Assembly: GCF_042100115.1 (NCBI RefSeq)
Contig: NC_091272.1
Coordinates: 6,200,001 to 6,264,000 of the forward strand
Origin: Alternaria dauci
Lineage: Eukaryota > Ascomycota > Dothideomycetes > Pleosporales > Pleosporaceae
DNA length: 64,000 nt
Reading direction: 5' to 3'
This document shows positions 1 to 64,000 of the stretch, piece after piece. The notes under the pieces were generated by a model. It worked only from the letters and a program-made list of their open reading frames with translations. It was not told where the DNA came from and ran no database searches. The stretch's first letter is position 1; each line of letters starts with the position of its first letter. Both the position numbers and the translations under genes were made by a program.

Positions 1-127
1 TTGCGTAGCGATCTTCGCTTTTGCACCTCATACTACTCCGGCGTACGACTCTGTCGGTCGTCATCTTTGTGCTTTGGAGAAACTTGGGTTGAGTCTACAT
101 AACTAGATCTGCACTCATGGAAAGACG

Positions 128-1169
128 ATGGCGTTTACACTTCTTACCTTTGCGTTGCTAGGACCGGCAATGGCATACGCAGCTGCCTTTTCGATGCCGA
201 AACCTACACAATATACACCTACCATGGATGGATGGAGTCCAAGACCTACGGCAGCACCACAGCTTCTTCTTGATCTCTCCAAGCGTCAGCAAGGAAGCAA
301 TACTTGTGGATTTGTTTCCGGTTCTGGCATTTCAGGTAGGGTTGTTTTGACTTCTTTCTCTGACTTATACTGACTCTCCGATAGCCAGCGCAGTAACATG
401 TCCAAATCCCACAGATGTATGCGCAACAAACGACTTCTTTGGAATCCACGGCTGCTGCCAATCAGGTCTGGGTTCTTCCTGTACAATAGCCACAGCATGT
501 ATTGCCTCAACAGCCATGTCAGCATCCTGCACAAACGACGCTTGCTCTTCCGATGCCGCGATAGCAAAGTGCACAGCAAGCTCAGCACCAGCTTGCTACC
601 AGTGGCGGTTCATCTACGACAACATGGTCCTTACACAGCACGGTTGCGCAGCCAGCGCCTTCACGAGCACCGCATACCATAGTCTAGGCATGAGCCTATC
701 AACCAGTTCCGCAGCGAAAGAAACGGTCACCGCGACCGTCACCAAGGAGTCTATCAGCACGCCGACTTCATCTGATTCATCTTCATCCTCATCCCCATCC
801 AGCTCGTCAAAGCCCAGCTTAGGCGGCATCGTCGGGGGCACAATCGGCGCCTGTCTCTTCGTCTCCTTTATCCTCTTCGTCGTCTTCCTTGCATGGCGCC
901 GCAGGAAAGAAGCAGCGAAGAACAATCCGCGCTCTGCTGGTGCTTTCCATCGGACGAGTCAACAAACCATGGTCGAATATGACCCCATGGGCTTTCCCTC
1001 TCCAGGCTTTTCGTCGTCGGGTTTGCCATCGCCGGCTAGTCCGTATGGCGATGAAATCAAGACCTGGCAACAACATCTATCGAGGATGGGTAGGGGTAGG
1101 CACGAGGTAGAGATTGTGGAGGTGGATGGGACGTCCCGGGTGGTGGAGGCGCCTACGGCTGAAAAGTGA
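128..1169 (+). CDS. Cys-rich single-pass plasma-membrane protein, Ser-rich stalk
   Basis: Two exons, 128..335 and 385..1169, joined over a 49-nt GTAGGG...ATAG intron, giving 330 residues. A hydrophobic N-terminal signal peptide (about residues 1-20) is followed by a Cys-rich ectodomain (about 60-160) with a C...C...CC...C...C pattern, a Ser/Thr-rich stalk (about 180-213), one transmembrane helix (about 215-239) and a basic RRRK stop-transfer motif. The cytoplasmic tail of about 90 residues is rich in Ser, Pro and Gly. This is the layout of fungal Mid2/Wsc-like wall sensors, but I see no clear WSC or CFEM motif, so the sensor role is inference. The ATG at 128 is the only one that yields the signal peptide. 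It converges with SOD2. Confidence 0.8.
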
Positions 1170-1632
1170 TCGCGTATCTACTGTTTTATTCTCGTTTGCT
1201 TTGTCTGTCGACTCACGGCGGTGTATTATTGTTTTCTTATGCCGGACTTCGGTCTCGGTAAATGTTTTGCATGTTCTTGTTTGTATTACAGCACGGTGTT
1301 GATGGCATTTATACCAGGATCTTGGGTTTCGCAGACGCGATGGAGACGGTGCTAGGCATAGGCCCACGGCATTATTGGAATATTCTTAAAGTAGCACATA
1401 CAAGTCAGCACAATATGTTCCTTGCTCATCCCATCTTTGCAGATATGTATCCCATACATGTGAAGAGGCTACTGCAGAATCGATATCGATGCACATACAC
1501 TTAACTTTGGTGTAAAAATGACATTTGACTGAAGGAATTCATTTGCTTGCATTACTACACTATGCACGCTATCAAGACTATCTTCAAGTCAACGGCGAGT
1601 TAGGAACGTTGCCCTGCCGCGAGACGTCACAT
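1170..1632. other. Convergent 3' intergenic region
   Basis: This region lies between the stop codons of the membrane-protein gene and SOD2, which face each other. It presumably holds both 3' UTRs. I see no coding potential, RNA gene or repeat. Confidence 0.5.
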
Positions 1633-2427
1633 CTACTGGAAGCGCTTCTCGGCGGTCTTCCAGTTGATGACGTTCCAGATGGCCTTGAAGTACTCGGCCT
1701 TGCGGTTCTGGTAGTCGAGGCTAGAAACGGTTAGTTCAACATTCTGTTCCCAGACTCTCATGGTCAGACTCACTAGTAGGCGTGCTCCCAGGCGTCAACA
1801 CCCAAAATAGGACGGAATTGACCGACAACGGGGTCCTGGTTGGCATACGTCCTGATCTGGATCGCGCCAGTCTGTGTGTCCTGGACCAACCACGCCCAGC
1901 CGCTGCCCTGGATGCCCGCGAGCGCCGTGTTGAACTTCTCCTTGAAGGCATCGAGGCTGCCGTAGCTGTTGTTGATGGCAGCAGCTAGCGCGCCAGAAGG
2001 AGGCTCACCACCACCCTGGTTGGTAGGCGCGAGGTTCTCCCAGAAGAGGCTGTGGTTGATGTGACCGCCGCCGTGGAAGTTGATCAACGGCTGCAGCGCA
2101 ATCTGCGCCTTGATGTCTTCCTTTTGCTTGGCCTCGGCGATTTGCTCGCTGAAGTTGTTGAACGAGGTTACGTAGGTGTTGTGGTGGTTCTTGTGGTGCA
2201 GTTCCATGATCTTGCCGGAGATGGAGGGCTCGAGCGCGCCATAGTCGTCTGTCTCGTATTAGCATGCGATGCGCGTTTTTCAGATGATAAGGCGCACATG
2301 GGAGATCGGGCAGAGTGGCCTTGCCACGAACAAATGTGGTGCCGGCGAGACCAGCACGCGAGGTGACGGGAGCCGCGGCTCTCGCAGCCGAGCGCAGGGC
2401 AGATGTGCGGAGGAGAGCGGTGTTCAT
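1633..2427 (-). CDS. SOD2: Mitochondrial manganese superoxide dismutase
   Basis: Three exons, 2427..2298, 2248..1774 and 1720..1633, give 230 residues. Both introns (50 and 53 nt) are GT...AG. It dismutates superoxide to hydrogen peroxide and oxygen in the mitochondrial matrix. The N-terminus (about 35 residues rich in Arg, Ala and Ser, without acidic residues) looks like a matrix-targeting presequence, and the mature enzyme begins near the LPDLPYDYGALEP segment. Fe/Mn-SOD landmarks are all present: the LHHKNHH helix, GGHINHSLFW, and DAWEHAYYLDYQ. The last of these is only reconstituted when the second intron is removed (Tyr codon split TA|C), which confirms that junction. It shares an upstream region with the divergent acyltransferase gene. 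Confidence 0.97.
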
Positions 2428-2991
2428 GATGGCTTCAATTGATGCTTTGGATTCAATTGAGTGTTGGGTGTGTTCTGGTGGTTCGAAGCTGGTGGAAACT
2501 CTGGCTGGGGAAGCTCGGGATTAATATGGCCTCGCATTTCGTCATACCAACATGCCGACCGCCGAGCTTGGAGCTTCTACATAGCACAACATCCACTCCT
2601 CACGGACATGCGCCCCTCAGCCAATGAAAACGCCCTGATAGCGCGGTACATTCGCATGATGTATGCTGATGTTTCGCGAACAAACGCGCATCTCCATGTG
2701 CGCGCACTGGGAGAAAAGAGATGGCTCTCGCGACCTGTCAACTCACCGCGATAGCCCCGCGCGGCGTTCTCAGGCAGAACTAGTTACTCAAGACGCGGGT
2801 GGCAGCTGTGCAGTTTTTGACAATCGCGTGCCAGAGAAAAAAGGGACGCTTGATCCAGGTATCAGACATCTCACCCCATGTGAGGTGATTGAGGTTTGCC
2901 CTGCATTTAGGACATAGCCATTACCAGCGCGCTCCACCTGGGCATCCTTCTTACATCTTACTTTCCCGGCAGCTACCCCGCCAACGTCATC
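2428..2991. promoter_or_regulatory. Shared upstream region of SOD2 and SidL-like gene
   Basis: A 564-bp region lies between two divergent start codons, so both promoters must be here. Scattered GATA cores (for example TGATAG near 2,634 and CGATAG near 2,751) match the loose HGATAR consensus bound by fungal GATA factors, including siderophore regulators. Such short motifs are common by chance, and no canonical TATA box stands out. Confidence 0.4.
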
Positions 2992-4604
2992 ATGGCGCCC
3001 GTTAATATCGTCCACTTGCCCAACGGCCAGAACCTTACCGTCACCCCCGTCTTTGGGGGCCTCTTCTTCAAGTCGAGCGACATCAACACGCACTCGCCAT
3101 TTCCACCTGGTTGGACAATTGTTCTCAATTCCGAAGATGAATTGGCCACGGACGAACAAGAGCAGCAGCAGCAGGATGAGGAGGAGTTGTTCCCACCACG
3201 ACGCATACATCGCTTCAAGCAACCTACCTTGAATGGAGACCACCTTTACATCTCATCCATATCAAACCCCAGCAGCAGCGAGTTCAAGCCGGCTGCGTCG
3301 CCGACCCGGCAGATCGCTATGATGCTGTGGGCGACGCTCTACTGGTACTTTCACCAGCCCGAACCGACGCTGCAGGTCACCAACGCGCTTTCCAAGAACA
3401 CCGCCGACGCTGGTAAGCCCAAGGGTGAATGGCGCATAAACATCAACAGGGAGGGTGTGTTCAAAGGCAAGGTCGTGCTGCCCAAGCTGGAGCGCATGGG
3501 ACTCATTGCCAGCGAAGACTCGACTGTCGGATGCGCGCAAGAAGAGTCTTCTCCTGAAGGCTGGACACGCATGTTCGTCAGTCGAAGGACGTTCTGGCAG
3601 CTTGACCCCAGAATATACTTGTTCACTCTATCGCCGTTGGCCAACACCAACTCCCCCTTCCCGTCGGGCTCGCCGTATCCTTCGCGACCGTCGTCCCCAG
3701 CGGGTGGATCTGATGCGAAAAAAGAACAACAGCTCGACCAGGTGTCACCAGGCCTGTGGTCACCAACTGCACCAGGTCCCTTCCACTCGAGCTCGCATCT
3801 CCCAACGTACTACCCACCCCCTCCCGCGCAGTACGTCTTTACGAACAACACGCGACACCCCATACGCCCGAAGCCACCTCGGCAGGGAGAGGTGCTGTAT
3901 ACAAGATACATACCCAGCGTTGGGCAGTACTTGTCGTTCCGAGTGGCTTCCATCTCTTCGAAGGCGCTTCGACACCACGGGCCAGTTTCCAGCCCAAACC
4001 GCAACAGCCAGATTTTAGCTTCTGACTCCGTCATTTCCAACGCGAGCTTGACGAACGGCGGCATGTCTGATTCGGAGTATCTACACAAATGGATGAACGA
4101 CCCCCGTGTGGCGCATTTTTGGGGCGAGGCAGGTCCACAGTCCCATCAAGAGGAATTCCTCAAGAATGGCCTACGATCAAAGAACTCGTTCCCGGTCATA
4201 GGATGTTGGGACGGGAAGCCTTTTGGCTACTTTGAGATATACTGGGTCAAGGAAGACAATCTCGGAAAGTACCTACCTATTGTCAGCGACTACGACCGGG
4301 GTTTCCATTGCTTGGTTGGCGAGCAGGAGTTCAGGGGTGCCCACAGGGTCAAAATCTGGCTGAGTGCATTAGTGCACTACTGTTGGCTCTCGGATAACCG
4401 GACGGAGAGGGTCATGTTGGAGCCGAGGGTCGACAACGAAAAGTAAGTCTTCTGCCAGCGCCTCGCGTACAATGCTAACGGTTCAGACTTGCAAACTACC
4501 TCCAAGAAGCCGGGTTTTACAAGGAGCGCGAAATCAGCCTTCCACACAAGCAGAGTAACTTGTTCAAGATCAACCGGGACGTGTGGAAAGGACCGGCGCT
4601 GTAA
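2992..4604 (+). CDS. Siderophore N5-hydroxyornithine acyltransferase, SidL-like
   Basis: Two exons, 2992..4442 and 4487..4604, with a 44-nt intron (GTAAGT, GCTAAC branch, TTCAG) give 522 residues. The C-terminal third is an IucB/AlcB-type GNAT acetyltransferase domain: an [21 protein letters not shown] segment opens it, [21 protein letters not shown] follows, then [21 protein letters not shown] and an [22 protein letters not shown] stretch that runs across the intron. Fungal relatives (SidF, SidL) acylate N5-hydroxyornithine for fusarinine or ferricrocin siderophores. The protein ends GPAL, which is not a peroxisomal PTS1, so it resembles the cytosolic ferricrocin-type enzyme more than peroxisomal SidF. 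That assignment is inference. The Gln/Glu-rich and Pro/Ser-rich linkers look disordered. No siderophore synthetase is in the window. Confidence 0.85.
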
Positions 4605-5343
4605 GTCCGCGGAGACGGGAATAACTGTGGAGTCGAGGTTGGGCAGAGCCGCATGAACGGGTTACGGCTCTTGGTGGATACGGCTGCGTGGAGTAGCGCA
4701 GAGTAAGCGCATCATGAGATACCAAGGTCTAGACTTTTATTCCTGTTGAACCTGCCACCTACGTGGGGGAGTTCATAGTCATTATGTTGAGTGTATCCCG
4801 CTGGTTTCCTCGGCCGGGCAAATGCCCACCGAGCATTGAAGCGTGTGTGACTGTGAAGCAATTCAGAGGTTCTTCGTAGCAAGTCGCTCGTGAAGAATGC
4901 CTTCAAACTGGTTGCCCAGATCCTCAACAGCGCCGCGGGAAAATTTCTGCTACCCCAAATCGCTATTTTATCGTCGATCGGTCCCTCTCCCCTTCCGATA
5001 TGACCCTAGAAATCGACCATTGAGCGGCGTTTCCAAAGGTGCGATAGTACCTAAATGTGGGGTTTAGCGAGCTCCAAAACTTTTTGACTACACGTGAGGA
5101 CGTCATTGGCCGTTGGGTAGAAAAAGGAAGCCACGGCGCTGTGAATCATCTTGCGGCTTGACCTCACGATACCCCGATATCCCTCGATACAATTGATATT
5201 ACCGTGAGATCACACGTGTTGTGGTTACTGCAAAGTTGAAAAATTACTTCCATACCGAATTCGGAAGACTATCGGACTAACCCACAAACGAACCGCGAAA
5301 CGATTACTCATTCACCCCATCACCCCTCAAACACCACACAGCC
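4605..5343. promoter_or_regulatory. Intergenic region with ADE13 promoter
   Basis: This holds the 3' flank of the acyltransferase gene and the upstream region of ADE13. CACGTG cores occur near 5,092 and 5,213 and an inverted CCAAT (ATTGG) near 5,105, all plausible bHLH and HAP sites. A CT/CA-rich leader runs directly into the start codon at 5,344. No convincing coding sequence is present. Confidence 0.4.
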
Positions 5344-6924
5344 ATGGCTACCAACAATAGCTCTCTCGACATTCAGTCGCGCATATCAGACATGAAGACC
5401 AAATCCGGTGCCACCATATTCGATGCGTACCAGACTTCTCTCACAGGCCGATACTGCTCGGCGGAGATGTCGCAACTGTTCTCGCAGCGCAGCCGACACT
5501 CGATATGGCGCAAGCTGTGGCTGTTCCTTGCAGAAGCAGAGAAGGAGCTAGGAATTGAGAACATCAGTGACGAGGCGCTCACCCAGATGCGGGAGCACCT
5601 GACTGTTACGGATGAGGATTTCGGAGTTGCCAAGGTTGAGGAGAAGAAGAGGAGACACGATGTCATGGCGCACGTACATGCCTTTGGACAAGTTGCCCCA
5701 GCCGCAGCAGGAATTATCCATTACGGAGTAGGTTATCACGTGAAGTTTTCAAGACAACTAAAGAAATGGTACTAATCCTCACAGGCAACCAGCTGCTACG
5801 TAACGGATAATGCCGAACTCATCCTCATGCGCGACGGTTTGGATCTTCTCATCCCCAAGCTCGCCAAAGTCATCTCCAACCTGTCCGCCTTTGCTCTGAA
5901 ATGGAAATCCGAGCCCACTCTTGCTTACACCCATCTCCAGCCCGCTCAGCTCATCACCGTCGGCAAGCGAGCAGCCCAATGGGCGCAGGACCTCCTTTTC
6001 GATCTCGAGGCCATAGAGCTCGTCCGCGAGACTCTGCAGTTCCGCGGTGCCCAGGGAACGACCGGCACACAAGCCTCCTTCCTTGAAATCTTCAACGGCG
6101 ACAGCAAGAAGTGTGATCAGCTCAACGAGCTGTTGTGCAAAAAAGCCGGATTCCCCTCGTGCTACGCCGTCTCTACACAAACCTACACCCGCAAGGTCGA
6201 CCTCATCATCGCAAACGCCATCTGCGGTCTCGGCGCCTCCGCGCAAAAGATTACAGGCGACATCCGCCACCTAGCCGCGTGGAAAGAACTCGAAGAGCCG
6301 TTTGAAAAGGACCAAATCGGCTCGTCCGCCATGGCATACAAGCGCAACCCCATGCGCTCAGAACGCATCTACGCGCTCAGCCGCGAACTCATGTCCAAGC
6401 CGGCCTCGTTCGCAAATACGCTTTCAGACCAATGGATGGAGCGTTCGCTCGACGACTCGGCGATCCGCCGCATGGACATTCCCGAGATGTTTTTGCTTGC
6501 CGATGCCATCTTGCTGTCTCTTGACAACGTGACATCGGGTCTGGTCGTCTACCCCAAGCGCGTCGATGCACGCGTGCAGGAAGAATTGCCGTTTATGATC
6601 ACAGAGTCCATCATCATGCGTCTCGTTGCCAAGGGCGAATCGCGCCAGGAAGCACACGAGCAGATTCGCGTGCTGTCCCACCAAGCTGGTGCGCAGGTGA
6701 AGAACGAGGGCAAATCGAATGACTTGGTTGATAGGATCAAGCAGACCGAGTTCTTTAAGCCCATCTGGGGTGAGCTCGATACTATGCTTGATAGCAAGTT
6801 GTACACGGGACGGAGTGAGGAGATTGTGGAGAAGTTTTGTGGAAAGGGGGGTTTGCTCGAGGGCAAGTTGAAGAAATACCAGGATTACATTGAGGGGGCC
6901 AAGGTTAGTGAGTTGAGCGTGTAG
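5344..6924 (+). CDS. ADE13: Adenylosuccinate lyase
   Basis: Two exons, 5344..5727 and 5785..6924, with a 57-nt intron (GTAGGT, TACTAAT branch, CACAG) give 507 residues, slightly longer than the roughly 480 usual in yeasts. It cleaves SAICAR to AICAR and adenylosuccinate to AMP in purine synthesis, as a cytosolic homotetramer. The fumarase/aspartase signature is clear ([14 protein letters not shown], about residue 308). Also visible are the TGTQASF segment in the active-site region and the [11 protein letters not shown] motif with catalytic His. The splice joins HYG to ATSCYVTDN, as in the family. It converges with the Met-rich protein gene. Confidence 0.97.
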
Positions 6925-7245
6925 ATGATTCCGGTTTGGGAGAGAATCGAGAGAAGGGACTCTGGGCGTCGTTAGGAACAAAAATGAACTGAGTTGGCGA
7001 AAAGTTATCAACTTACGAGTATCCGATCAAAACTCCTACTCAATTGAAGACAAGGAAATGAAAGTCGTATATCATTCATCCTCCCATATATATATACCCT
7101 CAGGATTACTAAAAAATATACTGATTCTATGCCCAAACGCTAATTGCTACGCAAGTTCTGCTAAAATGCCCTTGCCAAAAGAAAAGACGCTTTACGATGA
7201 CGTGCCAACAAAAGGCCAAACGCCAACAAAAAATACGCTACAAAG
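6925..7245. other. Convergent 3' intergenic region
   Basis: This A/T-richer region separates the stops of ADE13 and the minus-strand gene. It holds the 3' UTRs and an AT run (TATATATATA near 7,087). Nothing else is visible. Confidence 0.4.
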
Positions 7246-10200
7246 CTAATGTCTAATTCCCGACATCCACCGATCAATCTGATCCCGCTGTCTGGGATCC
7301 ATAGGCGGGCCCATCATGCCCCCCTGCATCATACCCATGTTCATGCCATTCATGCCCATGGGCATCTGCATGCCACCCATTTGCATGCCATTCATCGGCA
7401 TCGGCATCTGCATGCCCATCCCATTCATTTGCATAGGCATTCCCATCATGGGGGTTTGTTGCATCATGCCGGGCTGCTGCATGCCCATTTGCATGCCCAT
7501 CTGTCCCATCATGGGCTGTTGCATACCATTCATCTGCATAGGCATCTGCATACCCATCATGCCTTGCTGAGGCATTGTGCTGATCTTCTGCTGCCCGTTC
7601 ATCATGGGGTTCTGGGCGTTCTTGTAGGCTTGAATCTTCTGGCCGAGGGGAATGTCATCGTCGTCTTTTTGATTGTTGCCTACGCCTTTGAGCAGAGGGT
7701 CCATGGAACCGTAGCTGCTGGCACGCATGGTGGCTGTGAGACGTTGCTGTTTCTTGCGCTCTTGATCCATGACGTTTTTGTGCAAAAGACTTCCTTGGGG
7801 AAGATGTGAGACGAGCTGTTCATTTGAAACCTTGCGGGCTTGGTTGTGGGGGTCAATGGGGTTGGCAGAGAGGATGTCAGCGAGACTGCTGGTGGAAGCG
7901 AGACCAGGACGTTGGGCACCAGGTTGCGGGGGCTGTTCTCCTCGTGCGGCAGCTTCAGCTTGGAGGCGAGCACGGCGTTGGCCGAGTGTCTCCTCTTCTT
8001 CCTCGTCCCCAGCGGGAGCAGGTGCAGCAGGTGCATCTTTGGATTGTTCTTGGCTAGCAGTCTCTGGGGCACCAAACTTGCTCATCATCTCAGCAGCAAA
8101 GTCATCACTTACTGTGCTCTTACGCACATCGCCGAGCGCTGTTTCACGCTCTTTCTTCTCCTTGATGCGACGCATCCGGTCAGCCAGGGTCTCTCCAGGC
8201 TCCTCGTCCGAGTCTGGGTCGGGGGTTGTGATTTGAGGAATGTTGACCTGGCTGGTCGACGCTCCTGGGAATTGAGTGCGACGCTGGTTGGGATCAAGGC
8301 CGAGTAGCCTGTTACGGCGACTGCTAAGAGGCTCGCGATCTTCCAACTCTCGTTGCTCAATAAGGCCCATGCTCTTTTGTCGCATTTGTGGAGGCGCAGC
8401 CTGCTTGTAGAGAACGCCAAGCGGCACGTCATCGTCTGAATCCTCATCCGCTGGAGCCTCCCATGCGAGATTGACTTTCTTGCGGATTCGCCGTTGCTTC
8501 TCCGCCTCAGCCACGTCGTTCATCTGCAGCAGAGTTTGGCGGCCATCAATCAGCCCCTGATCCATCAGTGTCACGTAGTTCATCTTCCTACCCTGTTGTT
8601 TTGCTTTGCGTAGCTGGAGCTCAGCGAGGAGCGTGGTCGGTGCGCCGTACTGCGGTTCTGGCTCGCCCTCCTCTTCACTCGATTCCTCTTCTTCGAGGGC
8701 CTCGTCCGGATGTCCTTGTTCAAACGAGGGCCGCGAAGCGTTGGGATCATGCCCGGCCGGACCTCGTGCATCCTCGTCACGCTCCTCCAACTGATCGCCT
8801 AGGCTCATCCGACTCTCGCTTGCCTTGACAAGCAGCAGATTCATATCAGCTGAGCTGTTCCGCTTCTTAAGCTTCTTCAGACGTTCGCCCTTTGCATTGT
8901 GATCAGTATCCAGGATATTGAACGAGCTCCGTCTTTGCGTCTGTTGCAGTGTTGGCGGAATCTCGGGCAATTTAGAACTCTTCCGCTTGTGCTCCGGCCC
9001 ATACACTTCATTGCCTACGTGCCCAGCAAACGGATGGTCGGTGAAGGCAGAGACTGGGGCATTAGCAGAGGCATCTAGGATGCTTTCAAGTGTGTCTTCT
9101 GCAGACTCTCCCTTGATGGCAAACTCCTGGGTAGGGGCGGCTCGATTGTCAAAGTAAGCGCTTGCTCGTAATTGCGGTGGGAGAGCCATGAGACTTTGTC
9201 GACTCTTCTTATTCGGCTTGGCGTCCATGAGATTGTCACCCAGCAGCGGCGTCGACTTCCTATGCTCTGTCTGCATTGTCTCCAACAGCTGGGTGCGGCG
9301 TTTAGCTTGCTGGCTCATATTGGGCAATTGCGACAAGCGCTTTGGTAGGTTGAGCATCTTTGGCACTGGGGCCGGATAGAAGACCATGCCGTCCTCTGGT
9401 GGCGGCGCGCCTATCGAGTGGACGCTCGGGTTTTGTCTATGCATCAAAGACTGGGGATTTGACGAATGCCGGCTGTGGGCATAGCTACTCTGCCGGCTGT
9501 GGTGGGACGGCTCTGGCTCCTCCTCGACAGTGTCTGGGCAGTGGACGCCGTCAAAGTCCTGCCATAGTGTGCGTGCTTGGTGTGTGGTGTCGGTCGAGGC
9601 TGCTGTCGGGGGCCGGTCTGGGAGGTCGCGGTGGTCTGTATACTGGTAGTGCGTGTCTTCGTGTGTGAGCTCGTCAGGGTCGGGTCGCCCTAGCTGGATA
9701 CTGTTGCGCAGCTCTTCGGGCAGCCCATTCGCAACCTCGTCGAATATGCGGGTAAAGGACGAGACCTTTCGCTGTGGGGGAGAAGCGGACGAGTCTTGGT
9801 CACCCTGCTCATTTTCGTGTTGGTACGAGTCCTCGTCGACCTCCTCGGGGTGTACAATCTGCCCAAGACGCGATGCCTTTGATTCCGAACGTTGGCGCTG
9901 GACCGAATTCGAGGGCTTCGGCCAGGGTCCCGTACCAGAGCGCAGCGAGCCGGCGGGCGAGGTTATGTAACCGCCGGGAGAGTATCCGCCCCATCTTGCA
10001 TTTCCATTGAGGTCTACAATTGAATTGGCGTGCGAGCTGATGGACACGCCGCGACTCCGGGTACTGGCCTGGCGGGTGGGCTCGTCGGGAGAGTGTATGT
10101 CGCGCAACGACGAGCGTCGACTGTCAGTCAGCTTCAATTCTGAATACGTCTTCCGGATCTCCTCCTGCAGGTCTGAGCCGGCCTCGCTCATGCGTTCGGC

Positions 10201-10302
10201 ATGTTCTTCCAGGCGGTTGATGTTGCCGACATAGGCCCCTTGTGACGACTGGAGATCCGGAACCGGATGGCGGAGGTCGACGTCAGCCTTGGGGGAGGTC
10301 AT
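7246..10302 (-). CDS. Large disordered protein with Met/Gln-rich C-terminal tail
   Basis: A single 1,018-residue open frame with an ATG at 10,302. I do not recognise a named family. The N-terminus (about 25-55) has a short amphipathic, probably coiled-coil segment (NRLEEHAERMSEAGSDLQEE). The middle is Ser-rich and charged, with acidic clusters (EEEESSEEEGEPEP) and basic helices near residue 700 (LADRMRRIKEKKERE). The last about 110 residues are almost only Met, Gln, Gly, Pro and Asn and end in PRQRDQIDRWMSGIRH. Conserved-looking islands (LLGLDPNQRRTQFPG; ILSANPIDPHNQARKVSNEQLVSHLPQGSLL) suggest short binding motifs in a scaffold. No enzyme motif or membrane helix is present. It is divergent from the G-patch gene. 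Confidence 0.85.
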   Translation of the reverse strand: MTSPKADVDLRHPVPDLQSSQGAYVGNINRLEEHAERMSEAGSDLQEEIRKTYSELKLTDSRRSSLRDIHSPDEPTRQASTRSRGVSISSHANSIVDLNGNARWGGYSPGGYITSPAGSLRSGTGPWPKPSNSVQRQRSESKASRLGQIVHPEEVDEDSYQHENEQGDQDSSASPPQRKVSSFTRIFDEVANGLPEELRNSIQLGRPDPDELTHEDTHYQYTDHRDLPDRPPTAASTDTTHQARTLWQDFDGVHCPDTVEEEPEPSHHSRQSSYAHSRHSSNPQSLMHRQNPSVHSIGAPPPEDGMVFYPAPVPKMLNLPKRLSQLPNMSQQAKRRTQLLETMQTEHRKSTPLLGDNLMDAKPNKKSRQSLMALPPQLRASAYFDNRAAPTQEFAIKGESAEDTLESILDASANAPVSAFTDHPFAGHVGNEVYGPEHKRKSSKLPEIPPTLQQTQRRSSFNILDTDHNAKGERLKKLKKRNSSADMNLLLVKASESRMSLGDQLEERDEDARGPAGHDPNASRPSFEQGHPDEALEEEESSEEEGEPEPQYGAPTTLLAELQLRKAKQQGRKMNYVTLMDQGLIDGRQTLLQMNDVAEAEKQRRIRKKVNLAWEAPADEDSDDDVPLGVLYKQAAPPQMRQKSMGLIEQRELEDREPLSSRRNRLLGLDPNQRRTQFPGASTSQVNIPQITTPDPDSDEEPGETLADRMRRIKEKKERETALGDVRKSTVSDDFAAEMMSKFGAPETASQEQSKDAPAAPAPAGDEEEEETLGQRRARLQAEAAARGEQPPQPGAQRPGLASTSSLADILSANPIDPHNQARKVSNEQLVSHLPQGSLLHKNVMDQERKKQQRLTATMRASSYGSMDPLLKGVGNNQKDDDDIPLGQKIQAYKNAQNPMMNGQQKISTMPQQGMMGMQMPMQMNGMQQPMMGQMGMQMGMQQPGMMQQTPMMGMPMQMNGMGMQMPMPMNGMQMGGMQMPMGMNGMNMGMMQGGMMGPPMDPRQRDQIDRWMSGIRH
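7310..7570 (-). repeat. In-gene repeat encoding the Met-rich tail
   Basis: On the minus strand, units built from ATG-CAG-ATG-CC and GGC-ATG repeat imperfectly about every 18-30 bp. On the plus strand they read as CATTTGCATGCCCATC-like words. The array stays in frame and encodes MQMPMQMNGMQ-type peptide repeats, so it is a coding minisatellite likely to vary in copy number. Confidence 0.75.
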
Positions 10303-10750
10303 TACTACCGAGGCAAGCAGCAGAGAGTCTGCCGCAGAGGTGAGAGAGTCGACTCGACTGCGGTACGCCTACTGTAAAGGAGACTTTTGGCGTGTCTGTT
10401 GCACCGAACCGGACATGGGTACAGGGTGATCGACCCCGATCCCTTCCAAGAATAGCACGCGCAGCACGTTACGGCAGGAGCGGCCTAGATCTAACGGTTC
10501 TTGGCGCCGTCGCTCAGAGGCACGACTCCAACACCATCCATGGATTTATTTCCGCGCTACCAAGACATTCACGCCACGCCCCGCGACGACCACGCGCATA
10601 CACGTCTCTTCTGATTCAGATTCCTGCGACACCGACTGCGACACCGATCCTACGACGCGACGTCTTGCGCGCCCGCAATTCACCACTCAAAATCTGCTAC
10701 AGCTCGTACACGCATCTCTGCCCGAATTTGCAACAACCCATATCGGCGTC
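10303..10750. promoter_or_regulatory. Divergent promoter region
   Basis: A 448-bp region lies between the start codons of the Met-rich protein gene (minus) and the G-patch gene (plus). It holds both promoters and 5' UTRs. There is no TATA box or obvious repeat. Confidence 0.35.
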
Positions 10751-12853
10751 ATGGACGAAGGTGGCAAGCGCAAACACAGCTTCCGGCAGCAGCCAAATAA
10801 ACGGGCCAAGACCGAGGATGGCAGCGCACTCAAGTCAGGCTTCGGCGCGAAGATGCTGGCCAAGATGGGCTACAAGGGCGAGGGAGGTCTGGGGAAAGAA
10901 GGAGCTGGTATCTCGGAGCCCATCCAGGTCGTCAACCGAGGCACCAAGGGCGGTATCGGTATAGTGGCAGAGAAGAGCGAGCAGCAACGGCGCGAGGAGC
11001 GACGCAAGGCCGAAGCAAATGGAGAAAAGTACGTCGACACGTCCGAAGAGGAGCGCGAAGAGAGGAAGAAGAAAAAGGCCAAGGCGCGGGGAGAGACGCG
11101 AGCATCAGCTCCTCGACCGAAGAAGACTGTCTTCGAGCTCGAAGCCGCTGGCATGCACGTACCGCTTGCACTGCAGTCCATCATCGACGCGACGACCGGC
11201 GCATCCACTCCAACCTCAGGCGTGTCCCTCCGCGGGCCTGATATCGTCTCATTCGAGAACTCTCTGCAAGCGCGCGTGCGCAGAGACCTGAACAGTTTCT
11301 CTGAGGCATTTGAACAGCTGCAGGTTGAGTCACAGGCCATTCCTCCTCAAGAGTATGCGCTACAGAAAGAGCTGGAGGCGCTCGAAAAGCAGATGGACGA
11401 GCTGGAGGATGTACAAGCACGCATCGAGTCGCTGCGGACAGGCACGTTTGATGTCGTCTGCGAAGGACTGAAGAGCTTGCGCGCTGCCTACTCATCGAAG
11501 CCACTGCACCGCGAATCCATTGCCGTTATACATCCGCACTTCTCCAAAGCCATCGCGTCCTGGGATCCACTTGAGGATGCGTTAGAGGGCGTAGCCGCGG
11601 CTTTCGCTGATATGGCAAATATCATACAGCCCAGAAGCAGGAGAGTGGCTTCTCAAGCCTACACCCATCCCTCAGAAGCGCTCGTCAGCCGCGATTTGGC
11701 CGAGGAAGAGGGCACGATAAAACGTGGCACCACATCGCCATACGAGTCCATGATGCTCAAATACTGGCTCCCAACAGTGAGCTCAGCCGTAACGCAATGG
11801 GACGTGAAGAACCCACACCCCATGGTGCATTTGGTAGAAGTCTGGAAGCCAGTCTTGCCACCGTTCATTGCCAAACGACTGATTGAACAAATTACACGAA
11901 AACTGTCAACCTCTGTCCAGGGGTGGGATCCTCGAAAGTTCAAGAGGAGCCCACACACATGGGTTGTAGAGTGGCTGCCCTTCCTCAAGCCGACTGATCT
12001 TGACCCCAAGGGATCGGGCTTGGTTGCTGACGTCAAACGCCAGCTCCGACATGCACTACGGTCCATCGACCTCTCCAAAGGGCCACTACCAGGGATGGAC
12101 CACTGGAGGAAAGTGTTTGGAAAGGGCGAGTTTGACCATCTACTTACTTCCCACTTGGTACCGCGTTTGGCCACCCACCTGCGAGACAAGTTTGAAATCA
12201 ACCCTGCTGATCAGGATATGGCGCCACTCGAGGCCGTGTTCGCTTGGAGAGGATTCATATCAAATAAGGTCATTGGAGAGCTATTGAAAGCACAGTTCTT
12301 CCCCAAGTTTCTCGAGACCCTCCACCTATGGCTTACGAGTCCGGGAGACGTCTTTGAAGAGGTTCAACTGTGGCTTGCCTGGTGGCGGAACGAAATCTTG
12401 CAGGATGATATCAACAACCTGCCTTCCGTAGCCTCGGCATGGAACGAAGCATACTCGCTCATCGGCAACGCAATGGAGCTTGGCGACGCAAGATTGACAC
12501 ATTTACCAGTGCCTCAGGTCGAGAGTTTGAAAGCCTCTCCGGAAACGTCCCAGTCCTCCAAGCCTGTCAACACGGAACCATCTCGACCTGCGCCACGAGT
12601 CGAGGAGATGACGTTCCACGATGTAGTAGAGGAATTCTGCGCCGCAGAGAACTTGCTGCTGATACCACTTCGCGAGGCTCATGAAAAAACTGGTGTGCCC
12701 CTGTTTCGCATTACCGCAAGCGCGACTGGACGAGGAGGCGCGGTGGCGTATATCCAGGGCGATGCTGTGTGGGTGCAGAACAAGAAAGATAAGACCATGT
12801 GGGAGCATACGGATCTGGACGAAGCCCTCATTGCCAAGGCAGAGGACAGATGA
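10751..12853 (+). CDS. NTR1: G-patch splicing factor, Ntr1/Spp382/TFIP11 family
   Basis: Single exon, 700 residues, ATG at 10,751. The N-terminus has a basic nuclear-localisation patch (GGKRKH, NKRAKTE) followed by a G-patch (about 27-75: SGFGAKMLAKMGYKGEGGLGKEGAGI), which activates a DEAH helicase. A Lys/Arg/Glu-rich helix and a long GCFC-type helical domain follow (about 150-560: YESMMLKYWLPTVSSAVTQWDVKNPHPMVHLVEVW, WRNEI). Relatives (yeast Ntr1, human TFIP11) recruit and activate Prp43/DHX15 to take apart the post-splicing intron-lariat spliceosome. The order G-patch then GCFC and the conserved VEVWKPVLPP-like segment support the call. About 700 residues is typical of ascomycete members. 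Confidence 0.9.
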   Translation: MDEGGKRKHSFRQQPNKRAKTEDGSALKSGFGAKMLAKMGYKGEGGLGKEGAGISEPIQVVNRGTKGGIGIVAEKSEQQRREERRKAEANGEKYVDTSEEEREERKKKKAKARGETRASAPRPKKTVFELEAAGMHVPLALQSIIDATTGASTPTSGVSLRGPDIVSFENSLQARVRRDLNSFSEAFEQLQVESQAIPPQEYALQKELEALEKQMDELEDVQARIESLRTGTFDVVCEGLKSLRAAYSSKPLHRESIAVIHPHFSKAIASWDPLEDALEGVAAAFADMANIIQPRSRRVASQAYTHPSEALVSRDLAEEEGTIKRGTTSPYESMMLKYWLPTVSSAVTQWDVKNPHPMVHLVEVWKPVLPPFIAKRLIEQITRKLSTSVQGWDPRKFKRSPHTWVVEWLPFLKPTDLDPKGSGLVADVKRQLRHALRSIDLSKGPLPGMDHWRKVFGKGEFDHLLTSHLVPRLATHLRDKFEINPADQDMAPLEAVFAWRGFISNKVIGELLKAQFFPKFLETLHLWLTSPGDVFEEVQLWLAWWRNEILQDDINNLPSVASAWNEAYSLIGNAMELGDARLTHLPVPQVESLKASPETSQSSKPVNTEPSRPAPRVEEMTFHDVVEEFCAAENLLLIPLREAHEKTGVPLFRITASATGRGGAVAYIQGDAVWVQNKKDKTMWEHTDLDEALIAKAEDR

Positions 12854-14075
12854 TTACCATTGACTCCAGAGTGCACGCCTGCATGTCCGATACCAAGCGG
12901 GTCTCGCTCCGAAAGGGTAAGCTCAACAACCTCTCTTGAGCAGATATGTTTGCTAGCATTCGCTAATCCAGCATCGGTACGATGCATGCTTGGATAGTGA
13001 TATTGGTGTCGACGGCAGGGCTATAATGAAGCCACGTTATCTCTCCACCAGCGTCTGCTGACGCACCGCAAGGCATTCCAAAAGTGCCCAAAGTCTGCAT
13101 GAATCGTGAAGAAAAGAGGAGTAGCGGCCAATGCGAATTGTCATCACAAGACGTGAGGGTGATGCGGCCTAATAATCGGTCCTTGCTGCAAGCCTAGCCT
13201 GTGATTCCCATTGCATTACGACGAGTGTCGCGTAGAATTTGCGATCCGACTCGTTACTTCAAGTAGTGTGTTCGGCATATGATCCTTGAGGTGGCTAATA
13301 TACTAGTTTTCTTAGTGGCTTTGTGACTGCTAGTGTGATGTGGTGACTGTGCGCTGATTCGCATAATCGGGCGCTTAGAATAGACTTTATTGACGAATGG
13401 GAGTGCAGGCTTGGGTGCGCATTTTCTGAGCCGCAGGGGCCGCCTTATTATGCATGCGGACCGTCTCCTCCCGCTGACTGTGCCTCGAGTTGGCAGATGG
13501 TGCCTGTCCGGGAGGCTGGTAGTCGTGGAGCAGTCGGGTGGCGCGGTAAACATGCTTCTGTTTGTTTTGATGTAGCAGCAACGCCCACCGCGACAACAAT
13601 TCCTTCTGCATCGTACACTGCGGCCTCGAATATTTCTCCAGCGCGATAGCCTCGCACTATGTCTGGATGTCTGGGTATTGCCATGGTCTTATTTGGGTCT
13701 AGTGTACTCGGGGCGACCCCGCTCAGCGGCTGAGAGACATCACCCACTGGACGCCCCAATGTAGCTCGACAAACAGCCCGGCCAATAAGAGGGCGCAGAC
13801 ACCAAACCAAGCCATCACACCCAGTCGTTCTTTCCTTGCATCCGACCACTTGCAGACCGCCGATCAGAGTACTTACCCGCTTCCCATCCCTCTTCAAGTC
13901 ACCATGTCGCCTCTGTTACACTCTGCACTTCACCCGGTTCCTCTCAGTCGGGAAGCGAATGCATTTGCGGCCCTAGATCGACGTTGTACCCTGGACGAGT
14001 GCGAGGAAAGATAGACCGCCCTCCCATTTCCTTATTTCCTACTTATATTTCCTTGTGTGTCGAGCTCGGGAAACG
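12854..14075. other. Intergenic region, no gene recognised
   Basis: This 1.2-kb region holds the 3' flank of the G-patch gene and the upstream region of the next membrane-protein gene. A minus-strand frame around 13,448-13,690 (ATG near 13,687, about 80 codons) has no recognisable motif. The 14,000-14,075 stretch is a CT-rich leader. I see no tRNA, repeat or mobile element. Confidence 0.4.
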
Positions 14076-15479
14076 ATGCTGGAGAGAGCGCTTCCTCCAG
14101 CACTCGTCTCTCTGCTGCTTGTTGCGTCTGGTGTTTCTGCCACTCCATACAACTTCCTCGACAACTATCGCGACCCCACACCAGCGCCTGCCGACGGGCC
14201 TCCTGCTTCATACAACGCTGTCCGAGACAAGAACGTTTTACCCTACGAGATTTGTGGTGTCGTTGGCGGTTACGTCTTTACAGTACTTATCTGGGGGGTC
14301 CTTCTCCTCACGGTGGGTAGAAAGATGAGGCGAAAAGCACTTGACCCGCCCATGCAGTTGGAGCTGGAACTTCAGGACGGCTACAAACCGACAAGGCCGA
14401 CTATCAACACTGGTGGTCTCGCCTCGCCGCCACTATCAGCACGGTTGTGGAGGAAGTTTAAGAAGACTGACTCCGCTGTTCAGAGCCCTGTTGTTCAGTC
14501 ACCGAGCTCTTTTGATCAGAAGGTGCTTGATGCCCACAGGGACCAAGCTCAAGCTGACATGGAGCGTCTCTACGCCGCCGTCATGGACTTTGACGCACAG
14601 AAGCACGCTTCCAAGATCAGTGAAGAGGAAGATGAGCCAGTCCCCCGACCCACGGAGCGAAGAAGACCATCAGCACTCTCCATCGGACGACCCCAAGACA
14701 CCGTCGACTCTCCAATCTCACCCGTCAAAGCCATCTACCCACCAGGCCACTCCGACAGACCCCCAATGGCACCCTACACCGACCGTCCCCGTTCAAACAA
14801 CCGAGAGCACCTCCGCGCAGAACCCCACGCACCCCCAAGCCCCCGCAGCATCCTATCCAAGCGCTCTCAAAACTCCACCAACAGCACCACGGGAGGCAAG
14901 AACGCGCGCTTCAACCTCAAGAACCTACGCATCTCCGGCCCCATCACCAAATACCCCGGTGCCGACTCCGACGACGAAGCACGCACACCCCTCTCCCCAC
15001 GCTTCTACGCCAACCCCGGCGCCCCACCCTCCCCTCCTACCCAAACCAACTCTCCAAGCTCACCTCTAAACTACAACGACGAATCCCTCGACCGCGTACA
15101 GCCCCTCCCCCGCCCCGCCCCCCAACGCCTCGGTTCCAAAGACCTCCCTCTCGCCCAACCCCCAACCTCGCAACTCCGCTCCCAAAACGCAAACGCCAGT
15201 CTACCCCTCCGCTCCTTCGCCTCCCCGCTCGCCTCCCCTGGCATCCAGACCACGGTCCTTGATCGCCGCGTCGAGAAACTTGCACTGGGCACCCCGAAAA
15301 CGGGAGTCCCGTTCACCCCGTATAGTCCGTATATGCCGTTTACGCCGATTACGCCCGTCACGCCGCACTTGACGACGAGGAAGGATCGCAAGATGGAGAA
15401 GAAGATGGAGAGGAAGGGGAGGAAGGCGGGGGATGTGCTGGTGCAGAGTCCGAAGGAGATTTTTGGGGATGCGTATTAG
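14076..15479 (+). CDS. Conserved fungal single-pass membrane protein with Pro-rich cytoplasmic tail
   Basis: Single exon, 467 residues, starting at the ATG at 14,076; an upstream in-frame extension lacks an ATG and would bury the signal peptide. A signal peptide (about 1-22, cut near VSATPY) is followed by a short lumenal segment, one transmembrane helix (about 60-82: ICGVVGGYVFTVLIWGVLLLTVG) and a roughly 380-residue tail. The tail is rich in Pro/Ser and probably disordered. Its end is strikingly regular: GVPFTPYSPYMPFTPITPV, then a Lys-rich RKDRKMEKKMERK helix. I recognise this as a lineage-conserved pattern but cannot name a function. A plasma-membrane or vacuolar scaffold would fit. Confidence 0.8.
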   Translation: MLERALPPALVSLLLVASGVSATPYNFLDNYRDPTPAPADGPPASYNAVRDKNVLPYEICGVVGGYVFTVLIWGVLLLTVGRKMRRKALDPPMQLELELQDGYKPTRPTINTGGLASPPLSARLWRKFKKTDSAVQSPVVQSPSSFDQKVLDAHRDQAQADMERLYAAVMDFDAQKHASKISEEEDEPVPRPTERRRPSALSIGRPQDTVDSPISPVKAIYPPGHSDRPPMAPYTDRPRSNNREHLRAEPHAPPSPRSILSKRSQNSTNSTTGGKNARFNLKNLRISGPITKYPGADSDDEARTPLSPRFYANPGAPPSPPTQTNSPSSPLNYNDESLDRVQPLPRPAPQRLGSKDLPLAQPPTSQLRSQNANASLPLRSFASPLASPGIQTTVLDRRVEKLALGTPKTGVPFTPYSPYMPFTPITPVTPHLTTRKDRKMEKKMERKGRKAGDVLVQSPKEIFGDAY

Positions 15480-16677
15480 AAAGATGGGGAAGGGGGGATG
15501 TGTATATGGATATGGTGGGTGGGATGGGGTTTACATTATGCACTGTGATTTAGCGGTTCAACATTTTTCTTTTCTTTCTCATACACACTTTTTTTCACAA
15601 CGCCGCCGGTTGGCTGGTTGATGATGTTTTTTTTTCATGGGTTTATGAGGATGGGAGGGTGCATGTGATTCACATTCCACGTTTATATTATGGGCATGTA
15701 TCTTTGTCTGGGTAGAATCGAATAGCTGAGACGTTGTACGTTACACACCACTACAATCGAGCTTTGTCTAAATAGTGAGAAGTCATTCACATGCATCCTG
15801 ATGTTTATAGGTAGAGTTGACACTGTTACATCTAACCACCTAGGTCGAACTTGAAGTCGACAGGCCAACATGCAATATTTGTCCACACAAGACATGCATA
15901 AAACGACACGGACAATACAGCCTTGCAAAGACAACCATTCACCAGCAGCTATTCTCACATCAAAGAAGTTTTATTTTCTTCTGCGCCAGGATGCATGGCC
16001 AATCTATTTTTCCCCCCTCCCTCTCTCCTCAGCCCCGACTTCCCCCTTTCCTCCTCTTTAACCCCACACGCACTTCCAATCCCCCTCAAGTAAAAAAACC
16101 ATGGGTAGACAAATACACACATGAACGTGCGACGCCGGCAATACTATGCCCAATCTAACGCGTCTCCTAAACACAAACCTATACAGAAAGAAGAAGGGTA
16201 ATAGCAGTAGCAGCAGTAGTAGTAGTAGTGAAAGCAGTAACCGCCCTTGTCCAGAATAAGCCGGCGAAATTGTAATCGAAAAAAATGAACAAGTTTTTGC
16301 TACCAAAAAAAGTCGCTAAATGCCAATAGTTTGAGCCAACAATATCGCTTGTGATGTGGGGGATCTTTGTAATGCCATACCTTGTAGAGTGAAACTCCGT
16401 ACTCGGGAGAAGAGACAAAGGAGATTTGGAGCTGGTTGATTTTGAATCGGGGATGTGAATCTGGATCGAATGATTGGCGACACAAGGAAAAGATAGACGC
16501 CAAAACGCCGTACGCTGGATGATGAGGCTGGACGATGAGGCTGGATGTATGAGCAGCACTGGGTCGAGGTTCTAAGTCGCATGTAAATGTATCGTCGGTT
16601 GGTATTGAGATAGCGCACAGAAGGCGGGCTATGTGCATGCACGCACGCAATCATGACCTTCGTTTCAAAGACGATTT
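15480..16677. other. Convergent intergenic region
   Basis: This 1.2-kb region lies between the stops of the Pro-rich membrane-protein gene and the kinase gene. It has several poly-T and poly-A runs and a short AGC/AGT microsatellite (about 16,200-16,236). No open frame in it has coding character. It is probably two long 3' UTRs. Confidence 0.4.
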
Positions 16678-19389
16678 TCAAAAGTTGGCCAAGCCGTTCT
16701 TCGAATGACGCTTGCTAAAGCGCTTCCTGCCCTTGATCGAGTCAGTATCGCCTTGATCTTTGCGGAGGTGGCCATGCCGCGAGGCGGGGATGTTGACGCC
16801 CTCGAGGGCGGAGTCTCCTCCCAACGTACTGGTCGGAGTGGTGTGATTTGAAACGAGCTCGTTCAAACCTACGTCGGCTGCGTACGAGTTGGTCATGGTT
16901 TGCGCAAAGGCGTAGTCCCGCGCTTGTTCGATGCTGTCGAGCCACTCTTGGCTCGAGTACTTGCTGCCATCGGGGTCGCTCGTAGTACTTTTGGTGTCTT
17001 CGAAGACGTACTGCTTCTCTTTCTGGGGGATGTTAGTGTTATGTATCTAGGAACAGATGCTTCAGCGTACCGTCTCTACGAGCCAAGCAGTAAGGCCCTT
17101 GGAATCCTGGAATGACCTCCACGCGGTACCCGCTGAGAGCAGCGATACCTCTTCCTTTAGCTTCTTATCATTCGTGCCTGCTGCGCACATCAGCACGCGT
17201 GCATTGGACGTGATCATCACAAGTCGTTGTCGCTTCTTGACCGTGTTACCGCCAAAGAAGCGCGAAAACTTCTTGGGCTGCTCCACCGGCTCTTCCTTTC
17301 CGCCAACAGGGTGTCCGGGGGCGTGTTGTGTGACAAACATGTTTCCAAGCTTCAATATCCGCTCGTCTCGCTTTGTGAGCACTGGTGACCACTCAATGTC
17401 GAGCTGGGAGGGAGGGGGCAGTTCGGTGATGATACGCGGCTTCGGTCGTGCTTGGGGTTGGTTGGGTACGGCGGGTGCGGGTGTCGAGGGGCCTGGCTGT
17501 GTTATTGACGTTTCCATAACAGTGCCAGGGATCCTACCATTCAGCTTGATGGGCTCCTGCGCGGGCGGACTGTAGGCTTTCAAACGTGGGGCCTTTTGTT
17601 TCCACAGGCCTTTGCCCCACTGGATTCCTTCAAAGAATGGGTGGTTCTTGATGTGCTCCATGGGTAATCGGGTTAGGGGATCTAGGACCAAGAGTCGCTC
17701 AACCAGGTCCTTTGCGAGCGGAGGAAAGCCATCTGGGAACGTGTACTCCAGGCCCACAATCTTCTGGAACGTCATGTACTCGTTCGCAGCCTTGAAGGGC
17801 GGCCGCCCTGCGAGCAGCTGGTAGATGATGCATCCGAATGCCCACAGGTCGCTGGCTTTGCAGGCGTTCTTGTCTGTAAGCAGTTCTGGCGAGACGTATT
17901 CGGCTGTTCCGACAAAGGATTGCGCGCGGTCCGACTGTGCCCCCTCCAATGGGTCGCCCGATGTCGAGCCCACGCCATTTGGCTTTTGCTCGAGTATTTT
18001 TGCTGTTCCAAAATCCGTAATCTTGACGTGCATGGCATCGTCGAGCAGGACGTTTTCTGGCTTCAGATCTCGGTGTATTACGCCCTTGTTGTGCATGTAG
18101 TCGATGGCGTCGAGTATTTGCGCGCCGTAGAAGCGTGTGCACTCGACGTCGAATGTGCCCATCTTCTTGAGGAAGCCCAGGAGTTCGCCGCCCGCCGCCA
18201 GATCCAGCACAAAGTAGAGCGAGCGCTCGTCCTGGAAGGTGTAGTAGAGTCGGACAATGCCGGGGTGTTCTGTCAGCCGGTTGAGCGTGTCTTTTTCGAT
18301 ATTGACGTATTTGACCTTCTTCTCCTTGATAATATGGCGCTTGTCGAGCACCTTGATCGCGTACTCGCGCAGTGTCTGGCGGTCGGTAGCGGCGAGCACT
18401 GTGCTATACGAGCCCTCGCCCAGTGTTCTGCCAAAGTTGAAGTCCTTGACGCCCTTCTTCACCACGCGCGTTATCGGCCGCCCGTTCTGGTCGAGATCCT
18501 GGCGGGTGCTTACAGCGGCGCCCTTTTCCTTCCACTCCTCGCTGCTCGAGAGCGGCCCGCCTTCGATGCTGTAGGGCGAGCTCGAGAGATTGGCGACGCC
18601 GGGGTCCATGGGTATCCGCCGCGAGCTTCTCCGGGGCGGGAGGGGGCCGTTGATGGCGGCCATGTGGGCAGACTGGCGGTAGGGGTCGCGTCTGCTGGGC
18701 TCCCTCACGGGCATGGCGCCGGGCGCGACACGCGAACTGGCGGTGCGGCGTATGTCGCCCTGCATTGCGTCGTCGTTGTATCTGTAGGTGCCGGGGGCGG
18801 TGGTGGACGAGGTCGAGAGGTTGGGGTGCTGGTACATGCTCGTCGAGACGGGGCGCTCTCTTAGGCCGGCGGGCTGCGACGTCGGGGCGTGGGAGCGCTG
18901 CTGCTGGAGCAATGGGGCGGCGGCATACGGGGGGTACGCGGGCTGCGGGTGCTGGGCCTGGGCCGGGTGCTGCAAGGGCATGGACTGGCGGTGCGACAGG
19001 CGCGGCGAGTGCGACGACACCGAGGCCGTGTCGGCCAGGGGCGAGGGGAAGGCGGCCGGGGAGCCAGAGGGCGACGTCTGGTAGGCGTTGTCTCTGGGGT
19101 GGAGGGAGCCGTTGTCGTCCGAGTACGAGTAGTGCGAGTTGGAGTACGTGGGGTGCAGGTCCGGGCGGTCGAGCTGCGTGACCGTGTTGGACGACGAGGC
19201 GCGCGTGGGCGAGGGCGGCGATGGCGATGGGCGTGACGTCGTCTCGTCGTCGTCGTCGTCGTCGTGGGCGTCGTCGTTGGCGAGGCCGTCGTGGTTGCTC
19301 TGCTGCGTGGGCGGCGGCGAGTCGTCCTCGTCGGGGTTGGCGATGCGCAGGCCGCCGAGCGTCTGCGACAGACTCAGGTCGCCATTCAT
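16678..19389 (-). CDS. PKH1: PDK1/Pkh-type protein kinase
   Basis: Two exons, 19389..17071 and 17022..16678, with a 48-nt intron (GTACGC, ACTAAC branch, CCCAG) give 887 residues. The N-terminal 310 residues are disordered (Pro, Ser, Gln, an Asp tract). The kinase domain spans about 315-590: Gly loop LGEGSYSTV, YAIKVLDKRHIIKEKK with the ATP Lys, HRDLKPEN, DFGTAK and activation-loop SFVGTAEYVSPELL. A PH-type module follows (about 680-800: DIEWSPVLTKRDERILKLGNMFVT, RLVMITSNARVLM), then a basic C-terminus. This domain order is diagnostic of PDK1/Pkh kinases, which phosphorylate the activation loop of AGC kinases (Ypk, Pkc1, Sch9) in sphingolipid, TOR and wall signalling. The symbol follows the yeast name; paralogues cannot be excluded. 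Confidence 0.94.
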
Positions 19390-20121
19390 CGTGGCGGCCG
19401 CTGGGACGGGGCAGCAGCGGTAGCGGTGCGGGTGCGAGACTGGACTGAGGGATAGGCAATGGGCGGTGGCTCACGTCAAGGCGCGTCAAAGTAGCCTCGT
19501 CTAGCGTGCGGGATGCGAGGGTGCAGCGGAGGCATGGCAGGGGCCCCAGAGGCCAGATGGAGAGCGGCGGCGGGAAAAGACGTCGTCTGCGCAGAGGTGA
19601 GGATATGGGGCGCCCGTCATGATGCTGCCCCCCAGCCAGCTTGGTGATGGCATGCTCGGCAACCACCTGTGCTGACAACGCCGACGTCCATCCTCGACGT
19701 CAACACCTCACCTCACCTCACCTCTGCCCAACACCACCTCAACACCACCACCACTACCAACAAAAACCATGTCACGGTGCCAGATACATTTACATAGCAC
19801 AATGCCGCTCCGCCTCAGTCCAGTGCACCCGGCAGTGAGGGTAATGGAACTGGCAATGCCCGCTCGTCTGATTCGCTACCACCGTGCTTTCTTACATCAC
19901 CAGCTTCAATCGTGGTAGCAATGCCTTCATGCAGCAGCAGACTGCAGTGCACTCTGATATGCTGGTAATGAACAGTCATCAGCGCACAGTACGCGTAATG
20001 TTTGAACATGTCTCTTCAGCTCGAAGGTGCCCTTGTGCACTCCTTCCCTCTGCCACCACCACCATCTTCTCTCAATTGTCACTGCCACTGCCACTGCCAC
20101 TGCCACTGCCAGTAACACGCA
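19390..20121. other. Divergent promoter region
   Basis: A 732-bp region lies between the kinase gene (minus) and the disordered-protein gene (plus). It contains CT/CA-rich leader sequence (TCACCTCACCTCACCTC near 19,706-19,724) and the hexamer array at 20,079-20,110. No RNA gene or coding frame is convincing. Confidence 0.4.
20079..20110 (+). repeat. CACTGC hexamer microsatellite
   Basis: About five tandem copies of the hexamer CACTGC end about 12 bp before the start codon at 20,122. It lies in the 5' leader. Confidence 0.8.
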
Positions 20122-23100
20122 ATGAGTCTTCCTTCTTCTCCAGCCGGGAGTCCTTCTGGATCTGCCCCTTCTGAATCTCTGCCTCCACCATCTGTCCCTT
20201 CCAGGACAGCTCCCTCCAGATCTACTCTTTCTGAACACATATTTCCTATCCATGCTGGGAGATATCCTCCTTCCCTTCCCTCCGTATCTGCTCCCTCCAG
20301 ACCGACTACTCCCAGCTCTGCTCCTTCCGGAAATAGAATTGAAAGCTACAATGATAGACGGTAGGCTTAGTCCCTGTCACTCTACATCAAATCTTGCATC
20401 CCCGTGTTTTCCACCACCTCCCCCTTCTACTCATCCGTTTTGGTCCTAATATCCCTTCAGCCTCCGATCGCTCAAAAACTTGGACAGAATGTTACGTCTC
20501 AGAACATCAGAACTTACCTTGGTACCCGACGATATCGACGATACCTTCCGTCGCATAGCTGTCAGGCAGAGAACACGGCCGAGGACGATTCCGCCTCCCG
20601 GCCCTCCAGGACAGTCAGGACGGCCCATCCTCAGACGTGGCCCTCAGAGATCGACTCGAGACGCCGTTACTGCCCTTGGGCCTATTCCCATACTGCACCC
20701 ACAGGTAGCAGCATTCACCTCCGTACATGGAAACGAGTTCCTAGAGCATGCCTACCAGGAAGTAACACCATCGACAGAGCATGTCGTCAGCGGTCCGTCT
20801 GTCTCTCCTATCCGCCAGAGAGACACACCTGTGCGGATCGATTCAGCACAGACTCCTGCGTCACCAGCACAGACACTGCCGTCTCCAGCATCGCCAATAC
20901 AGTCACTTCCCTCGCCAGCACTGTCACTACCTTCGCCAGGAACCCCGCCACGGCGTTCCTTACACAATGTACTCCCCTTTCGCTTTGGACGAAGCCGTCG
21001 AGCGTCCGCTACGCAATCACAGCCGGATACAGCTGCGTCAGTTGCTCGTACACCGTCAAGATCACCCATCAATCGTGCCAGGCTCGACTCAACGGGAGCC
21101 AGCAGCATCGGCGACACCAATAACAGCCCCACACTATCTCCATCCGATGGCTCTACTGAAACTTCTACCGGACTACGCGGAGGAGGAGGTCGAGTGCGTG
21201 ATGTTCGTGAAACGCCTCATGCTCCGTCACCGCTGCATCACATGCAGAGACCAAGTTCACCGGAACATCCAGAGCCCTCCGGTGACCCTACCAAGTCACC
21301 AACTGCTTCTCGCCAAGATCAGCCTGCACTCTACCTGGAAGGGTATTGGCATCACACTCCCCAGGGCGATGATTATCGCATCCGTAAAAGCACCGAGGTA
21401 TGTTGTGGCTGTACGACACGTTTGTAAGACACACACTAATTTCTTGCCTTTCCTTTTGCAGGATCGTTTCTGGAGACGACCACCGCACAGTGAACCGCGG
21501 CCCGTCAGTGGTCGTCAGGATTCTCTTATGCGAACTTTGTCTTCTGGATCCGCCCCGTCCCTTCGTACAAACCAAACCCGAACCCCTTCTGGTACTCCAT
21601 TCGAGGACGTATTCAGCACTTTACCGGCAAATGAGCCCCGGCCCAGACGAAACGCTCTAGATTCCACTGCCTCTCGTGACGACCATTATTCTACTTCATC
21701 AGACATCTTCCGTACTCCTGGTGGCTCGCTTCAGCCAGAGCAGACAGGCTCGAGGTCACGACACTTTAGCAGCGATGCCTCGGGTGCCAGTGCACAGTTC
21801 TCTTACTACGGCTCGCTTCCTCCCAGCAGAGGAGTTTCCAGCAGTGGTCCATCACTGGAGAATGACCATACTCGGTCACAACTGGATGGAGCGGCGGCCC
21901 CGAACCAAGGCCAGCGTCCCTCAGCATCTGCAGTCCCTTCATTAGTCTCCAAATACAGCACACATCGTCCAACTTCCTCAGGCAACTCGGTTCTCTCTTC
22001 GCCCGACAACACTGGTTCTGATCCACATGGGTTCTCGCCACTACCTTCAATGCCATACGCTCGCAATCAAGGCGACTCGACATTGCCAGACCATACATCC
22101 CAGAGGCTAGGCTACATCGTTGACGCAACTACCGCGGCGATGGAGGGCCTCGAGTCGCCCCTTAATCCATTTTCTGAGCACTATCGTCGTCAGCTGCAAG
22201 CCTCTCAGGCTCGAATGGATCCATACACCTACCAGCCTCGCGCAGCAGGGGCACAGGCGCATAGGCCAAGTCACGGTCACGATAATCGGCCAAGTCATCC
22301 GCGCCATCTTCCTGGTCAGAGAGCGGTGTCTTCTCAGGAAGCTTACCATACGCCCGGGGAATTTCAACAAGCGCTTGAAGACTTGTCAATAGATGAGTCG
22401 AGGAGTCATGGACGGCACTCTAGCTCTCGTAGTAGAGCTGGACGAGGCGAGCGACACACCCGCGAGAACCTTTCCAGAGTGCCGACATCCAGCTATGACG
22501 CTGCTGCGCATGCTGGCAGAGTTCAGGCACAACGGGCTGCTTATGAACGCCTGCACAACCCTAGAATGGCAATGCAGGTCGAGACCAACATCAATCCCCT
22601 CCGTCACAGTATGCCACAGCCAACCATCACACACGATGTGTCGAATCGGCTACCCAATTTGACCGGCTTCAGCAGCGGAGAAAACGTTAACAGCCCGTTC
22701 AGCACGCATCGACGCCCATCACAAAGTCAAAGTATGCGCCCACTGTCACCAGGCGCGCCACCACGAGGTCCTCCCATACATCAAGCCTGTAAGCTTCCCA
22801 GTACCGACTGCATACAAAACATACACTGACCTCACACCCATTCAGACAACCCCCAGCCCACCATCTCCGTCCCGCAACGCGCCTACCGCCCCTTACCCGG
22901 CGCCCGCCACCTCAATCCCCCGCTCACTCGCAACAGCCCCTTGACGGCTCTTGCTCTGGATCAAGGTAGCGGTACGACAAGTCGACGCTCGCACGACCCG
23001 TCTATTCGGGCTGCAACGACGGCACGTACGCATCGCCGGGTTCCGGCAGAGCAGCGCGATCAGGAAAATGATGGGGATAGGGAGGCAATGGAGAGGGAGA

Positions 23101-23225
23101 GGGAGAGTATTAACAGTAGGTATGGGGAAGAGCAAGGGGGAAGGTCGAGAATGGATGAGACGCCGCCGAGGATTGGAAGGGTGGAGAGGAGGATGATGGA
23201 GGGAGACAGGGAGGATGGAGTTTGA
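20122..23225 (+). CDS. 960-residue Ser/Pro/Arg-rich disordered protein
   Basis: Four exons, 20122..20360, 20461..21397, 21462..22788 and 22846..23225, are joined by 100-, 64- and 57-nt introns with good GT/AG and CTAAT or CTGAC branch signals. Phases agree through every junction. I recognise no domain. The first exon is a degenerate PSGSAPSESLP-type repeat. The second has LPSPAxxxxSLPSP repeats and a DNVLPFRFGRSRR-like basic island. The third contains more folded-looking islands (YIVDATTAAMEGLESPLNPFSEHYRRQLQASQARMDPYTY; TPGEFQQALEDLSIDE). The C-terminus is Arg/Glu-rich. The composition suggests a phosphorylated regulatory or scaffold protein. The gene model is well supported; the function is unknown. 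Confidence 0.75.
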
Positions 23226-23453
23226 GATGTTTGATTAGCGACGTTTGATTTGGGTTCATAGAGTGGGGTCTTTGGTTACTTGCGGTATTGTTTTAGACGG
23301 TTTATGCGGTTAGAATGCGAGTAATGATTCACGTGTTTTGGTGCGCACGTGTGCTTGGGAGGTATAAAAGCAGCCTTTTGCTTCGACTGATGCCTGTTTC
23401 CCCCACTCAATACCGTACACCTTATTTCCCCAAAACATTCTACGCATATTTTC
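23226..23453 (+). promoter_or_regulatory. Well-formed core promoter with no recognised gene
   Basis: On the plus strand, CACGTG-type E-boxes (near 23,331 and 23,347) precede a TATA box (GGTATAAAAG at 23,361-23,370). A pyrimidine-rich initiator/leader (TTTCCCCCACTC) and CCAAAACATTC follow, then an ATG at 23,454 about 90 bp after the TATA box. The ATG opens a 123-codon frame with no recognisable domain. The promoter elements are clear; whether a protein is made is not. Confidence 0.5.
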
Positions 23454-26400
23454 ATGGCGCCTCCCTTCTCCTCCAGAAATTCCTCAAAAGTCGATGTGGT
23501 TAGTCGCCAAAAAACCAATTCCAAACTTTACATGTTTCCTCTTTTTCGGACAAACTTCAAATATTACGGCCAATCAAGCATACTTAGGTATGCCGCGGTT
23601 CCTGCATTTTCTCCCTCAAAGAGACAAGATGTAGATGGCAATGGATTCCGGGAACCTCCTGAGCGCATCATACACCGCGCCTGGATATTTCAAACAATCC
23701 AAAAGCGAACGCATGTTCCTGGTCCCTTCGCTCTCTCCAAGTACCGATGTGGAGTATCACAGGGCTTGGTCTACTTCCGAAACTGCCCAATATCAACGCA
23801 CATGCGTCTGTTGCTCCTGGACTGAACAGAAAGGATTGTGCACATGGACCGCGTCGTCAGTGTATCTTCTTTCTGAAAGGGAGATACAAGAATTGCATGT
23901 CTGGAGACTGTGCGCCGAGGACAATGAAGGGTATAAAGGTGCTGGCTCGACACTACTTTCTTCTGCTTCTACCACTTTGCGCAAAAGATTTTTTACAAGC
24001 CAAAAAGGAAAGTATGCGCATCCATGGACTTTTGTCTCTGCGCTTCTCTCAAAGACGATGGTGAGCGACCTCATGTGGGCATTCACAAAACGCCCATCCA
24101 AGATTTATATGCCCAAAGGTCCGCGCCTTTTTCCTCCAAAACATATGAGGATCCCTTGCCGTGGCTCAGTCATTCTCGATTAGTCGTGCAAAACGATACG
24201 CCTACGACATCCATGCCTCTTTTGGCTCATCCGCGCTCCATGGGAAGATGTTAGTAGAACTGTTAATGCTGTGGAGGCGATCTGCGCTATTATATCTACC
24301 TCAAATTGGCTCACTCCTCCTTTTCCATCACCCTGGAACTGAACAATTACTCAAATTCGCATCGAGTGTATGGGATGGTTTTCCTGGCTGCTCTTTTTCC
24401 AAAAAAAACAGCGAGTGAACATCACATGTTGCTTCGCGTTCAGAGGGTGTATCACACGTTTAAAAATGTATGCGGTTGTGTACATGAGAGACTGTCGCCA
24501 GTCGGGTTTCGCCTATACATCTGATAACCGCACGTGCAAGGCGATGCCCATGTATAAAGTTTTCCCTCGGCGGCTTCGGTTTCTATCCTCTATACTCACG
24601 TCTGTTGCGTGTTTTATTCAAACTTCACTTACAAAAACCGGGATGACGGTTCCTTTCTTTCCAATGGCTGTGCGTTCTCGAAATCGTCAAGCAGTTCACC
24701 CATGATCTGTTCTGGCGCGCGAGTATATCCACTACCTACTCCGAAGCGGCCAGATTGACATAATCTATTTCTATTGTCGATTTGTTCAAAACAACACTGG
24801 GACGATTTCATGGCTTTTCCTGTTCTTCTTCAGAAACCAATATCGTGATCATAGATGACTGTGTTCCTCCAAAAAAAACATGGCTCCCATCTACATGGTT
24901 TGCACTGGCTTCGCGAGCATAAAATTCAGACCGACACAGCCCAGTGTCTGGACTTCATCTGCTCATTTATTCCAAGCATCACGAAAAGATGCGCTGACAA
25001 GGGATATGGATTCTGCGCTTCTCCAGAATCTTTGGACCTCTCCGAAATGAACGGTTTCTTCCAAAAGGAAAAGACTTGGATACATGACTTGCGAAGGGGA
25101 TAGGCCAAAAGCTCGTATCCAGACTTTTCTAATGTCTGTATTCTTTCTTACGGTACTCTTTGGGGCTTTCCAAAAAAGAAAGATAATGGTGTCGGTTTAT
25201 GAACTCTTCTCTTCTGCAAATGGCCGTATCAGCCAAATAGTGCCCACATTCGTCTAAAAACGCGATGGCACTACGATTGGTCTGCTTTGGAGGAGTTGCG
25301 GATATAAATTCTACCACCTCGCCTTCCACCTTCTTCCTTTCATCTTCGCCCTTCTTGTGCAGTTTATCAAAAAGAAAAAGAAAAAAAAACTACAGTACAT
25401 GACTCTTTCGGTCGTGCAAAACCTCGACGAATGCAGTGATACGCCACAAAGTAGCACTTGCATCGTCGCAAAATAGGCTACCCCCATCTATGATGATCTT
25501 TGCCCAAAAAGCTGTTCCCATATCGTATGTTCTACTGCTCTCTCCTCTGAAATCTAAAACCGGTTTTCTCAATGTGTTCACAGCTGGCTAGACATTCACA
25601 AGTCTGTGCGTGATCCGCCATAGTCTGCAAACAGATGATGTCCACTCCCATGCGACACGGAGTTGTGGCTTGGGCTGCAAGTGATATGTGTGCATCAAAA
25701 GTTCAAATGGACCTACTGCACGACTTTGAGAATGCATATTTAAGTCTCTTGCTTACCGGCTTGTTTCCTTCACTCAACACCTCACCTATCTTCTCAAGAC
25801 GAAAGAACGCGATGTACAGTACGATGGTCTATCAGAACACATGGCGGAAGTGTCGTCCAGTGTGTTTTCCAACTCAGGGTCCCATAAGCCTATGTGCTGT
25901 CGCCTTCCGAGTTCGTCTTCGAACGTGCAAGTTCAGGCAGCTGTATCTACGGAGCGAGACACCAGCGCTCTCAAACCTATAGACTACGCCTTGTTCAATG
26001 ATGCCTACCTCTTTTTCATCCTCTATTGGGGAAAACCCTCTAAAAGCACGAGTTGAACGCTGAATGTTTGAGCAGTGCCGCTTGTTTCCAAAACGCTAAG
26101 AAAGGCCTTCATGTGCCATTCCTCGTCTCTTCAAAATGCAACTTTACCATCTATAGTGTTTGACAGGGGCTTATCTAGAGCATGAAGGAGGACGATGAGG
26201 CGTCTATTTCTTTGCACTCCAAGTCTTCACATGTCCGGTCTTATCTTGTTGCTCCAAAAACCAACACGGTCCGAATCAAGATTTGCTTCTGCCGCAATTG
26301 CTTGTACACCTCACATTCAACCGCCATACGTGTGCGCCAAAAAGTCGTGTTTTTACTCCGGACGCACGTCCCATGGACAGACGCATTGCGAAACTCTCAC

Positions 26401-26640
26401 GAGCAATTATATCACTGCTTTCATGTTTTGTCCCGAGCATAGTCTCGCCGTCTCTTCAAACTCATGCAACAACGTACGATGTGGGCTGACGCAGGACCCG
26501 CGATACATTCCAAAGCAGACTGTGCAAGCGATGATACGTGTCGACACGTCACGATCCTTTTCTCGAAAGAGACGACAACGCTTCATGTGCGGGGTCCCGC
26601 AATTCCCAAGGTCCGCGATCGTGAAAGGTCCGTGATGGTA
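23454..26640 (+). repeat. Degenerate plus-strand repeat array (CT-tract / CAAA / GATG motif)
   Basis: A motif of the form CTTCTC(T)-CAAAG-(N)CGATG recurs in one orientation. The clearest copies are at 23,482, 23,611, 23,731, 24,042, 24,131, 24,865 and 25,791, with weaker copies near 25,016, 25,165, 26,216 and 26,558. The first three are spaced about 120-130 bp, and later copies are irregular. TATA-like words precede several units (near 23,931, 24,290, 24,553, 25,301 and 25,735). No long open frame runs through it and no known transposon hallmark (terminal repeats, reverse transcriptase) is visible. It looks like a decayed tandem array or a cluster of small transcription units; I cannot decide which. 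Confidence 0.4.
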
Positions 26641-29381
26641 CATGTCTGCGATGATGAGTCCGCGGAAGTATCATGTTAGATACGTGGCGAGGAAGGTCAG
26701 ATGATGCTGGCACGTAATTGTCAGCTGTTGGTGGACTGCGCCTCCATCGCATCGTGAGCCTCGGTCGCAGGCGGTACTCTTCGGATCGATAACCCACTCT
26801 TGCAATGAGCCATGAATTGCGCGTCGCCAAGAAGTCATGGTAAAGCGGCCGCCTCTCGATACGTGTTGAGCTGTTGCCTACTTGTTATGCGATGCTGCGG
26901 GTTGACGTCGGCAAGGCGAGTTCCGACGAGACAAAGAGACGACAGGAGCAAAGACTCATATCTGCGTCTGCAGCATGGTCATGTAAAGATCAAGACCCAA
27001 TGACGTGCTTTTGGGGGCCGCGACTCTTCTTGTGGCCACTGCCTGCTGAAACCTCGAAGCGCTGAGAATCGGCAGTCGGAACGTTGCACAGTCGTCTCCA
27101 ACCGCCAGCCCTCAAACAGCAACAAAGCAGATCTCCCGCAGCCTTGCACAAGTAAATTGCGCAAGCAACCACGTACCAGGACAGCTCCAACGGCTGCGAC
27201 AAGGTCCGATGCTGCCATATTTGGGTGACACGAGCGCTTCTGGTGGGCGGCACGCACGAACCCGGCCTCGATATAGCAGCCGCGGGGAATTGGCGACTAG
27301 TCGAGAGCCTCATCTGGCGCTTCGGCTAGGTAGCCATTTCGAGGGTCGTGGGATGCAGGGATACGGATTCGAGATTGATGAGGAGTTAGTTTGGTCGCTT
27401 AGACGGAGAGACTGACAAAGGCAGGTGGGTGAGTGCACGAGGAAGAATTGATGCCATCAGTAAATCACATGTCTCGCTGGCCGCGACCTTCTAGAACGGG
27501 CAGCCATGATGTCGAGGCATGATTGGCACAGTGGGTGAGGCGGTGCAGCGGCTGTTGAGGAGGTCTGGAAACTGTGAGGCCGCGAGATTGATTGGTACGC
27601 TTTAGTTGCATGAAGCCCGTCTGGTGTCTCCTCCTCCCGGCCGGCTGGCTAGCATGTCGAGTACAGCTGCCGGTTGTGCGCTGTAGCATGGCAGAAGACG
27701 ACCATGGCGTTGGTTGTGCTGGCTGTCATCTGTCGTCGCCATCCGCCTCGACCTCTGCCTCGCCCAAACAGGCCTGGTGGTTGGACATGGCAAGAAACAG
27801 GTGTGTTGAAACAAATACGGCTTGTTTGCAATGCGCGTCGGCCAATGGACATGAGCTAGCTCGCAGCGCATGACGGCGATCCATGGATCGTGGTGGAGAT
27901 GGCCGAGCTCTGTCCACCTTCTGGCCGAGTGGAGTCAAGATAGACACGCTGTCATGCGACTGACAGATAGCAGGGAGATGGCCAGTTCGGAGTTGATGCT
28001 GTATGCTGTGATTGCCGTCGTGTTTGCCGTGATGCTCTATGGAAGCCATGCGCTTGAAGCAGCTGGATAGACAATTGTGGCGAGTGCAGTGGCGACTGAG
28101 CCACACCTCGGTAGCAAACTGTGTTCAATACCATGTCTGCTACGCCGAATTACACGCATGCAACGCGTGTTCGTGAGGCAAATGCTTTTGTACCCAAGGT
28201 TTTCACGATACCCAAGCTGGGCTGGGAGTGGCTGGGCCATGGTGCATTCCGCCCACAAATTCGTCACCGTCATGCTGGCTCTGGTTCCCCAGGTATATGG
28301 GAGCAGGTGTGTCGCTACTGCGTGGTCGCATGCTATTCATCAACCACCGTGATCTGGCTCCACTCTAACCCGACTCACCGCTTCAACCTCAGTCTCCCAA
28401 CCGAGCAGCGTGACCCAACTACGAGGCCAGCAGACCCTCTAGTTCCGGCCAGCCTTCCACAAGCACCAAGATTGTCGGAATACATATCGCCCACGGCTGC
28501 CGCAAGCTCGAGGGCCTGTAGTGCAAAACCGTGTCTGTTGACCGCTGCGCCCGCCTCAATCGTTCGTCCACTCTCGTCCCAACACCACTCTCCAACCTGC
28601 ACCCATCTCAAACATACTCGACCTCGTTCGAAACGCGATTCGCATCACGGCTCTATTGGCTGTCAATTTCTCACGCCTAGAGGGCCCTGCGCTGCGTGCA
28701 AACCATTGGCTTGCACTTGAAACAGCCTATTCCTGGGGTCCTGCACCTCACCACTCGCAATCTTCCAGGCCTCCTAAACGAGCCAAACAGCCGCTGGCCT
28801 GAGTCCGGCGTGGCGCGCTACGTAGCTGTTTCCTGCCCATAAGCCGCATCCATTGGGTCCCACACGCAGCCGCCGAACCACCAACCCAAAAGGATTCCAC
28901 CCTCGACCTAGCATCCCATTGCTACCCGCTCAAGGGGTCTGCGCTCTTAAGTATCACGCTTTCTGCCGTCGATACTTCTTCTTCACAGTCAGTCTCCGGC
29001 TTCGCTTCTTCATCTCCCCTTCTTTCCTCCCTGCCATCCTAGCGGTGCAGGTGCCTTCTCCACACTCCGGTAGTGATTCGCCCTCCACCATCCGACTTCG
29101 CTCCCCATTCCCAGACGGCAGTGCCATCGACCATCCCTTCTTTGAACACCTCACAAAAAATCATTTCGACTGGACTCGGAATCTCCCCATAATAATCGTT
29201 GCCTTGCGAATTCCACCCGCTCAACCTCGTCGTCAGCCACGCAGCCTCGGACACCCGCTTACCATCGTTCAGACCGGAATTGCGACTTCGCCTCACAGGG
29301 CATATAGCTACAGCAACTACATCTCGACATCCACTTAAGACTTCATCACCACCTTCACTACTACACATCACCACCACCAAC
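26641..29381. other. Gene-poor region and upstream region of the cyclin gene
   Basis: This 2.7-kb region has no recognisable gene. Open frames near 28,133-28,720 and 28,853-29,338 (plus) lack domain signals and coding character, and the second lacks an ATG. The last 500 bp before the cyclin ATG is strongly pyrimidine-rich (CTTCTTCACAGTC, CTTCTTCATCTCCCC), typical of a long fungal 5' leader. Confidence 0.4.
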
Positions 29382-30458
29382 ATGCCTTACTCACCAAACC
29401 TCGTTGCCGAGAACCAGGCTGCTCTGGACCACTTCATCCAGCTCCCGGTATCACATGACATGATTTCGTACCTTGCACAAAAGGCCACACAAGTCATTCG
29501 CTGCGAACCATCAATCAACAAGAACCTCCCACCAACACCACCAGCATCGCCTCCCCAGCATGCTGCCTCCAGTGTCCGCGAACCCGCCCTGCCATCCGTA
29601 GAGGAGTTCATCACATCCATTGTCGAGAGGTCTCATGTCCAGACTGCCACCCTCATGACTTCTCTCGTCTACCTCAGCCGGTTACGGTCGCGTCTCCCTC
29701 CCGTTGCCAAGGGCATGCGATGCACTGTTCACCGCATCTTCCTCGCCTCTCTGATCCTTGCAGCTAAGAACCTCAACGACTCCTCGCCCAAGAACAAGCA
29801 CTGGGCCAGGTACAGCGCTGTCCGCGGCTACGAGAACTTTGGCTTCTCCATCACCGAGGTCAACCTTATGGAGAAGCAGCTGTTGTTCCTCCTTGACTGG
29901 GATCTCCGCATCAACCCTGAGGACCTCTACTACCACCTTGAGCCATTCCTAGCGCCCATCCGTGTCTGGCAGTCTCGCCAAGCCGAGAAGGTCAGACTCG
30001 CAGAGAAAGAGAAGGAGCTTGCACGCCAACAGTACCAGCTTTCCGTCGAGAACCTCGCGCGCTCAACCAACCCCTACGCATCAAACTCATCCCTGGCCTC
30101 ATATGCCTCGCGTCCACAGAGGCATCCCGCACGCTACGTTCCATCATCTCGCGCAGCATCTCGCACCCCATCTCTATCACCACCCACCAGGAGCTCATCC
30201 GTTTCAACATCGTCCGACTCGCCCGACAGCTTCCTCGATGAGCCTTCAGAAGCCATCCTGCAGCGCTACGACGCAGACATGGGTGCCAATCTTGTATATA
30301 TCAATGGCCCCATTTCGTCGTATGCACCAAAGCAGCAACACACCCTCCCGCTGTACGACACGCAGCCATCGAAGAAGGCCAAGACATCAGCGGGCGGCAT
30401 CTTCAGCAGGATGTTTGGCCAGACTGGCGCCTATGCCGGCCGCCAAACTACCTATTAA
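29382..30458 (+). CDS. pclA: Pho85-type (Pcl1/2-like) G1 cyclin
   Basis: Single exon, 358 residues, ATG at 29,382 preceded by CACCACCAAC. A cyclin box spans about residues 60-190: SVEEFITSIVERSHVQTATLMTSLVYLSRLRSRLP, then CTVHRIFLASLILAAKNLNDSSPKNKHWARYS and FSITEVNLMEKQLLFLLDWDLRINPEDLY. The HRIFLASLILAAK motif and the NLMEKQLLFLLDW helix are characteristic of Pcl1/Pcl2/Pcl9 and Aspergillus PclA, which bind the Pho85-like CDK to drive G1 events, polarity and sporulation. The C-terminal half is Ser-rich and disordered, with Ser-Pro sites suited to CDK feedback phosphorylation. The long CT-rich leader upstream suggests translational or cell-cycle control (inference). Confidence 0.9.
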   Translation: MPYSPNLVAENQAALDHFIQLPVSHDMISYLAQKATQVIRCEPSINKNLPPTPPASPPQHAASSVREPALPSVEEFITSIVERSHVQTATLMTSLVYLSRLRSRLPPVAKGMRCTVHRIFLASLILAAKNLNDSSPKNKHWARYSAVRGYENFGFSITEVNLMEKQLLFLLDWDLRINPEDLYYHLEPFLAPIRVWQSRQAEKVRLAEKEKELARQQYQLSVENLARSTNPYASNSSLASYASRPQRHPARYVPSSRAASRTPSLSPPTRSSSVSTSSDSPDSFLDEPSEAILQRYDADMGANLVYINGPISSYAPKQQHTLPLYDTQPSKKAKTSAGGIFSRMFGQTGAYAGRQTTY

Positions 30459-32675
30459 TGCTATCCGCTATTTCAACACTATCCACCACACTGTCGCTTA
30501 CCGACGTCACGACTTTCCTTGTTTCCATGACATGATCCGATGAAAGATGCTCACTGGATGGACATCTCTTCGCCCATCTCATTCACTTTGCATCGGCCGG
30601 CGTTTACACAATTAGCATTTGCACAGCACAGCATTGTACCGGCGTTGGATATCATCATCATCTTGAATCGCATATATATTGCGTCTCGGCGCGATCGACT
30701 CAGAACAGATTAGCTTAGCTAGCTTAACATTTATCCGCGCCCTGCACTCTGTGTGCGGGCAACGCGAGTAATGAATAAAAAATCCGTCAAACGCATTTTT
30801 CCGTCTCTCCGAGGTACTTGGCAACGGGTGTTCGTGATTCATGACTCTTGTTTTGACTTTGCAATTTCCGTAGATTGGGGACTGACATGCGCGCTAGGTT
30901 CGACGGGTATCTATCTAGTTAGTGCAAAAGGCCATCTTACACATTGGGTGGCGTGCGGCTCATCATGCGACTCATCAATACGCGACTGTGGACACGGCAT
31001 AAAGGAATCACGAGGGAAATATTGAAGGATGGCGATCTATCGCTGTAATTCGTACGAAGTCGTGCGAGAGGCAATTAGGAGGGCCGTACAGAATGCACAT
31101 CAGCAATCAACAAGGCACAATACACGGCATAGATGACACCGGTCAGTTCTGTACACCTCTATACCGTACAGCCACGAAGCTATACAAGACCTGAGTTTCC
31201 GCAACTTGCGACGCTATCCAGTCATCCCGACTTGTACGACGTTCTTTGACGGGCCGCCTGCGCAGCCACAATAGGCAGACTAATCTAACGACCACACATA
31301 AACCAGCTACCATGCATGCATGCTACCTAAACATCTAAACTACAAGGCTTATACCGCCCAATATCTGCCCACCCGAACACTGGGGTAGACCCAGGCTGAG
31401 TCGAGCCGGTGAAATACCGTCAACGACATCATCCCACTCCACTATCCTCGGTGATCACAGCAAATCTCAATCATCAGGTGGCCGGCGGTAAGCACGGCTC
31501 CCAGCCAAAGATCCTTACACCGAGGCACTCTCCGAAGACGAGAGCAAGAAAAAGGTGGCAGATCGATGATGCACGATGCAACGGCAAGAACAATATCGTA
31601 TATGCAGGAGTCAAGGAGTGTGGCCCGCGTAGATCAAACGCGGTACGTGGTGGGAGCTGGGAGGAGAAAGTGCGCTTACCTCTTTTGTGCGCATGGCAGG
31701 GTGGGGGGCGCTGGGTTTCAGATGTGCGGCTTGGCGCCAGGGTGGGTGGGTGTGGTTGGTCCGTTGGAGGGGTCGTGCTTCAGCCGAGGGAGGATGAAGA
31801 CTAACGCTTTGAGTTGCTGGCTTCGTTTGTTTTTTTGTAGCTGCAGCAGATGCGCTGGCAGAGGTTTACCGTCTGTTGAGGCGCTGCTGCTTGTACACAG
31901 TGGGGTTTGGGGACGATGGGCGCGGAGTAAGCAAGTTGGTGATGTCATCAGTTGGGAGCTTGGGCTTGGGGTTGTTGTCGGGCGCGTCTCAGGCTGCGAC
32001 GCGGTGATGCTATGCACGATACTCTTTATCGGTCTGGTCACAAGCTTCGGCTCTGCTTACCAGACAGATGGCGATGCGATCCCGTAGGCAAGGTACCTTG
32101 CAATGCGCCAGATGAACCGTTCACCGCGTTTCGATCGAGCACCAGATCTCGCTGCACCTAGCAACTCTCCAACTACGAGACTACCGATGGACAAGTACTG
32201 TTCGTACTCTCTAGAGTGATCATGCTAGTCCAGCGCATCCGGGACTCGACAATGCCTCCAAGACGTCTCTCAATGCTCCTCTGCTATAATCAAGAAGGCG
32301 CATTATCTGCCAACCCGAAAAGACCAACACAAGAACTCGGCACGGAGATGCCATACTCCTCCAGTTCAATACTTGCACAATATCAATAACTCACACATGT
32401 ATCCTTTCATGCAGGAGGATTCATGCTTAAACGTACCTCATCAGGCCTTTTCACAGTGGGTCTCAAGTCTCAGGCATGAATCTCGCCGCACCTGATACAA
32501 CAATTGTCAACACTTCCTTGGGGCACGGTAGGCTGCCATGCCGAACAATCAACCACCGCCTAAGATGCTTACTTCACGATTCCATCGACTTTGCATTCTG
32601 TCGCTCGTTCATCCACCCTGAAGGTTTTCTTTCGTAACCGCTGGCCGGTCCCTTTTCATACGTTTAATTTTTGTA
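30459..32675. other. Intergenic region, nothing recognised
   Basis: This 2.2-kb region lies between the cyclin and membrane-protein genes. The plus-strand frame around 31,566-32,087 is Gly/Cys/Trp-rich without domain signals and I do not accept it. There is a small AGCTTAGCTAGCTT palindromic stretch near 30,711-30,725. No tRNA, repeat array or mobile element is seen. Confidence 0.4.
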
Positions 32676-34616
32676 ATGGTTCGACAGTTCACCTTTCTGC
32701 CTAGCGATCGAAGGCCTACTGGCAACGATGGCCGGACGATACGACATAGCCACTGGGGACGCTACAATACCTTCTACGGGCTTTCGTTCACGACAACCCT
32801 CTCGACAGTTCTTTTGCTGGCGCAACTCAACGAATGGCGTGTAACTGGCGAGCTCTTCACCCTGGCGAACAGATTTCCTGGTTCCGCAGCGCTTGTTGTA
32901 CAGCTTCTCGCCGCTTTCTTTGGACTTTTGCATGTTGCGGTCATCTGCAAACTCATCAACTATGCGCTTCGACTGCGTCTTGCCAAGGTCAGCGTATCTC
33001 TGGACGTGTTGCGTACATGGGTGGATATGAGCATCATGAGGGTGGACTGGGACTTACCCCTACGCTTCTTCTTCCCGTCCGTCCTTGTTGTGCTACTTAG
33101 TCTTGTACCTGCAGCGCTCTGGGCTGGTTCAATGACACCATCAGTATCACGGACAGTGGGCGGCGGCATGCTTCTTATACCCAGTTACGAAGACGTCTCG
33201 ATGATCAAGGAATACCCGATGATGATTGGTAGCTCAGGACCATCCATGCGATCCCAAAAAGGCTTCTTCACTTACTCAGTTGGCCAACAACAAAGCAGTC
33301 AGCTTCTTGCATCTGCTGCTCAAGCTTCTTCCTTTGGTATGGATTCGCACGTCCATCGCAAACTCGATAATACACGTTTCAGCTACAGAGGCCGTTCATA
33401 TGGTGTCGGCGCGGCTGTCGGATTGAAGGACCAGGCGATCACATCAAACAGCCAGATTGCAGGTTACATCTATGAAGAGGCGGGCTATGTGGCAAACGTC
33501 ACTTGCACGTACAACGCGACTTCCAACTTTACTCTTTCTGGACCAGTCAACGAATGGATCTACGCGGCATCTGGCAATCTCCCAGATAGCGAGGAGGGCC
33601 CAGAGTACTCGAATTACATCGGCCACGACGGCAAAGCCATCGTAGCAATGGGTGTGGCGTATAGTGATCGGTCGCCTCGTCGCTATCTCTCTATCGCAGC
33701 TGGCGAGGCATATTCCTTCCTCAACACCACGCAATGCGAATTTGACTTCACGCCCACGCTTTTCAATGTCACCGTCGATGTTGGGAACCTCAACATCACG
33801 GTGCAGCCCATACGGACAATACCCGACTTTAACCCTCAGCGCAATATCACGCGAACTGTTGTACGACAATTCGAGCTTATGTCTAATGATATGACGAACC
33901 TATACGTCTCTCTCCTTGGCGAAGCGTTCAACTCCAGCATCGCAGCGTACAGGATGTCACGCGCGTTCGCCACAAACCAGACCATCGACGCAATTCCGCA
34001 AGAAGAAGCCACACTCGCCGGTCTGACCAACAGCATGATCGCCATGGCTGACGACATGTTGGTAGCATACGCATCTGCGCAGCTAATGGTCGGACGCATG
34101 TTTACGCAGCAGCCAGCAAAGGTCTACGTATACGCCCTACAGTTTGGTCAACCGAGCTACATCTACGCCATCTTCTCTCTCAATCTTGTCATCATCATTG
34201 CAGTTGTATGCGAAGCTTTCCGCACGACAGGCTGGTCTAGCTTGGGCCGCTTCAATTACCTCGATCCCCGCGATCTTATCATCGCTGCGTCAAGGGGCGG
34301 GGGTGATGTCGCAGCTGCAGCCGACGATATCATGGAGCGAAGAGATGGGAGGAGGATGAGGCATATTTGGTTATTGAGCGATCCGGATGAGGGGAATGGG
34401 CCGCTCATTGTTAATTTTAGGGGAGATCAGAGCGGGCATGTGAAGATTGAAGTGGGAGTGGGACAGTGTGAGAAGGATGCAGAGAGGGATGTAGAAAGCG
34501 AATATCCGGCGGATGAGAAGACAATGTATGCGGAGCCAGGGGTTGCAGCGGAGAGGGGGCCGCTAACTCCTAAGACACCGATGAAGATGAAGGTTGGCTT
34601 TTTTGGGTCGAAGTAG
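32676..34616 (+). CDS. Large multi-span membrane glycoprotein of unknown function
   Basis: Single exon, 646 residues, ATG at 32,676. Hydrophobic helices lie at about 34-50, 70-95 and 127-150, followed by a roughly 360-residue soluble loop and a last helix at about 495-515 (YIYAIFSLNLVIIIAVVCEAF). The loop carries many N-glycosylation sequons (NVT, NAT, NFT, NTT, NIT, NSS, NQT), which places it outside the cell or in the lumen. The C-terminal about 130 residues are charged and cytoplasmic. This architecture is common in a Pleosporales-rich family of uncharacterised proteins; I cannot assign a function. No transporter or enzyme motif is visible. Confidence 0.85.
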   Translation: MVRQFTFLPSDRRPTGNDGRTIRHSHWGRYNTFYGLSFTTTLSTVLLLAQLNEWRVTGELFTLANRFPGSAALVVQLLAAFFGLLHVAVICKLINYALRLRLAKVSVSLDVLRTWVDMSIMRVDWDLPLRFFFPSVLVVLLSLVPAALWAGSMTPSVSRTVGGGMLLIPSYEDVSMIKEYPMMIGSSGPSMRSQKGFFTYSVGQQQSSQLLASAAQASSFGMDSHVHRKLDNTRFSYRGRSYGVGAAVGLKDQAITSNSQIAGYIYEEAGYVANVTCTYNATSNFTLSGPVNEWIYAASGNLPDSEEGPEYSNYIGHDGKAIVAMGVAYSDRSPRRYLSIAAGEAYSFLNTTQCEFDFTPTLFNVTVDVGNLNITVQPIRTIPDFNPQRNITRTVVRQFELMSNDMTNLYVSLLGEAFNSSIAAYRMSRAFATNQTIDAIPQEEATLAGLTNSMIAMADDMLVAYASAQLMVGRMFTQQPAKVYVYALQFGQPSYIYAIFSLNLVIIIAVVCEAFRTTGWSSLGRFNYLDPRDLIIAASRGGGDVAAAADDIMERRDGRRMRHIWLLSDPDEGNGPLIVNFRGDQSGHVKIEVGVGQCEKDAERDVESEYPADEKTMYAEPGVAAERGPLTPKTPMKMKVGFFGSK

Positions 34617-34967
34617 GAAGAGACATGGTTTGAGTCATTGGATCTCGCTGGGTTCGGTGCTCGATGCATCCGGTGCGCGTCGAACATGATGTCAAAGAAT
34701 GTACTTGATTACAAGTAATGAAACTAGACAGTCTGTCGCATTGATGAGATCGTGGATCCGCAAATCCTTCTATGACTGATACTGAAACGAGACTTTAGGA
34801 ACATGTTGGCTGACTCGATCATGGTAAAGGACATAAGAAGACCCTCAGCTTCATCTCAGCTCGACAGCCAGACACGCTACATTCGCAGCAATCCAACAGC
34901 AACGAACATTTCTACAAACATTCCAACCATTCCACCATTCAACCACAGGAAAGCTCACTCATCAAAA

Positions 34968-35540
34968 ATGCCATCATTCGATTTTCTCCTCCGAAGAGCG
35001 TCCAAAGATCGAATTGAGATACGTCGCGAACTCGTGCGTTGCCTTCGACATGCCCACGACGATCCCACCCTGTCACCCCAGGTCTTCGATGCTTGGATGG
35101 CTCGTCTCTTCCCGAATCAGCGCGCTCTCGTGAGAAGGGAAGTGGAAGAGATGCTTCCAGTGAGCTGGCCACATGCAGTACGGTTTCCCAACATCATTGA
35201 GCTCATTCAGTGGATGCGGACACGGAGCGACCTTGATCTCACGAATGACTCGCCTCATCCAAACTCGGATGCTGAACAAGTTGCGGAGGGTTCGGAGGAA
35301 GCTGACGACAATGAACCACATGACGTGCACGATCATGCCCTGGTCGACCAGTTGGAAAATGCAGTGGAGGACGTTTTGATACAGGGGGATGACCAGCCTG
35401 CTCAACATGCTGGTGAAGATCGGAGTCTAGCGGTGTTGTTGACTTTGGTCATTTTGGTGTTGACTCTACCCCCCTTGGAGTTGCTGCGGGTGCTGATGCT
35501 CATCTTCGTGTTGCTATGCCACTTCTCGCACCATCAGTAG
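34968..35540 (+). CDS. Small lineage-restricted protein with hydrophobic C-terminal tail
   Basis: 190 residues from the ATG at 34,968 (context ATCAAAAATG). An in-frame ATG at 34,803 would add 55 low-complexity residues and has a poorer context. The N-terminal part is basic and helical (LLRRASKDRIEIRRELVRCLRHAHDDP, WMARLFPNQRALVRREVEEMLP). The middle is acidic (SEEADDNEPHDVHDHALVDQLENAVEDVL). The last about 35 residues are strongly hydrophobic, like a tail anchor. No family is recognised. It is the first of three small same-strand genes. Confidence 0.6.
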   Translation: MPSFDFLLRRASKDRIEIRRELVRCLRHAHDDPTLSPQVFDAWMARLFPNQRALVRREVEEMLPVSWPHAVRFPNIIELIQWMRTRSDLDLTNDSPHPNSDAEQVAEGSEEADDNEPHDVHDHALVDQLENAVEDVLIQGDDQPAQHAGEDRSLAVLLTLVILVLTLPPLELLRVLMLIFVLLCHFSHHQ

Positions 35541-35559
35541 GTCATGGTTTGATGGAAAT

Positions 35560-35643
35560 GTGCTTTCAAGATTCTTCTAGATTTGCTTCCAAAGTGTTCG
35601 CGTGCTTTCAAGGTTGTTGTAGACTTGCTTTTACGGCGTTGAA
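35560..35643 (+). repeat. Two-copy 42-bp direct repeat in 3' flank
   Basis: Units start GTGCTTTCAAG at 35,560 and 35,602, each followed by a TTGTAGA/TCTAGA-like word and TTGCTT. A third, weaker relative (GCTTGTTTTCAAAGTGTTCATGTG, about 36,353-36,376) lies behind the next gene, which suggests duplication of a gene-plus-flank block. Confidence 0.6.
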
Positions 35644-35724
35644 TTCCTTTCTTGTCCTTACAAACATACAAACTGTACAAAATAGATACATATAAGTAGT
35701 TCAGAGTCCACCTTCTAATTGAAT

Positions 35725-35727
<3 letters not shown>

Positions 35728-35759
<32 letters not shown>
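35728..35759. repeat. (AC)16 dinucleotide microsatellite
   Basis: Sixteen uninterrupted AC units are followed by TCACTCACACA. They lie about 65 bp upstream of the start codon at 35,825, in the promoter or leader of that gene. Confidence 0.95.
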
Positions 35760-35762
<3 letters not shown>

Positions 35763-35824
35763 TCACACATAAAACCCTACCTCTCTACTTTGAACCTACC
35801 CAGAGATCGTTTCAGCTATCGATC

Positions 35825-36217
35825 ATGCCTAGCAACGCTTCCAACAGCACGACCTCCAACCGTGATGCGTCTCCGATAAACCACCGTACCATACCAAAGT
35901 CCCAGATGAACTACGAAAACGACCGCGATGACATTGAGACATTCTTCACTGATCGTGCCAGGAAGATGATCGAGTACGCGGAGCGAGATAAGAATCTGGA
36001 ATCGAAAGAAGAGGCCGATAACTTCTTCAAGAGGATCCGCGGTTTCACAGAGACACACAATCACTGGATGGAAAAACGGAACACTCTCGTTGAACAGGAG
36101 AGCGAGGATTTGAAGAAAGAGTTGATGGAGGAATTCGAGCAGCTGGTACATATTGCCGAGGGGAATGGCGTGGTCTTTAGTCGCGAGAAGGACAGTGAGA
36201 CTGGCTCTAAATGCTGA
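35825..36217 (+). CDS. Small coiled-coil protein, paralogue A
   Basis: Single exon, 130 residues, ATG at 35,825. An Asn/Ser-rich start (MPSNASNSTTSN) is followed by a highly charged helical region (about 30-115) likely to form a coiled coil (IETFFTDRARKMIEYAERDKNLESKEE; EKRNTLVEQESEDLKKELMEEFEQLV). The last segment aligns with residues of the next gene (EKHKELVDAENEEVRERLMGEMREIM), so the two are paralogues. No signal peptide or known domain is seen. The function is unknown; the distribution is probably narrow. Confidence 0.65.
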   Translation: MPSNASNSTTSNRDASPINHRTIPKSQMNYENDRDDIETFFTDRARKMIEYAERDKNLESKEEADNFFKRIRGFTETHNHWMEKRNTLVEQESEDLKKELMEEFEQLVHIAEGNGVVFSREKDSETGSKC

Positions 36218-36507
36218 ACAATGAGTGCGCATCAAGTCTACCACGCGCAGTAGAATTCTGATAGGTGCAAATGAAAACTCTTGAGCTTCTTTGAAAGTTC
36301 AACTGGCTACTTTACGACTGACATGGTATCTAGACTTTGTGGTTTGACTTAGGCTTGTTTTCAAAGTGTTCATGTGATCCTCTATGCTTATGACCACAGA
36401 TGATAGACAAACAATACGTGATATATATATAGACTTCTCAGTACTGGCCGTCTACTGCTATAAAACCTCACTGAGTTTCTACCGTACCCAAGTATTCTAC
36501 ATCCAGC

Positions 36508-37044
36508 ATGTCTAACAACCCTTCAAACAACAGCCTTACTGGTAGTACCATCCCTCTAGGCAATCCTGGCGATACTCCAGAACCCACTACAACCTCCGAA
36601 GAACATCCAGCTGGTAGTTCCGCCCCTCTAAACAACCTTGGCGATACACAAGAGCCCCCTTCACACAATAACAATCTGGCTAGCAGCTCCATCCCTCTAG
36701 GCAATCCCGGCAATACTCCAGTACCTCCCCCAATCTTCGAAGAACACCGCATAATCACTCAAGCCAACCTCAACCACCTGAAAAACGGAACTTCAGCATT
36801 GCAGCGCCACCTTGCCAGGATGTCAGGCAGAATTTCACAAATAGAGAGCGCCCCCGCCGCCGCTGAAGCAACCGTTGCACCCTTGAGAACCCGTTTAGAT
36901 CAACTCAGCAGTCAAGTAACGAATTATTATGCAATTCTCGAAGCTTTGGAGGAGAAGCACAAGGAACTCGTGGATGCAGAGAACGAGGAGGTGAGGGAGA
37001 GGCTGATGGGTGAGATGAGAGAAATCATGCAACGACCACGGTAA
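36508..37044 (+). CDS. Small coiled-coil protein, paralogue B with N-terminal repeats
   Basis: Single exon, 178 residues, ATG at 36,508, with the same Asn/Ser-rich start (MSNNPSNNS) as the preceding gene. Residues about 11-75 are three degenerate copies of a 22-26-residue repeat (GSTIPLGNPGDTPEPTT; GSSAPLNNLGDTQEPPS; SSSIPLGNPGNTPVPPP). From residue 80 a long helix with Leu spacing (LNHLKNGTSALQRHLARMSGRISQIE ... RLDQLSSQVTNYYAILEALEEKHKEL) predicts a coiled coil, ending in the segment shared with paralogue A. No known domain. Confidence 0.65.
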   Translation: MSNNPSNNSLTGSTIPLGNPGDTPEPTTTSEEHPAGSSAPLNNLGDTQEPPSHNNNLASSSIPLGNPGNTPVPPPIFEEHRIITQANLNHLKNGTSALQRHLARMSGRISQIESAPAAAEATVAPLRTRLDQLSSQVTNYYAILEALEEKHKELVDAENEEVRERLMGEMREIMQRPR

Positions 37045-37496
37045 ATAATCACTACATGTTGGTCATCAGGACGAAGAGGCAATGCAGCTCGAGATCACTG
37101 TGCGTAAAGACCAGCGCTTGATGGCTGAAGATGTAGAGGTAGCAAACCGTCAGCGCGTAGCACCAGGATAGTGTTGGCATATGATACTTAGGAGCCCGCT
37201 TGCCTATGAGAAAGACGGCTCTTCTATTCGACTCGTAAGTCAAAGTAGCACACACCCTGACGGATGCACCAGTCTCTAGCCTCAACAGTTGGAAAACCTA
37301 GCGAATGCCTTGAGAGTCAATGTCTTGGGTGCATCTCATAACAATAAACATCGCCATACGTGTCTAGCAATCACAACAAGAAGATGAAAAGGCTAAGAAG
37401 CAGTTGAATTGAAGTGAATAAACTGTGCGAATGCTAGGGATGAAACGAAGACAGTAAGCCATGCGTGTACAGGAGACATGAATCGAAAGTAACGAA
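37045..37496. other. Short intergenic region
   Basis: This region lies between convergent small genes. Nothing is recognised apart from presumed 3' UTRs. Confidence 0.35.
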
Positions 37497-37664
37497 CTAT
37501 TTTGGACAAGAACAAGAACATTCGTTGCAAACACCGGCGGTGATACACAGCGCCTTCTTGAAAGAAGTGTAACAGTACGGACGGCCGCATACAGGGTCCC
37601 AGGAACCCTCATAGTAGTAGTAATCGCTCGGGTCGCAATCATCATCGGAGTCATTGGTAGCCAT
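37497..37664 (-). CDS. Cys-rich 55-codon frame, in frame behind the BYS1-protein stop
   Basis: An ATG at 37,664 opens 55 codons with eight cysteines, ending in CNECSCSCPK. It lies in the same frame as the upstream BYS1-domain gene: after that gene's TAG (37,679-37,677) come four sense codons (Lys-Leu-Pro-Arg), then this ATG. The Asp-rich, Cys-rich composition continues that of the preceding protein. It could be a C-terminal extension reached by stop readthrough, an exon reached by alternative splicing, the remains of a longer gene cut by a nonsense mutation, or a separate small peptide. Without its own signal peptide, a separate secreted peptide is unlikely. Confidence 0.45.
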   Translation of the reverse strand: MATNDSDDDCDPSDYYYYEGSWDPVCGRPYCYTSFKKALCITAGVCNECSCSCPK

Positions 37665-37676
37665 ACGTGGTAACTT

Positions 37677-39353
37677 CTAGTACTTGCTGTCGTCGTGATC
37701 TAGTAGCCACTGGATGCATTCGTCATAGTCGGTCATGAAAGCGACGTCCACTCCGAACTTGGCTTTGGTAGCGGAGGCCAGAGTCGACTGGATTAAGTCG
37801 CACTTCTCGGAGTAGAGGTCGCAGAGTTCAGCCATGCAGACGCCGTAGTTGTCGTTGTTATCATCGATGACGTTAAATTCTTCGCAATCGTCATTTGATT
37901 CCTCACTAACCCAGTCCTCATAACGTTCACCCAGCGACGTGAGAGAGGATGTGAGGACGTCTTTGATATCATCACAGGAGACTCCATCGAGTATGGGGTC
38001 GCAAAGGGCCCACAAGCAGATCTTGTAAGATTCGGGTTCGACAAGACTGGGCTCAAGGTCGTTGGGTGAAGGCAGAATATCCTGGTCTGTATCGATGGGT
38101 TGGCAGTCGCCAGTGACATTGATGAAGTCTTTGCAGGTTTCGGGGTCAGATATGCACTGGCAGAGGGGGGCTCGAGGGGCTTTTGGAGCATCGATGGCGG
38201 GATACAGCTCCTTCAGTTCCTCTTTGATCTCCTCACATGGGAAGCCCATCAGTAGCGTTGCATACTGAGGGTCGCAGATCTTGGGAAATATTGTGCGAGC
38301 GTAAGACTCCATCTTCGATTCGTCGCAAGCTCCAATTCCAGGATGATACTTCCGGACAACGTCACAAAGTGCGAGGTTTGCTCTATGCTGTGGCGTGAAC
38401 TTGTCTGGGGTAGACCGAGGGACTGCGGCGGCGCGGCGTCTTGCTGGGTAGACAACTCTGGAGAGACATGGGCTGAGCACCAATGCCTTATCGCATTCTG
38501 AGCAGTCGGTCCGGACGTCGTAAGGTGGCGTGAACAGACGCAAACTGGAGGCGGAAGACGTGGTGGAGGCGTCTTTGGTCGACGAGAATGTTTCGATAGG
38601 CAACGTGTGGACTTGTCCTGACGACGTAGAAGGTACGGAAGAATCGTCAGTAGGTTTTGCGACTGAGGATTCAGCAGCAGCCTCAGAAGCAGGCGGGGCG
38701 GTATATTCACCGGTAAACGCCATCGTATAGGTAAACTTGAGTGTTAAGCCATCGCTCTCTTCCTCGTAGTCAGTGTCTGAATCAGAATCGGTGTCTGTAG
38801 CAACTTGAAGGTCGCCTTCCTGAGCTTCAGGAAGGACATGATGGTAGTTGTAACACGCCTTGACTTGTTCCAGAGGTGTTGGGTCCTTCTCCGGCGTTGA
38901 GCGTGGTGAGGTATCGCACAACACTAGCTCGACGTCATCGGTGGCAGTACACTGATGGGTCTGGACGCTCGCAGAGTCGTACTGGGCGTTGCAGCTATGG
39001 AAAGCGAGGTTGTCTTTGAATGCGTCTCCTCGAACTGGGGACAGATTGACCCAGATCTTGCTGTCATCGTTGCCGTCGACAGCGTAAGCAAAGTCGATCT
39101 CATCGGCGAAGTTGAGGATACCATCTGACTTGGTGGATATCTTGATGGCGACACCGGGGTTAACAATAGAACCATGACGCCATGGCTCCTGGTATTGACC
39201 ACCAGGTTTGAGTGGGACGTTGTCGGTATGGGATGAGCTGAGGACTTGAGGTACAGACCAGACGTAGACGTTGTAGGAGCAGTGGTTGGTGACAATGGCC
39301 CTAGCCTGAGCCAAGGCCACGAAGGTGAGGATGGGAAGGGCAGGTCCAAGCAT
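37677..39353 (-). CDS. Secreted BYS1-domain (thaumatin-like) Cys-rich protein
   Basis: Single exon, 558 residues from the ATG at 39,353, the first that gives a signal peptide (MLGPALPILTFVALAQARA). The mature N-terminus (IVTNHCSYNVYVWSVPQ ... PLKPGGQYQEPWRHGS ... GVAIKIS) matches the BYS1/Blastomyces yeast-phase domain, a thaumatin-like secreted beta fold. An acidic Thr/Ser-rich linker follows, then a Cys-rich C-terminal half (about 14 Cys, for example CQCISDPETCKDFINVTGDC, CEEIKEELKELYP). The long Cys-rich extension is not typical of short BYS1 proteins. A surface, wall or host-interaction role is possible but unproven. The frame remains open beyond its TAG (see 37,497-37,664). Confidence 0.8.
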   Translation of the reverse strand: MLGPALPILTFVALAQARAIVTNHCSYNVYVWSVPQVLSSSHTDNVPLKPGGQYQEPWRHGSIVNPGVAIKISTKSDGILNFADEIDFAYAVDGNDDSKIWVNLSPVRGDAFKDNLAFHSCNAQYDSASVQTHQCTATDDVELVLCDTSPRSTPEKDPTPLEQVKACYNYHHVLPEAQEGDLQVATDTDSDSDTDYEEESDGLTLKFTYTMAFTGEYTAPPASEAAAESSVAKPTDDSSVPSTSSGQVHTLPIETFSSTKDASTTSSASSLRLFTPPYDVRTDCSECDKALVLSPCLSRVVYPARRRAAAVPRSTPDKFTPQHRANLALCDVVRKYHPGIGACDESKMESYARTIFPKICDPQYATLLMGFPCEEIKEELKELYPAIDAPKAPRAPLCQCISDPETCKDFINVTGDCQPIDTDQDILPSPNDLEPSLVEPESYKICLWALCDPILDGVSCDDIKDVLTSSLTSLGERYEDWVSEESNDDCEEFNVIDDNNDNYGVCMAELCDLYSEKCDLIQSTLASATKAKFGVDVAFMTDYDECIQWLLDHDDSKY

Positions 39354-40336
39354 GGTGTTTGGGAGGTGTAGCGTGAGAGTTGATCTGGAGTGGTGGCAGT
39401 AGAAAGCACACTTTTCGAGTGGATTGGAGAAGAAAGGTGGGCTTGGGGGTGAGAGATGGGCTTTTATGGCCACTTGAGAGGAGATGGCATTGTTTTCATG
39501 ACGACGCTGGCAGTCAAGAAGATGCTCGTTGCTGCCGCAACGTGGAGCGTCTTGGGGAGGAGCATCGGATGCGTTGGAAGGCAGCACCAAGGTGCTACTT
39601 GACGTTCGAGCCCATTTGGAACACTGGGTTCTCGGAAAGACTAGGGAAAATGTTGAAGCGACATTTAGGAAAACCCCAGCTACAGGAAGTAGTCCGTGGA
39701 TGTTGGCGGCGTGGAATTGTGTTCTTCAGGGCCTGTTGTGCTTTCCCTTATAGCCAGAAGTGCTGTCACTGTTTTGCATGACATGTTTCCTGAAGAAGTA
39801 AAGCGGACAGAGTACTATGGCTTTCATGTTTAGCATGACGTACGGGCAGAGCTTAGAAGAGAAAGTAAAATGGGCAGCCTGAAGTCGCTCGTGGAACGGT
39901 CTACATGGGTCATCAGTGACTGCTGAATACCAGTACACAACGGATACGCCCGTCTTGTTGCAAGGATAATCCGAGAAGTTGCTTTCCATTCAACTCTACC
40001 ATAGTATGGTGGATGCTGTGATGCAGCTACGGTGTTGACGCGAACAGTCGCGTGTGGTGATGGAAGGGAAGGTGCTTAGTAAGCCCCACTTTCCACCCAG
40101 CATGAAGCACTCCGGCTAGCGTCCTGGACACCTGAGGCGCGAATGAAACACTGCAAACCTCAGCATCAGCGAGTACACAATAAGAAGATGGTGGCCCCGT
40201 GTACTTGCCGCGCAAGTTGCGCCTTCTCACATATCTCTTTTTTTGCTCCTGGGTAGCATTATTGCAATAGTCTTTGTAGAACGCCAGATTCGCGTCCAAG
40301 CCTCGAATACGCGCCCGACGCGCCCCACCACCCGCC
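39354..40336. other. Divergent intergenic region
   Basis: About 980 bp lie between the BYS1-protein gene (minus) and the SDR gene (plus), containing both promoters. No coding frame or RNA gene is convincing. Confidence 0.4.
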
Positions 40337-41571
40337 ATGATCCAACAACCCTCCTGTATCGAAATGCCAGCCATGTCTTCCGCAATGAAAGAAGTGCCCG
40401 TTCAACTGCCAAAAAGCTTCGACCGACCAGACGAGCCATGGCACCATTACCTCAACATCGACATGATATGGTATGTCCTCGGATACACGCTCTTCCATCC
40501 GTTCGTATCATGGGTTGTGGTACTGTGCCTGCGAGCGCAGTATACGCCCTATGAGAACATTGAGATGCGCATTGCAATGGCTTGGGCTATGCTCATGACG
40601 GTCAACGGCATCTTCGGGCTCATCAGCGACCGGATCGCATGGGGATCACCGCGTGAGGTGGACCTGGAGGAAGAGGTTATCGTTATCACGGGCGGTGTCG
40701 ACGGACTTGGTGGATTGCTTGCGGAAACGTATGGAATGCGCAACGCGAACATTGCCGTCTTGGATACGAAAGAGGTCGACGAAGATGAAGCAGAGAACAA
40801 GGGAGTGGTCTACTACAAGTGCGACGTTAGCGACGCGAAGCAAGTGGAAGCTGCAGCAGCCAAGATTGTCGAAGACGTGAGTATTATTCTCTATATGTAA
40901 TCGTACTCTGCTAACGGTCGCAGCTCGGTGCTCCTACTATCTTGATCAACAACGCTGGCATCGTGCAGACCAAGTCCATTCTCGACTCGACCGCTGAAGA
41001 TGTTGAACGGTATGCATATTCTGGAATGGTTCTTGCGCCTTTCTAACACTCTTGCAGCACTTTCCGTGTCAACACACTAGCACACTTTACAACCCTCCGC
41101 ACCTTCGTCCCGCATATGCTGAGAGAAGGCCGCGGCACCATTGTGACCGTCTCCTCCGTCCTTGGCCACCTCGGTGCAGCCAATCTATCCGCGTACACGG
41201 CCTCCAAAGCAGCACTTCTTGCACTGCACCAGTCTCTACGCGCAGAACTTGCACAGAATCCCGACGCGAGGGACATTAGGACGATTCTAGTACAACCTGG
41301 TCAAATGGGCACTACAATGTTTGACGGCCTCAAGACTCCAAGCAACTTTCTGGCACCGGTTGTCACGCCAGCCGATATCGGCAAGGATATCATACGGTTG
41401 ATTGAAAGGGGGGAGAGCGGGGAGATTGCGCTTCCTCTGTACTCGAAATACATCCAGATCCTTGGGGTATTGCCTGTTGGCGTACAGCATCTTGTGCGGA
41501 AGTGGAGCGCAATGGACAAAGCGGTGGGCAAGATGAGCGAGGCGCGACAGGGATTGGCCGAAAAGAGGTGA
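40337..41571 (+). CDS. Membrane-bound short-chain dehydrogenase/reductase
   Basis: Three exons, 40337..40876, 40924..41009 and 41058..41571, with 47- and 48-nt introns (CTAAC branch sites) give 379 residues. Two N-terminal hydrophobic helices (about 43-65 and 79-97) anchor it, probably to ER or lipid-droplet membrane. The Rossmann fold follows: VIVITGGVDGLGG (a TGxxxGxG variant, about 114-126), cofactor-selecting Asp in AVLDTKEVD, LINNAGIV, VSSVLGHLG and catalytic YTASK. The layout resembles the SDR16C/17-beta-HSD11/RDH10 group, which reduces or oxidises lipids, steroids or retinoids. The acidic residue after the second beta strand suggests NAD(H). The substrate is unknown. Confidence 0.88.
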
Positions 41572-42010
41572 TCGGCCTACCAGAAGCCACTCTCCAATGG
41601 CTTCAGGAGCAGATGCACTCGAATATTGTACAATATACGCTGTAACGATGCATGTGACTTGTCATTATGCGACTCTGGTTTCCCTGGTGTTTCAAACGTC
41701 CTAACACACCTCCTGCAGCATCTGCCTGCTACGGCCCGTGTTTGGATAGCACGTCCAACTACATCATTACATGGAATAGTCGATTTGGTGTTCGCATGTG
41801 AACGACGGTTTGCGGGGACCGCTAGCGCCGTAGGGCTGATATTAGCGAGCGCTCGCACATCTCGCCGTATGGATTTCGCGGCGACGACGACGACATCATC
41901 AACACAACATAAAAACGTAAGACGATGTCCAGTACTATGTGCTGTGAAGACAATGCACACGCGACAGGCTCTAATTGACTAGCAGAATTTTTGAACATCA
42001 AACCGAAGCC
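41572..42010. promoter_or_regulatory. SDR 3' flank and RPL6 promoter
   Basis: This 439-bp region ends in a CAACACAACATAAAAACG leader typical of strongly expressed fungal genes. A TAGGG-type telobox core near 41,831 could be a ribosomal-protein promoter element, but the match is short. Confidence 0.35.
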
Positions 42011-42655
42011 ATGGCCGACCAGAAAGCATCCAAGTACTACGCCGCCGAGGAGGAGGCGCAGATGAAGAAGGTATGCGCAATTACCGCGGCGAATCTTGAA
42101 CTACGGAAAAGACGCGTAAAAGTGGTTGTGGAGGTTTGGCGGAGTGTGAGCTAACAGGTCAATTCACAGGCGCGCAAGACGGCACACCCCACCAAATACC
42201 GCGAGTCGCTCACCCCCGGAACCGTCCTCATCCTCCTCTCCGGTCGATTCCGCGGCAAGCGCGTCGTGCTCCTGCGCCAGCTCGAACAGGGCGTCCTCCT
42301 TATTACTGGCCCCTTCAAGTCCAACGGTGTGCCTCTCCGTCGCGTCAACCACCGCTACGTCATCGCTACTTCGACCGTTGTCGACATCGCTGGTCTGGAC
42401 GAGGAGGTTGTCGCACGCGTAAGCAAAGACGAGTACTGGGCGCGCGAGAAGAAGGACGGCAAGGGCGAAGACGACTTCTTCAAGGACGGCGAGACACCCA
42501 CCAAGAAGGAGACGGATCCCCAGCGGATAGAAGACCAGAAGAAGGTGGACAAGGCGCTCATGGCCAACATCAAGAGGACCCCTGACCTGGAGTCCTACCT
42601 CGGCGCTAGCTTCAGCCTGAGGAGCAACGAGAAGCCCCACGAGATGGTCTTTTAG
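42011..42655 (+). CDS. RPL6: 60S ribosomal protein L6 (eL6)
   Basis: Two exons, 42011..42070 and 42170..42655, with a 99-nt intron (GTATGC, GCTAAC, CACAG) give 181 residues, near the 176 of yeast. The intron directly behind a short first exon is common in fungal ribosomal-protein genes. Motifs are unmistakable: [54 protein letters not shown] and the C-terminal [18 protein letters not shown]. The protein is part of the large cytosolic ribosomal subunit. Confidence 0.97.
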
Positions 42656-43099
42656 GCGTCTACGCAGGGGGACGGGACGAAGAACGACACGAAAACTTGC
42701 GGCAACGGTCCGACGGGGGACGACGGTTCGGACGAGGATGAGCACCCGGACGCTACGAGCGATACGGTACGATTTCATATGTAGATGAGATACCCATGAA
42801 CCAATTCACAGCACCAACTCTATCCTGCTCGCATCTGCGCTACGAACACCTGCAACAATCCTGGCCATCTCCTTTTTGTTGTCATTCTCTGAACATCGCG
42901 ATCGGTATAGATTGTCGATTTACTGGTGTGTACTTGGATACTGACTTTCTGTAGTTCCGTGCAATGCAAACGTTCTTTCCCTTGCTGGACGCCTTGATGA
43001 ATCACGCACCTGACGTCGCATGTACGGTGTATTGATCCTTGAACCAGCATCACATTAGTAGCTACTGCATGTGTCTTTGTGGCATTGTCCGGATGGTGA
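42656..43099. other. Intergenic region
   Basis: This holds the RPL6 3' flank. A minus-strand ATG frame (43,386-42,820) has no domain signal and overlaps the P450 relic on the other strand, so I do not accept it. Confidence 0.35.
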
Positions 43100-43480
43100 C
43101 GACTCGGCCGCGAAGTATCACTTTCGCTCATCGAGATTGCAAGAGTCTTTAATGCGCCGCTACTTGCAGACTCACAGCCCAGTGTAGAGATTAAGAAACT
43201 CTGCAAGAAATACGTTCTCGAAGCCCTCCGTCTCACACTTGCCACTGGCTTCCTCCGTATTCCGAACATCTTTCTCACTACCAGTGGCTGGCGACATGCG
43301 GAGGGTATCTCAAAGGGCCACGAACTCATCCTATACGTAGCAACTGCATTCTGCGACCCTGAAATCTTCCCAGATATTGACACCATCGACCCGGATCCGC
43401 CTCAAGAGCTTTATCTACCCATTCGGTAGGTCACACTACACTTCGATGCACACTGACAAGTTGGCGGTCTGTGGAAAAGT
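43100..43480 (+). pseudogene. Relic of a cytochrome P450 domain (fatty-acid dioxygenase/Ppo-like)
   Basis: An open stretch from 43,100 to a TAG at 43,427 lacks any start codon but encodes a P450 C-terminal block. It has YVLEALRL (ExxR helix), GFLRIPNIF, EGISKGHELILYVATAFCDPEIFPD, then PPQELYLPIR. Just before the stop, the overlapping +1 frame reads YPFGRSHYTSMH, in the position of the heme-binding FGxGxHxC loop but without the Cys ligand. The wording resembles the P450 half of psi-factor oxygenases/linoleate diol synthases more than ordinary CYPs (inference). A missing 5' part, a frameshift and the absent heme Cys make it a non-functional fragment. Confidence 0.55.
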
Positions 43481-43516
43481 CAGCATACATGGGCTCTCAG
43501 GCTTGATACTTGAAAC

Positions 43517-45465
43517 TCACAGTTCTGACAATGGTGAGTCAAGAATCGCTGCAATTGCAGTATCGTGGTCATGATCACGCGTCGCTGCAAAGATTTGTTC
43601 CCATTTTGTCTTCGTGTCAATCTTTACACAGCCAGTCAGAGTTACCTTTACTTTCTCTTTCTTACATTTGTCCTTCAGGAAAGGGTAGGCAAAGGTACAG
43701 ATCCAGTCAATGATAGTCCGCTGACAGCAGACGTATGGATATTTGTGAGGATACCACCAAGCTCGTCCCCAAGGGCTACCTTCATACCCATTGTCGAGGC
43801 CTCGAAATCGAAGTTGTAGGTCCCTGAGGTTTTGGAGATTATCGAAGGAGGATCCACGCGACTTGGAAGCTGTTACGGACAGGTAGGGTTCGTCATCCGA
43901 GATCTCTACACCCAAGAAGTTGAACCAGCCAACGTTCGTAAAGGCCAATTCTACTTTACTCAGATATTTGTAGGTCATGGCTGATCCAGGTCGAGAATTA
44001 ATGGCCGTGTGGAAGATACCGGGGTCCGAAGAAACAGTTATACAAGAGTTCCCAACCAGTGTGCAGCACTTCGTCCCGCATCCACGAGCTAACGAGCAAA
44101 AGTTCCAAAGCCGGCTCGTATACAAAGGAACGGGCTTCTGGTACGTGTGGCACACTCATCTGCGCTAGGACTCTAACACTTAGAGCATCGCGGAAGATCC
44201 ATCTGTTGTAACCCATGCCGAGAGTAAGACGACCAGTTAGGCGGGGGGTAGCAACCTCTCTGCTGTATCTGGAGTCTCGGGTACTCATTGGATATACTTC
44301 GCCGCCGAGAGCGCACCGGTATATCGACGTTCGGATCTCGCCAGGAAGATCCTCGAAACGACGCTTGCTGCCCGAGTACTTCCACCATTCGAATTGAAGG
44401 CTATAACCAGTCCTACCAATCCAGTTTGGCAAGGGAGGGGACACCTTTTCAAGCCAGTCACCAAATAGCAGCCACTTTCCTTCATGTGATTCGAAGATGT
44501 GGATAGTCTCGGCAGTCGGTGGTGAGCCATTAGGTAGAATGGTGATCCACTCCGCGTTTTCCTCGTCGCATATCCGGTTTTTCCAAAAGCAACGTAGCAT
44601 CTTCGCTTTCAAGTAGTAGCACTTGATATCGAAGAGGTTCATATGTGGTGGCCAAAGCGGAGGCGCATCGTCGACGGGTCGGATTCCATGATTGGTTGCA
44701 AGGACAGAGAAATTATTCTTCTTCTTGGTCTTGAGGATGTGGTATATTGCGGCGAGTACAGGATCATTGTGATGCCAACCGTTGTTGAACTCGAGAGTGG
44801 TTTCGCTTGTGTAGCGGCCGACTTGTCCATCCTTTGGGCATTGCATCATCTCGAGTGAGTCGGTAATGATGTCGTCACTTGCGTTGGGAAGGACCAAATT
44901 TGCCTTTCGAGGACGCTCTGCAAGATTACCAGCTGGAGAGTGGAATATGGAGAGACGGCTGAGAAGAAAGCTCGGCGCCGTAGCATTGAGCTTCGAGGAC
45001 TTGACGGGCACGAACTTTGGCGCTGTGGCGTCAAGTTTCGGGCTTTCGAGGCTGCCAATGTGTCCACGTTGGTCTTCAGGGGTGAAATGCCAAGTGGGTG
45101 GATCCAAAGGGGTCATGAAAGACTGGGAAAAGCTGTCTTCGTATCGCTGAGATAAATCGTGGTGTTGGGTCTCTGTGGTTAGAGCAGCAGTCTCGATTCC
45201 GCTCGCGTATCGGAGAGGCGCATAGCCCCTATAGCCGGCGAACACTTGGCCACAAGGAACCCAGGGATCATAGGGTACAAACAGCAGTGCTCGAGAAGGG
45301 GTTGACTTCAGCTACGCCGTAGTCTTCGGCGTTCTGAGAGTCGCGAGCAGACTTAGAGGCAACAGAGGTGGAATTGAAAGGAGCGATCTCGGATGCTGCT
45401 TCGGAATTTGGTAGTTGTACTTCGGGTTGGAAAGTTCCTTCAAGAGAGAAGTCCGAGATTATATA
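43517..45465 (-). pseudogene. Frameshifted gene related to 2EXR/F-box-like fungal family
   Basis: Three overlapping minus-strand frames carry one continuous protein. Frame 1 covers 45,465-about 45,290 (FSLEGTFQPEVQLPNSE ... EVNPFSSTA). Frame 2 covers about 45,290-44,025 (VPYDPWVPCGQVFAGYRGY ... EDLPGEIRTSIYRCALGG ... LLLVSSWMRDEVLHTGWELLYNCFF). Frame 3 covers about 44,025-43,517 (IFHTAINSRPGSAMTYKYLSKVELAFTNVGWFNFLGVEI ... TIIDWICTFAYPFLKDK). LPGEIRxxIY and LLVSxxMRDEVL are hallmarks of the 2EXR-type family. The second switch coincides with a G4 run at 44,021-44,024. The first frame has no ATG. A poor intron could explain one switch but not both, so I call it a pseudogene; assembly errors are possible. 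Confidence 0.55.
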
Positions 45466-46254
45466 CTAGGAAGGGGTAGCTAGCGCCAGAAAAAGGCAGC
45501 TGCTCCCTGAATTGCCCTGCAGGAAGTACTGTTTGGAAGTGTAGTAGACTGAACAAAGGGTCTACCGCTATCTTACACTCTCGAGAACTCCACCAAGGTC
45601 AGTGGTTTCTCTCAACGCACGGACGACGCATCGAGTTTACACAAGCTCCGTACCTCGTCGTTTGATGTTATATACTGCAAGTCGCTTGCGATTAGCAAAT
45701 CTGGAGCTCAGATCTCAACCATGGGATGGCGATGACCTATAGTCAACGACCCACTCTCAAATTCCGAATTACATATGCTCCATACGTAAAAGAGGGTCTT
45801 GAAGGGGAAGTACTGCAAACCAAAGAAGTGGAACTTGGACCCTCAGAAAGAAGTGCGACAGCCAACCTAAGACTGCAGATGTGGACATGCGAAATCAGCG
45901 AAGGTCTGACATGCAATTCGCATGGTAACAACTCATCTCAATGCCTCTTGCAAGCAAATCTCTTGCTTAAGCACTGGTCCGTGATGCGTGCGATATGCTT
46001 GCTCTTCGCTGATGCTCGAAGTTCAAATAGAAGCTGATAGAACTCGCTAATAGTACGAAGGTCTGGGAAAATTTGTGAGGTGCACCTGGATGTACTCAGT
46101 CGCAAAAATCTAGAGGAAGGCCATGAATTATGCTTAGAAGTGCTTGCTAGTTTTAGTTTGTCAAGCTTATCAGAAATGATTGCTTGGATACCTTGCATTG
46201 CTACAGTGATGTCGTTTCTTCATATACACATCCTCTACCACCTGTCTACGCCTC
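45466..46254. other. Intergenic region with one doubtful short frame
   Basis: A plus-strand frame at 45,726-46,037 (ATG, 103 codons) has no domain signal and may be chance or another relic. The rest shows nothing recognisable. HIS5 ends at 46,255. Confidence 0.3.
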
Positions 46255-47672
46255 TTAGGCGACCATATCGTTAGCCTCTTTTTCTCTCAGCTGCTCTTCC
46301 TTCTTCCCTAGCTTGCCAGAACTCTTGTGAACACCCTCCAGTACTTGCTTGATCTCTTGTAGGAAGCGGTCTACCTCCTTCTCCGTACCGACTGTTATCC
46401 TCAAGCAGCCTAGACATCCATGTTCTTTTCCTCTGAACCTTACTACTACGCCTTTCTGTTCTGCCAGACCCTCGTATACTGCCAGAGCCGTCTCGTTTGA
46501 TGGCTTGCCACCTTGATCCGCAGGCGCATCGAGTATTTGGTAGAGCAAAAAGTTCGACTCGACACCGCCGTGCAGCCGTCCGATGCCAGGAATCTTGGGT
46601 AGTTCCTCTATCAGCCTATTGCGCTGCTTGACAATAAGATCCTTGTTCTGTGTCATAACCTGCAAATGTTTGGGGCTCAGCGCTGCGCGCGCGAGCTGAC
46701 TCGTCGGGTTGGGGATATTGTACGGCGCCTTCATGTTGTTCAGAATCTTTGCGATTGCTGGATCCGCAAACGCTGCGCCTAATCGTATACCTGCAAGACC
46801 GAAGGCTTTCGACAGTGTCTGCATGACTACCAGGTTCGGCCACTCGGCGACCCACTCTGCCAGACTTGTTCCATCTGGCGAGAAGTCTATGTATGCTTCG
46901 TCTACCACGACCACACCATTCCATTGGTGTTCTAGTATCTTTTGTATATCCTCCTTCTTGAGTAGCTTTCCGGTCGGGTTACCTGGCGAACACAGATACG
47001 CCAACTTGATGCTCTTGTCCTCATCCATCGCCTTTAGAATCGCGGGTACGTCGAGATCGAAGCTTGGTGTTTGTAGGGGAATCTTGGCCAGGGCGACATC
47101 GTTGACCTGTGCAGAGACGCTGTACATGCCGTATGTGGGCGGACATGTCAGAATCTTCTCCTTGCCGGGAATGCAAAAGGCGCGAATAAGGGCGTCGATC
47201 GCTTCGTCTGAGCCGACACCAACGAAGAGATTGGCGGGCGTGATATTCTTCGGGGTGTGGCTATGGGTATTTCGGAGGTTGCAGAGGAGTTGCTTGAGTT
47301 CTTCTTGGTGACTGAATAGCCCGTTAGCATACTGCAATGCAAATTGTCGCGACCTGCATACGGATCTGGGTATCGGTTCAGGCCAAGCAAATCGACATCA
47401 ACTGCGGAGGATGAGTCTGAAGCGCCATTGACATTCGCGCCAGGCAGCTTTCCATTGCCATTTAACGCTAGTCCTGGACCATAAGCGTTCTCGTTTGCGT
47501 CGAGGAGGATGTTGGTGCCGTCATCTTTGTAGTCGCTACGCGTCGTGAGCACGGTACCTCGATAAGAGTCATTGATATTCACCTACTCGCGCGCGCATCG
47601 GTATGGCTCCAATGCGAGGATGTTGGATCGCGTGCATTTCTGCAGATCAAACGCCGTGTTTTTTGCGACCAT
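46255..47672 (-). CDS. HIS5: Histidinol-phosphate aminotransferase
   Basis: Three exons, 47672..47587, 47535..47362 and 47311..46255, with 51- and 50-nt introns give 438 residues. The start is the ATG at 47,672: the first exon supplies the family-typical FDLQKCTRSNILALEPYRCAR, and the splice restores DDYKDDGTNILLDANENAYGP. The second splice gives NRYPDPHQEELK. It is a class I/II PLP aminotransferase making L-histidinol phosphate from imidazole-acetol phosphate, the seventh step of histidine synthesis. The PLP lysine lies in VMQTLSKAFGLAGIRLG (about K255), with CSPGNPTG and VVVDEAYIDF before it and VRFRGKEHGCLGCLRITVGT near the end. A TGACTC element lies upstream. Confidence 0.96.
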
Positions 47673-47787
47673 TTTGGGTGTTGGTGGACAGTGGACGGAG
47701 GATGGCGTGGGAGTACAGTAATGTCACGTCGAAGTTGGTGTTCGCGGGGAACTTTTTGTTTCGCGGGGCTGGACGCGGCGATGTCAG

Positions 47788-47793
47788 GAGTCA
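47788..47793 (-). promoter_or_regulatory. TGACTC element (Gcn4/CpcA-type site) upstream of HIS5
   Basis: On the minus strand TGACTC lies about 116 bp upstream of the HIS5 ATG. TGACTC is the core bound by Gcn4/CpcA bZIP activators in amino-acid starvation, and position and gene function fit. A six-base match alone is weak. Confidence 0.5.
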
Positions 47794-48360
47794 TTCATCA
47801 TCGTCCTGGCGAAGTAGGCCAGATTTAGCCATCGTTCTGATTGGAGAATGGTTTGTAATGCAGTGAGTAACAGGAATTATATTGGCGCCATTTGAATTCA
47901 AGCTTGTGGCAAGTGCAAGTCTGACGTCCCTTGCTGAACGAGACGTTAATTGGTATGCGTTACGACCAACCCCGCCAGGAGGCCCTCACATAACTCTTAA
48001 TGAAACATGGACACTATATAGGAAGCTGGCAATCTCCAATGTTATTTGGGGGTTTTGGTATGCTTTGAGAGTACATCGAGCCCCTCCTGGGTCAAGCATT
48101 CGTCAGTGGCAGGAGAAACTGCAATTGTGTTCCATCCTCTGGTCAGAATACTTCAAACGCGATACACAAGAATATGCAGAGCTCTCAATGAGATTCGATG
48201 GTTCTCGGTACAGGCTTGACTTGGGCTGGTTAGTGTTGGTCCAACTTTGCCATGTCCACTTTTCTGACCCGGTGATCGCAGAACCGTCTCACTTTCCTAT
48301 CGTAGACATCTTATTGTCTTGTCGAAAAATATGTATTTGTCTCTCTATCTTCCATCAAAG
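47794..48360. other. Intergenic region with a start-less coding-like fragment
   Basis: A plus-strand open stretch from 47,882 to within the tRNA gene reads like real protein (FELKLVASASLTSLAERD-like start, then NETWTLYRKLAISNVIWGFWYALRVHRAPPGS). It has no ATG for its first 110 codons and no recognisable family. It is probably a relic. AT-rich sequence just upstream of 48,361 would serve TFIIIB at the tRNA gene. Confidence 0.3.
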
Positions 48361-48458
48361 TCCGATATGGTCTAGTGGCTAGGATTTGCCGCTCTCATCC
48401 GCAGAGTCAGTTCACTACACAGTGCCGGCAAGGCCCGGGTTCGATTCCCGGTGTCGGA
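48361..48458 (+). tRNA. tRNA-Glu(CUC) with a 27-nt intron
   Basis: Acceptor TCCGATA pairs with TGTCGGA (one G-U). The D-arm contains box A (TGGTCTAGTGG). The anticodon stem TGCCG (48,387-48,391) pairs with CGGCA (48,426-48,430), with anticodon CTC at 48,394-48,396. The intron is 48,398-48,424, directly after position 37 as in all eukaryotic nuclear tRNA introns. The T-arm CCGGG-TTCGATT-CCCGG is perfect and contains box B. A T-rich terminator (CTTTCTTTTGTTTTTT) follows at about 48,464-48,478. Confidence 0.95.
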
Positions 48459-48796
48459 ATACCTTTCTTTTGTTTTTTGGGAGCATCCTGGAGGTGCTGG
48501 GAGAGTTTGGTTTGGCTGGAATAGCCGAATGATGATTTTTGCAGACTCGACACGCCCGGAACACGGCCTCGCCATGCAGATAGCCTACAATTACGTTCGA
48601 CATCAGGAACACATGGTTCCTAGTCGGAATACCTCTATTTTGCTCTTTTGTACCATCCCGGATGGGTTGGGGGGAGCTGGTTTGGCTGAAGTAGCAAGAA
48701 CAAGATTTTTGCAGACTCCCGAGGTTGACACGCCCGGAACACGATCTTGCCTATGCAGATAGCTCACAACTACACTCGAAATCAGGAACACGACAT
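48454..48796 (+). repeat. Tandem duplication of the tRNA-Glu 3' flank
   Basis: Two diverged copies start with TCGGAATACCT at 48,454 (the last bases of the tRNA) and 48,624. They run through GGTTTGGCTG, GATTTTTGCAGACTC, ACACGCCCGGAACACG, ATGCAGATAGC and ATCAGGAACAC, ending near 48,616 and 48,796. The period is about 170-179 bp. The second copy keeps only the tRNA tail, not the tRNA. Confidence 0.85.
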
Positions 48797-48993
48797 TTGA
48801 TCGTAGGTAATTTACTTTATCAATAAGGGGTGTGGTGGCTACTCTGTACTGGGTCGAAGCGCATTTCTCGTCTGACAAAAGTGGGACAAACACCACACTC
48901 GCATAGCCCATGGACACAAATGCAATATTCAAACTGTCAATTATTTCATTAATAGCGGGCATAGATTTCAATAACTCAAAAATGCTATATGCT

Positions 48994-50427
48994 TCATATC
49001 GCCTGTCCTGGGCGAATATCATGACGAGGGCCTTTCGTGCCGGATATGTCCGCACTCACCCAAACTGTCGTCCGCTCTCCGTGCTGCCGGCCGTCATACA
49101 CATAAACGCCCGTCTTCTTGCCCTGATCATCATACCAGCTTGGTAGGCTACCATTATTATCCGAGTGGTGGCCCGCCTGCGCGCCGTGGGCATCGCTCCG
49201 CCTGTTGCCCTGCCACTCCATCTTTATGTCTTCCTGCACGACGATGCGACGTGCCACCAGCTCCTCTTCGCTGTCTTCGTCTTCTTCAGGTGTAGAGCTT
49301 CCCCGCAAAGCTTCGCCGTTCCTTGACGGTCGCGAACCAAAGCCAGTGGCTGCCTTGTGGCTCGTCAATCTACTAGCGCTGTTGGATGCCTGATGCTTCG
49401 AGAGCATAGAGCGCGGGAGGAGGTAGGCAAGGGTAGGAGCGCAAGCCGCGACGAGACTGACGACTATCTCGACCATGATCCATGCCAGTAGAGTCGTGTA
49501 GTTCCACAGCGGATCCTTCGCCAGAGTATATTGCGAGACAAGTGTCATTACTGAGGCGATGCAAGCGATCAGACCGATAGACAGCAGGGCAAAGATGCGG
49601 ATCTTTCTCTTCCAGCTCAACTGGACTTTCCATAGTACAATAACCGGGATGGCGAGAGCAGTAAAGTCCAGAGCGAGGTTCAGGCGAAGAATGGTGTTCA
49701 TGTGATTGACGGACAAACACTTCGGTACTTTGCCCGACTCGGCAATCCGGACCAGGTTGAAACTCGCGTACGGAGGGTCGCACTTGAAGACGTTCAGAAA
49801 CAGTGCCGCGACGGTATAGGCCGCACATATGGCGAAAAATGCCCAGTTGACGTTCTTCCACAACCGCGTCGTAAGAGTCGTCAGTCGGACGTTGAACAAT
49901 GCAATGCTCATCTTGACGATTCCTACATAGACGTAGAATACAGTGGCGGCTGTGGGCGCGAGCTACATATCAACATTAGTCATGGGTAACAGCGGGCCAT
50001 TCGGATCATCCTAACTCACATATTTGTAATGGAAATATTCTTGATATGTGATGTCGTAAAAGTGCTTGCCCGCTCCGCCATGCTGAACCATGGCGATTTG
50101 AAGCGCTGGGTACGCCATTGAGAGGAGGTACGCCGGAATGATGAGCCAGTCATCGGCACCGAAACGGACCCCATGGACGAACAATCGAATACCCAGTCTT
50201 AGAAAGGTAACCAGCGTGAGGACGACCATACACACTGACAGTGCGATTATGACGGCTGGACCTCTGGTCTCAAAGTGGTAGTTCTCCGTTGGGCGAAAAG
50301 GTGGGAGCGTGACTCCATCTTTGGGGTCTCTGATATCAGGCGTAAGACCAGTGAGCAGCAGCAATCCTGCAGCGATTTGTTCGTCGAGTTCGTTGGCTGG
50401 CGGTGTGTTGAAATAGGCAGATGACAT
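48994..50427 (-). CDS. Rhodopsin-domain (PTH11-related) integral membrane protein
   Basis: Two exons, 50427..50020 and 49962..48994, with a 57-nt intron (GTGAGT, ACTAAT branch, GTAG) give 458 residues. Seven hydrophobic helices are visible from about residue 57 to 315 (AVIIALSVCMVVLTLVTFLRL; DDWLIIPAYLLSMAYPALQIA; APTAATVFYVYVGIVKMSIALF; WAFFAICAAYTVAALFLNVF; LDFTALAIPVIVLWKVQL; IFALLSIGLIACIASVMTLV; LAWIMVEIVVSLVAACAPTL). These helices, the DDW and the CxP...C loop pattern (CDPPYAS ... KCLSVNHMN) match the fungal rhodopsin domain seen in PTH11-like receptors. No CFEM domain precedes it. The cytoplasmic tail of about 140 residues is acidic/Ser-rich. Ligand and role are unknown. Confidence 0.85.
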
Positions 50428-51776
50428 TATGCTGTGATTATGCTGGCTCGGCCTGGCGATACCGTATGGTAGGGCAGCACATGGACTTGAGGCGATTCAG
50501 AGAGATCGACAAAAAAAAAACATCAATCGGAGGTTTGGACTTGACTGTCCTTAAGATCCCGCTCAGTCGATTGCCTTGTTTGAGAAGAAAGCAGCTACAC
50601 TACCTCCGGACTACCGGTATGGCACGAGCAGGGTTGTCGTGTAAACGAGGAGCGGGAGGCGCAGACGGGAACCCCAATAAGAAGGTAACTGGCATCACCC
50701 CTCCACGCATTCACCACCTGCGTTGACGCGCTCATTTCCACGTGGAAAACCTCCTAATTTTTGACAGCAACCTTGTCGCGTGGAGCCGTTGCTGAGAGAA
50801 CCGAAGTTTCTAGTGGACTTGATGATTATGGGAAGATTGGGAGTTGCCACTAGAAAAATTGGGTGGAGGATCAGCGGGCCTGAAGAGTGCCGACCTTGGA
50901 ACACTCACGTTCGGGGTGAGGCTTTTGACCGAGATAAGACCATGAAAGGAGTGTCCCGTGGGCTCTGGTGGGTTAGATTTTTATTAGGACGCATCGTCTG
51001 ATTAGCATGCCCGTAAGCATGTCCCACGAGATAGGAGCATGCATGGCGCGATACCTCGGCACTTTGTGTAGGATAGATAGGTATGGAGTCGAAAAGACGA
51101 TTGCTTCCCGCTCTGTCAGCGGGAACTCTTCTCCATTCTGCGTGCAAGGCGTCCTGGTGTGCGGGAGTCGGCTCCACCGGAGCTCTCTTGCTTAGGGGGC
51201 AGGGGGGCTGGCACGCAGGTACTCAGAAGGCATGGAGCTACTCCGGAGTATTCCGTAGAAACGGGAGGCGAAACGACGCTGGTGGCCTGTGCGCCTGTGC
51301 ATTCCAACGCAAATGGTCAGCCTCTTCGTATTCATGCCACCGAGAGCGTGAACACCCAATCGACGGCAATGGGGACAGGGTCTTTGATCGGTATCTCGAT
51401 TTCGCAGACTGGGCACGCAGATCCGTGCGGACACTACAGAGGACAACAGACTTTTGGGCCTAAGAGAAGATCGGATCCTCCGGGGACCGGACGATGAAAA
51501 TGGCAGCTTGAGACCGCTCCGCGAGGCCGCTTGCGGTAACTAATGTCCGCCACTTACAGGAGCGCGCCCTCCAAGCTAGAAGCGCGTGCAAGCTGCCGAC
51601 TTAGCTGCGCAAACCTCTTCCACAATCAATTAGGTATAGAAGGATAGGCAGCGGACGCGTCAGTAGGAAAATTTTTGGCTTAAGCTTTTCTTTCCCTTCT
51701 TCCATCGGCCTTTCTATCAGTAGCCAAACTCTCTCGGTCGCGCCATTCGTTTCAAGCATTGTGATTTCACGTGGTC
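50428..51776. other. Divergent intergenic region
   Basis: This 1.35-kb region lies between the rhodopsin-domain gene (minus) and the secreted hydrolase (plus). It includes an A10 run (50,512-50,521) and a CT-rich leader before 51,777. Frames near 51,083-51,497 have no domain signal. No RNA gene is seen. Confidence 0.4.
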
Positions 51777-52997
51777 ATGTATTCACGTACCATTCTCTCG
51801 GGTCTGCTGTTGCAAGCATTGCCCTTTTTGACTGCAGCAGCCGATTGCACTGGTGTCAAGGCCATCAGCCCGCAATGTAGCAGCCAAGAATCTGCGTACA
51901 AGCGAGACGTCTTCTACGTCGGCGGTGGCTATGTCGCGTCCGGCATCCCAGGCCAGCAGATGTGGGGCGACCAGCTCTATGTCGAGAAGCTGTCGCCTGC
52001 CAGCAAGGTCAACAAGCCTTACCCAATGGTCTTCGTCTCTGCGGGTGTCAACACAGGCTCAGAGTGGCTGAACACGCCCGATAATCGCAAGGGGTGGGCT
52101 TCCTACTACCTCGACCAAGGCTACCAGGTCTACATTGTAGACATCGCTGCCAATGGCCGAAGTGGCCAGCAGCTTGTCTCCAAGTACCCTCTGCGCATTG
52201 GTTCCACAGACATCATCAACGAGCAAGGCTTCACAGCTCCCGAAAACTACGACCAGTACCCACAAGCAAACCTCCATACCCAGTGGCCCGGCAATGGATC
52301 TCGTGGAGATGCCGTTTTTGACGCCTTCACCGCCGCCAACATTCCCATCTCTTCGTCCAATGTGAACGTGGAGAACACTATGCGCGCATCTGGCTGCCAG
52401 CTTCTCAGCATGATTGGCCAGTCATACACCGTCTGCCATTCTGCTGGTTGCACTTACACAGCCATCTGGTCAGACGCATGCCCAGATCTGCTGCGCGCCA
52501 ACATCAACATTGAGCCTGGCAACATTCCGTTCACATCTCTAATCGGAAACACGACCTTCCCTGGCGTTGGTCGCACCGCCGCTCGGCCTTGTGGTCTCAC
52601 ATATACTCCGCTGCAATTCGATCCACCAGTCACAGACTGCTCGGCTATCACGACCGCTGAAGTTGGTCCCGACGACCTGGCCAAGCGCTCCTGCATCCTC
52701 CAGACTGGCACCATCCACAAGCTTACCCAGGTTGGTAAAGTGCCTTACATCATGATCACCGGCGAGGCTAGCCCGCATATCACGTACGATCACTGCTTCG
52801 TCGAGTACTTCAAGCAGATGGGCATCACCAACTACCAGTGGATCAAGCTTGCCGATATCGGCATCAAGGGCAACGGTCACTTCATGTTCTTGGAGAAGAA
52901 CAACCAGGCTATCGCCGCGGCGATCAACTACGGTCTCGCAAAACTGGACAAAAGCCCAGCTGCCCCAGGCCACCCAAGTCTTCCCATCACTGCATGA
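51777..52997 (+). CDS. Secreted alpha/beta-hydrolase (esterase/lipase-like)
   Basis: Single exon, 406 residues, from the ATG at 51,777 with a signal peptide of about 21 residues (LLLQALPFLTAAA). Fold landmarks are PYPMVFVSAGVNTGSEWLN (oxyanion region), YYLDQGYQVYIVDIAANGRSG and the nucleophile elbow CHSAG (Ser222, a GxSxG variant with Cys first). A late His in KGNGHFMFLEKNNQ closes the triad. Several Cys suggest disulphides in an extracellular enzyme. The family is widespread in plant-associated ascomycetes; the natural substrate is unknown. No toxin or metabolite cluster surrounds it. Confidence 0.85.
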   Translation: MYSRTILSGLLLQALPFLTAAADCTGVKAISPQCSSQESAYKRDVFYVGGGYVASGIPGQQMWGDQLYVEKLSPASKVNKPYPMVFVSAGVNTGSEWLNTPDNRKGWASYYLDQGYQVYIVDIAANGRSGQQLVSKYPLRIGSTDIINEQGFTAPENYDQYPQANLHTQWPGNGSRGDAVFDAFTAANIPISSSNVNVENTMRASGCQLLSMIGQSYTVCHSAGCTYTAIWSDACPDLLRANINIEPGNIPFTSLIGNTTFPGVGRTAARPCGLTYTPLQFDPPVTDCSAITTAEVGPDDLAKRSCILQTGTIHKLTQVGKVPYIMITGEASPHITYDHCFVEYFKQMGITNYQWIKLADIGIKGNGHFMFLEKNNQAIAAAINYGLAKLDKSPAAPGHPSLPITA

Positions 52998-53191
52998 GGA
53001 GAGGCGTAGCTTGCTACGAATGGCAATGGCGAATCTAATCCCGAATGTTATATGGACGGCCTATTAAACCCAAAAATCAAGTAGACAGTAATATCTAAAG
53101 TAATTATGCATCACGGACCGATCTCGCACAAGTCATGGACGTGGACAATTCATCAGTATATAAAAAAAGCATCGCTGCGTTACATCATCAC

Positions 53192-54825
53192 TCAAGCCAA
53201 CGCACCCATCGGGTCCCACAGCTCCAGCATCCTCGGCTTCTGCTCCAGCACCTTCTTGACCGATGAGCTGACGACGCTAGGATCAACGACCGCCTGGTAC
53301 ACAAACTCATCCATCCAAGCATCACTCATGACAAAGTAGCCCTTGTCACCCACACGATCGCTCCACGAGTTCTCCACCCTCCAGCGGACAGGCTTACCAT
53401 CGACAACATGCACAGCCGTCAGAACCATAGCATGCGTCATCTGGCTCTCACCAGTTTGCAGACGCTCCGCCTTGGACATGCCGAGCTTGATGTTGAAGCC
53501 CAGCTCATACTCGAAGAGATCTGTGTCCATGATGCCCTTTGTAGAATCAGAATACTTGCCCACGTCTGAGCCAAAGAAGACGGGCATGCCACGCTTCAGC
53601 ATGGCAATACAGGCATCTTTGATCGTCTTCATATCGACGTTGACATACGTCACCGGTCGGCCGTTCCAGACGTTGCCGAGTCGCTTCACGCTAAGCAGAC
53701 GGTTGTAGGGGTTACGAGGGTCGTTCACGAGCGAGAAGAGAGAATGGACGTCGGTTCCGGACAGTGCTCGTACAGTCTTGTTGTCGGAGAGTTCGTGTGC
53801 AAAAGCAGTAGGTCGCGTGCGGATAGTGCAGAACTTGCCGTCCTTGTCGTAGTACTCCCAGGTGAAGGGCTTGGTGGAGCATGGTGGAGGGCCCAGCATC
53901 AGTGTCAGGATCAGGTGGATTTCACGAAGCATCTTTTCCTTCTCTCCGGCAATGGTCGCCTTGATGGCGTCTGGTGTAGCGAGGCTGCGGGCGATGGAAC
54001 GTAGACGAACCGCGTCTTCGCGCAGCTTGGTGGTAATCAGACGGTCCATGGTCGATGAGTTGGACGCGTTGAAGGAGTCTGGGTACAGCGAATGCGGCAC
54101 GAGACCGTACTTTTGTACGAGGTTGGCCACCATATCCCATTGTCCGCCGTCACCAACGGGGCTAGCCATCAGTGCCTGAATGATTCGACTGTCAATCTCC
54201 TCATCTTTGGTGTCTAGTATGCTCTCGAGGAAGTAGTTTGCCTTCTCGATCTTGTCCCAGTAGAAGAGGTACGACTGGGAGAGCTGGAACTCGGACAGCT
54301 TGTACTTCTTCATGATAGCGACACGGAAGACGTTGGTAGATGCGAAGAGCCAGCATCTTCCGGACGAGGCTTGGTTTGTGACGGGCGAGCCCTCGAGGGG
54401 AATCTTGATGTTGAACTTCTGGGTGTCTGCGATGACAGCTGATCGGGACGAAAGCACGGCGTTGGCGGAGTTGGAGCTCAAGGCTGCGAGGGCGAGACGG
54501 TTCTACCGGAGATCAGTCATGAACGACACAAGGGGCTGTGTGTAATACCTTTGGGTCTTCCATGAGCTCCTTCTCCCACTCAGACACTGACGCGGCAGAT
54601 ACATCTTGTTGGTACTTGATGCCGGGAGTGTACTTGGGTGCTTCAACAAGTCAGATTTGATACAGTAGCATATGCAGGAAATGACATACGATCTTCTCCG
54701 CCGACAACGACGAATCCATCCTTCTCATTCATAGGTCGTTCATCCTTCATATGGAGGGCCTGGAGTCGCTCCATCAGCTTCTCGTTAACAGCAGCCTCGG
54801 ACGGTCGTGACTGGTTAGCACCCAT
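53192..54825 (-). CDS. BLH1: Bleomycin hydrolase (C1B cysteine aminopeptidase)
   Basis: Three exons, 54825..54690, 54640..54549 and 54502..53192, with 49- and 46-nt introns give 512 residues. The papain-type triad is intact: Cys126 in NQASSGRCWLFAS, His433 in QMTHAMVLTAV and Asn454 in RVENSWSD. GDGGQWDMVANLVQKYGLVP is also family-typical. These hexameric, inward-facing aminopeptidases clear peptides and homocysteine thiolactone in the cytosol. The C-terminus ends DPMGALA, the self-compartmentalising tail whose last residues sit in the active site. The first exon begins MGANQS, a good N-myristoylation site. It has a divergent promoter with the tetraspan gene. Confidence 0.95.
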
Positions 54826-55620
54826 GATAAAGACGGATCAAATGCTTCTAGAACTATCGTGAAGCTATTGAGCTAACTCAACTCGAGAGCAAGCTGGTGT
54901 TGTAGTCTGGGGAAGCTCCCGTTGTCCATCAAGGTGTCACTCGTTATCACGCTTATCGGGTGGGAGCAACGCGTGCAAGGGTCGCGTGGCAGCCCCACCC
55001 AGATCAGATGGCTGGACTCGTTGGCGCGGAAAGTGACCGCCTTCTATACCTTCCACATTTGACCCATCTGCATCAAAGCATGATGCTTACATACGAAGCA
55101 AGGCCGACTTGTGCAGTGCCGGGTGCTGCGGTCGTGGTTATGATTGACATTGATAACCTGGATGCCTCAGCCACTGCTGCGACCTTGGGCATCGCCTGGA
55201 ACCCCACCCAGCTGCACAGACCCTGAAACCCGCGACAGCCGTTTTGCTTGCTGTCAAGACAGCGATTCTGACACTGTATTGTTCTAGACACCTACAACCC
55301 ACAGTCGCACGTATACTCACGCGACACTCACGCACAGATGACGATGCAGCTGCCTCATCGGCCCCCAACAGGCGCGGGAACTAAGACAGGCAAATGAAGA
55401 TGTACAGGGCCGAACGCGTGTTTCATCACGGCGCGCAAGGCATCCCCTGAGTTTACGCTTCACAGCCGCCGCAGCTTGAATTTGCGCCGAAAATACCAAA
55501 ACTTCTTGCCCTCAGCCTTGATCGCGAAGATATATACTCGCTTACCTGTCTTTTCGCTGCTCCCATCTTCCCTTGCTCTCGACCGCCTTGTAGCAACACA
55601 ATCTGCATCACCGCATCACC
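54826..55620. promoter_or_regulatory. Divergent promoter region
   Basis: A 795-bp region lies between BLH1 (minus) and the tetraspan gene (plus). A CT-rich leader and a GATATATACTC TATA-like element (about 55,528-55,538) lie 85-95 bp before the plus-strand ATG. Nothing else is recognised. Confidence 0.4.
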
Positions 55621-56355
55621 ATGGCGCAACGACCGGTATTTTGGCAGAAGCGCGTTCTCGTGCCCTTCTGGATAGTGCGCATATGTATCATGGTCTTGAT
55701 CATTGCAGCATACGGCTATTCTCTGCGGAACGTGAATGATCTGGAGGAGGTTATCCAACCATCAGTGGGGTAAGTTGCAACAACACCAGCGCATGCGCAG
55801 AGACTGACAGCCAACAGATCGGTCGTCGTCTTCATACTCTTCATCGTCATTGTGCTCCTCATCGACATCCTTGCCATCGTCATGTTCCTTGGCGACAAGC
55901 TGAAGCCAGGCACTTTCCTCACCATGAACTGCTTCCAAACTGGGTTCTGGACCGGCGTCTTGATCATGGACTTTGTCGCGATAGGCCAGGGCGCCAGCGC
56001 TGTAGGAATTGGATTCAGCATCTTCGTATTGTATGTTCAGAGCCTGGCGAGATTGTGTGCAGCACTGACATATTCCAGCCTCACTTTCCTCGGTCTCCTC
56101 ATCTACGCCATCGCCGGTTACCGTCGCGCGAAGAAAGAAGCCCAACGGGGCCAGTATGCGCCAGCGCACAACCCAGTAGCGGCAGCAACTGCAGCACAGT
56201 CGTCCCCATACAACGGTCTCCCCGAGTACCAGCAGAACACCGCATACCATTCGCAGACACAGCCTGATATGCACAACCAGTACCTTCCACCATACCAGGG
56301 TGGTGCCGCGACGGACTACTACCAGCAGCCCGTGAAGCCTGCCCACATTGTATGA
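55621..56355 (+). CDS. Four-helix (MARVEL-like) membrane protein
   Basis: Three exons, 55621..55769, 55818..56030 and 56079..56355, with two 48-nt introns give 212 residues. Four hydrophobic helices (about 17-34, 50-72, 84-108, 112-135) are followed by a Tyr/Gln/Pro-rich cytoplasmic tail (QRGQYAPAHNP ... YQQNTAYHSQTQPDMHNQYLPPYQGG). Helix spacing and the tail resemble fungal MARVEL-type proteins, which organise plasma-membrane domains. The match is architectural, not motif-based, so the family call is tentative. Confidence 0.7.
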
Positions 56356-57136
56356 GCGAAGGCGATGGAGATGAAAATGTTTACAAAAGGCGTTTGGGTG
56401 ATATAGAAAGGGTCAATACCACGGTCAAATGGTGTTCCGGTCTGTACTTTCACATGTTGCATGCTCCCACGATCGGGAATTGGTATGGGAGATCTGATCG
56501 TCAGGAACGTTGGTAGTGAATAATGTTAGTAAGGAACGGGCCGTTGGATTATTGCGCGCTTGCGCCGGGCCTGTTCCATTTGGCAGGTGTAGGAATGACA
56601 CTCCGAAAATTATCGACTCATGTGTCAAAAAGCTTCCCCCAGGCACCGGAAAATCCATGAATGATACCACCAGTTAGTCGCACGTGCGAACGCATGTCTG
56701 ACGCTCCTGCCCGTTCAGGTGGCTCCTGCCGAGGCGCTAGGCTGGTCAGGAGGCGGCAACTCCGCAAGGCTTGGAAGTGTCTCCGTTTCGGACGTCAACA
56801 ACCACTCACAGCTGCAAAGCCGACATTCGCATCATGTCGCCGCCATGGTCATTTATGCGAGGAGCAATCATATCGCCGTTACCCGCACGTTGCGAGTAGG
56901 AAGTGGCGTGTGCCATGGCTGTGTTCCTGACCTCTGCCGCATCTGTTCGCCTCCGGCGTACATTATGCGTGGAACGTTAGCGGTAGATCAAGGCCGGGGG
57001 ACTCGGTGGCTGGCTCCAGGATAGATCAGAAGGGCGGTGTTATTATAAACATCAGGTGCCGTCTGCTTGTTTTGCACAGGTCCCACGTCTCTCAGTCGAA
57101 TACATTCGCTTCATCATCTTCATTCGTTCAGTCAAG
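56356..57136. other. Intergenic region
   Basis: About 780 bp holds the tetraspan 3' flank and the SurE-gene promoter (a GTTATTATAAAC TATA-like word near 57,037). I see no gene or repeat. Confidence 0.4.
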
Positions 57137-58093
57137 ATGCGATCCTTCCTGCTACTCGCTGCGGCGGTTCCCCTCGCTCAAGCTGTACGAATCGTACAGT
57201 CAAACGACGACGGATGGTCAGAGGCAAACCTCCGTACCTTCTTCAATGTCCTGAACTCTGCTGGCCATCAAGTCGTCCTGTCCGGCCCTGCTGAGAATCA
57301 GTCTGGCACAGGTTGGTAGCCGAGTCATGGATCCGATACACACACATGCTGACCTATATCAGGATCATCCGATGAACCCCCGAAGACTGTCGATTCAGAC
57401 GGCTGCATTCATGCATCCTGCTCAGGCGGAAGCCCGCCTACAGGCGCAAACGCGACAGACCCTCGCCTGAACTACGTGAACTCGTTCCCGGTCACTTCTA
57501 TCAAGCAAGGTATCGATGTCACCGCGCCCAAGCTCTGGAACGGTGCGAAGCCCGAACTCGCTCTTACCGGACCGAATGTTGGAGGCAACATTGCTGTCCA
57601 GGTGCCCTTCTCCGGTACCGTCGGCGCCGCTACATATGCGGCAAAGACGGCCCAGATCCCAGCCATCGCCTTCTCTGGCCAGACTGGAGATCCTACCGGA
57701 TGGAATGTACCTACGCCTTTCCACAGCAAGATCTATGCTGATCTGGCTCTGAACGTCACGACAACCATCATCAACAGCGGAAAGCCATACCTCCCAGCAA
57801 ACACCTACTTGAACGTCAACTTCCCCTCTGTCTCTGAGACCAGGTGCAACGATCCCAGCAAGTTCAAGTACATCTTTACTCGCATCAACACTGGTCTTTT
57901 GAGTGCTCGTGACGCCAACTGGTGCGGCAGCACGCGCCTGCCGTGGGAGGCGGACGTTATCTTGATTCGAGGAAGCGACTGCTACGTTACCATCAGTCCC
58001 GGTGACGCAAACGACAAGACGACCATAAACGATGCTGCGGTCCAGACTCAGATCATCAACAAGCTTAAGCCAATTTTGTCGTGCTTGCCTTAG
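57137..58093 (+). CDS. Secreted SurE-like acid phosphatase
   Basis: Two exons, 57137..57311 and 57363..58093, with a 51-nt intron (GTTGGT, GCTGAC branch, TCAG) give 301 residues. A 16-residue signal peptide (MRSFLLLAAAVPLAQA) is followed directly by VRIVQSNDDGWSEANLRTFFNVLNSAGHQVVLSGPAENQSGTG. This is the SurE fold start with the metal-binding Asp-Asp pair, and SGT of the active site just before the intron. Later markers are IAFSGQTGD and VNFPS, and paired Cys. SurE proteins are metal-dependent phosphatases/nucleotidases; the secreted fungal branch is annotated as acid phosphatase for phosphate scavenging. The GTTGGT donor is unusual but preserves frame and the GTG|SSDEPP junction. Confidence 0.88.
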
Positions 58094-58358
58094 GAGAGGG
58101 ATGGTGAGGGTGACGATAGTTAGCCCAGCTGTGCATGGAGCTTTAATGACATGTGCTAGTACGACGAATGACATCATCTCATTGCTCGACTTCGTCCATC
58201 ATTGACAATGCTAGTCACTGTAACAATGGCTTCACCTCAATGTGACTACAATAAAAACACGTGAGCTGGATGACTCATCGGTTGCCTTGTAATGAAGGGA
58301 GCTATCACTCACCATGCAATAACCAATATTTCCAGCACAAACACATACCTGGCCAGCC

Positions 58359-59192
58359 ATGTCAAACCACCTCGAAGATACTGAAATGTCAGCAGACTCC
58401 ACCAAACCCCAATCTCTCGCTTCGCGCATGAAGTCGTACGAATCGCACTTCGACCACACCCTCCCCCTCAACAAGCCCATCATCCTGCGTCTAGACGGCC
58501 ATGGCTTCTCGCGCTTCACCTCACACTTTGCGCGCCCATTCGACGAACGCATAAACACCGCGATGATATCAACCTGTGCCGACCTACTCCACTTCTTTGC
58601 CCGCGCTACAGTTGCATACACGCAGTCCGACGAAATCACCCTGGTCTTCCCGGAAGGTGTGCAGAGCTTCAACGAGAGGGTGCAGAAGCTGTGTAGTCTG
58701 AGTGCGAGTTATTGCTCTGTGCGATTCAACAAGCATCTCACGGAGGCGCTGAAGAAAATGCCGGAGCCGGGGGTCAAGGGTGATGTGGATGAGGTGCTAG
58801 GTACAGCGCATTTTGATGCGCGTCTCTTCCCTGTCCCTTCTGTGGAAGAGGCTCTCAACAACCTCATCTGGAGGTGTCGCAATGATGCCGTACGGAACTC
58901 TGTTTCTGCTTTTGCCCGGACCATGTATTCAACCAAGGAGATGAACGGCAAGAAGACGCAGGAACTCGTTGATATGATGCTGGCGGAAAAGGGCGTTAGG
59001 TTCGAGGAAGCTGTGCCAAGGTGGGCGATTGAGGGCTGTTTGATGAAGAGAGAGCAATATGAGCACGAGGGTGTCAATCTGAAGACTGGAGAGATCGAGA
59101 AGACTTTTCGGACAAGGACGCGAGTAGAGGAGAGGGGTGTGAGGGTCTTTGGAGATGAAGGATTAAAGCTAGTGACAGATAGATATTGGTAG
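58359..59192 (+). CDS. Thg1-like 3'-5' nucleotidyltransferase
   Basis: Single exon, 277 residues, ATG at 58,359 (a second ATG at 58,386 is possible). The Thg1 polymerase core is clear. IILRLDGHGFSRFTSHFARPFDERI has the first metal Asp (D46), and VAYTQSDEITLVF the second acidic pair (D91-E92). FDARLFPVPSVEEALNNLIWRCRNDAVRNSVSAFARTMYS matches the family helix with conserved Arg/Asn. Thg1 adds G-1 to the 5' end of tRNA-His; Thg1-like proteins repair tRNA 5' ends by templated reverse-direction synthesis. RLDGHGFSRFT and YTQSDEITLV differ from the RIDGRGFHRFS and GQSDEYSFVF wording of canonical fungal Thg1, so I favour a Thg1-like paralogue. Its neighbour, the intron-rich tRNA-Pro, is 221 bp away. 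Confidence 0.88.
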   Translation: MSNHLEDTEMSADSTKPQSLASRMKSYESHFDHTLPLNKPIILRLDGHGFSRFTSHFARPFDERINTAMISTCADLLHFFARATVAYTQSDEITLVFPEGVQSFNERVQKLCSLSASYCSVRFNKHLTEALKKMPEPGVKGDVDEVLGTAHFDARLFPVPSVEEALNNLIWRCRNDAVRNSVSAFARTMYSTKEMNGKKTQELVDMMLAEKGVRFEEAVPRWAIEGCLMKREQYEHEGVNLKTGEIEKTFRTRTRVEERGVRVFGDEGLKLVTDRYW

Positions 59193-59412
59193 GGTGCCCA
59201 GATGGATATGGGAATGTACCTGCTCTCAACGTAGCAGCGAGGTTGCGGTTGTACTGTGTCAAACTCACTTCACGACAAGCGCCCATCCGCAAATATCTTT
59301 CCTTTGTGCATGTAAGAAGTCCATCGCAGAATAAAAAAGAATGCGTGTCAACCTACTAGACCAGTGCAAGGTGGTTCTAGGCACGGCGCAAGATTCTGCA
59401 AAAAAGAAGATG
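59193..59412. terminator. 3' flanks of the Thg1-like gene and of tRNA-Pro
   Basis: On the minus strand, a TCTTCTTTTTT run (T6 at 59,405-59,400) lies just past the tRNA-Pro 3' end and is a normal RNA polymerase III terminator. Confidence 0.6.
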
Positions 59413-59431
59413 GGGCCTGACCGGGATTCGA

Positions 59432-59484
59432 CTGTGCGCTTATTAGTAAAGCGTTCGATGTCGAACCTTGATGGGTGAACTTAC
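59432..59484 (-). other. Spliceosome-type intron inside the tRNA-Pro T-loop (intron B)
   Basis: 53 nt: 5' GTAAGTTCACCC, branch TTACTAATAAG, 3' GCACAG. It splits box B between T54 and T55. Internally it contains GGTTCGACATC, near the box B consensus GGTTCGANTCC, within a small inverted repeat (GGTTCGA / TCGAAC). Confidence 0.75.
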
Positions 59485-59528
59485 ACCCGGGGCCTCCTGC
59501 AGAATAGGCATTTGACTGATGTCAACCC

Positions 59529-59583
59529 CTATCATCACTGTTAGCAGATGTTGGGGAGCTGATGTGGTTGTGGATGAACTTAC
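59529..59583 (-). other. Spliceosome-type intron inside the tRNA-Pro anticodon (intron A)
   Basis: 55 nt: 5' GTAAGTTCATCC, branch site CTGCTAACAG, 3' GATGATAG. The size, donor, branch and branch-to-AG distance match the protein-gene introns in this window. It separates anticodon U34 from G35, a position where tRNA-splicing endonuclease is not known to cut. Confidence 0.75.
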
Positions 59584-59666
59584 AAAGCAGGAATCATACC
59601 ACTAGACCATCAGGCCGATTACCGCTCTGAGAGAGCTGATCGATGAAAAGTGGCAAAGCTTTTGGC

Positions 59667-59675
59667 TTTATATAA
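59667..59675 (-). promoter_or_regulatory. TATA box upstream of tRNA-Pro
   Basis: On the minus strand TTATATAAA lies 51-59 bp upstream of the mature tRNA 5' end. It could place TFIIIB, or support polymerase II initiation, of the interrupted tRNA gene. Confidence 0.5.
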
Positions 59676-60526
59676 CACGCAACTGACATTTTATGGCTGC
59701 ATGAGTGGCATAAGATCTTGTATGTGGAGCGCGGGGCTGTGTGTGCAGTAGTGGCCACCCTTGGCGAAACACGCTGCAGAGTCATCCACATCGCGTCCTT
59801 TCGACCACCACTGTTGTAAGGCTGGCATTCGGCGCCAAAGTTACGGAAAGTCTCACCCTGTGCAATGAGTTCCAAGATTTTCCTACTTCACGATTCCTCC
59901 GAATTCCAATCACCTCTCTTCTTTGTGGAGCCCCGCACGAATGGACATAACTTCAGGGACCACTAAGCCCACATTTTGAGACATTTAATACTTTGGTACC
60001 TTTCTGAACCAGACTCACATGCCACGTAGGGTACTTCATGCGTCCGGTACCTACCATACGTATATCTGAGTCAATATTGCTGTAGATAAGGCCGAATACG
60101 CCGTATAGCTAGATGCCAAACGAAGGGGTGTCCGTCCAAACACAACTTACGTCTGTCGTGTCTCTCTGCTTGGTCAACGCGATTGGAAGAGCAACACGAA
60201 ATCGATTTCCGGATTTTCAGAATCGCAGGACAAGAGATTGGAATCGAATGCGACTTTTTGGAGTGTTCGACCACTTACGTTGATCTTTTCAGATGGTGTT
60301 TTGGTGAATTGTTGTAGGAAGAATCACAGAGTCTTATATACCCATTACTCAAGCCACCAACGCGACGCTTTGATGAAGACATATTCATCTGCAGACGAAG
60401 TGTCGCCACAGGCACTCGTTGCTCACAAAGATTTTCCTGATAAAGGAAGTCGGGTAACACGAAGATACATCGGACTCGCTTGAATCACAAGTTGTTTGCT
60501 CAACTTGCTTCTGTCGGCTTCGGTAT
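59676..60526. other. Intergenic region
   Basis: About 850 bp lie between tRNA-Pro and the SET gene 3' end. I see no gene, RNA or repeat apart from an AT-rich TTATATACCC word near 60,334. Confidence 0.4.
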
Positions 60527-62640
60527 CTACACCGCCACATCCTCGTACATCCACGTCTCGTTACTCTGCCCACCTCCCGCAGTCTGCGCACTCGCATACA
60601 AACACCGCTTAATCTGTCCATGTTCAAATACAGGCACAACGTCCTTCTCCACAACCATCATAGCCCACATGATGATCCTTGCACCCAGGTTCTCCGTACG
60701 TCCGTTGATGAAAACAGGCGTTGCATCATCAGAGGGTTGATTGACAAATGTCATACCCAAGTCGTCCAGCGCATCCGTCGGCGCGACACTCGCATTGGCC
60801 GAGGGAAGCTGCACAAAATCGCCAAGGTTTTCGTCGATGAACGTGTACGTGTCTACGTCTTCAATACCATCTTCTAATGCGGGAAGTGCATGTTTTGAAC
60901 ACAGGGTGCGCACCAGAGCCAATGTCTTGATGTCGGGTGTATCTGGTGTGGTCAACATCAACGACACCAGGACGGTGAGAAGCATCGTCCACTGCAACCC
61001 TTCATTCTGCGAACCCTGAATACCGTGTCGATCGAGGCCGCTTGAGAAGGTCTTGGCTGACTCGGGCAGATCGGCTTCGAAAGCTTCGAGCATGTCGGAT
61101 ATACTGTGCAAAGTGCGAACGGGAAGTTCGGAATCCGAGACGCGGAGCTTGGCAATCGCAGCCTTCAGCTCTTCCCGCACCGAGTGGATGATCCTAGCCT
61201 GGCTGTCGCGATATATTTTCGCGTACTTTTGCTTGTCGTTTTGAGGCTCCAGTTCGATTTGCAGTGGAAGAGTGCTGCATCTCTGCTCCAGTGCCTGGTG
61301 TAGGAGTACCAAAACTTGCAGGGTAATCCTGCCTCCTGGTCGTGCAACGTCAATAGTGCTTACATCCAACTCGGACGTGATGATCGTCTGTATAAAAAAG
61401 AAGTGGACGATGTATGGAGGTATGCCACGGAAGAAAGGTACGTGGTTTTCATAGCGACCGAATGGATGACCCTTGGCGCGTAGGAAGTGCTGTTCCTTGT
61501 TTGGGTCTGTAGCTAGAAAGTCTTTTGACATGCCAAAAGGCACGTTCTCGGAATTCAGTAGACCCAGCTGTTGTGCATATTGCTGTAGCTGCGGTTGGAA
61601 CGCTAGTTTCAAAGCGAACTGCTCAATGGGATTGTCTTCCAGACAGAAGCCATACCCCAGAAGCAGCTCATCATTCTGCTTTGGCGCGTAGTTGTTGAAC
61701 AGCTCTTGACCAACCTGGAACGACTCGCCTTCGAGACATTTCAGTGTAAATGACTGATGAGGCTGGAAGTCCCATTCTACCTTTGCGGAGACGGAATGAT
61801 TGAGAATGTCGACCACGGGAAAGAGGATCGGAATTGTCTCACGTCCGGGTAAGATGTGCGTCGAAATGAACGCCCGCGAAGTAAAGATCGTGGCTGCCCA
61901 AAGCAATGATTCGCTGGGGATCGTTAGCAGGCCGCACCAGGTAGCCAACGTACGAGTATTGCAAATCTAGAGTGCTAGCAGCCAAAAGCAACACTGATAG
62001 CAGGTTGTATGGGTTCAGTTGAACGGTAAAGCTGATGCTCAATGTACGTGCACGCTAGACAGCACACGACATGCAGTAAATACCATTTGCTCGAGACTTA
62101 CAGATCAATCTCGTCAGCAAGAGGCATACCAAGTGCTTTCATAACAGCCACGGCATTTTCCCATTGGCGTTCCAGCTCAGCCTTTCTCTCTTTGGTTGCA
62201 GGAGCCAGGCTTGTACCGGCGAGAAACGCCACATCGCTCTCATTAAACCAGAGAGGCGTAGTCATACTTTCCGGCCCCGGTAAGCAGGAGATGTACGCAT
62301 GCCATGGTGACTTGTCACCCTTCTTGCGCTGTTCAATCAACAGCAGATACGTCAGAACGTGATCTGGAATCTGCCCTCGGCATTGCTGTAGAGGGCTTTC
62401 AGCGTACAACACCTCTTTCTCGTTCGGGTCTAGGTTGAGAGAAGAGAGCGAAATCTTCAGCGGACACGAAGCCACCACGGTGGAGCTTAGTGGCCTCGCA
62501 GCGCGCATGTGAAAACCACGCGAGTCGCTGAAGACGACTTGGACGTCTGGACTGAGCTGACCCCCATTTTGTGTAAACCAGGCAACAAGGCTCTCGGCTG
62601 ACTGGTGAGAGCCGAAATCCTGGCCTACCCTCTGGTCCAT
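60527..62640 (-). CDS. SET-domain lysine methyltransferase (Rubisco-LSMT/SETD6-like)
   Basis: Two exons, 62640..62102 and 61913..60527, give 641 residues. The intron (62,101-61,914; GTAAGT, CTGCTAAC branch, CCCAG) is 188 nt, longer than others here, but the join gives DEIDL-ESLLWAATIFTSRAF as the family requires. SET landmarks are LLWAATIFTSRAF, PVVDILNHSVSAKVEWD (SAM-binding NHS) and the catalytic-Tyr segment NNYAPKQNDELLLGYGF. A helical substrate-binding domain follows. Relatives methylate non-histone lysines such as ribosomal proteins or elongation factors, in cytosol or nucleus; this substrate is unknown. The N-terminal insert (about 1-160) and the extended C-terminus are long for the family. 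A small extra exon inside the long intron cannot be excluded. Confidence 0.85.
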
Positions 62641-64000
62641 TAGAAATGCAATGGCTTTAAAAGGTTGTGAATTCTAATCAGCTGACGCAACAGGCTTGGT
62701 TGTCGGGCGGTCTCTCGCGAATTTTGGGACAAAAATACTTTACGTACGCAATACCGTCCGAGTTGGATGTGTCTGTATCTCGGAAGTTCGGTTCGCCCGA
62801 CGGTGCGACAGTGATGTGTGCAACCCAGCTGACGCGAGCTCGGTCTCGGTGAAAAATTGGCGGCGCGGCACGCGGAGCAGTACGGAACCGACGATCAGAA
62901 GCGAGCGGGCTTGCAGGAGAGATCGTGAAGTGTAGCGGATCGTGCAGGCACAGGTGCAGCACAGCGTAATGGTGTGCGGATGTGTCGGTGAGGCCACGGC
63001 TAACCCCAAACCCCTCGCGAAAAGTCGTGGTAGAGTTTGCGTAAGAGTTGATGGTAGCAGCCTAGCAGAGTCGTTGAACCAAACATGGCGCCTGGTGATG
63101 ACAGGATCCAAGCTTCTCAAGCTTCATGTCACCTGCGGCCGGCTCCTACAAGAATGCTTCGACATTAACTCCGGAAGTGATGTTTCCAAGGTTCCCGATG
63201 TCCTGTGGCTTGAGTGGCAGTGGTGCTCGGCGCAAATGTCGCAGGGCTGGCCAATCAAAGCGTCCCTCGGTCTATACGCAATACGCGGTGCATTGAGTGC
63301 CCAGAGCTTCTTCAGAAGGTTCCATGGTCGCTGTGCCGCATGATCAATCTTAAGATGATGAGGTATTCGGCACCTTGCGGAAACGTAGCCTGCTCAGTGC
63401 TGCTCTCACCTGGATCGACAGCACGTACCCAAGTGAGACCTAGACAATCAGCGGTATACCTGCTGGCTATGACTACGACAGTAAGCAGCCCCCCCAGCTT
63501 TGTCCGACGCATCCGAGTAGTCGGTTTCCGACGAAGCAAAAAGAGGGGCCAGTAGCAAGGATGCATGATATGCACAATGGGCCTATTGTTCTGGCCCCTT
63601 GCCGGATACGGCTTTGCTGGCGTCCCTGCGCCAACGGGACGGACGACGGTTGACAGTACCGGCGTTGGAGTCAGTGTGCCTTGTGCGTCGACGATGCGGG
63701 TGTAAAGTAGAGCCATGCCCGGCCGATGAATGACCTGACGAGCGCCCCGTCTAATGGCTTCTTTTTTGTTCCCATTTTCGCTTTCTGAAAATTGTCTACG
63801 CCCGCTTGCTGAGACATACAGCTATCCATGGTCAGATGATAGGGAGTGATTGGCTAATTTATTCCCTGCATAAACTCAGCTCTTCCAGTTGTGGCTTGTA
63901 AGTTGGCCCCAGTTGTGGTAGTGGAATTGCGCTTGAGGGGCACGACCTACAAACTTCAGCGCACAGCCCTGAGGTCCCGCCCTCATAAGGACAATGGCGT
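62641..64000. other. Intergenic region to the window end
   Basis: This 1.36-kb region holds the SET gene promoter (GC-rich near 62,810-62,950). Open frames here (for example 62,942-63,343 plus and 63,716-63,312 minus) have no domain signal. No RNA gene or repeat is seen. Confidence 0.4.

Follow-up and report, generated by a model that had tools for sequence, protein, structure and literature searches.

How can a nuclear tRNA gene be interrupted by introns of the kind found in protein genes when, to our knowledge, the textbook view has tRNAs maturing without the messenger-RNA splicing machinery? The question is raised by a tRNA-Pro(UGG) gene, here termed Pro-UGG-1, in a 64-kb stretch of the Alternaria dauci genome (C1:6200001-6264000, hereafter the window), which carries two inserts that begin with GTAAGT and end with AG in addition to an ordinary tRNA intron. 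We conclude, with a probability of roughly 0.9, that these inserts are genuine spliceosomal introns of the U2 type, that the nuclear tRNA gene holding them works, and that this fungus has at least 27 tRNA genes of this kind.

A tRNA-Pro(UGG) gene in four exon pieces

Pro-UGG-1 occupies positions 59413..59616 of the window on the minus strand and consists of four exon pieces and three introns. Exon 1 (59584..59616, 33 nt), which contains the A box TGGTCTAGTGG (59609-59599), ends at tRNA position 34 and is followed by a 55-nt spliceosome-type intron (59529..59583; GTAAGT..CTAAC..ATAG, with the branch-site adenosine 12 nt before the end) that splits the anticodon at 34|35. The next piece is the GGG of positions 35-37 (59526..59528), three nucleotides that separate this intron from an ordinary 24-nt tRNA intron at 37/38 (59502..59525), which is not GT-AG and contains no CTRAY. 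Positions 38-54 (59485..59501) lead into the second spliceosome-type intron (59432..59484, 53 nt; GTAAGT..CTAAT..ACAG, with the branch-site adenosine 11 nt before the end), which interrupts the T loop at 54|55, and positions 55-73 (59413..59431) complete the gene. The initial annotation had described these same three inserts, with their lengths and motifs; both direct reading and a script bore this description out, and the junctions 59584/59528, 59526/59501 and 59485/59431 proved exact on rechecking. Also on the minus strand, a T6 run resembling an RNA polymerase III terminator lies at 59400..59405, and upstream of the gene are a CATCGA (59640..59645), which is a copy of a CATC[AG]A motif, and, as judged by eye, the TATA-like TTATATAAAG (59666..59675).

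Deletion of the inserts had been said to leave a tRNA with a perfect acceptor stem, anticodon stem and T arm and with anticodon UGG, and it does: the joined RNA of 72 nt scores 28/28 in a test that counts 20 pairs in the acceptor, D, anticodon and T stems plus eight invariant bases (the pair-and-invariant score), and ARAGORN identifies it as tRNA-Pro(TGG). When only the two GT-AG inserts are removed, ARAGORN miscalls the remainder as Gln(TTG), and in the unspliced window sequence the gene receives neither an ARAGORN call nor an Rfam tRNA match, as expected of a gene in pieces. The strict pattern GTAAGY..CTAAY..YAG occurs three times on the two strands of the 64 kb, compared with 0.1 times in resampled sequence, and two of the three matches are exactly the Pro-UGG-1 inserts. 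These two introns had been picked out for their looks in the initial annotation; the decisive control for the observation is that the genome contains another 26 genes built in this way.

Two other features of the window were recorded. A tRNA-Glu(CUC) gene (L081; 48361-48458, plus strand) is of the ordinary type, with a 27-nt intron at 37/38, and is missed by ARAGORN without its intron mode. The window also encodes a TFIP11-like protein that is 86% identical to a protein of Alternaria atra and 85% identical to one of A. arbusti, its best match reaching 89%.

Genome-wide census of interrupted tRNA genes

Across the genome (34.9 Mb in 10 contigs), at least 27 tRNA genes contain a total of 38 GT-AG or GC-AG introns. 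They encode tRNAs for proline (two Pro-UGG, one Pro-CGG and three Pro-AGG), glutamine (three Gln-CUG and two Gln-UUG), serine (three Ser-GCU and one Ser-CGA) and arginine (four Arg-ACG, one Arg-UCG and one Arg-CCU), with one gene each for Leu-CAA, Ile-AAU, Thr-UGU, Asp-GUC, Gly-CCC and Lys-CUU. Sixteen genes have a single such intron and 11 have two, at 12 distinct sites in the D arm (after the 9th, 10th, 11th, 13th, 15th or 20th base), the anticodon (34|35) and the T arm (52|53 to 57|58). None of the 38 is located at 37/38, and a separate 37/38 intron is also present in 24 of the 27 genes. In the Pro-AGG genes, two introns flank an exon of 10-11 nt that is essentially the A box.

The census combined surveys with the Rfam tRNA model, with 5'-half patterns, with B-box plus terminator patterns and with T-loop intron patterns, followed by the reading of chosen loci, namely those that looked tRNA-like by eye among the matches listed (out of totals of 200 for the B-box plus terminator patterns and 123 for the T-loop intron patterns), so that the figure of 27 genes is a minimum. 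The systematic search for T-loop introns stopped short of the 57|58 site, and Phe- and Lys-type families were surveyed via the A box only. By eye, the candidates L073-L076, matched by the T-loop pattern, are probably protein-gene introns and were rejected.

All of the Pro genes found (6/6) and all of the Gln genes found (5/5) are interrupted in this way. An insert-free Pro or Gln gene was not found in the genome with 5'-half patterns allowing two mismatches, and would have escaped only if it were more than two bases off the pattern used. In the general surveys, all genes found for Ser-GCU (3/3), Arg-ACG (4/4), Arg-UCG (1/1) and Ser-CGA (1/1) likewise carry GT/GC-AG introns. Insert-free copies exist in seven families: Ile-AAU, Asp-GUC, Lys-CUU, Arg-CCU and Gly-CCC in an ARAGORN survey (84 distinct calls, miscalls included), and Leu-CAA and Thr-UGU by reading.

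The initial annotation had reasoned that several intact Pro-UGG genes elsewhere, together with an absence of spliced reads, would speak for a pseudogene. A DNA search returned Pro-UGG at one other place, and this sole other Pro-UGG gene found has GT-AG introns of its own at 34|35 and 55|56 together with its own 37/38 intron. Its acceptor stem differs from that of Pro-UGG-1 at three pairs, each altered on both sides, and its two GT-AG introns are 62% and 59% identical to those of Pro-UGG-1, about the level of unrelated introns (mean 58%). Relatives were not found in the prokaryote and viral collections, each searched with one pattern.

Several loci encountered during these surveys are of separate interest. 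Near the end of contig C3 (G000:C3, approximately 3324-3430 kb) there is a mitochondrial-looking tRNA cluster with repeated and inverted copies (L003, L004, L010-L012, L017, L020-L025 and L160-L162), which is either mitochondrial DNA misjoined to the contig or a large insertion into the nuclear genome. Each of the tRNA-Met genes L089 and L113 is preceded by an apparent tandem repeat of part of the gene's 5' end. In three tRNA-like loci (L088, L103 and L105), possibly miscalled, ARAGORN places an insertion of roughly 94-99 nt close to the anticodon loop; GT-AG ends were not seen in these. A dispersed AT-rich repeat family (CTAATAGCTAGCGATCCCTATTA..) is present in many copies, for example at G000:C1:4032066.

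Spliceosome-like features of the introns

The 38 introns are 48-60 nt long (mean 52.3). At the 5' end, 36 have GT and two have GC, the commonest 5' site being GTAAGT (16 introns), and the 3' ends are CAG in 25, TAG in 12 and AAG in one; GT/GC and AG were required by the script that located the cuts. A CTRAY branch site with its A 8-16 nt from the intron end is present in 37 of the 38, compared with a mean of 2.1 and a maximum of 7 in shuffled introns. This count carries some bias, eight introns having been first noticed via CTAAY patterns and two chosen in the initial annotation, and among the 28 introns selected without a branch-site criterion CTRAY is present in 27. The one intron that lacks a good branch site is in the D arm of Gln-UUG-2, a gene whose T-loop intron is the one that ends in AAG. 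By comparison, the 37/38 introns of the same genes have neither GT/GC-AG ends (0/24) nor a CTRAY branch site (0/24). Seventeen strict intron-like stretches elsewhere in the genome have a mean length of 51.5 nt, although the pattern itself bounds this length and none of them is a proved intron.

Other classes of intron were considered. Group I and group II introns have a catalytic core of a few hundred nucleotides, and are ruled out by the length of 48-60 nt. Introners would be almost identical copies inserted at many sites, and such an origin was rejected because no sequence is common to the introns: in the first 20 genes, 239 randomly drawn pairs, each combining introns of genes for different amino acids, have a mean identity of 58% and a maximum of 68%.

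We consider it very unlikely that the tRNA-splicing endonuclease removes these inserts as ectopic tRNA introns by recognising bulge-helix-bulge (BHB) structures, as in archaea, Cyanidioschyzon merolae and nucleomorphs. Excerpts of two papers on such systems document introns outside 37/38 in the D and T arms, in some cases several per gene (PMC4090602, PMC3978253), and in these respects they resemble the introns described here. They differ in being recognised by their BHB structure and cut by the endonuclease, and the ectopic introns of the Guillardia nucleomorph measure 3-24 nt in the excerpted account (PMC4090602), as against 48-60 nt with GT/GC, CTRAY and AG here. None of the 28 GT/GC-AG introns covered by a simple BHB test (out of 38) passed it, compared with 1.3% of shuffles, but neither did any of 17 introns at 37/38, so that the test fails to tell the two kinds apart. 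The canonical nuclear tRNA introns, according to the same excerpts, lie at 37/38 and are cut by the Sen endonuclease (PMC4090602). The 24 genes that have such an intron would use the Sen pathway too, whereas the GT/GC-AG introns differ from the canonical ones in site, in mean length (52 versus 18.5 nt) and in their spliceosomal signals.

Joined exons form tRNAs under selection

Presented with the 27 unspliced genes, ARAGORN assigned the correct amino acid and anticodon to none (0/27), and its intron mode produced one call among the 27, which was wrong. With the GT/GC-AG introns removed the correct calls rose to 23/27, the four miscalls including Pro-UGG-1, and with all introns removed to 27/27. 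ARAGORN tolerates shifted cuts (20/20 genes were still called at -1, 0 and +1), and the pair-and-invariant score is sharper: at the GT/GC-AG cut it is 28/28 in all 27 genes, and the number of genes keeping 28/28 falls to 12 at a shift of -1, two at -2, none at -3 and six at +1, the test being lax on one side, where four genes retain the full score at +4 to +6.

Comparison of paralogues reveals selection on stem pairing. In nine paralogue pairs the exons are 88-100% identical and introns at matching sites are 50-86% identical. Across the acceptor and T stems of six paralogue pairs there is one one-sided change and no broken pair; five of these pairs show two-sided pair changes (3, 2, 2, 2 and 1), and the sixth shows none. 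Insert-free paralogues run continuously over the junctions, as seen for Leu-CAA (L100 versus L106) and for five Lys-CUU genes (L049-L051, L120 and L121 versus L164), and by eye the joined Ser-GCU genes resemble the D arm of the insert-free Ser-AGA/UGA genes.

The presence of insert-free copies in seven families would suit a reading of the interrupted genes as pseudogenes or decaying copies with insertions. The full cloverleaf score in 27/27 genes, the two-sided pair changes among paralogues with common intron sites and the failure to detect an insert-free Pro or Gln gene with patterns allowing two mismatches all argue against this, and an assembly artefact is at odds with introns that differ at every locus, which is not what a single assembly error would produce; we regard decay or artefact as extremely unlikely. 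The intron-bearing tRNA genes instead look alive, judging from their sequence. Within the scope of this assembly and of the searches made in it, failure to remove the introns would leave the fungus with no cytosolic tRNA-Pro or tRNA-Gln, and it is this apparent necessity, together with the selection on the exons, that suggests that the introns are removed in vivo.

RNA polymerase III-like signals and the B box

The tetranucleotide TTTT is absent from all 38 introns, compared with a mean of 5.6 introns containing it in shuffles, none of 500 of which reached zero. The deficit is weaker when measured against other intron-like stretches, of which 15/115 defined loosely (p 0.011) and 2/17 defined strictly (p 0.09) contain TTTT; among the 37/38 introns, 1/24 does. 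In 24 of the 27 genes, a run of T5 or longer follows within 45 nt. The CATC[AG]A motif lies no more than 60 nt upstream of 16/27 genes, a count made with no chance control, and by eye it also precedes insert-free tRNA genes.

The T loop holds the B box, and 15 of the introns break it. TTCRA is found inside 13 of these 15, compared with 4 of the other 23 (Fisher p 3e-5, with paralogues not independent); counted by family, it is present in five of seven breaking families, and a shuffled intron contains TTCRA 12% of the time. The stricter TTCRANNC is found in 6/15 breaking introns and 1/23 others (p 0.0096), and a B-box profile applied to the first 20 genes likewise separates breaking from other introns (p 0.003), with a shuffle p of at most 0.015 for four of the eight breaking introns then known when taken singly (Pro-UGG and Gln). 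Intron 2 of Pro-UGG-1 belongs to this group, splitting the exonic B box while itself holding the B-box-like GGTTCGACATC (59457..59467, minus strand; 6.4 bits, shuffle p 0.015), which is weaker than the real B boxes of the genome (minimum 7.6 bits). A second solution is seen at the edge of the T loop, where all four introns keep a B box of 15-17 bits spanning the 3' splice site. The Leu-CAA and Asp T-loop introns have no TTCRA and keep no B box across the splice site. Taken together, the lack of TTTT and the presence of TTCRA in B-box-breaking introns fit genes transcribed by RNA polymerase III.

The spliceosome is normally coupled to RNA polymerase II, which lends some appeal to an arrangement in which spliceosomal introns lie in a working transcript that comes from polymerase II, with the tRNA excised from it later. 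Against it speak the lack of TTTT in the introns, the T5 runs after 24 of the 27 genes, the B box retained over the 3' splice site in all four T-loop-edge introns and the enrichment of TTCRA in those introns that break the T loop, and we consider this arrangement quite unlikely.

Some further elements were noted near these and other tRNA genes. Gln genes are followed by an isolated 3' end of an insert-free Gln gene at L096 and by a hairpin resembling a B box at L151, and the B-box copies within T-loop introns may have come from such elements. In four tRNA-Phe genes (L154, L157, L158 and L165) the 3' trailers resemble one another, with what may be a hairpin that ends in TTCGAAC ahead of a T run. 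Arg-ACG-1 (L114, C5:646530-646900) is closely followed by a Gly-GCC gene; no T5 run separates the two, which are possibly on one transcript.

A predicted two-step maturation

If the inserts are spliceosomal introns of polymerase III genes, maturation might proceed as follows. RNA polymerase III would transcribe each gene via the A box and a B box that is intact, rebuilt or intronic. The spliceosome would act first, in the nucleus, recognising GUAAGU and CUAAC and taking out the D-arm, anticodon and T-arm introns, and with these gone the tRNA could fold, its ends would be trimmed by RNase P and RNase Z, and the tRNA-splicing endonuclease would act second, after the spliceosome. End trimming by RNase P and RNase Z and cleavage by the tRNA-splicing endonuclease need formed tRNA arms; we place the spliceosome first because the D, T and anticodon arms would be needed before the ends are trimmed and the endonuclease cut is positioned. 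In Pro-UGG-1, the two kinds of intron that would be handled in these two steps are separated by only the three nucleotides 35-37.

The initial annotation had proposed a single pre-tRNA dependent on both the spliceosome and the tRNA-splicing machinery, and our sequence comparisons support this proposal and widen it to 38 introns at 12 sites in 27 genes, a 37/38 intron being present as well in 24 of these. A large share of the nuclear tRNA set has probably come to depend on the spliceosome: all Pro and Gln decoding, as well as the AGY-Ser and ACG-Arg tRNAs, would rely on an obligatory route through the spliceosome and then the endonuclease, and the promoter-breaking introns have probably been kept because of a replacement B box that they carried with them or were born with, such that a spliced-out intron would form part of its gene's own polymerase III promoter.

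Relation to known systems

By its title, a 1993 paper by LoBuglio reportedly describes mRNA introns in the nuclear 18S rDNA of deuteromycetes, which would likewise be mRNA-type introns in a structural RNA gene of the fungal nucleus, there for rRNA and here for tRNA. Among open-licence PMC papers searched by title and the start of the abstract, none was seen to describe a spliceosomal intron in a tRNA gene of the nucleus; subscription papers and preprints fall mostly outside this collection, and an earlier report is possible. The main text of PMC4090602 contains no word beginning with "spliceosom", and excerpts of four other papers (PMC3978253, PMC11782384, PMC4494063 and PMC12730881) mention no spliceosomal intron in a nuclear tRNA gene. 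A close parallel in these sources is the U6 snRNA gene of Schizosaccharomyces pombe, which, according to an excerpt, has an mRNA-type intron thought to derive from reverse splicing (PMC10484740). The two cases would share a spliceosomal intron in the gene for a small non-coding RNA that RNA polymerase III transcribes, but the yeast case concerns one intron in a spliceosomal RNA, whereas here there are 38 introns, 15 of them breaking the B box, in 27 tRNA genes, with 37/38 introns in addition.

The genes described here appear to break, on a genome-wide scale, the rule that nuclear tRNA introns are confined to 37/38. If this reading is correct, the spliceosome would accept short, structured and presumably uncapped polymerase III transcripts, and would cope with the internal exons of 10-11 nt in the Pro-AGG genes. 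Where standard finders leave tRNAs out of an annotation, introns of this kind may be what hides them, and the occurrence of paralogues with the same exons, with and without the insert, would open intron gain to study. For the fungus itself, it would mean that translation capacity is tied to the activity of the spliceosome.
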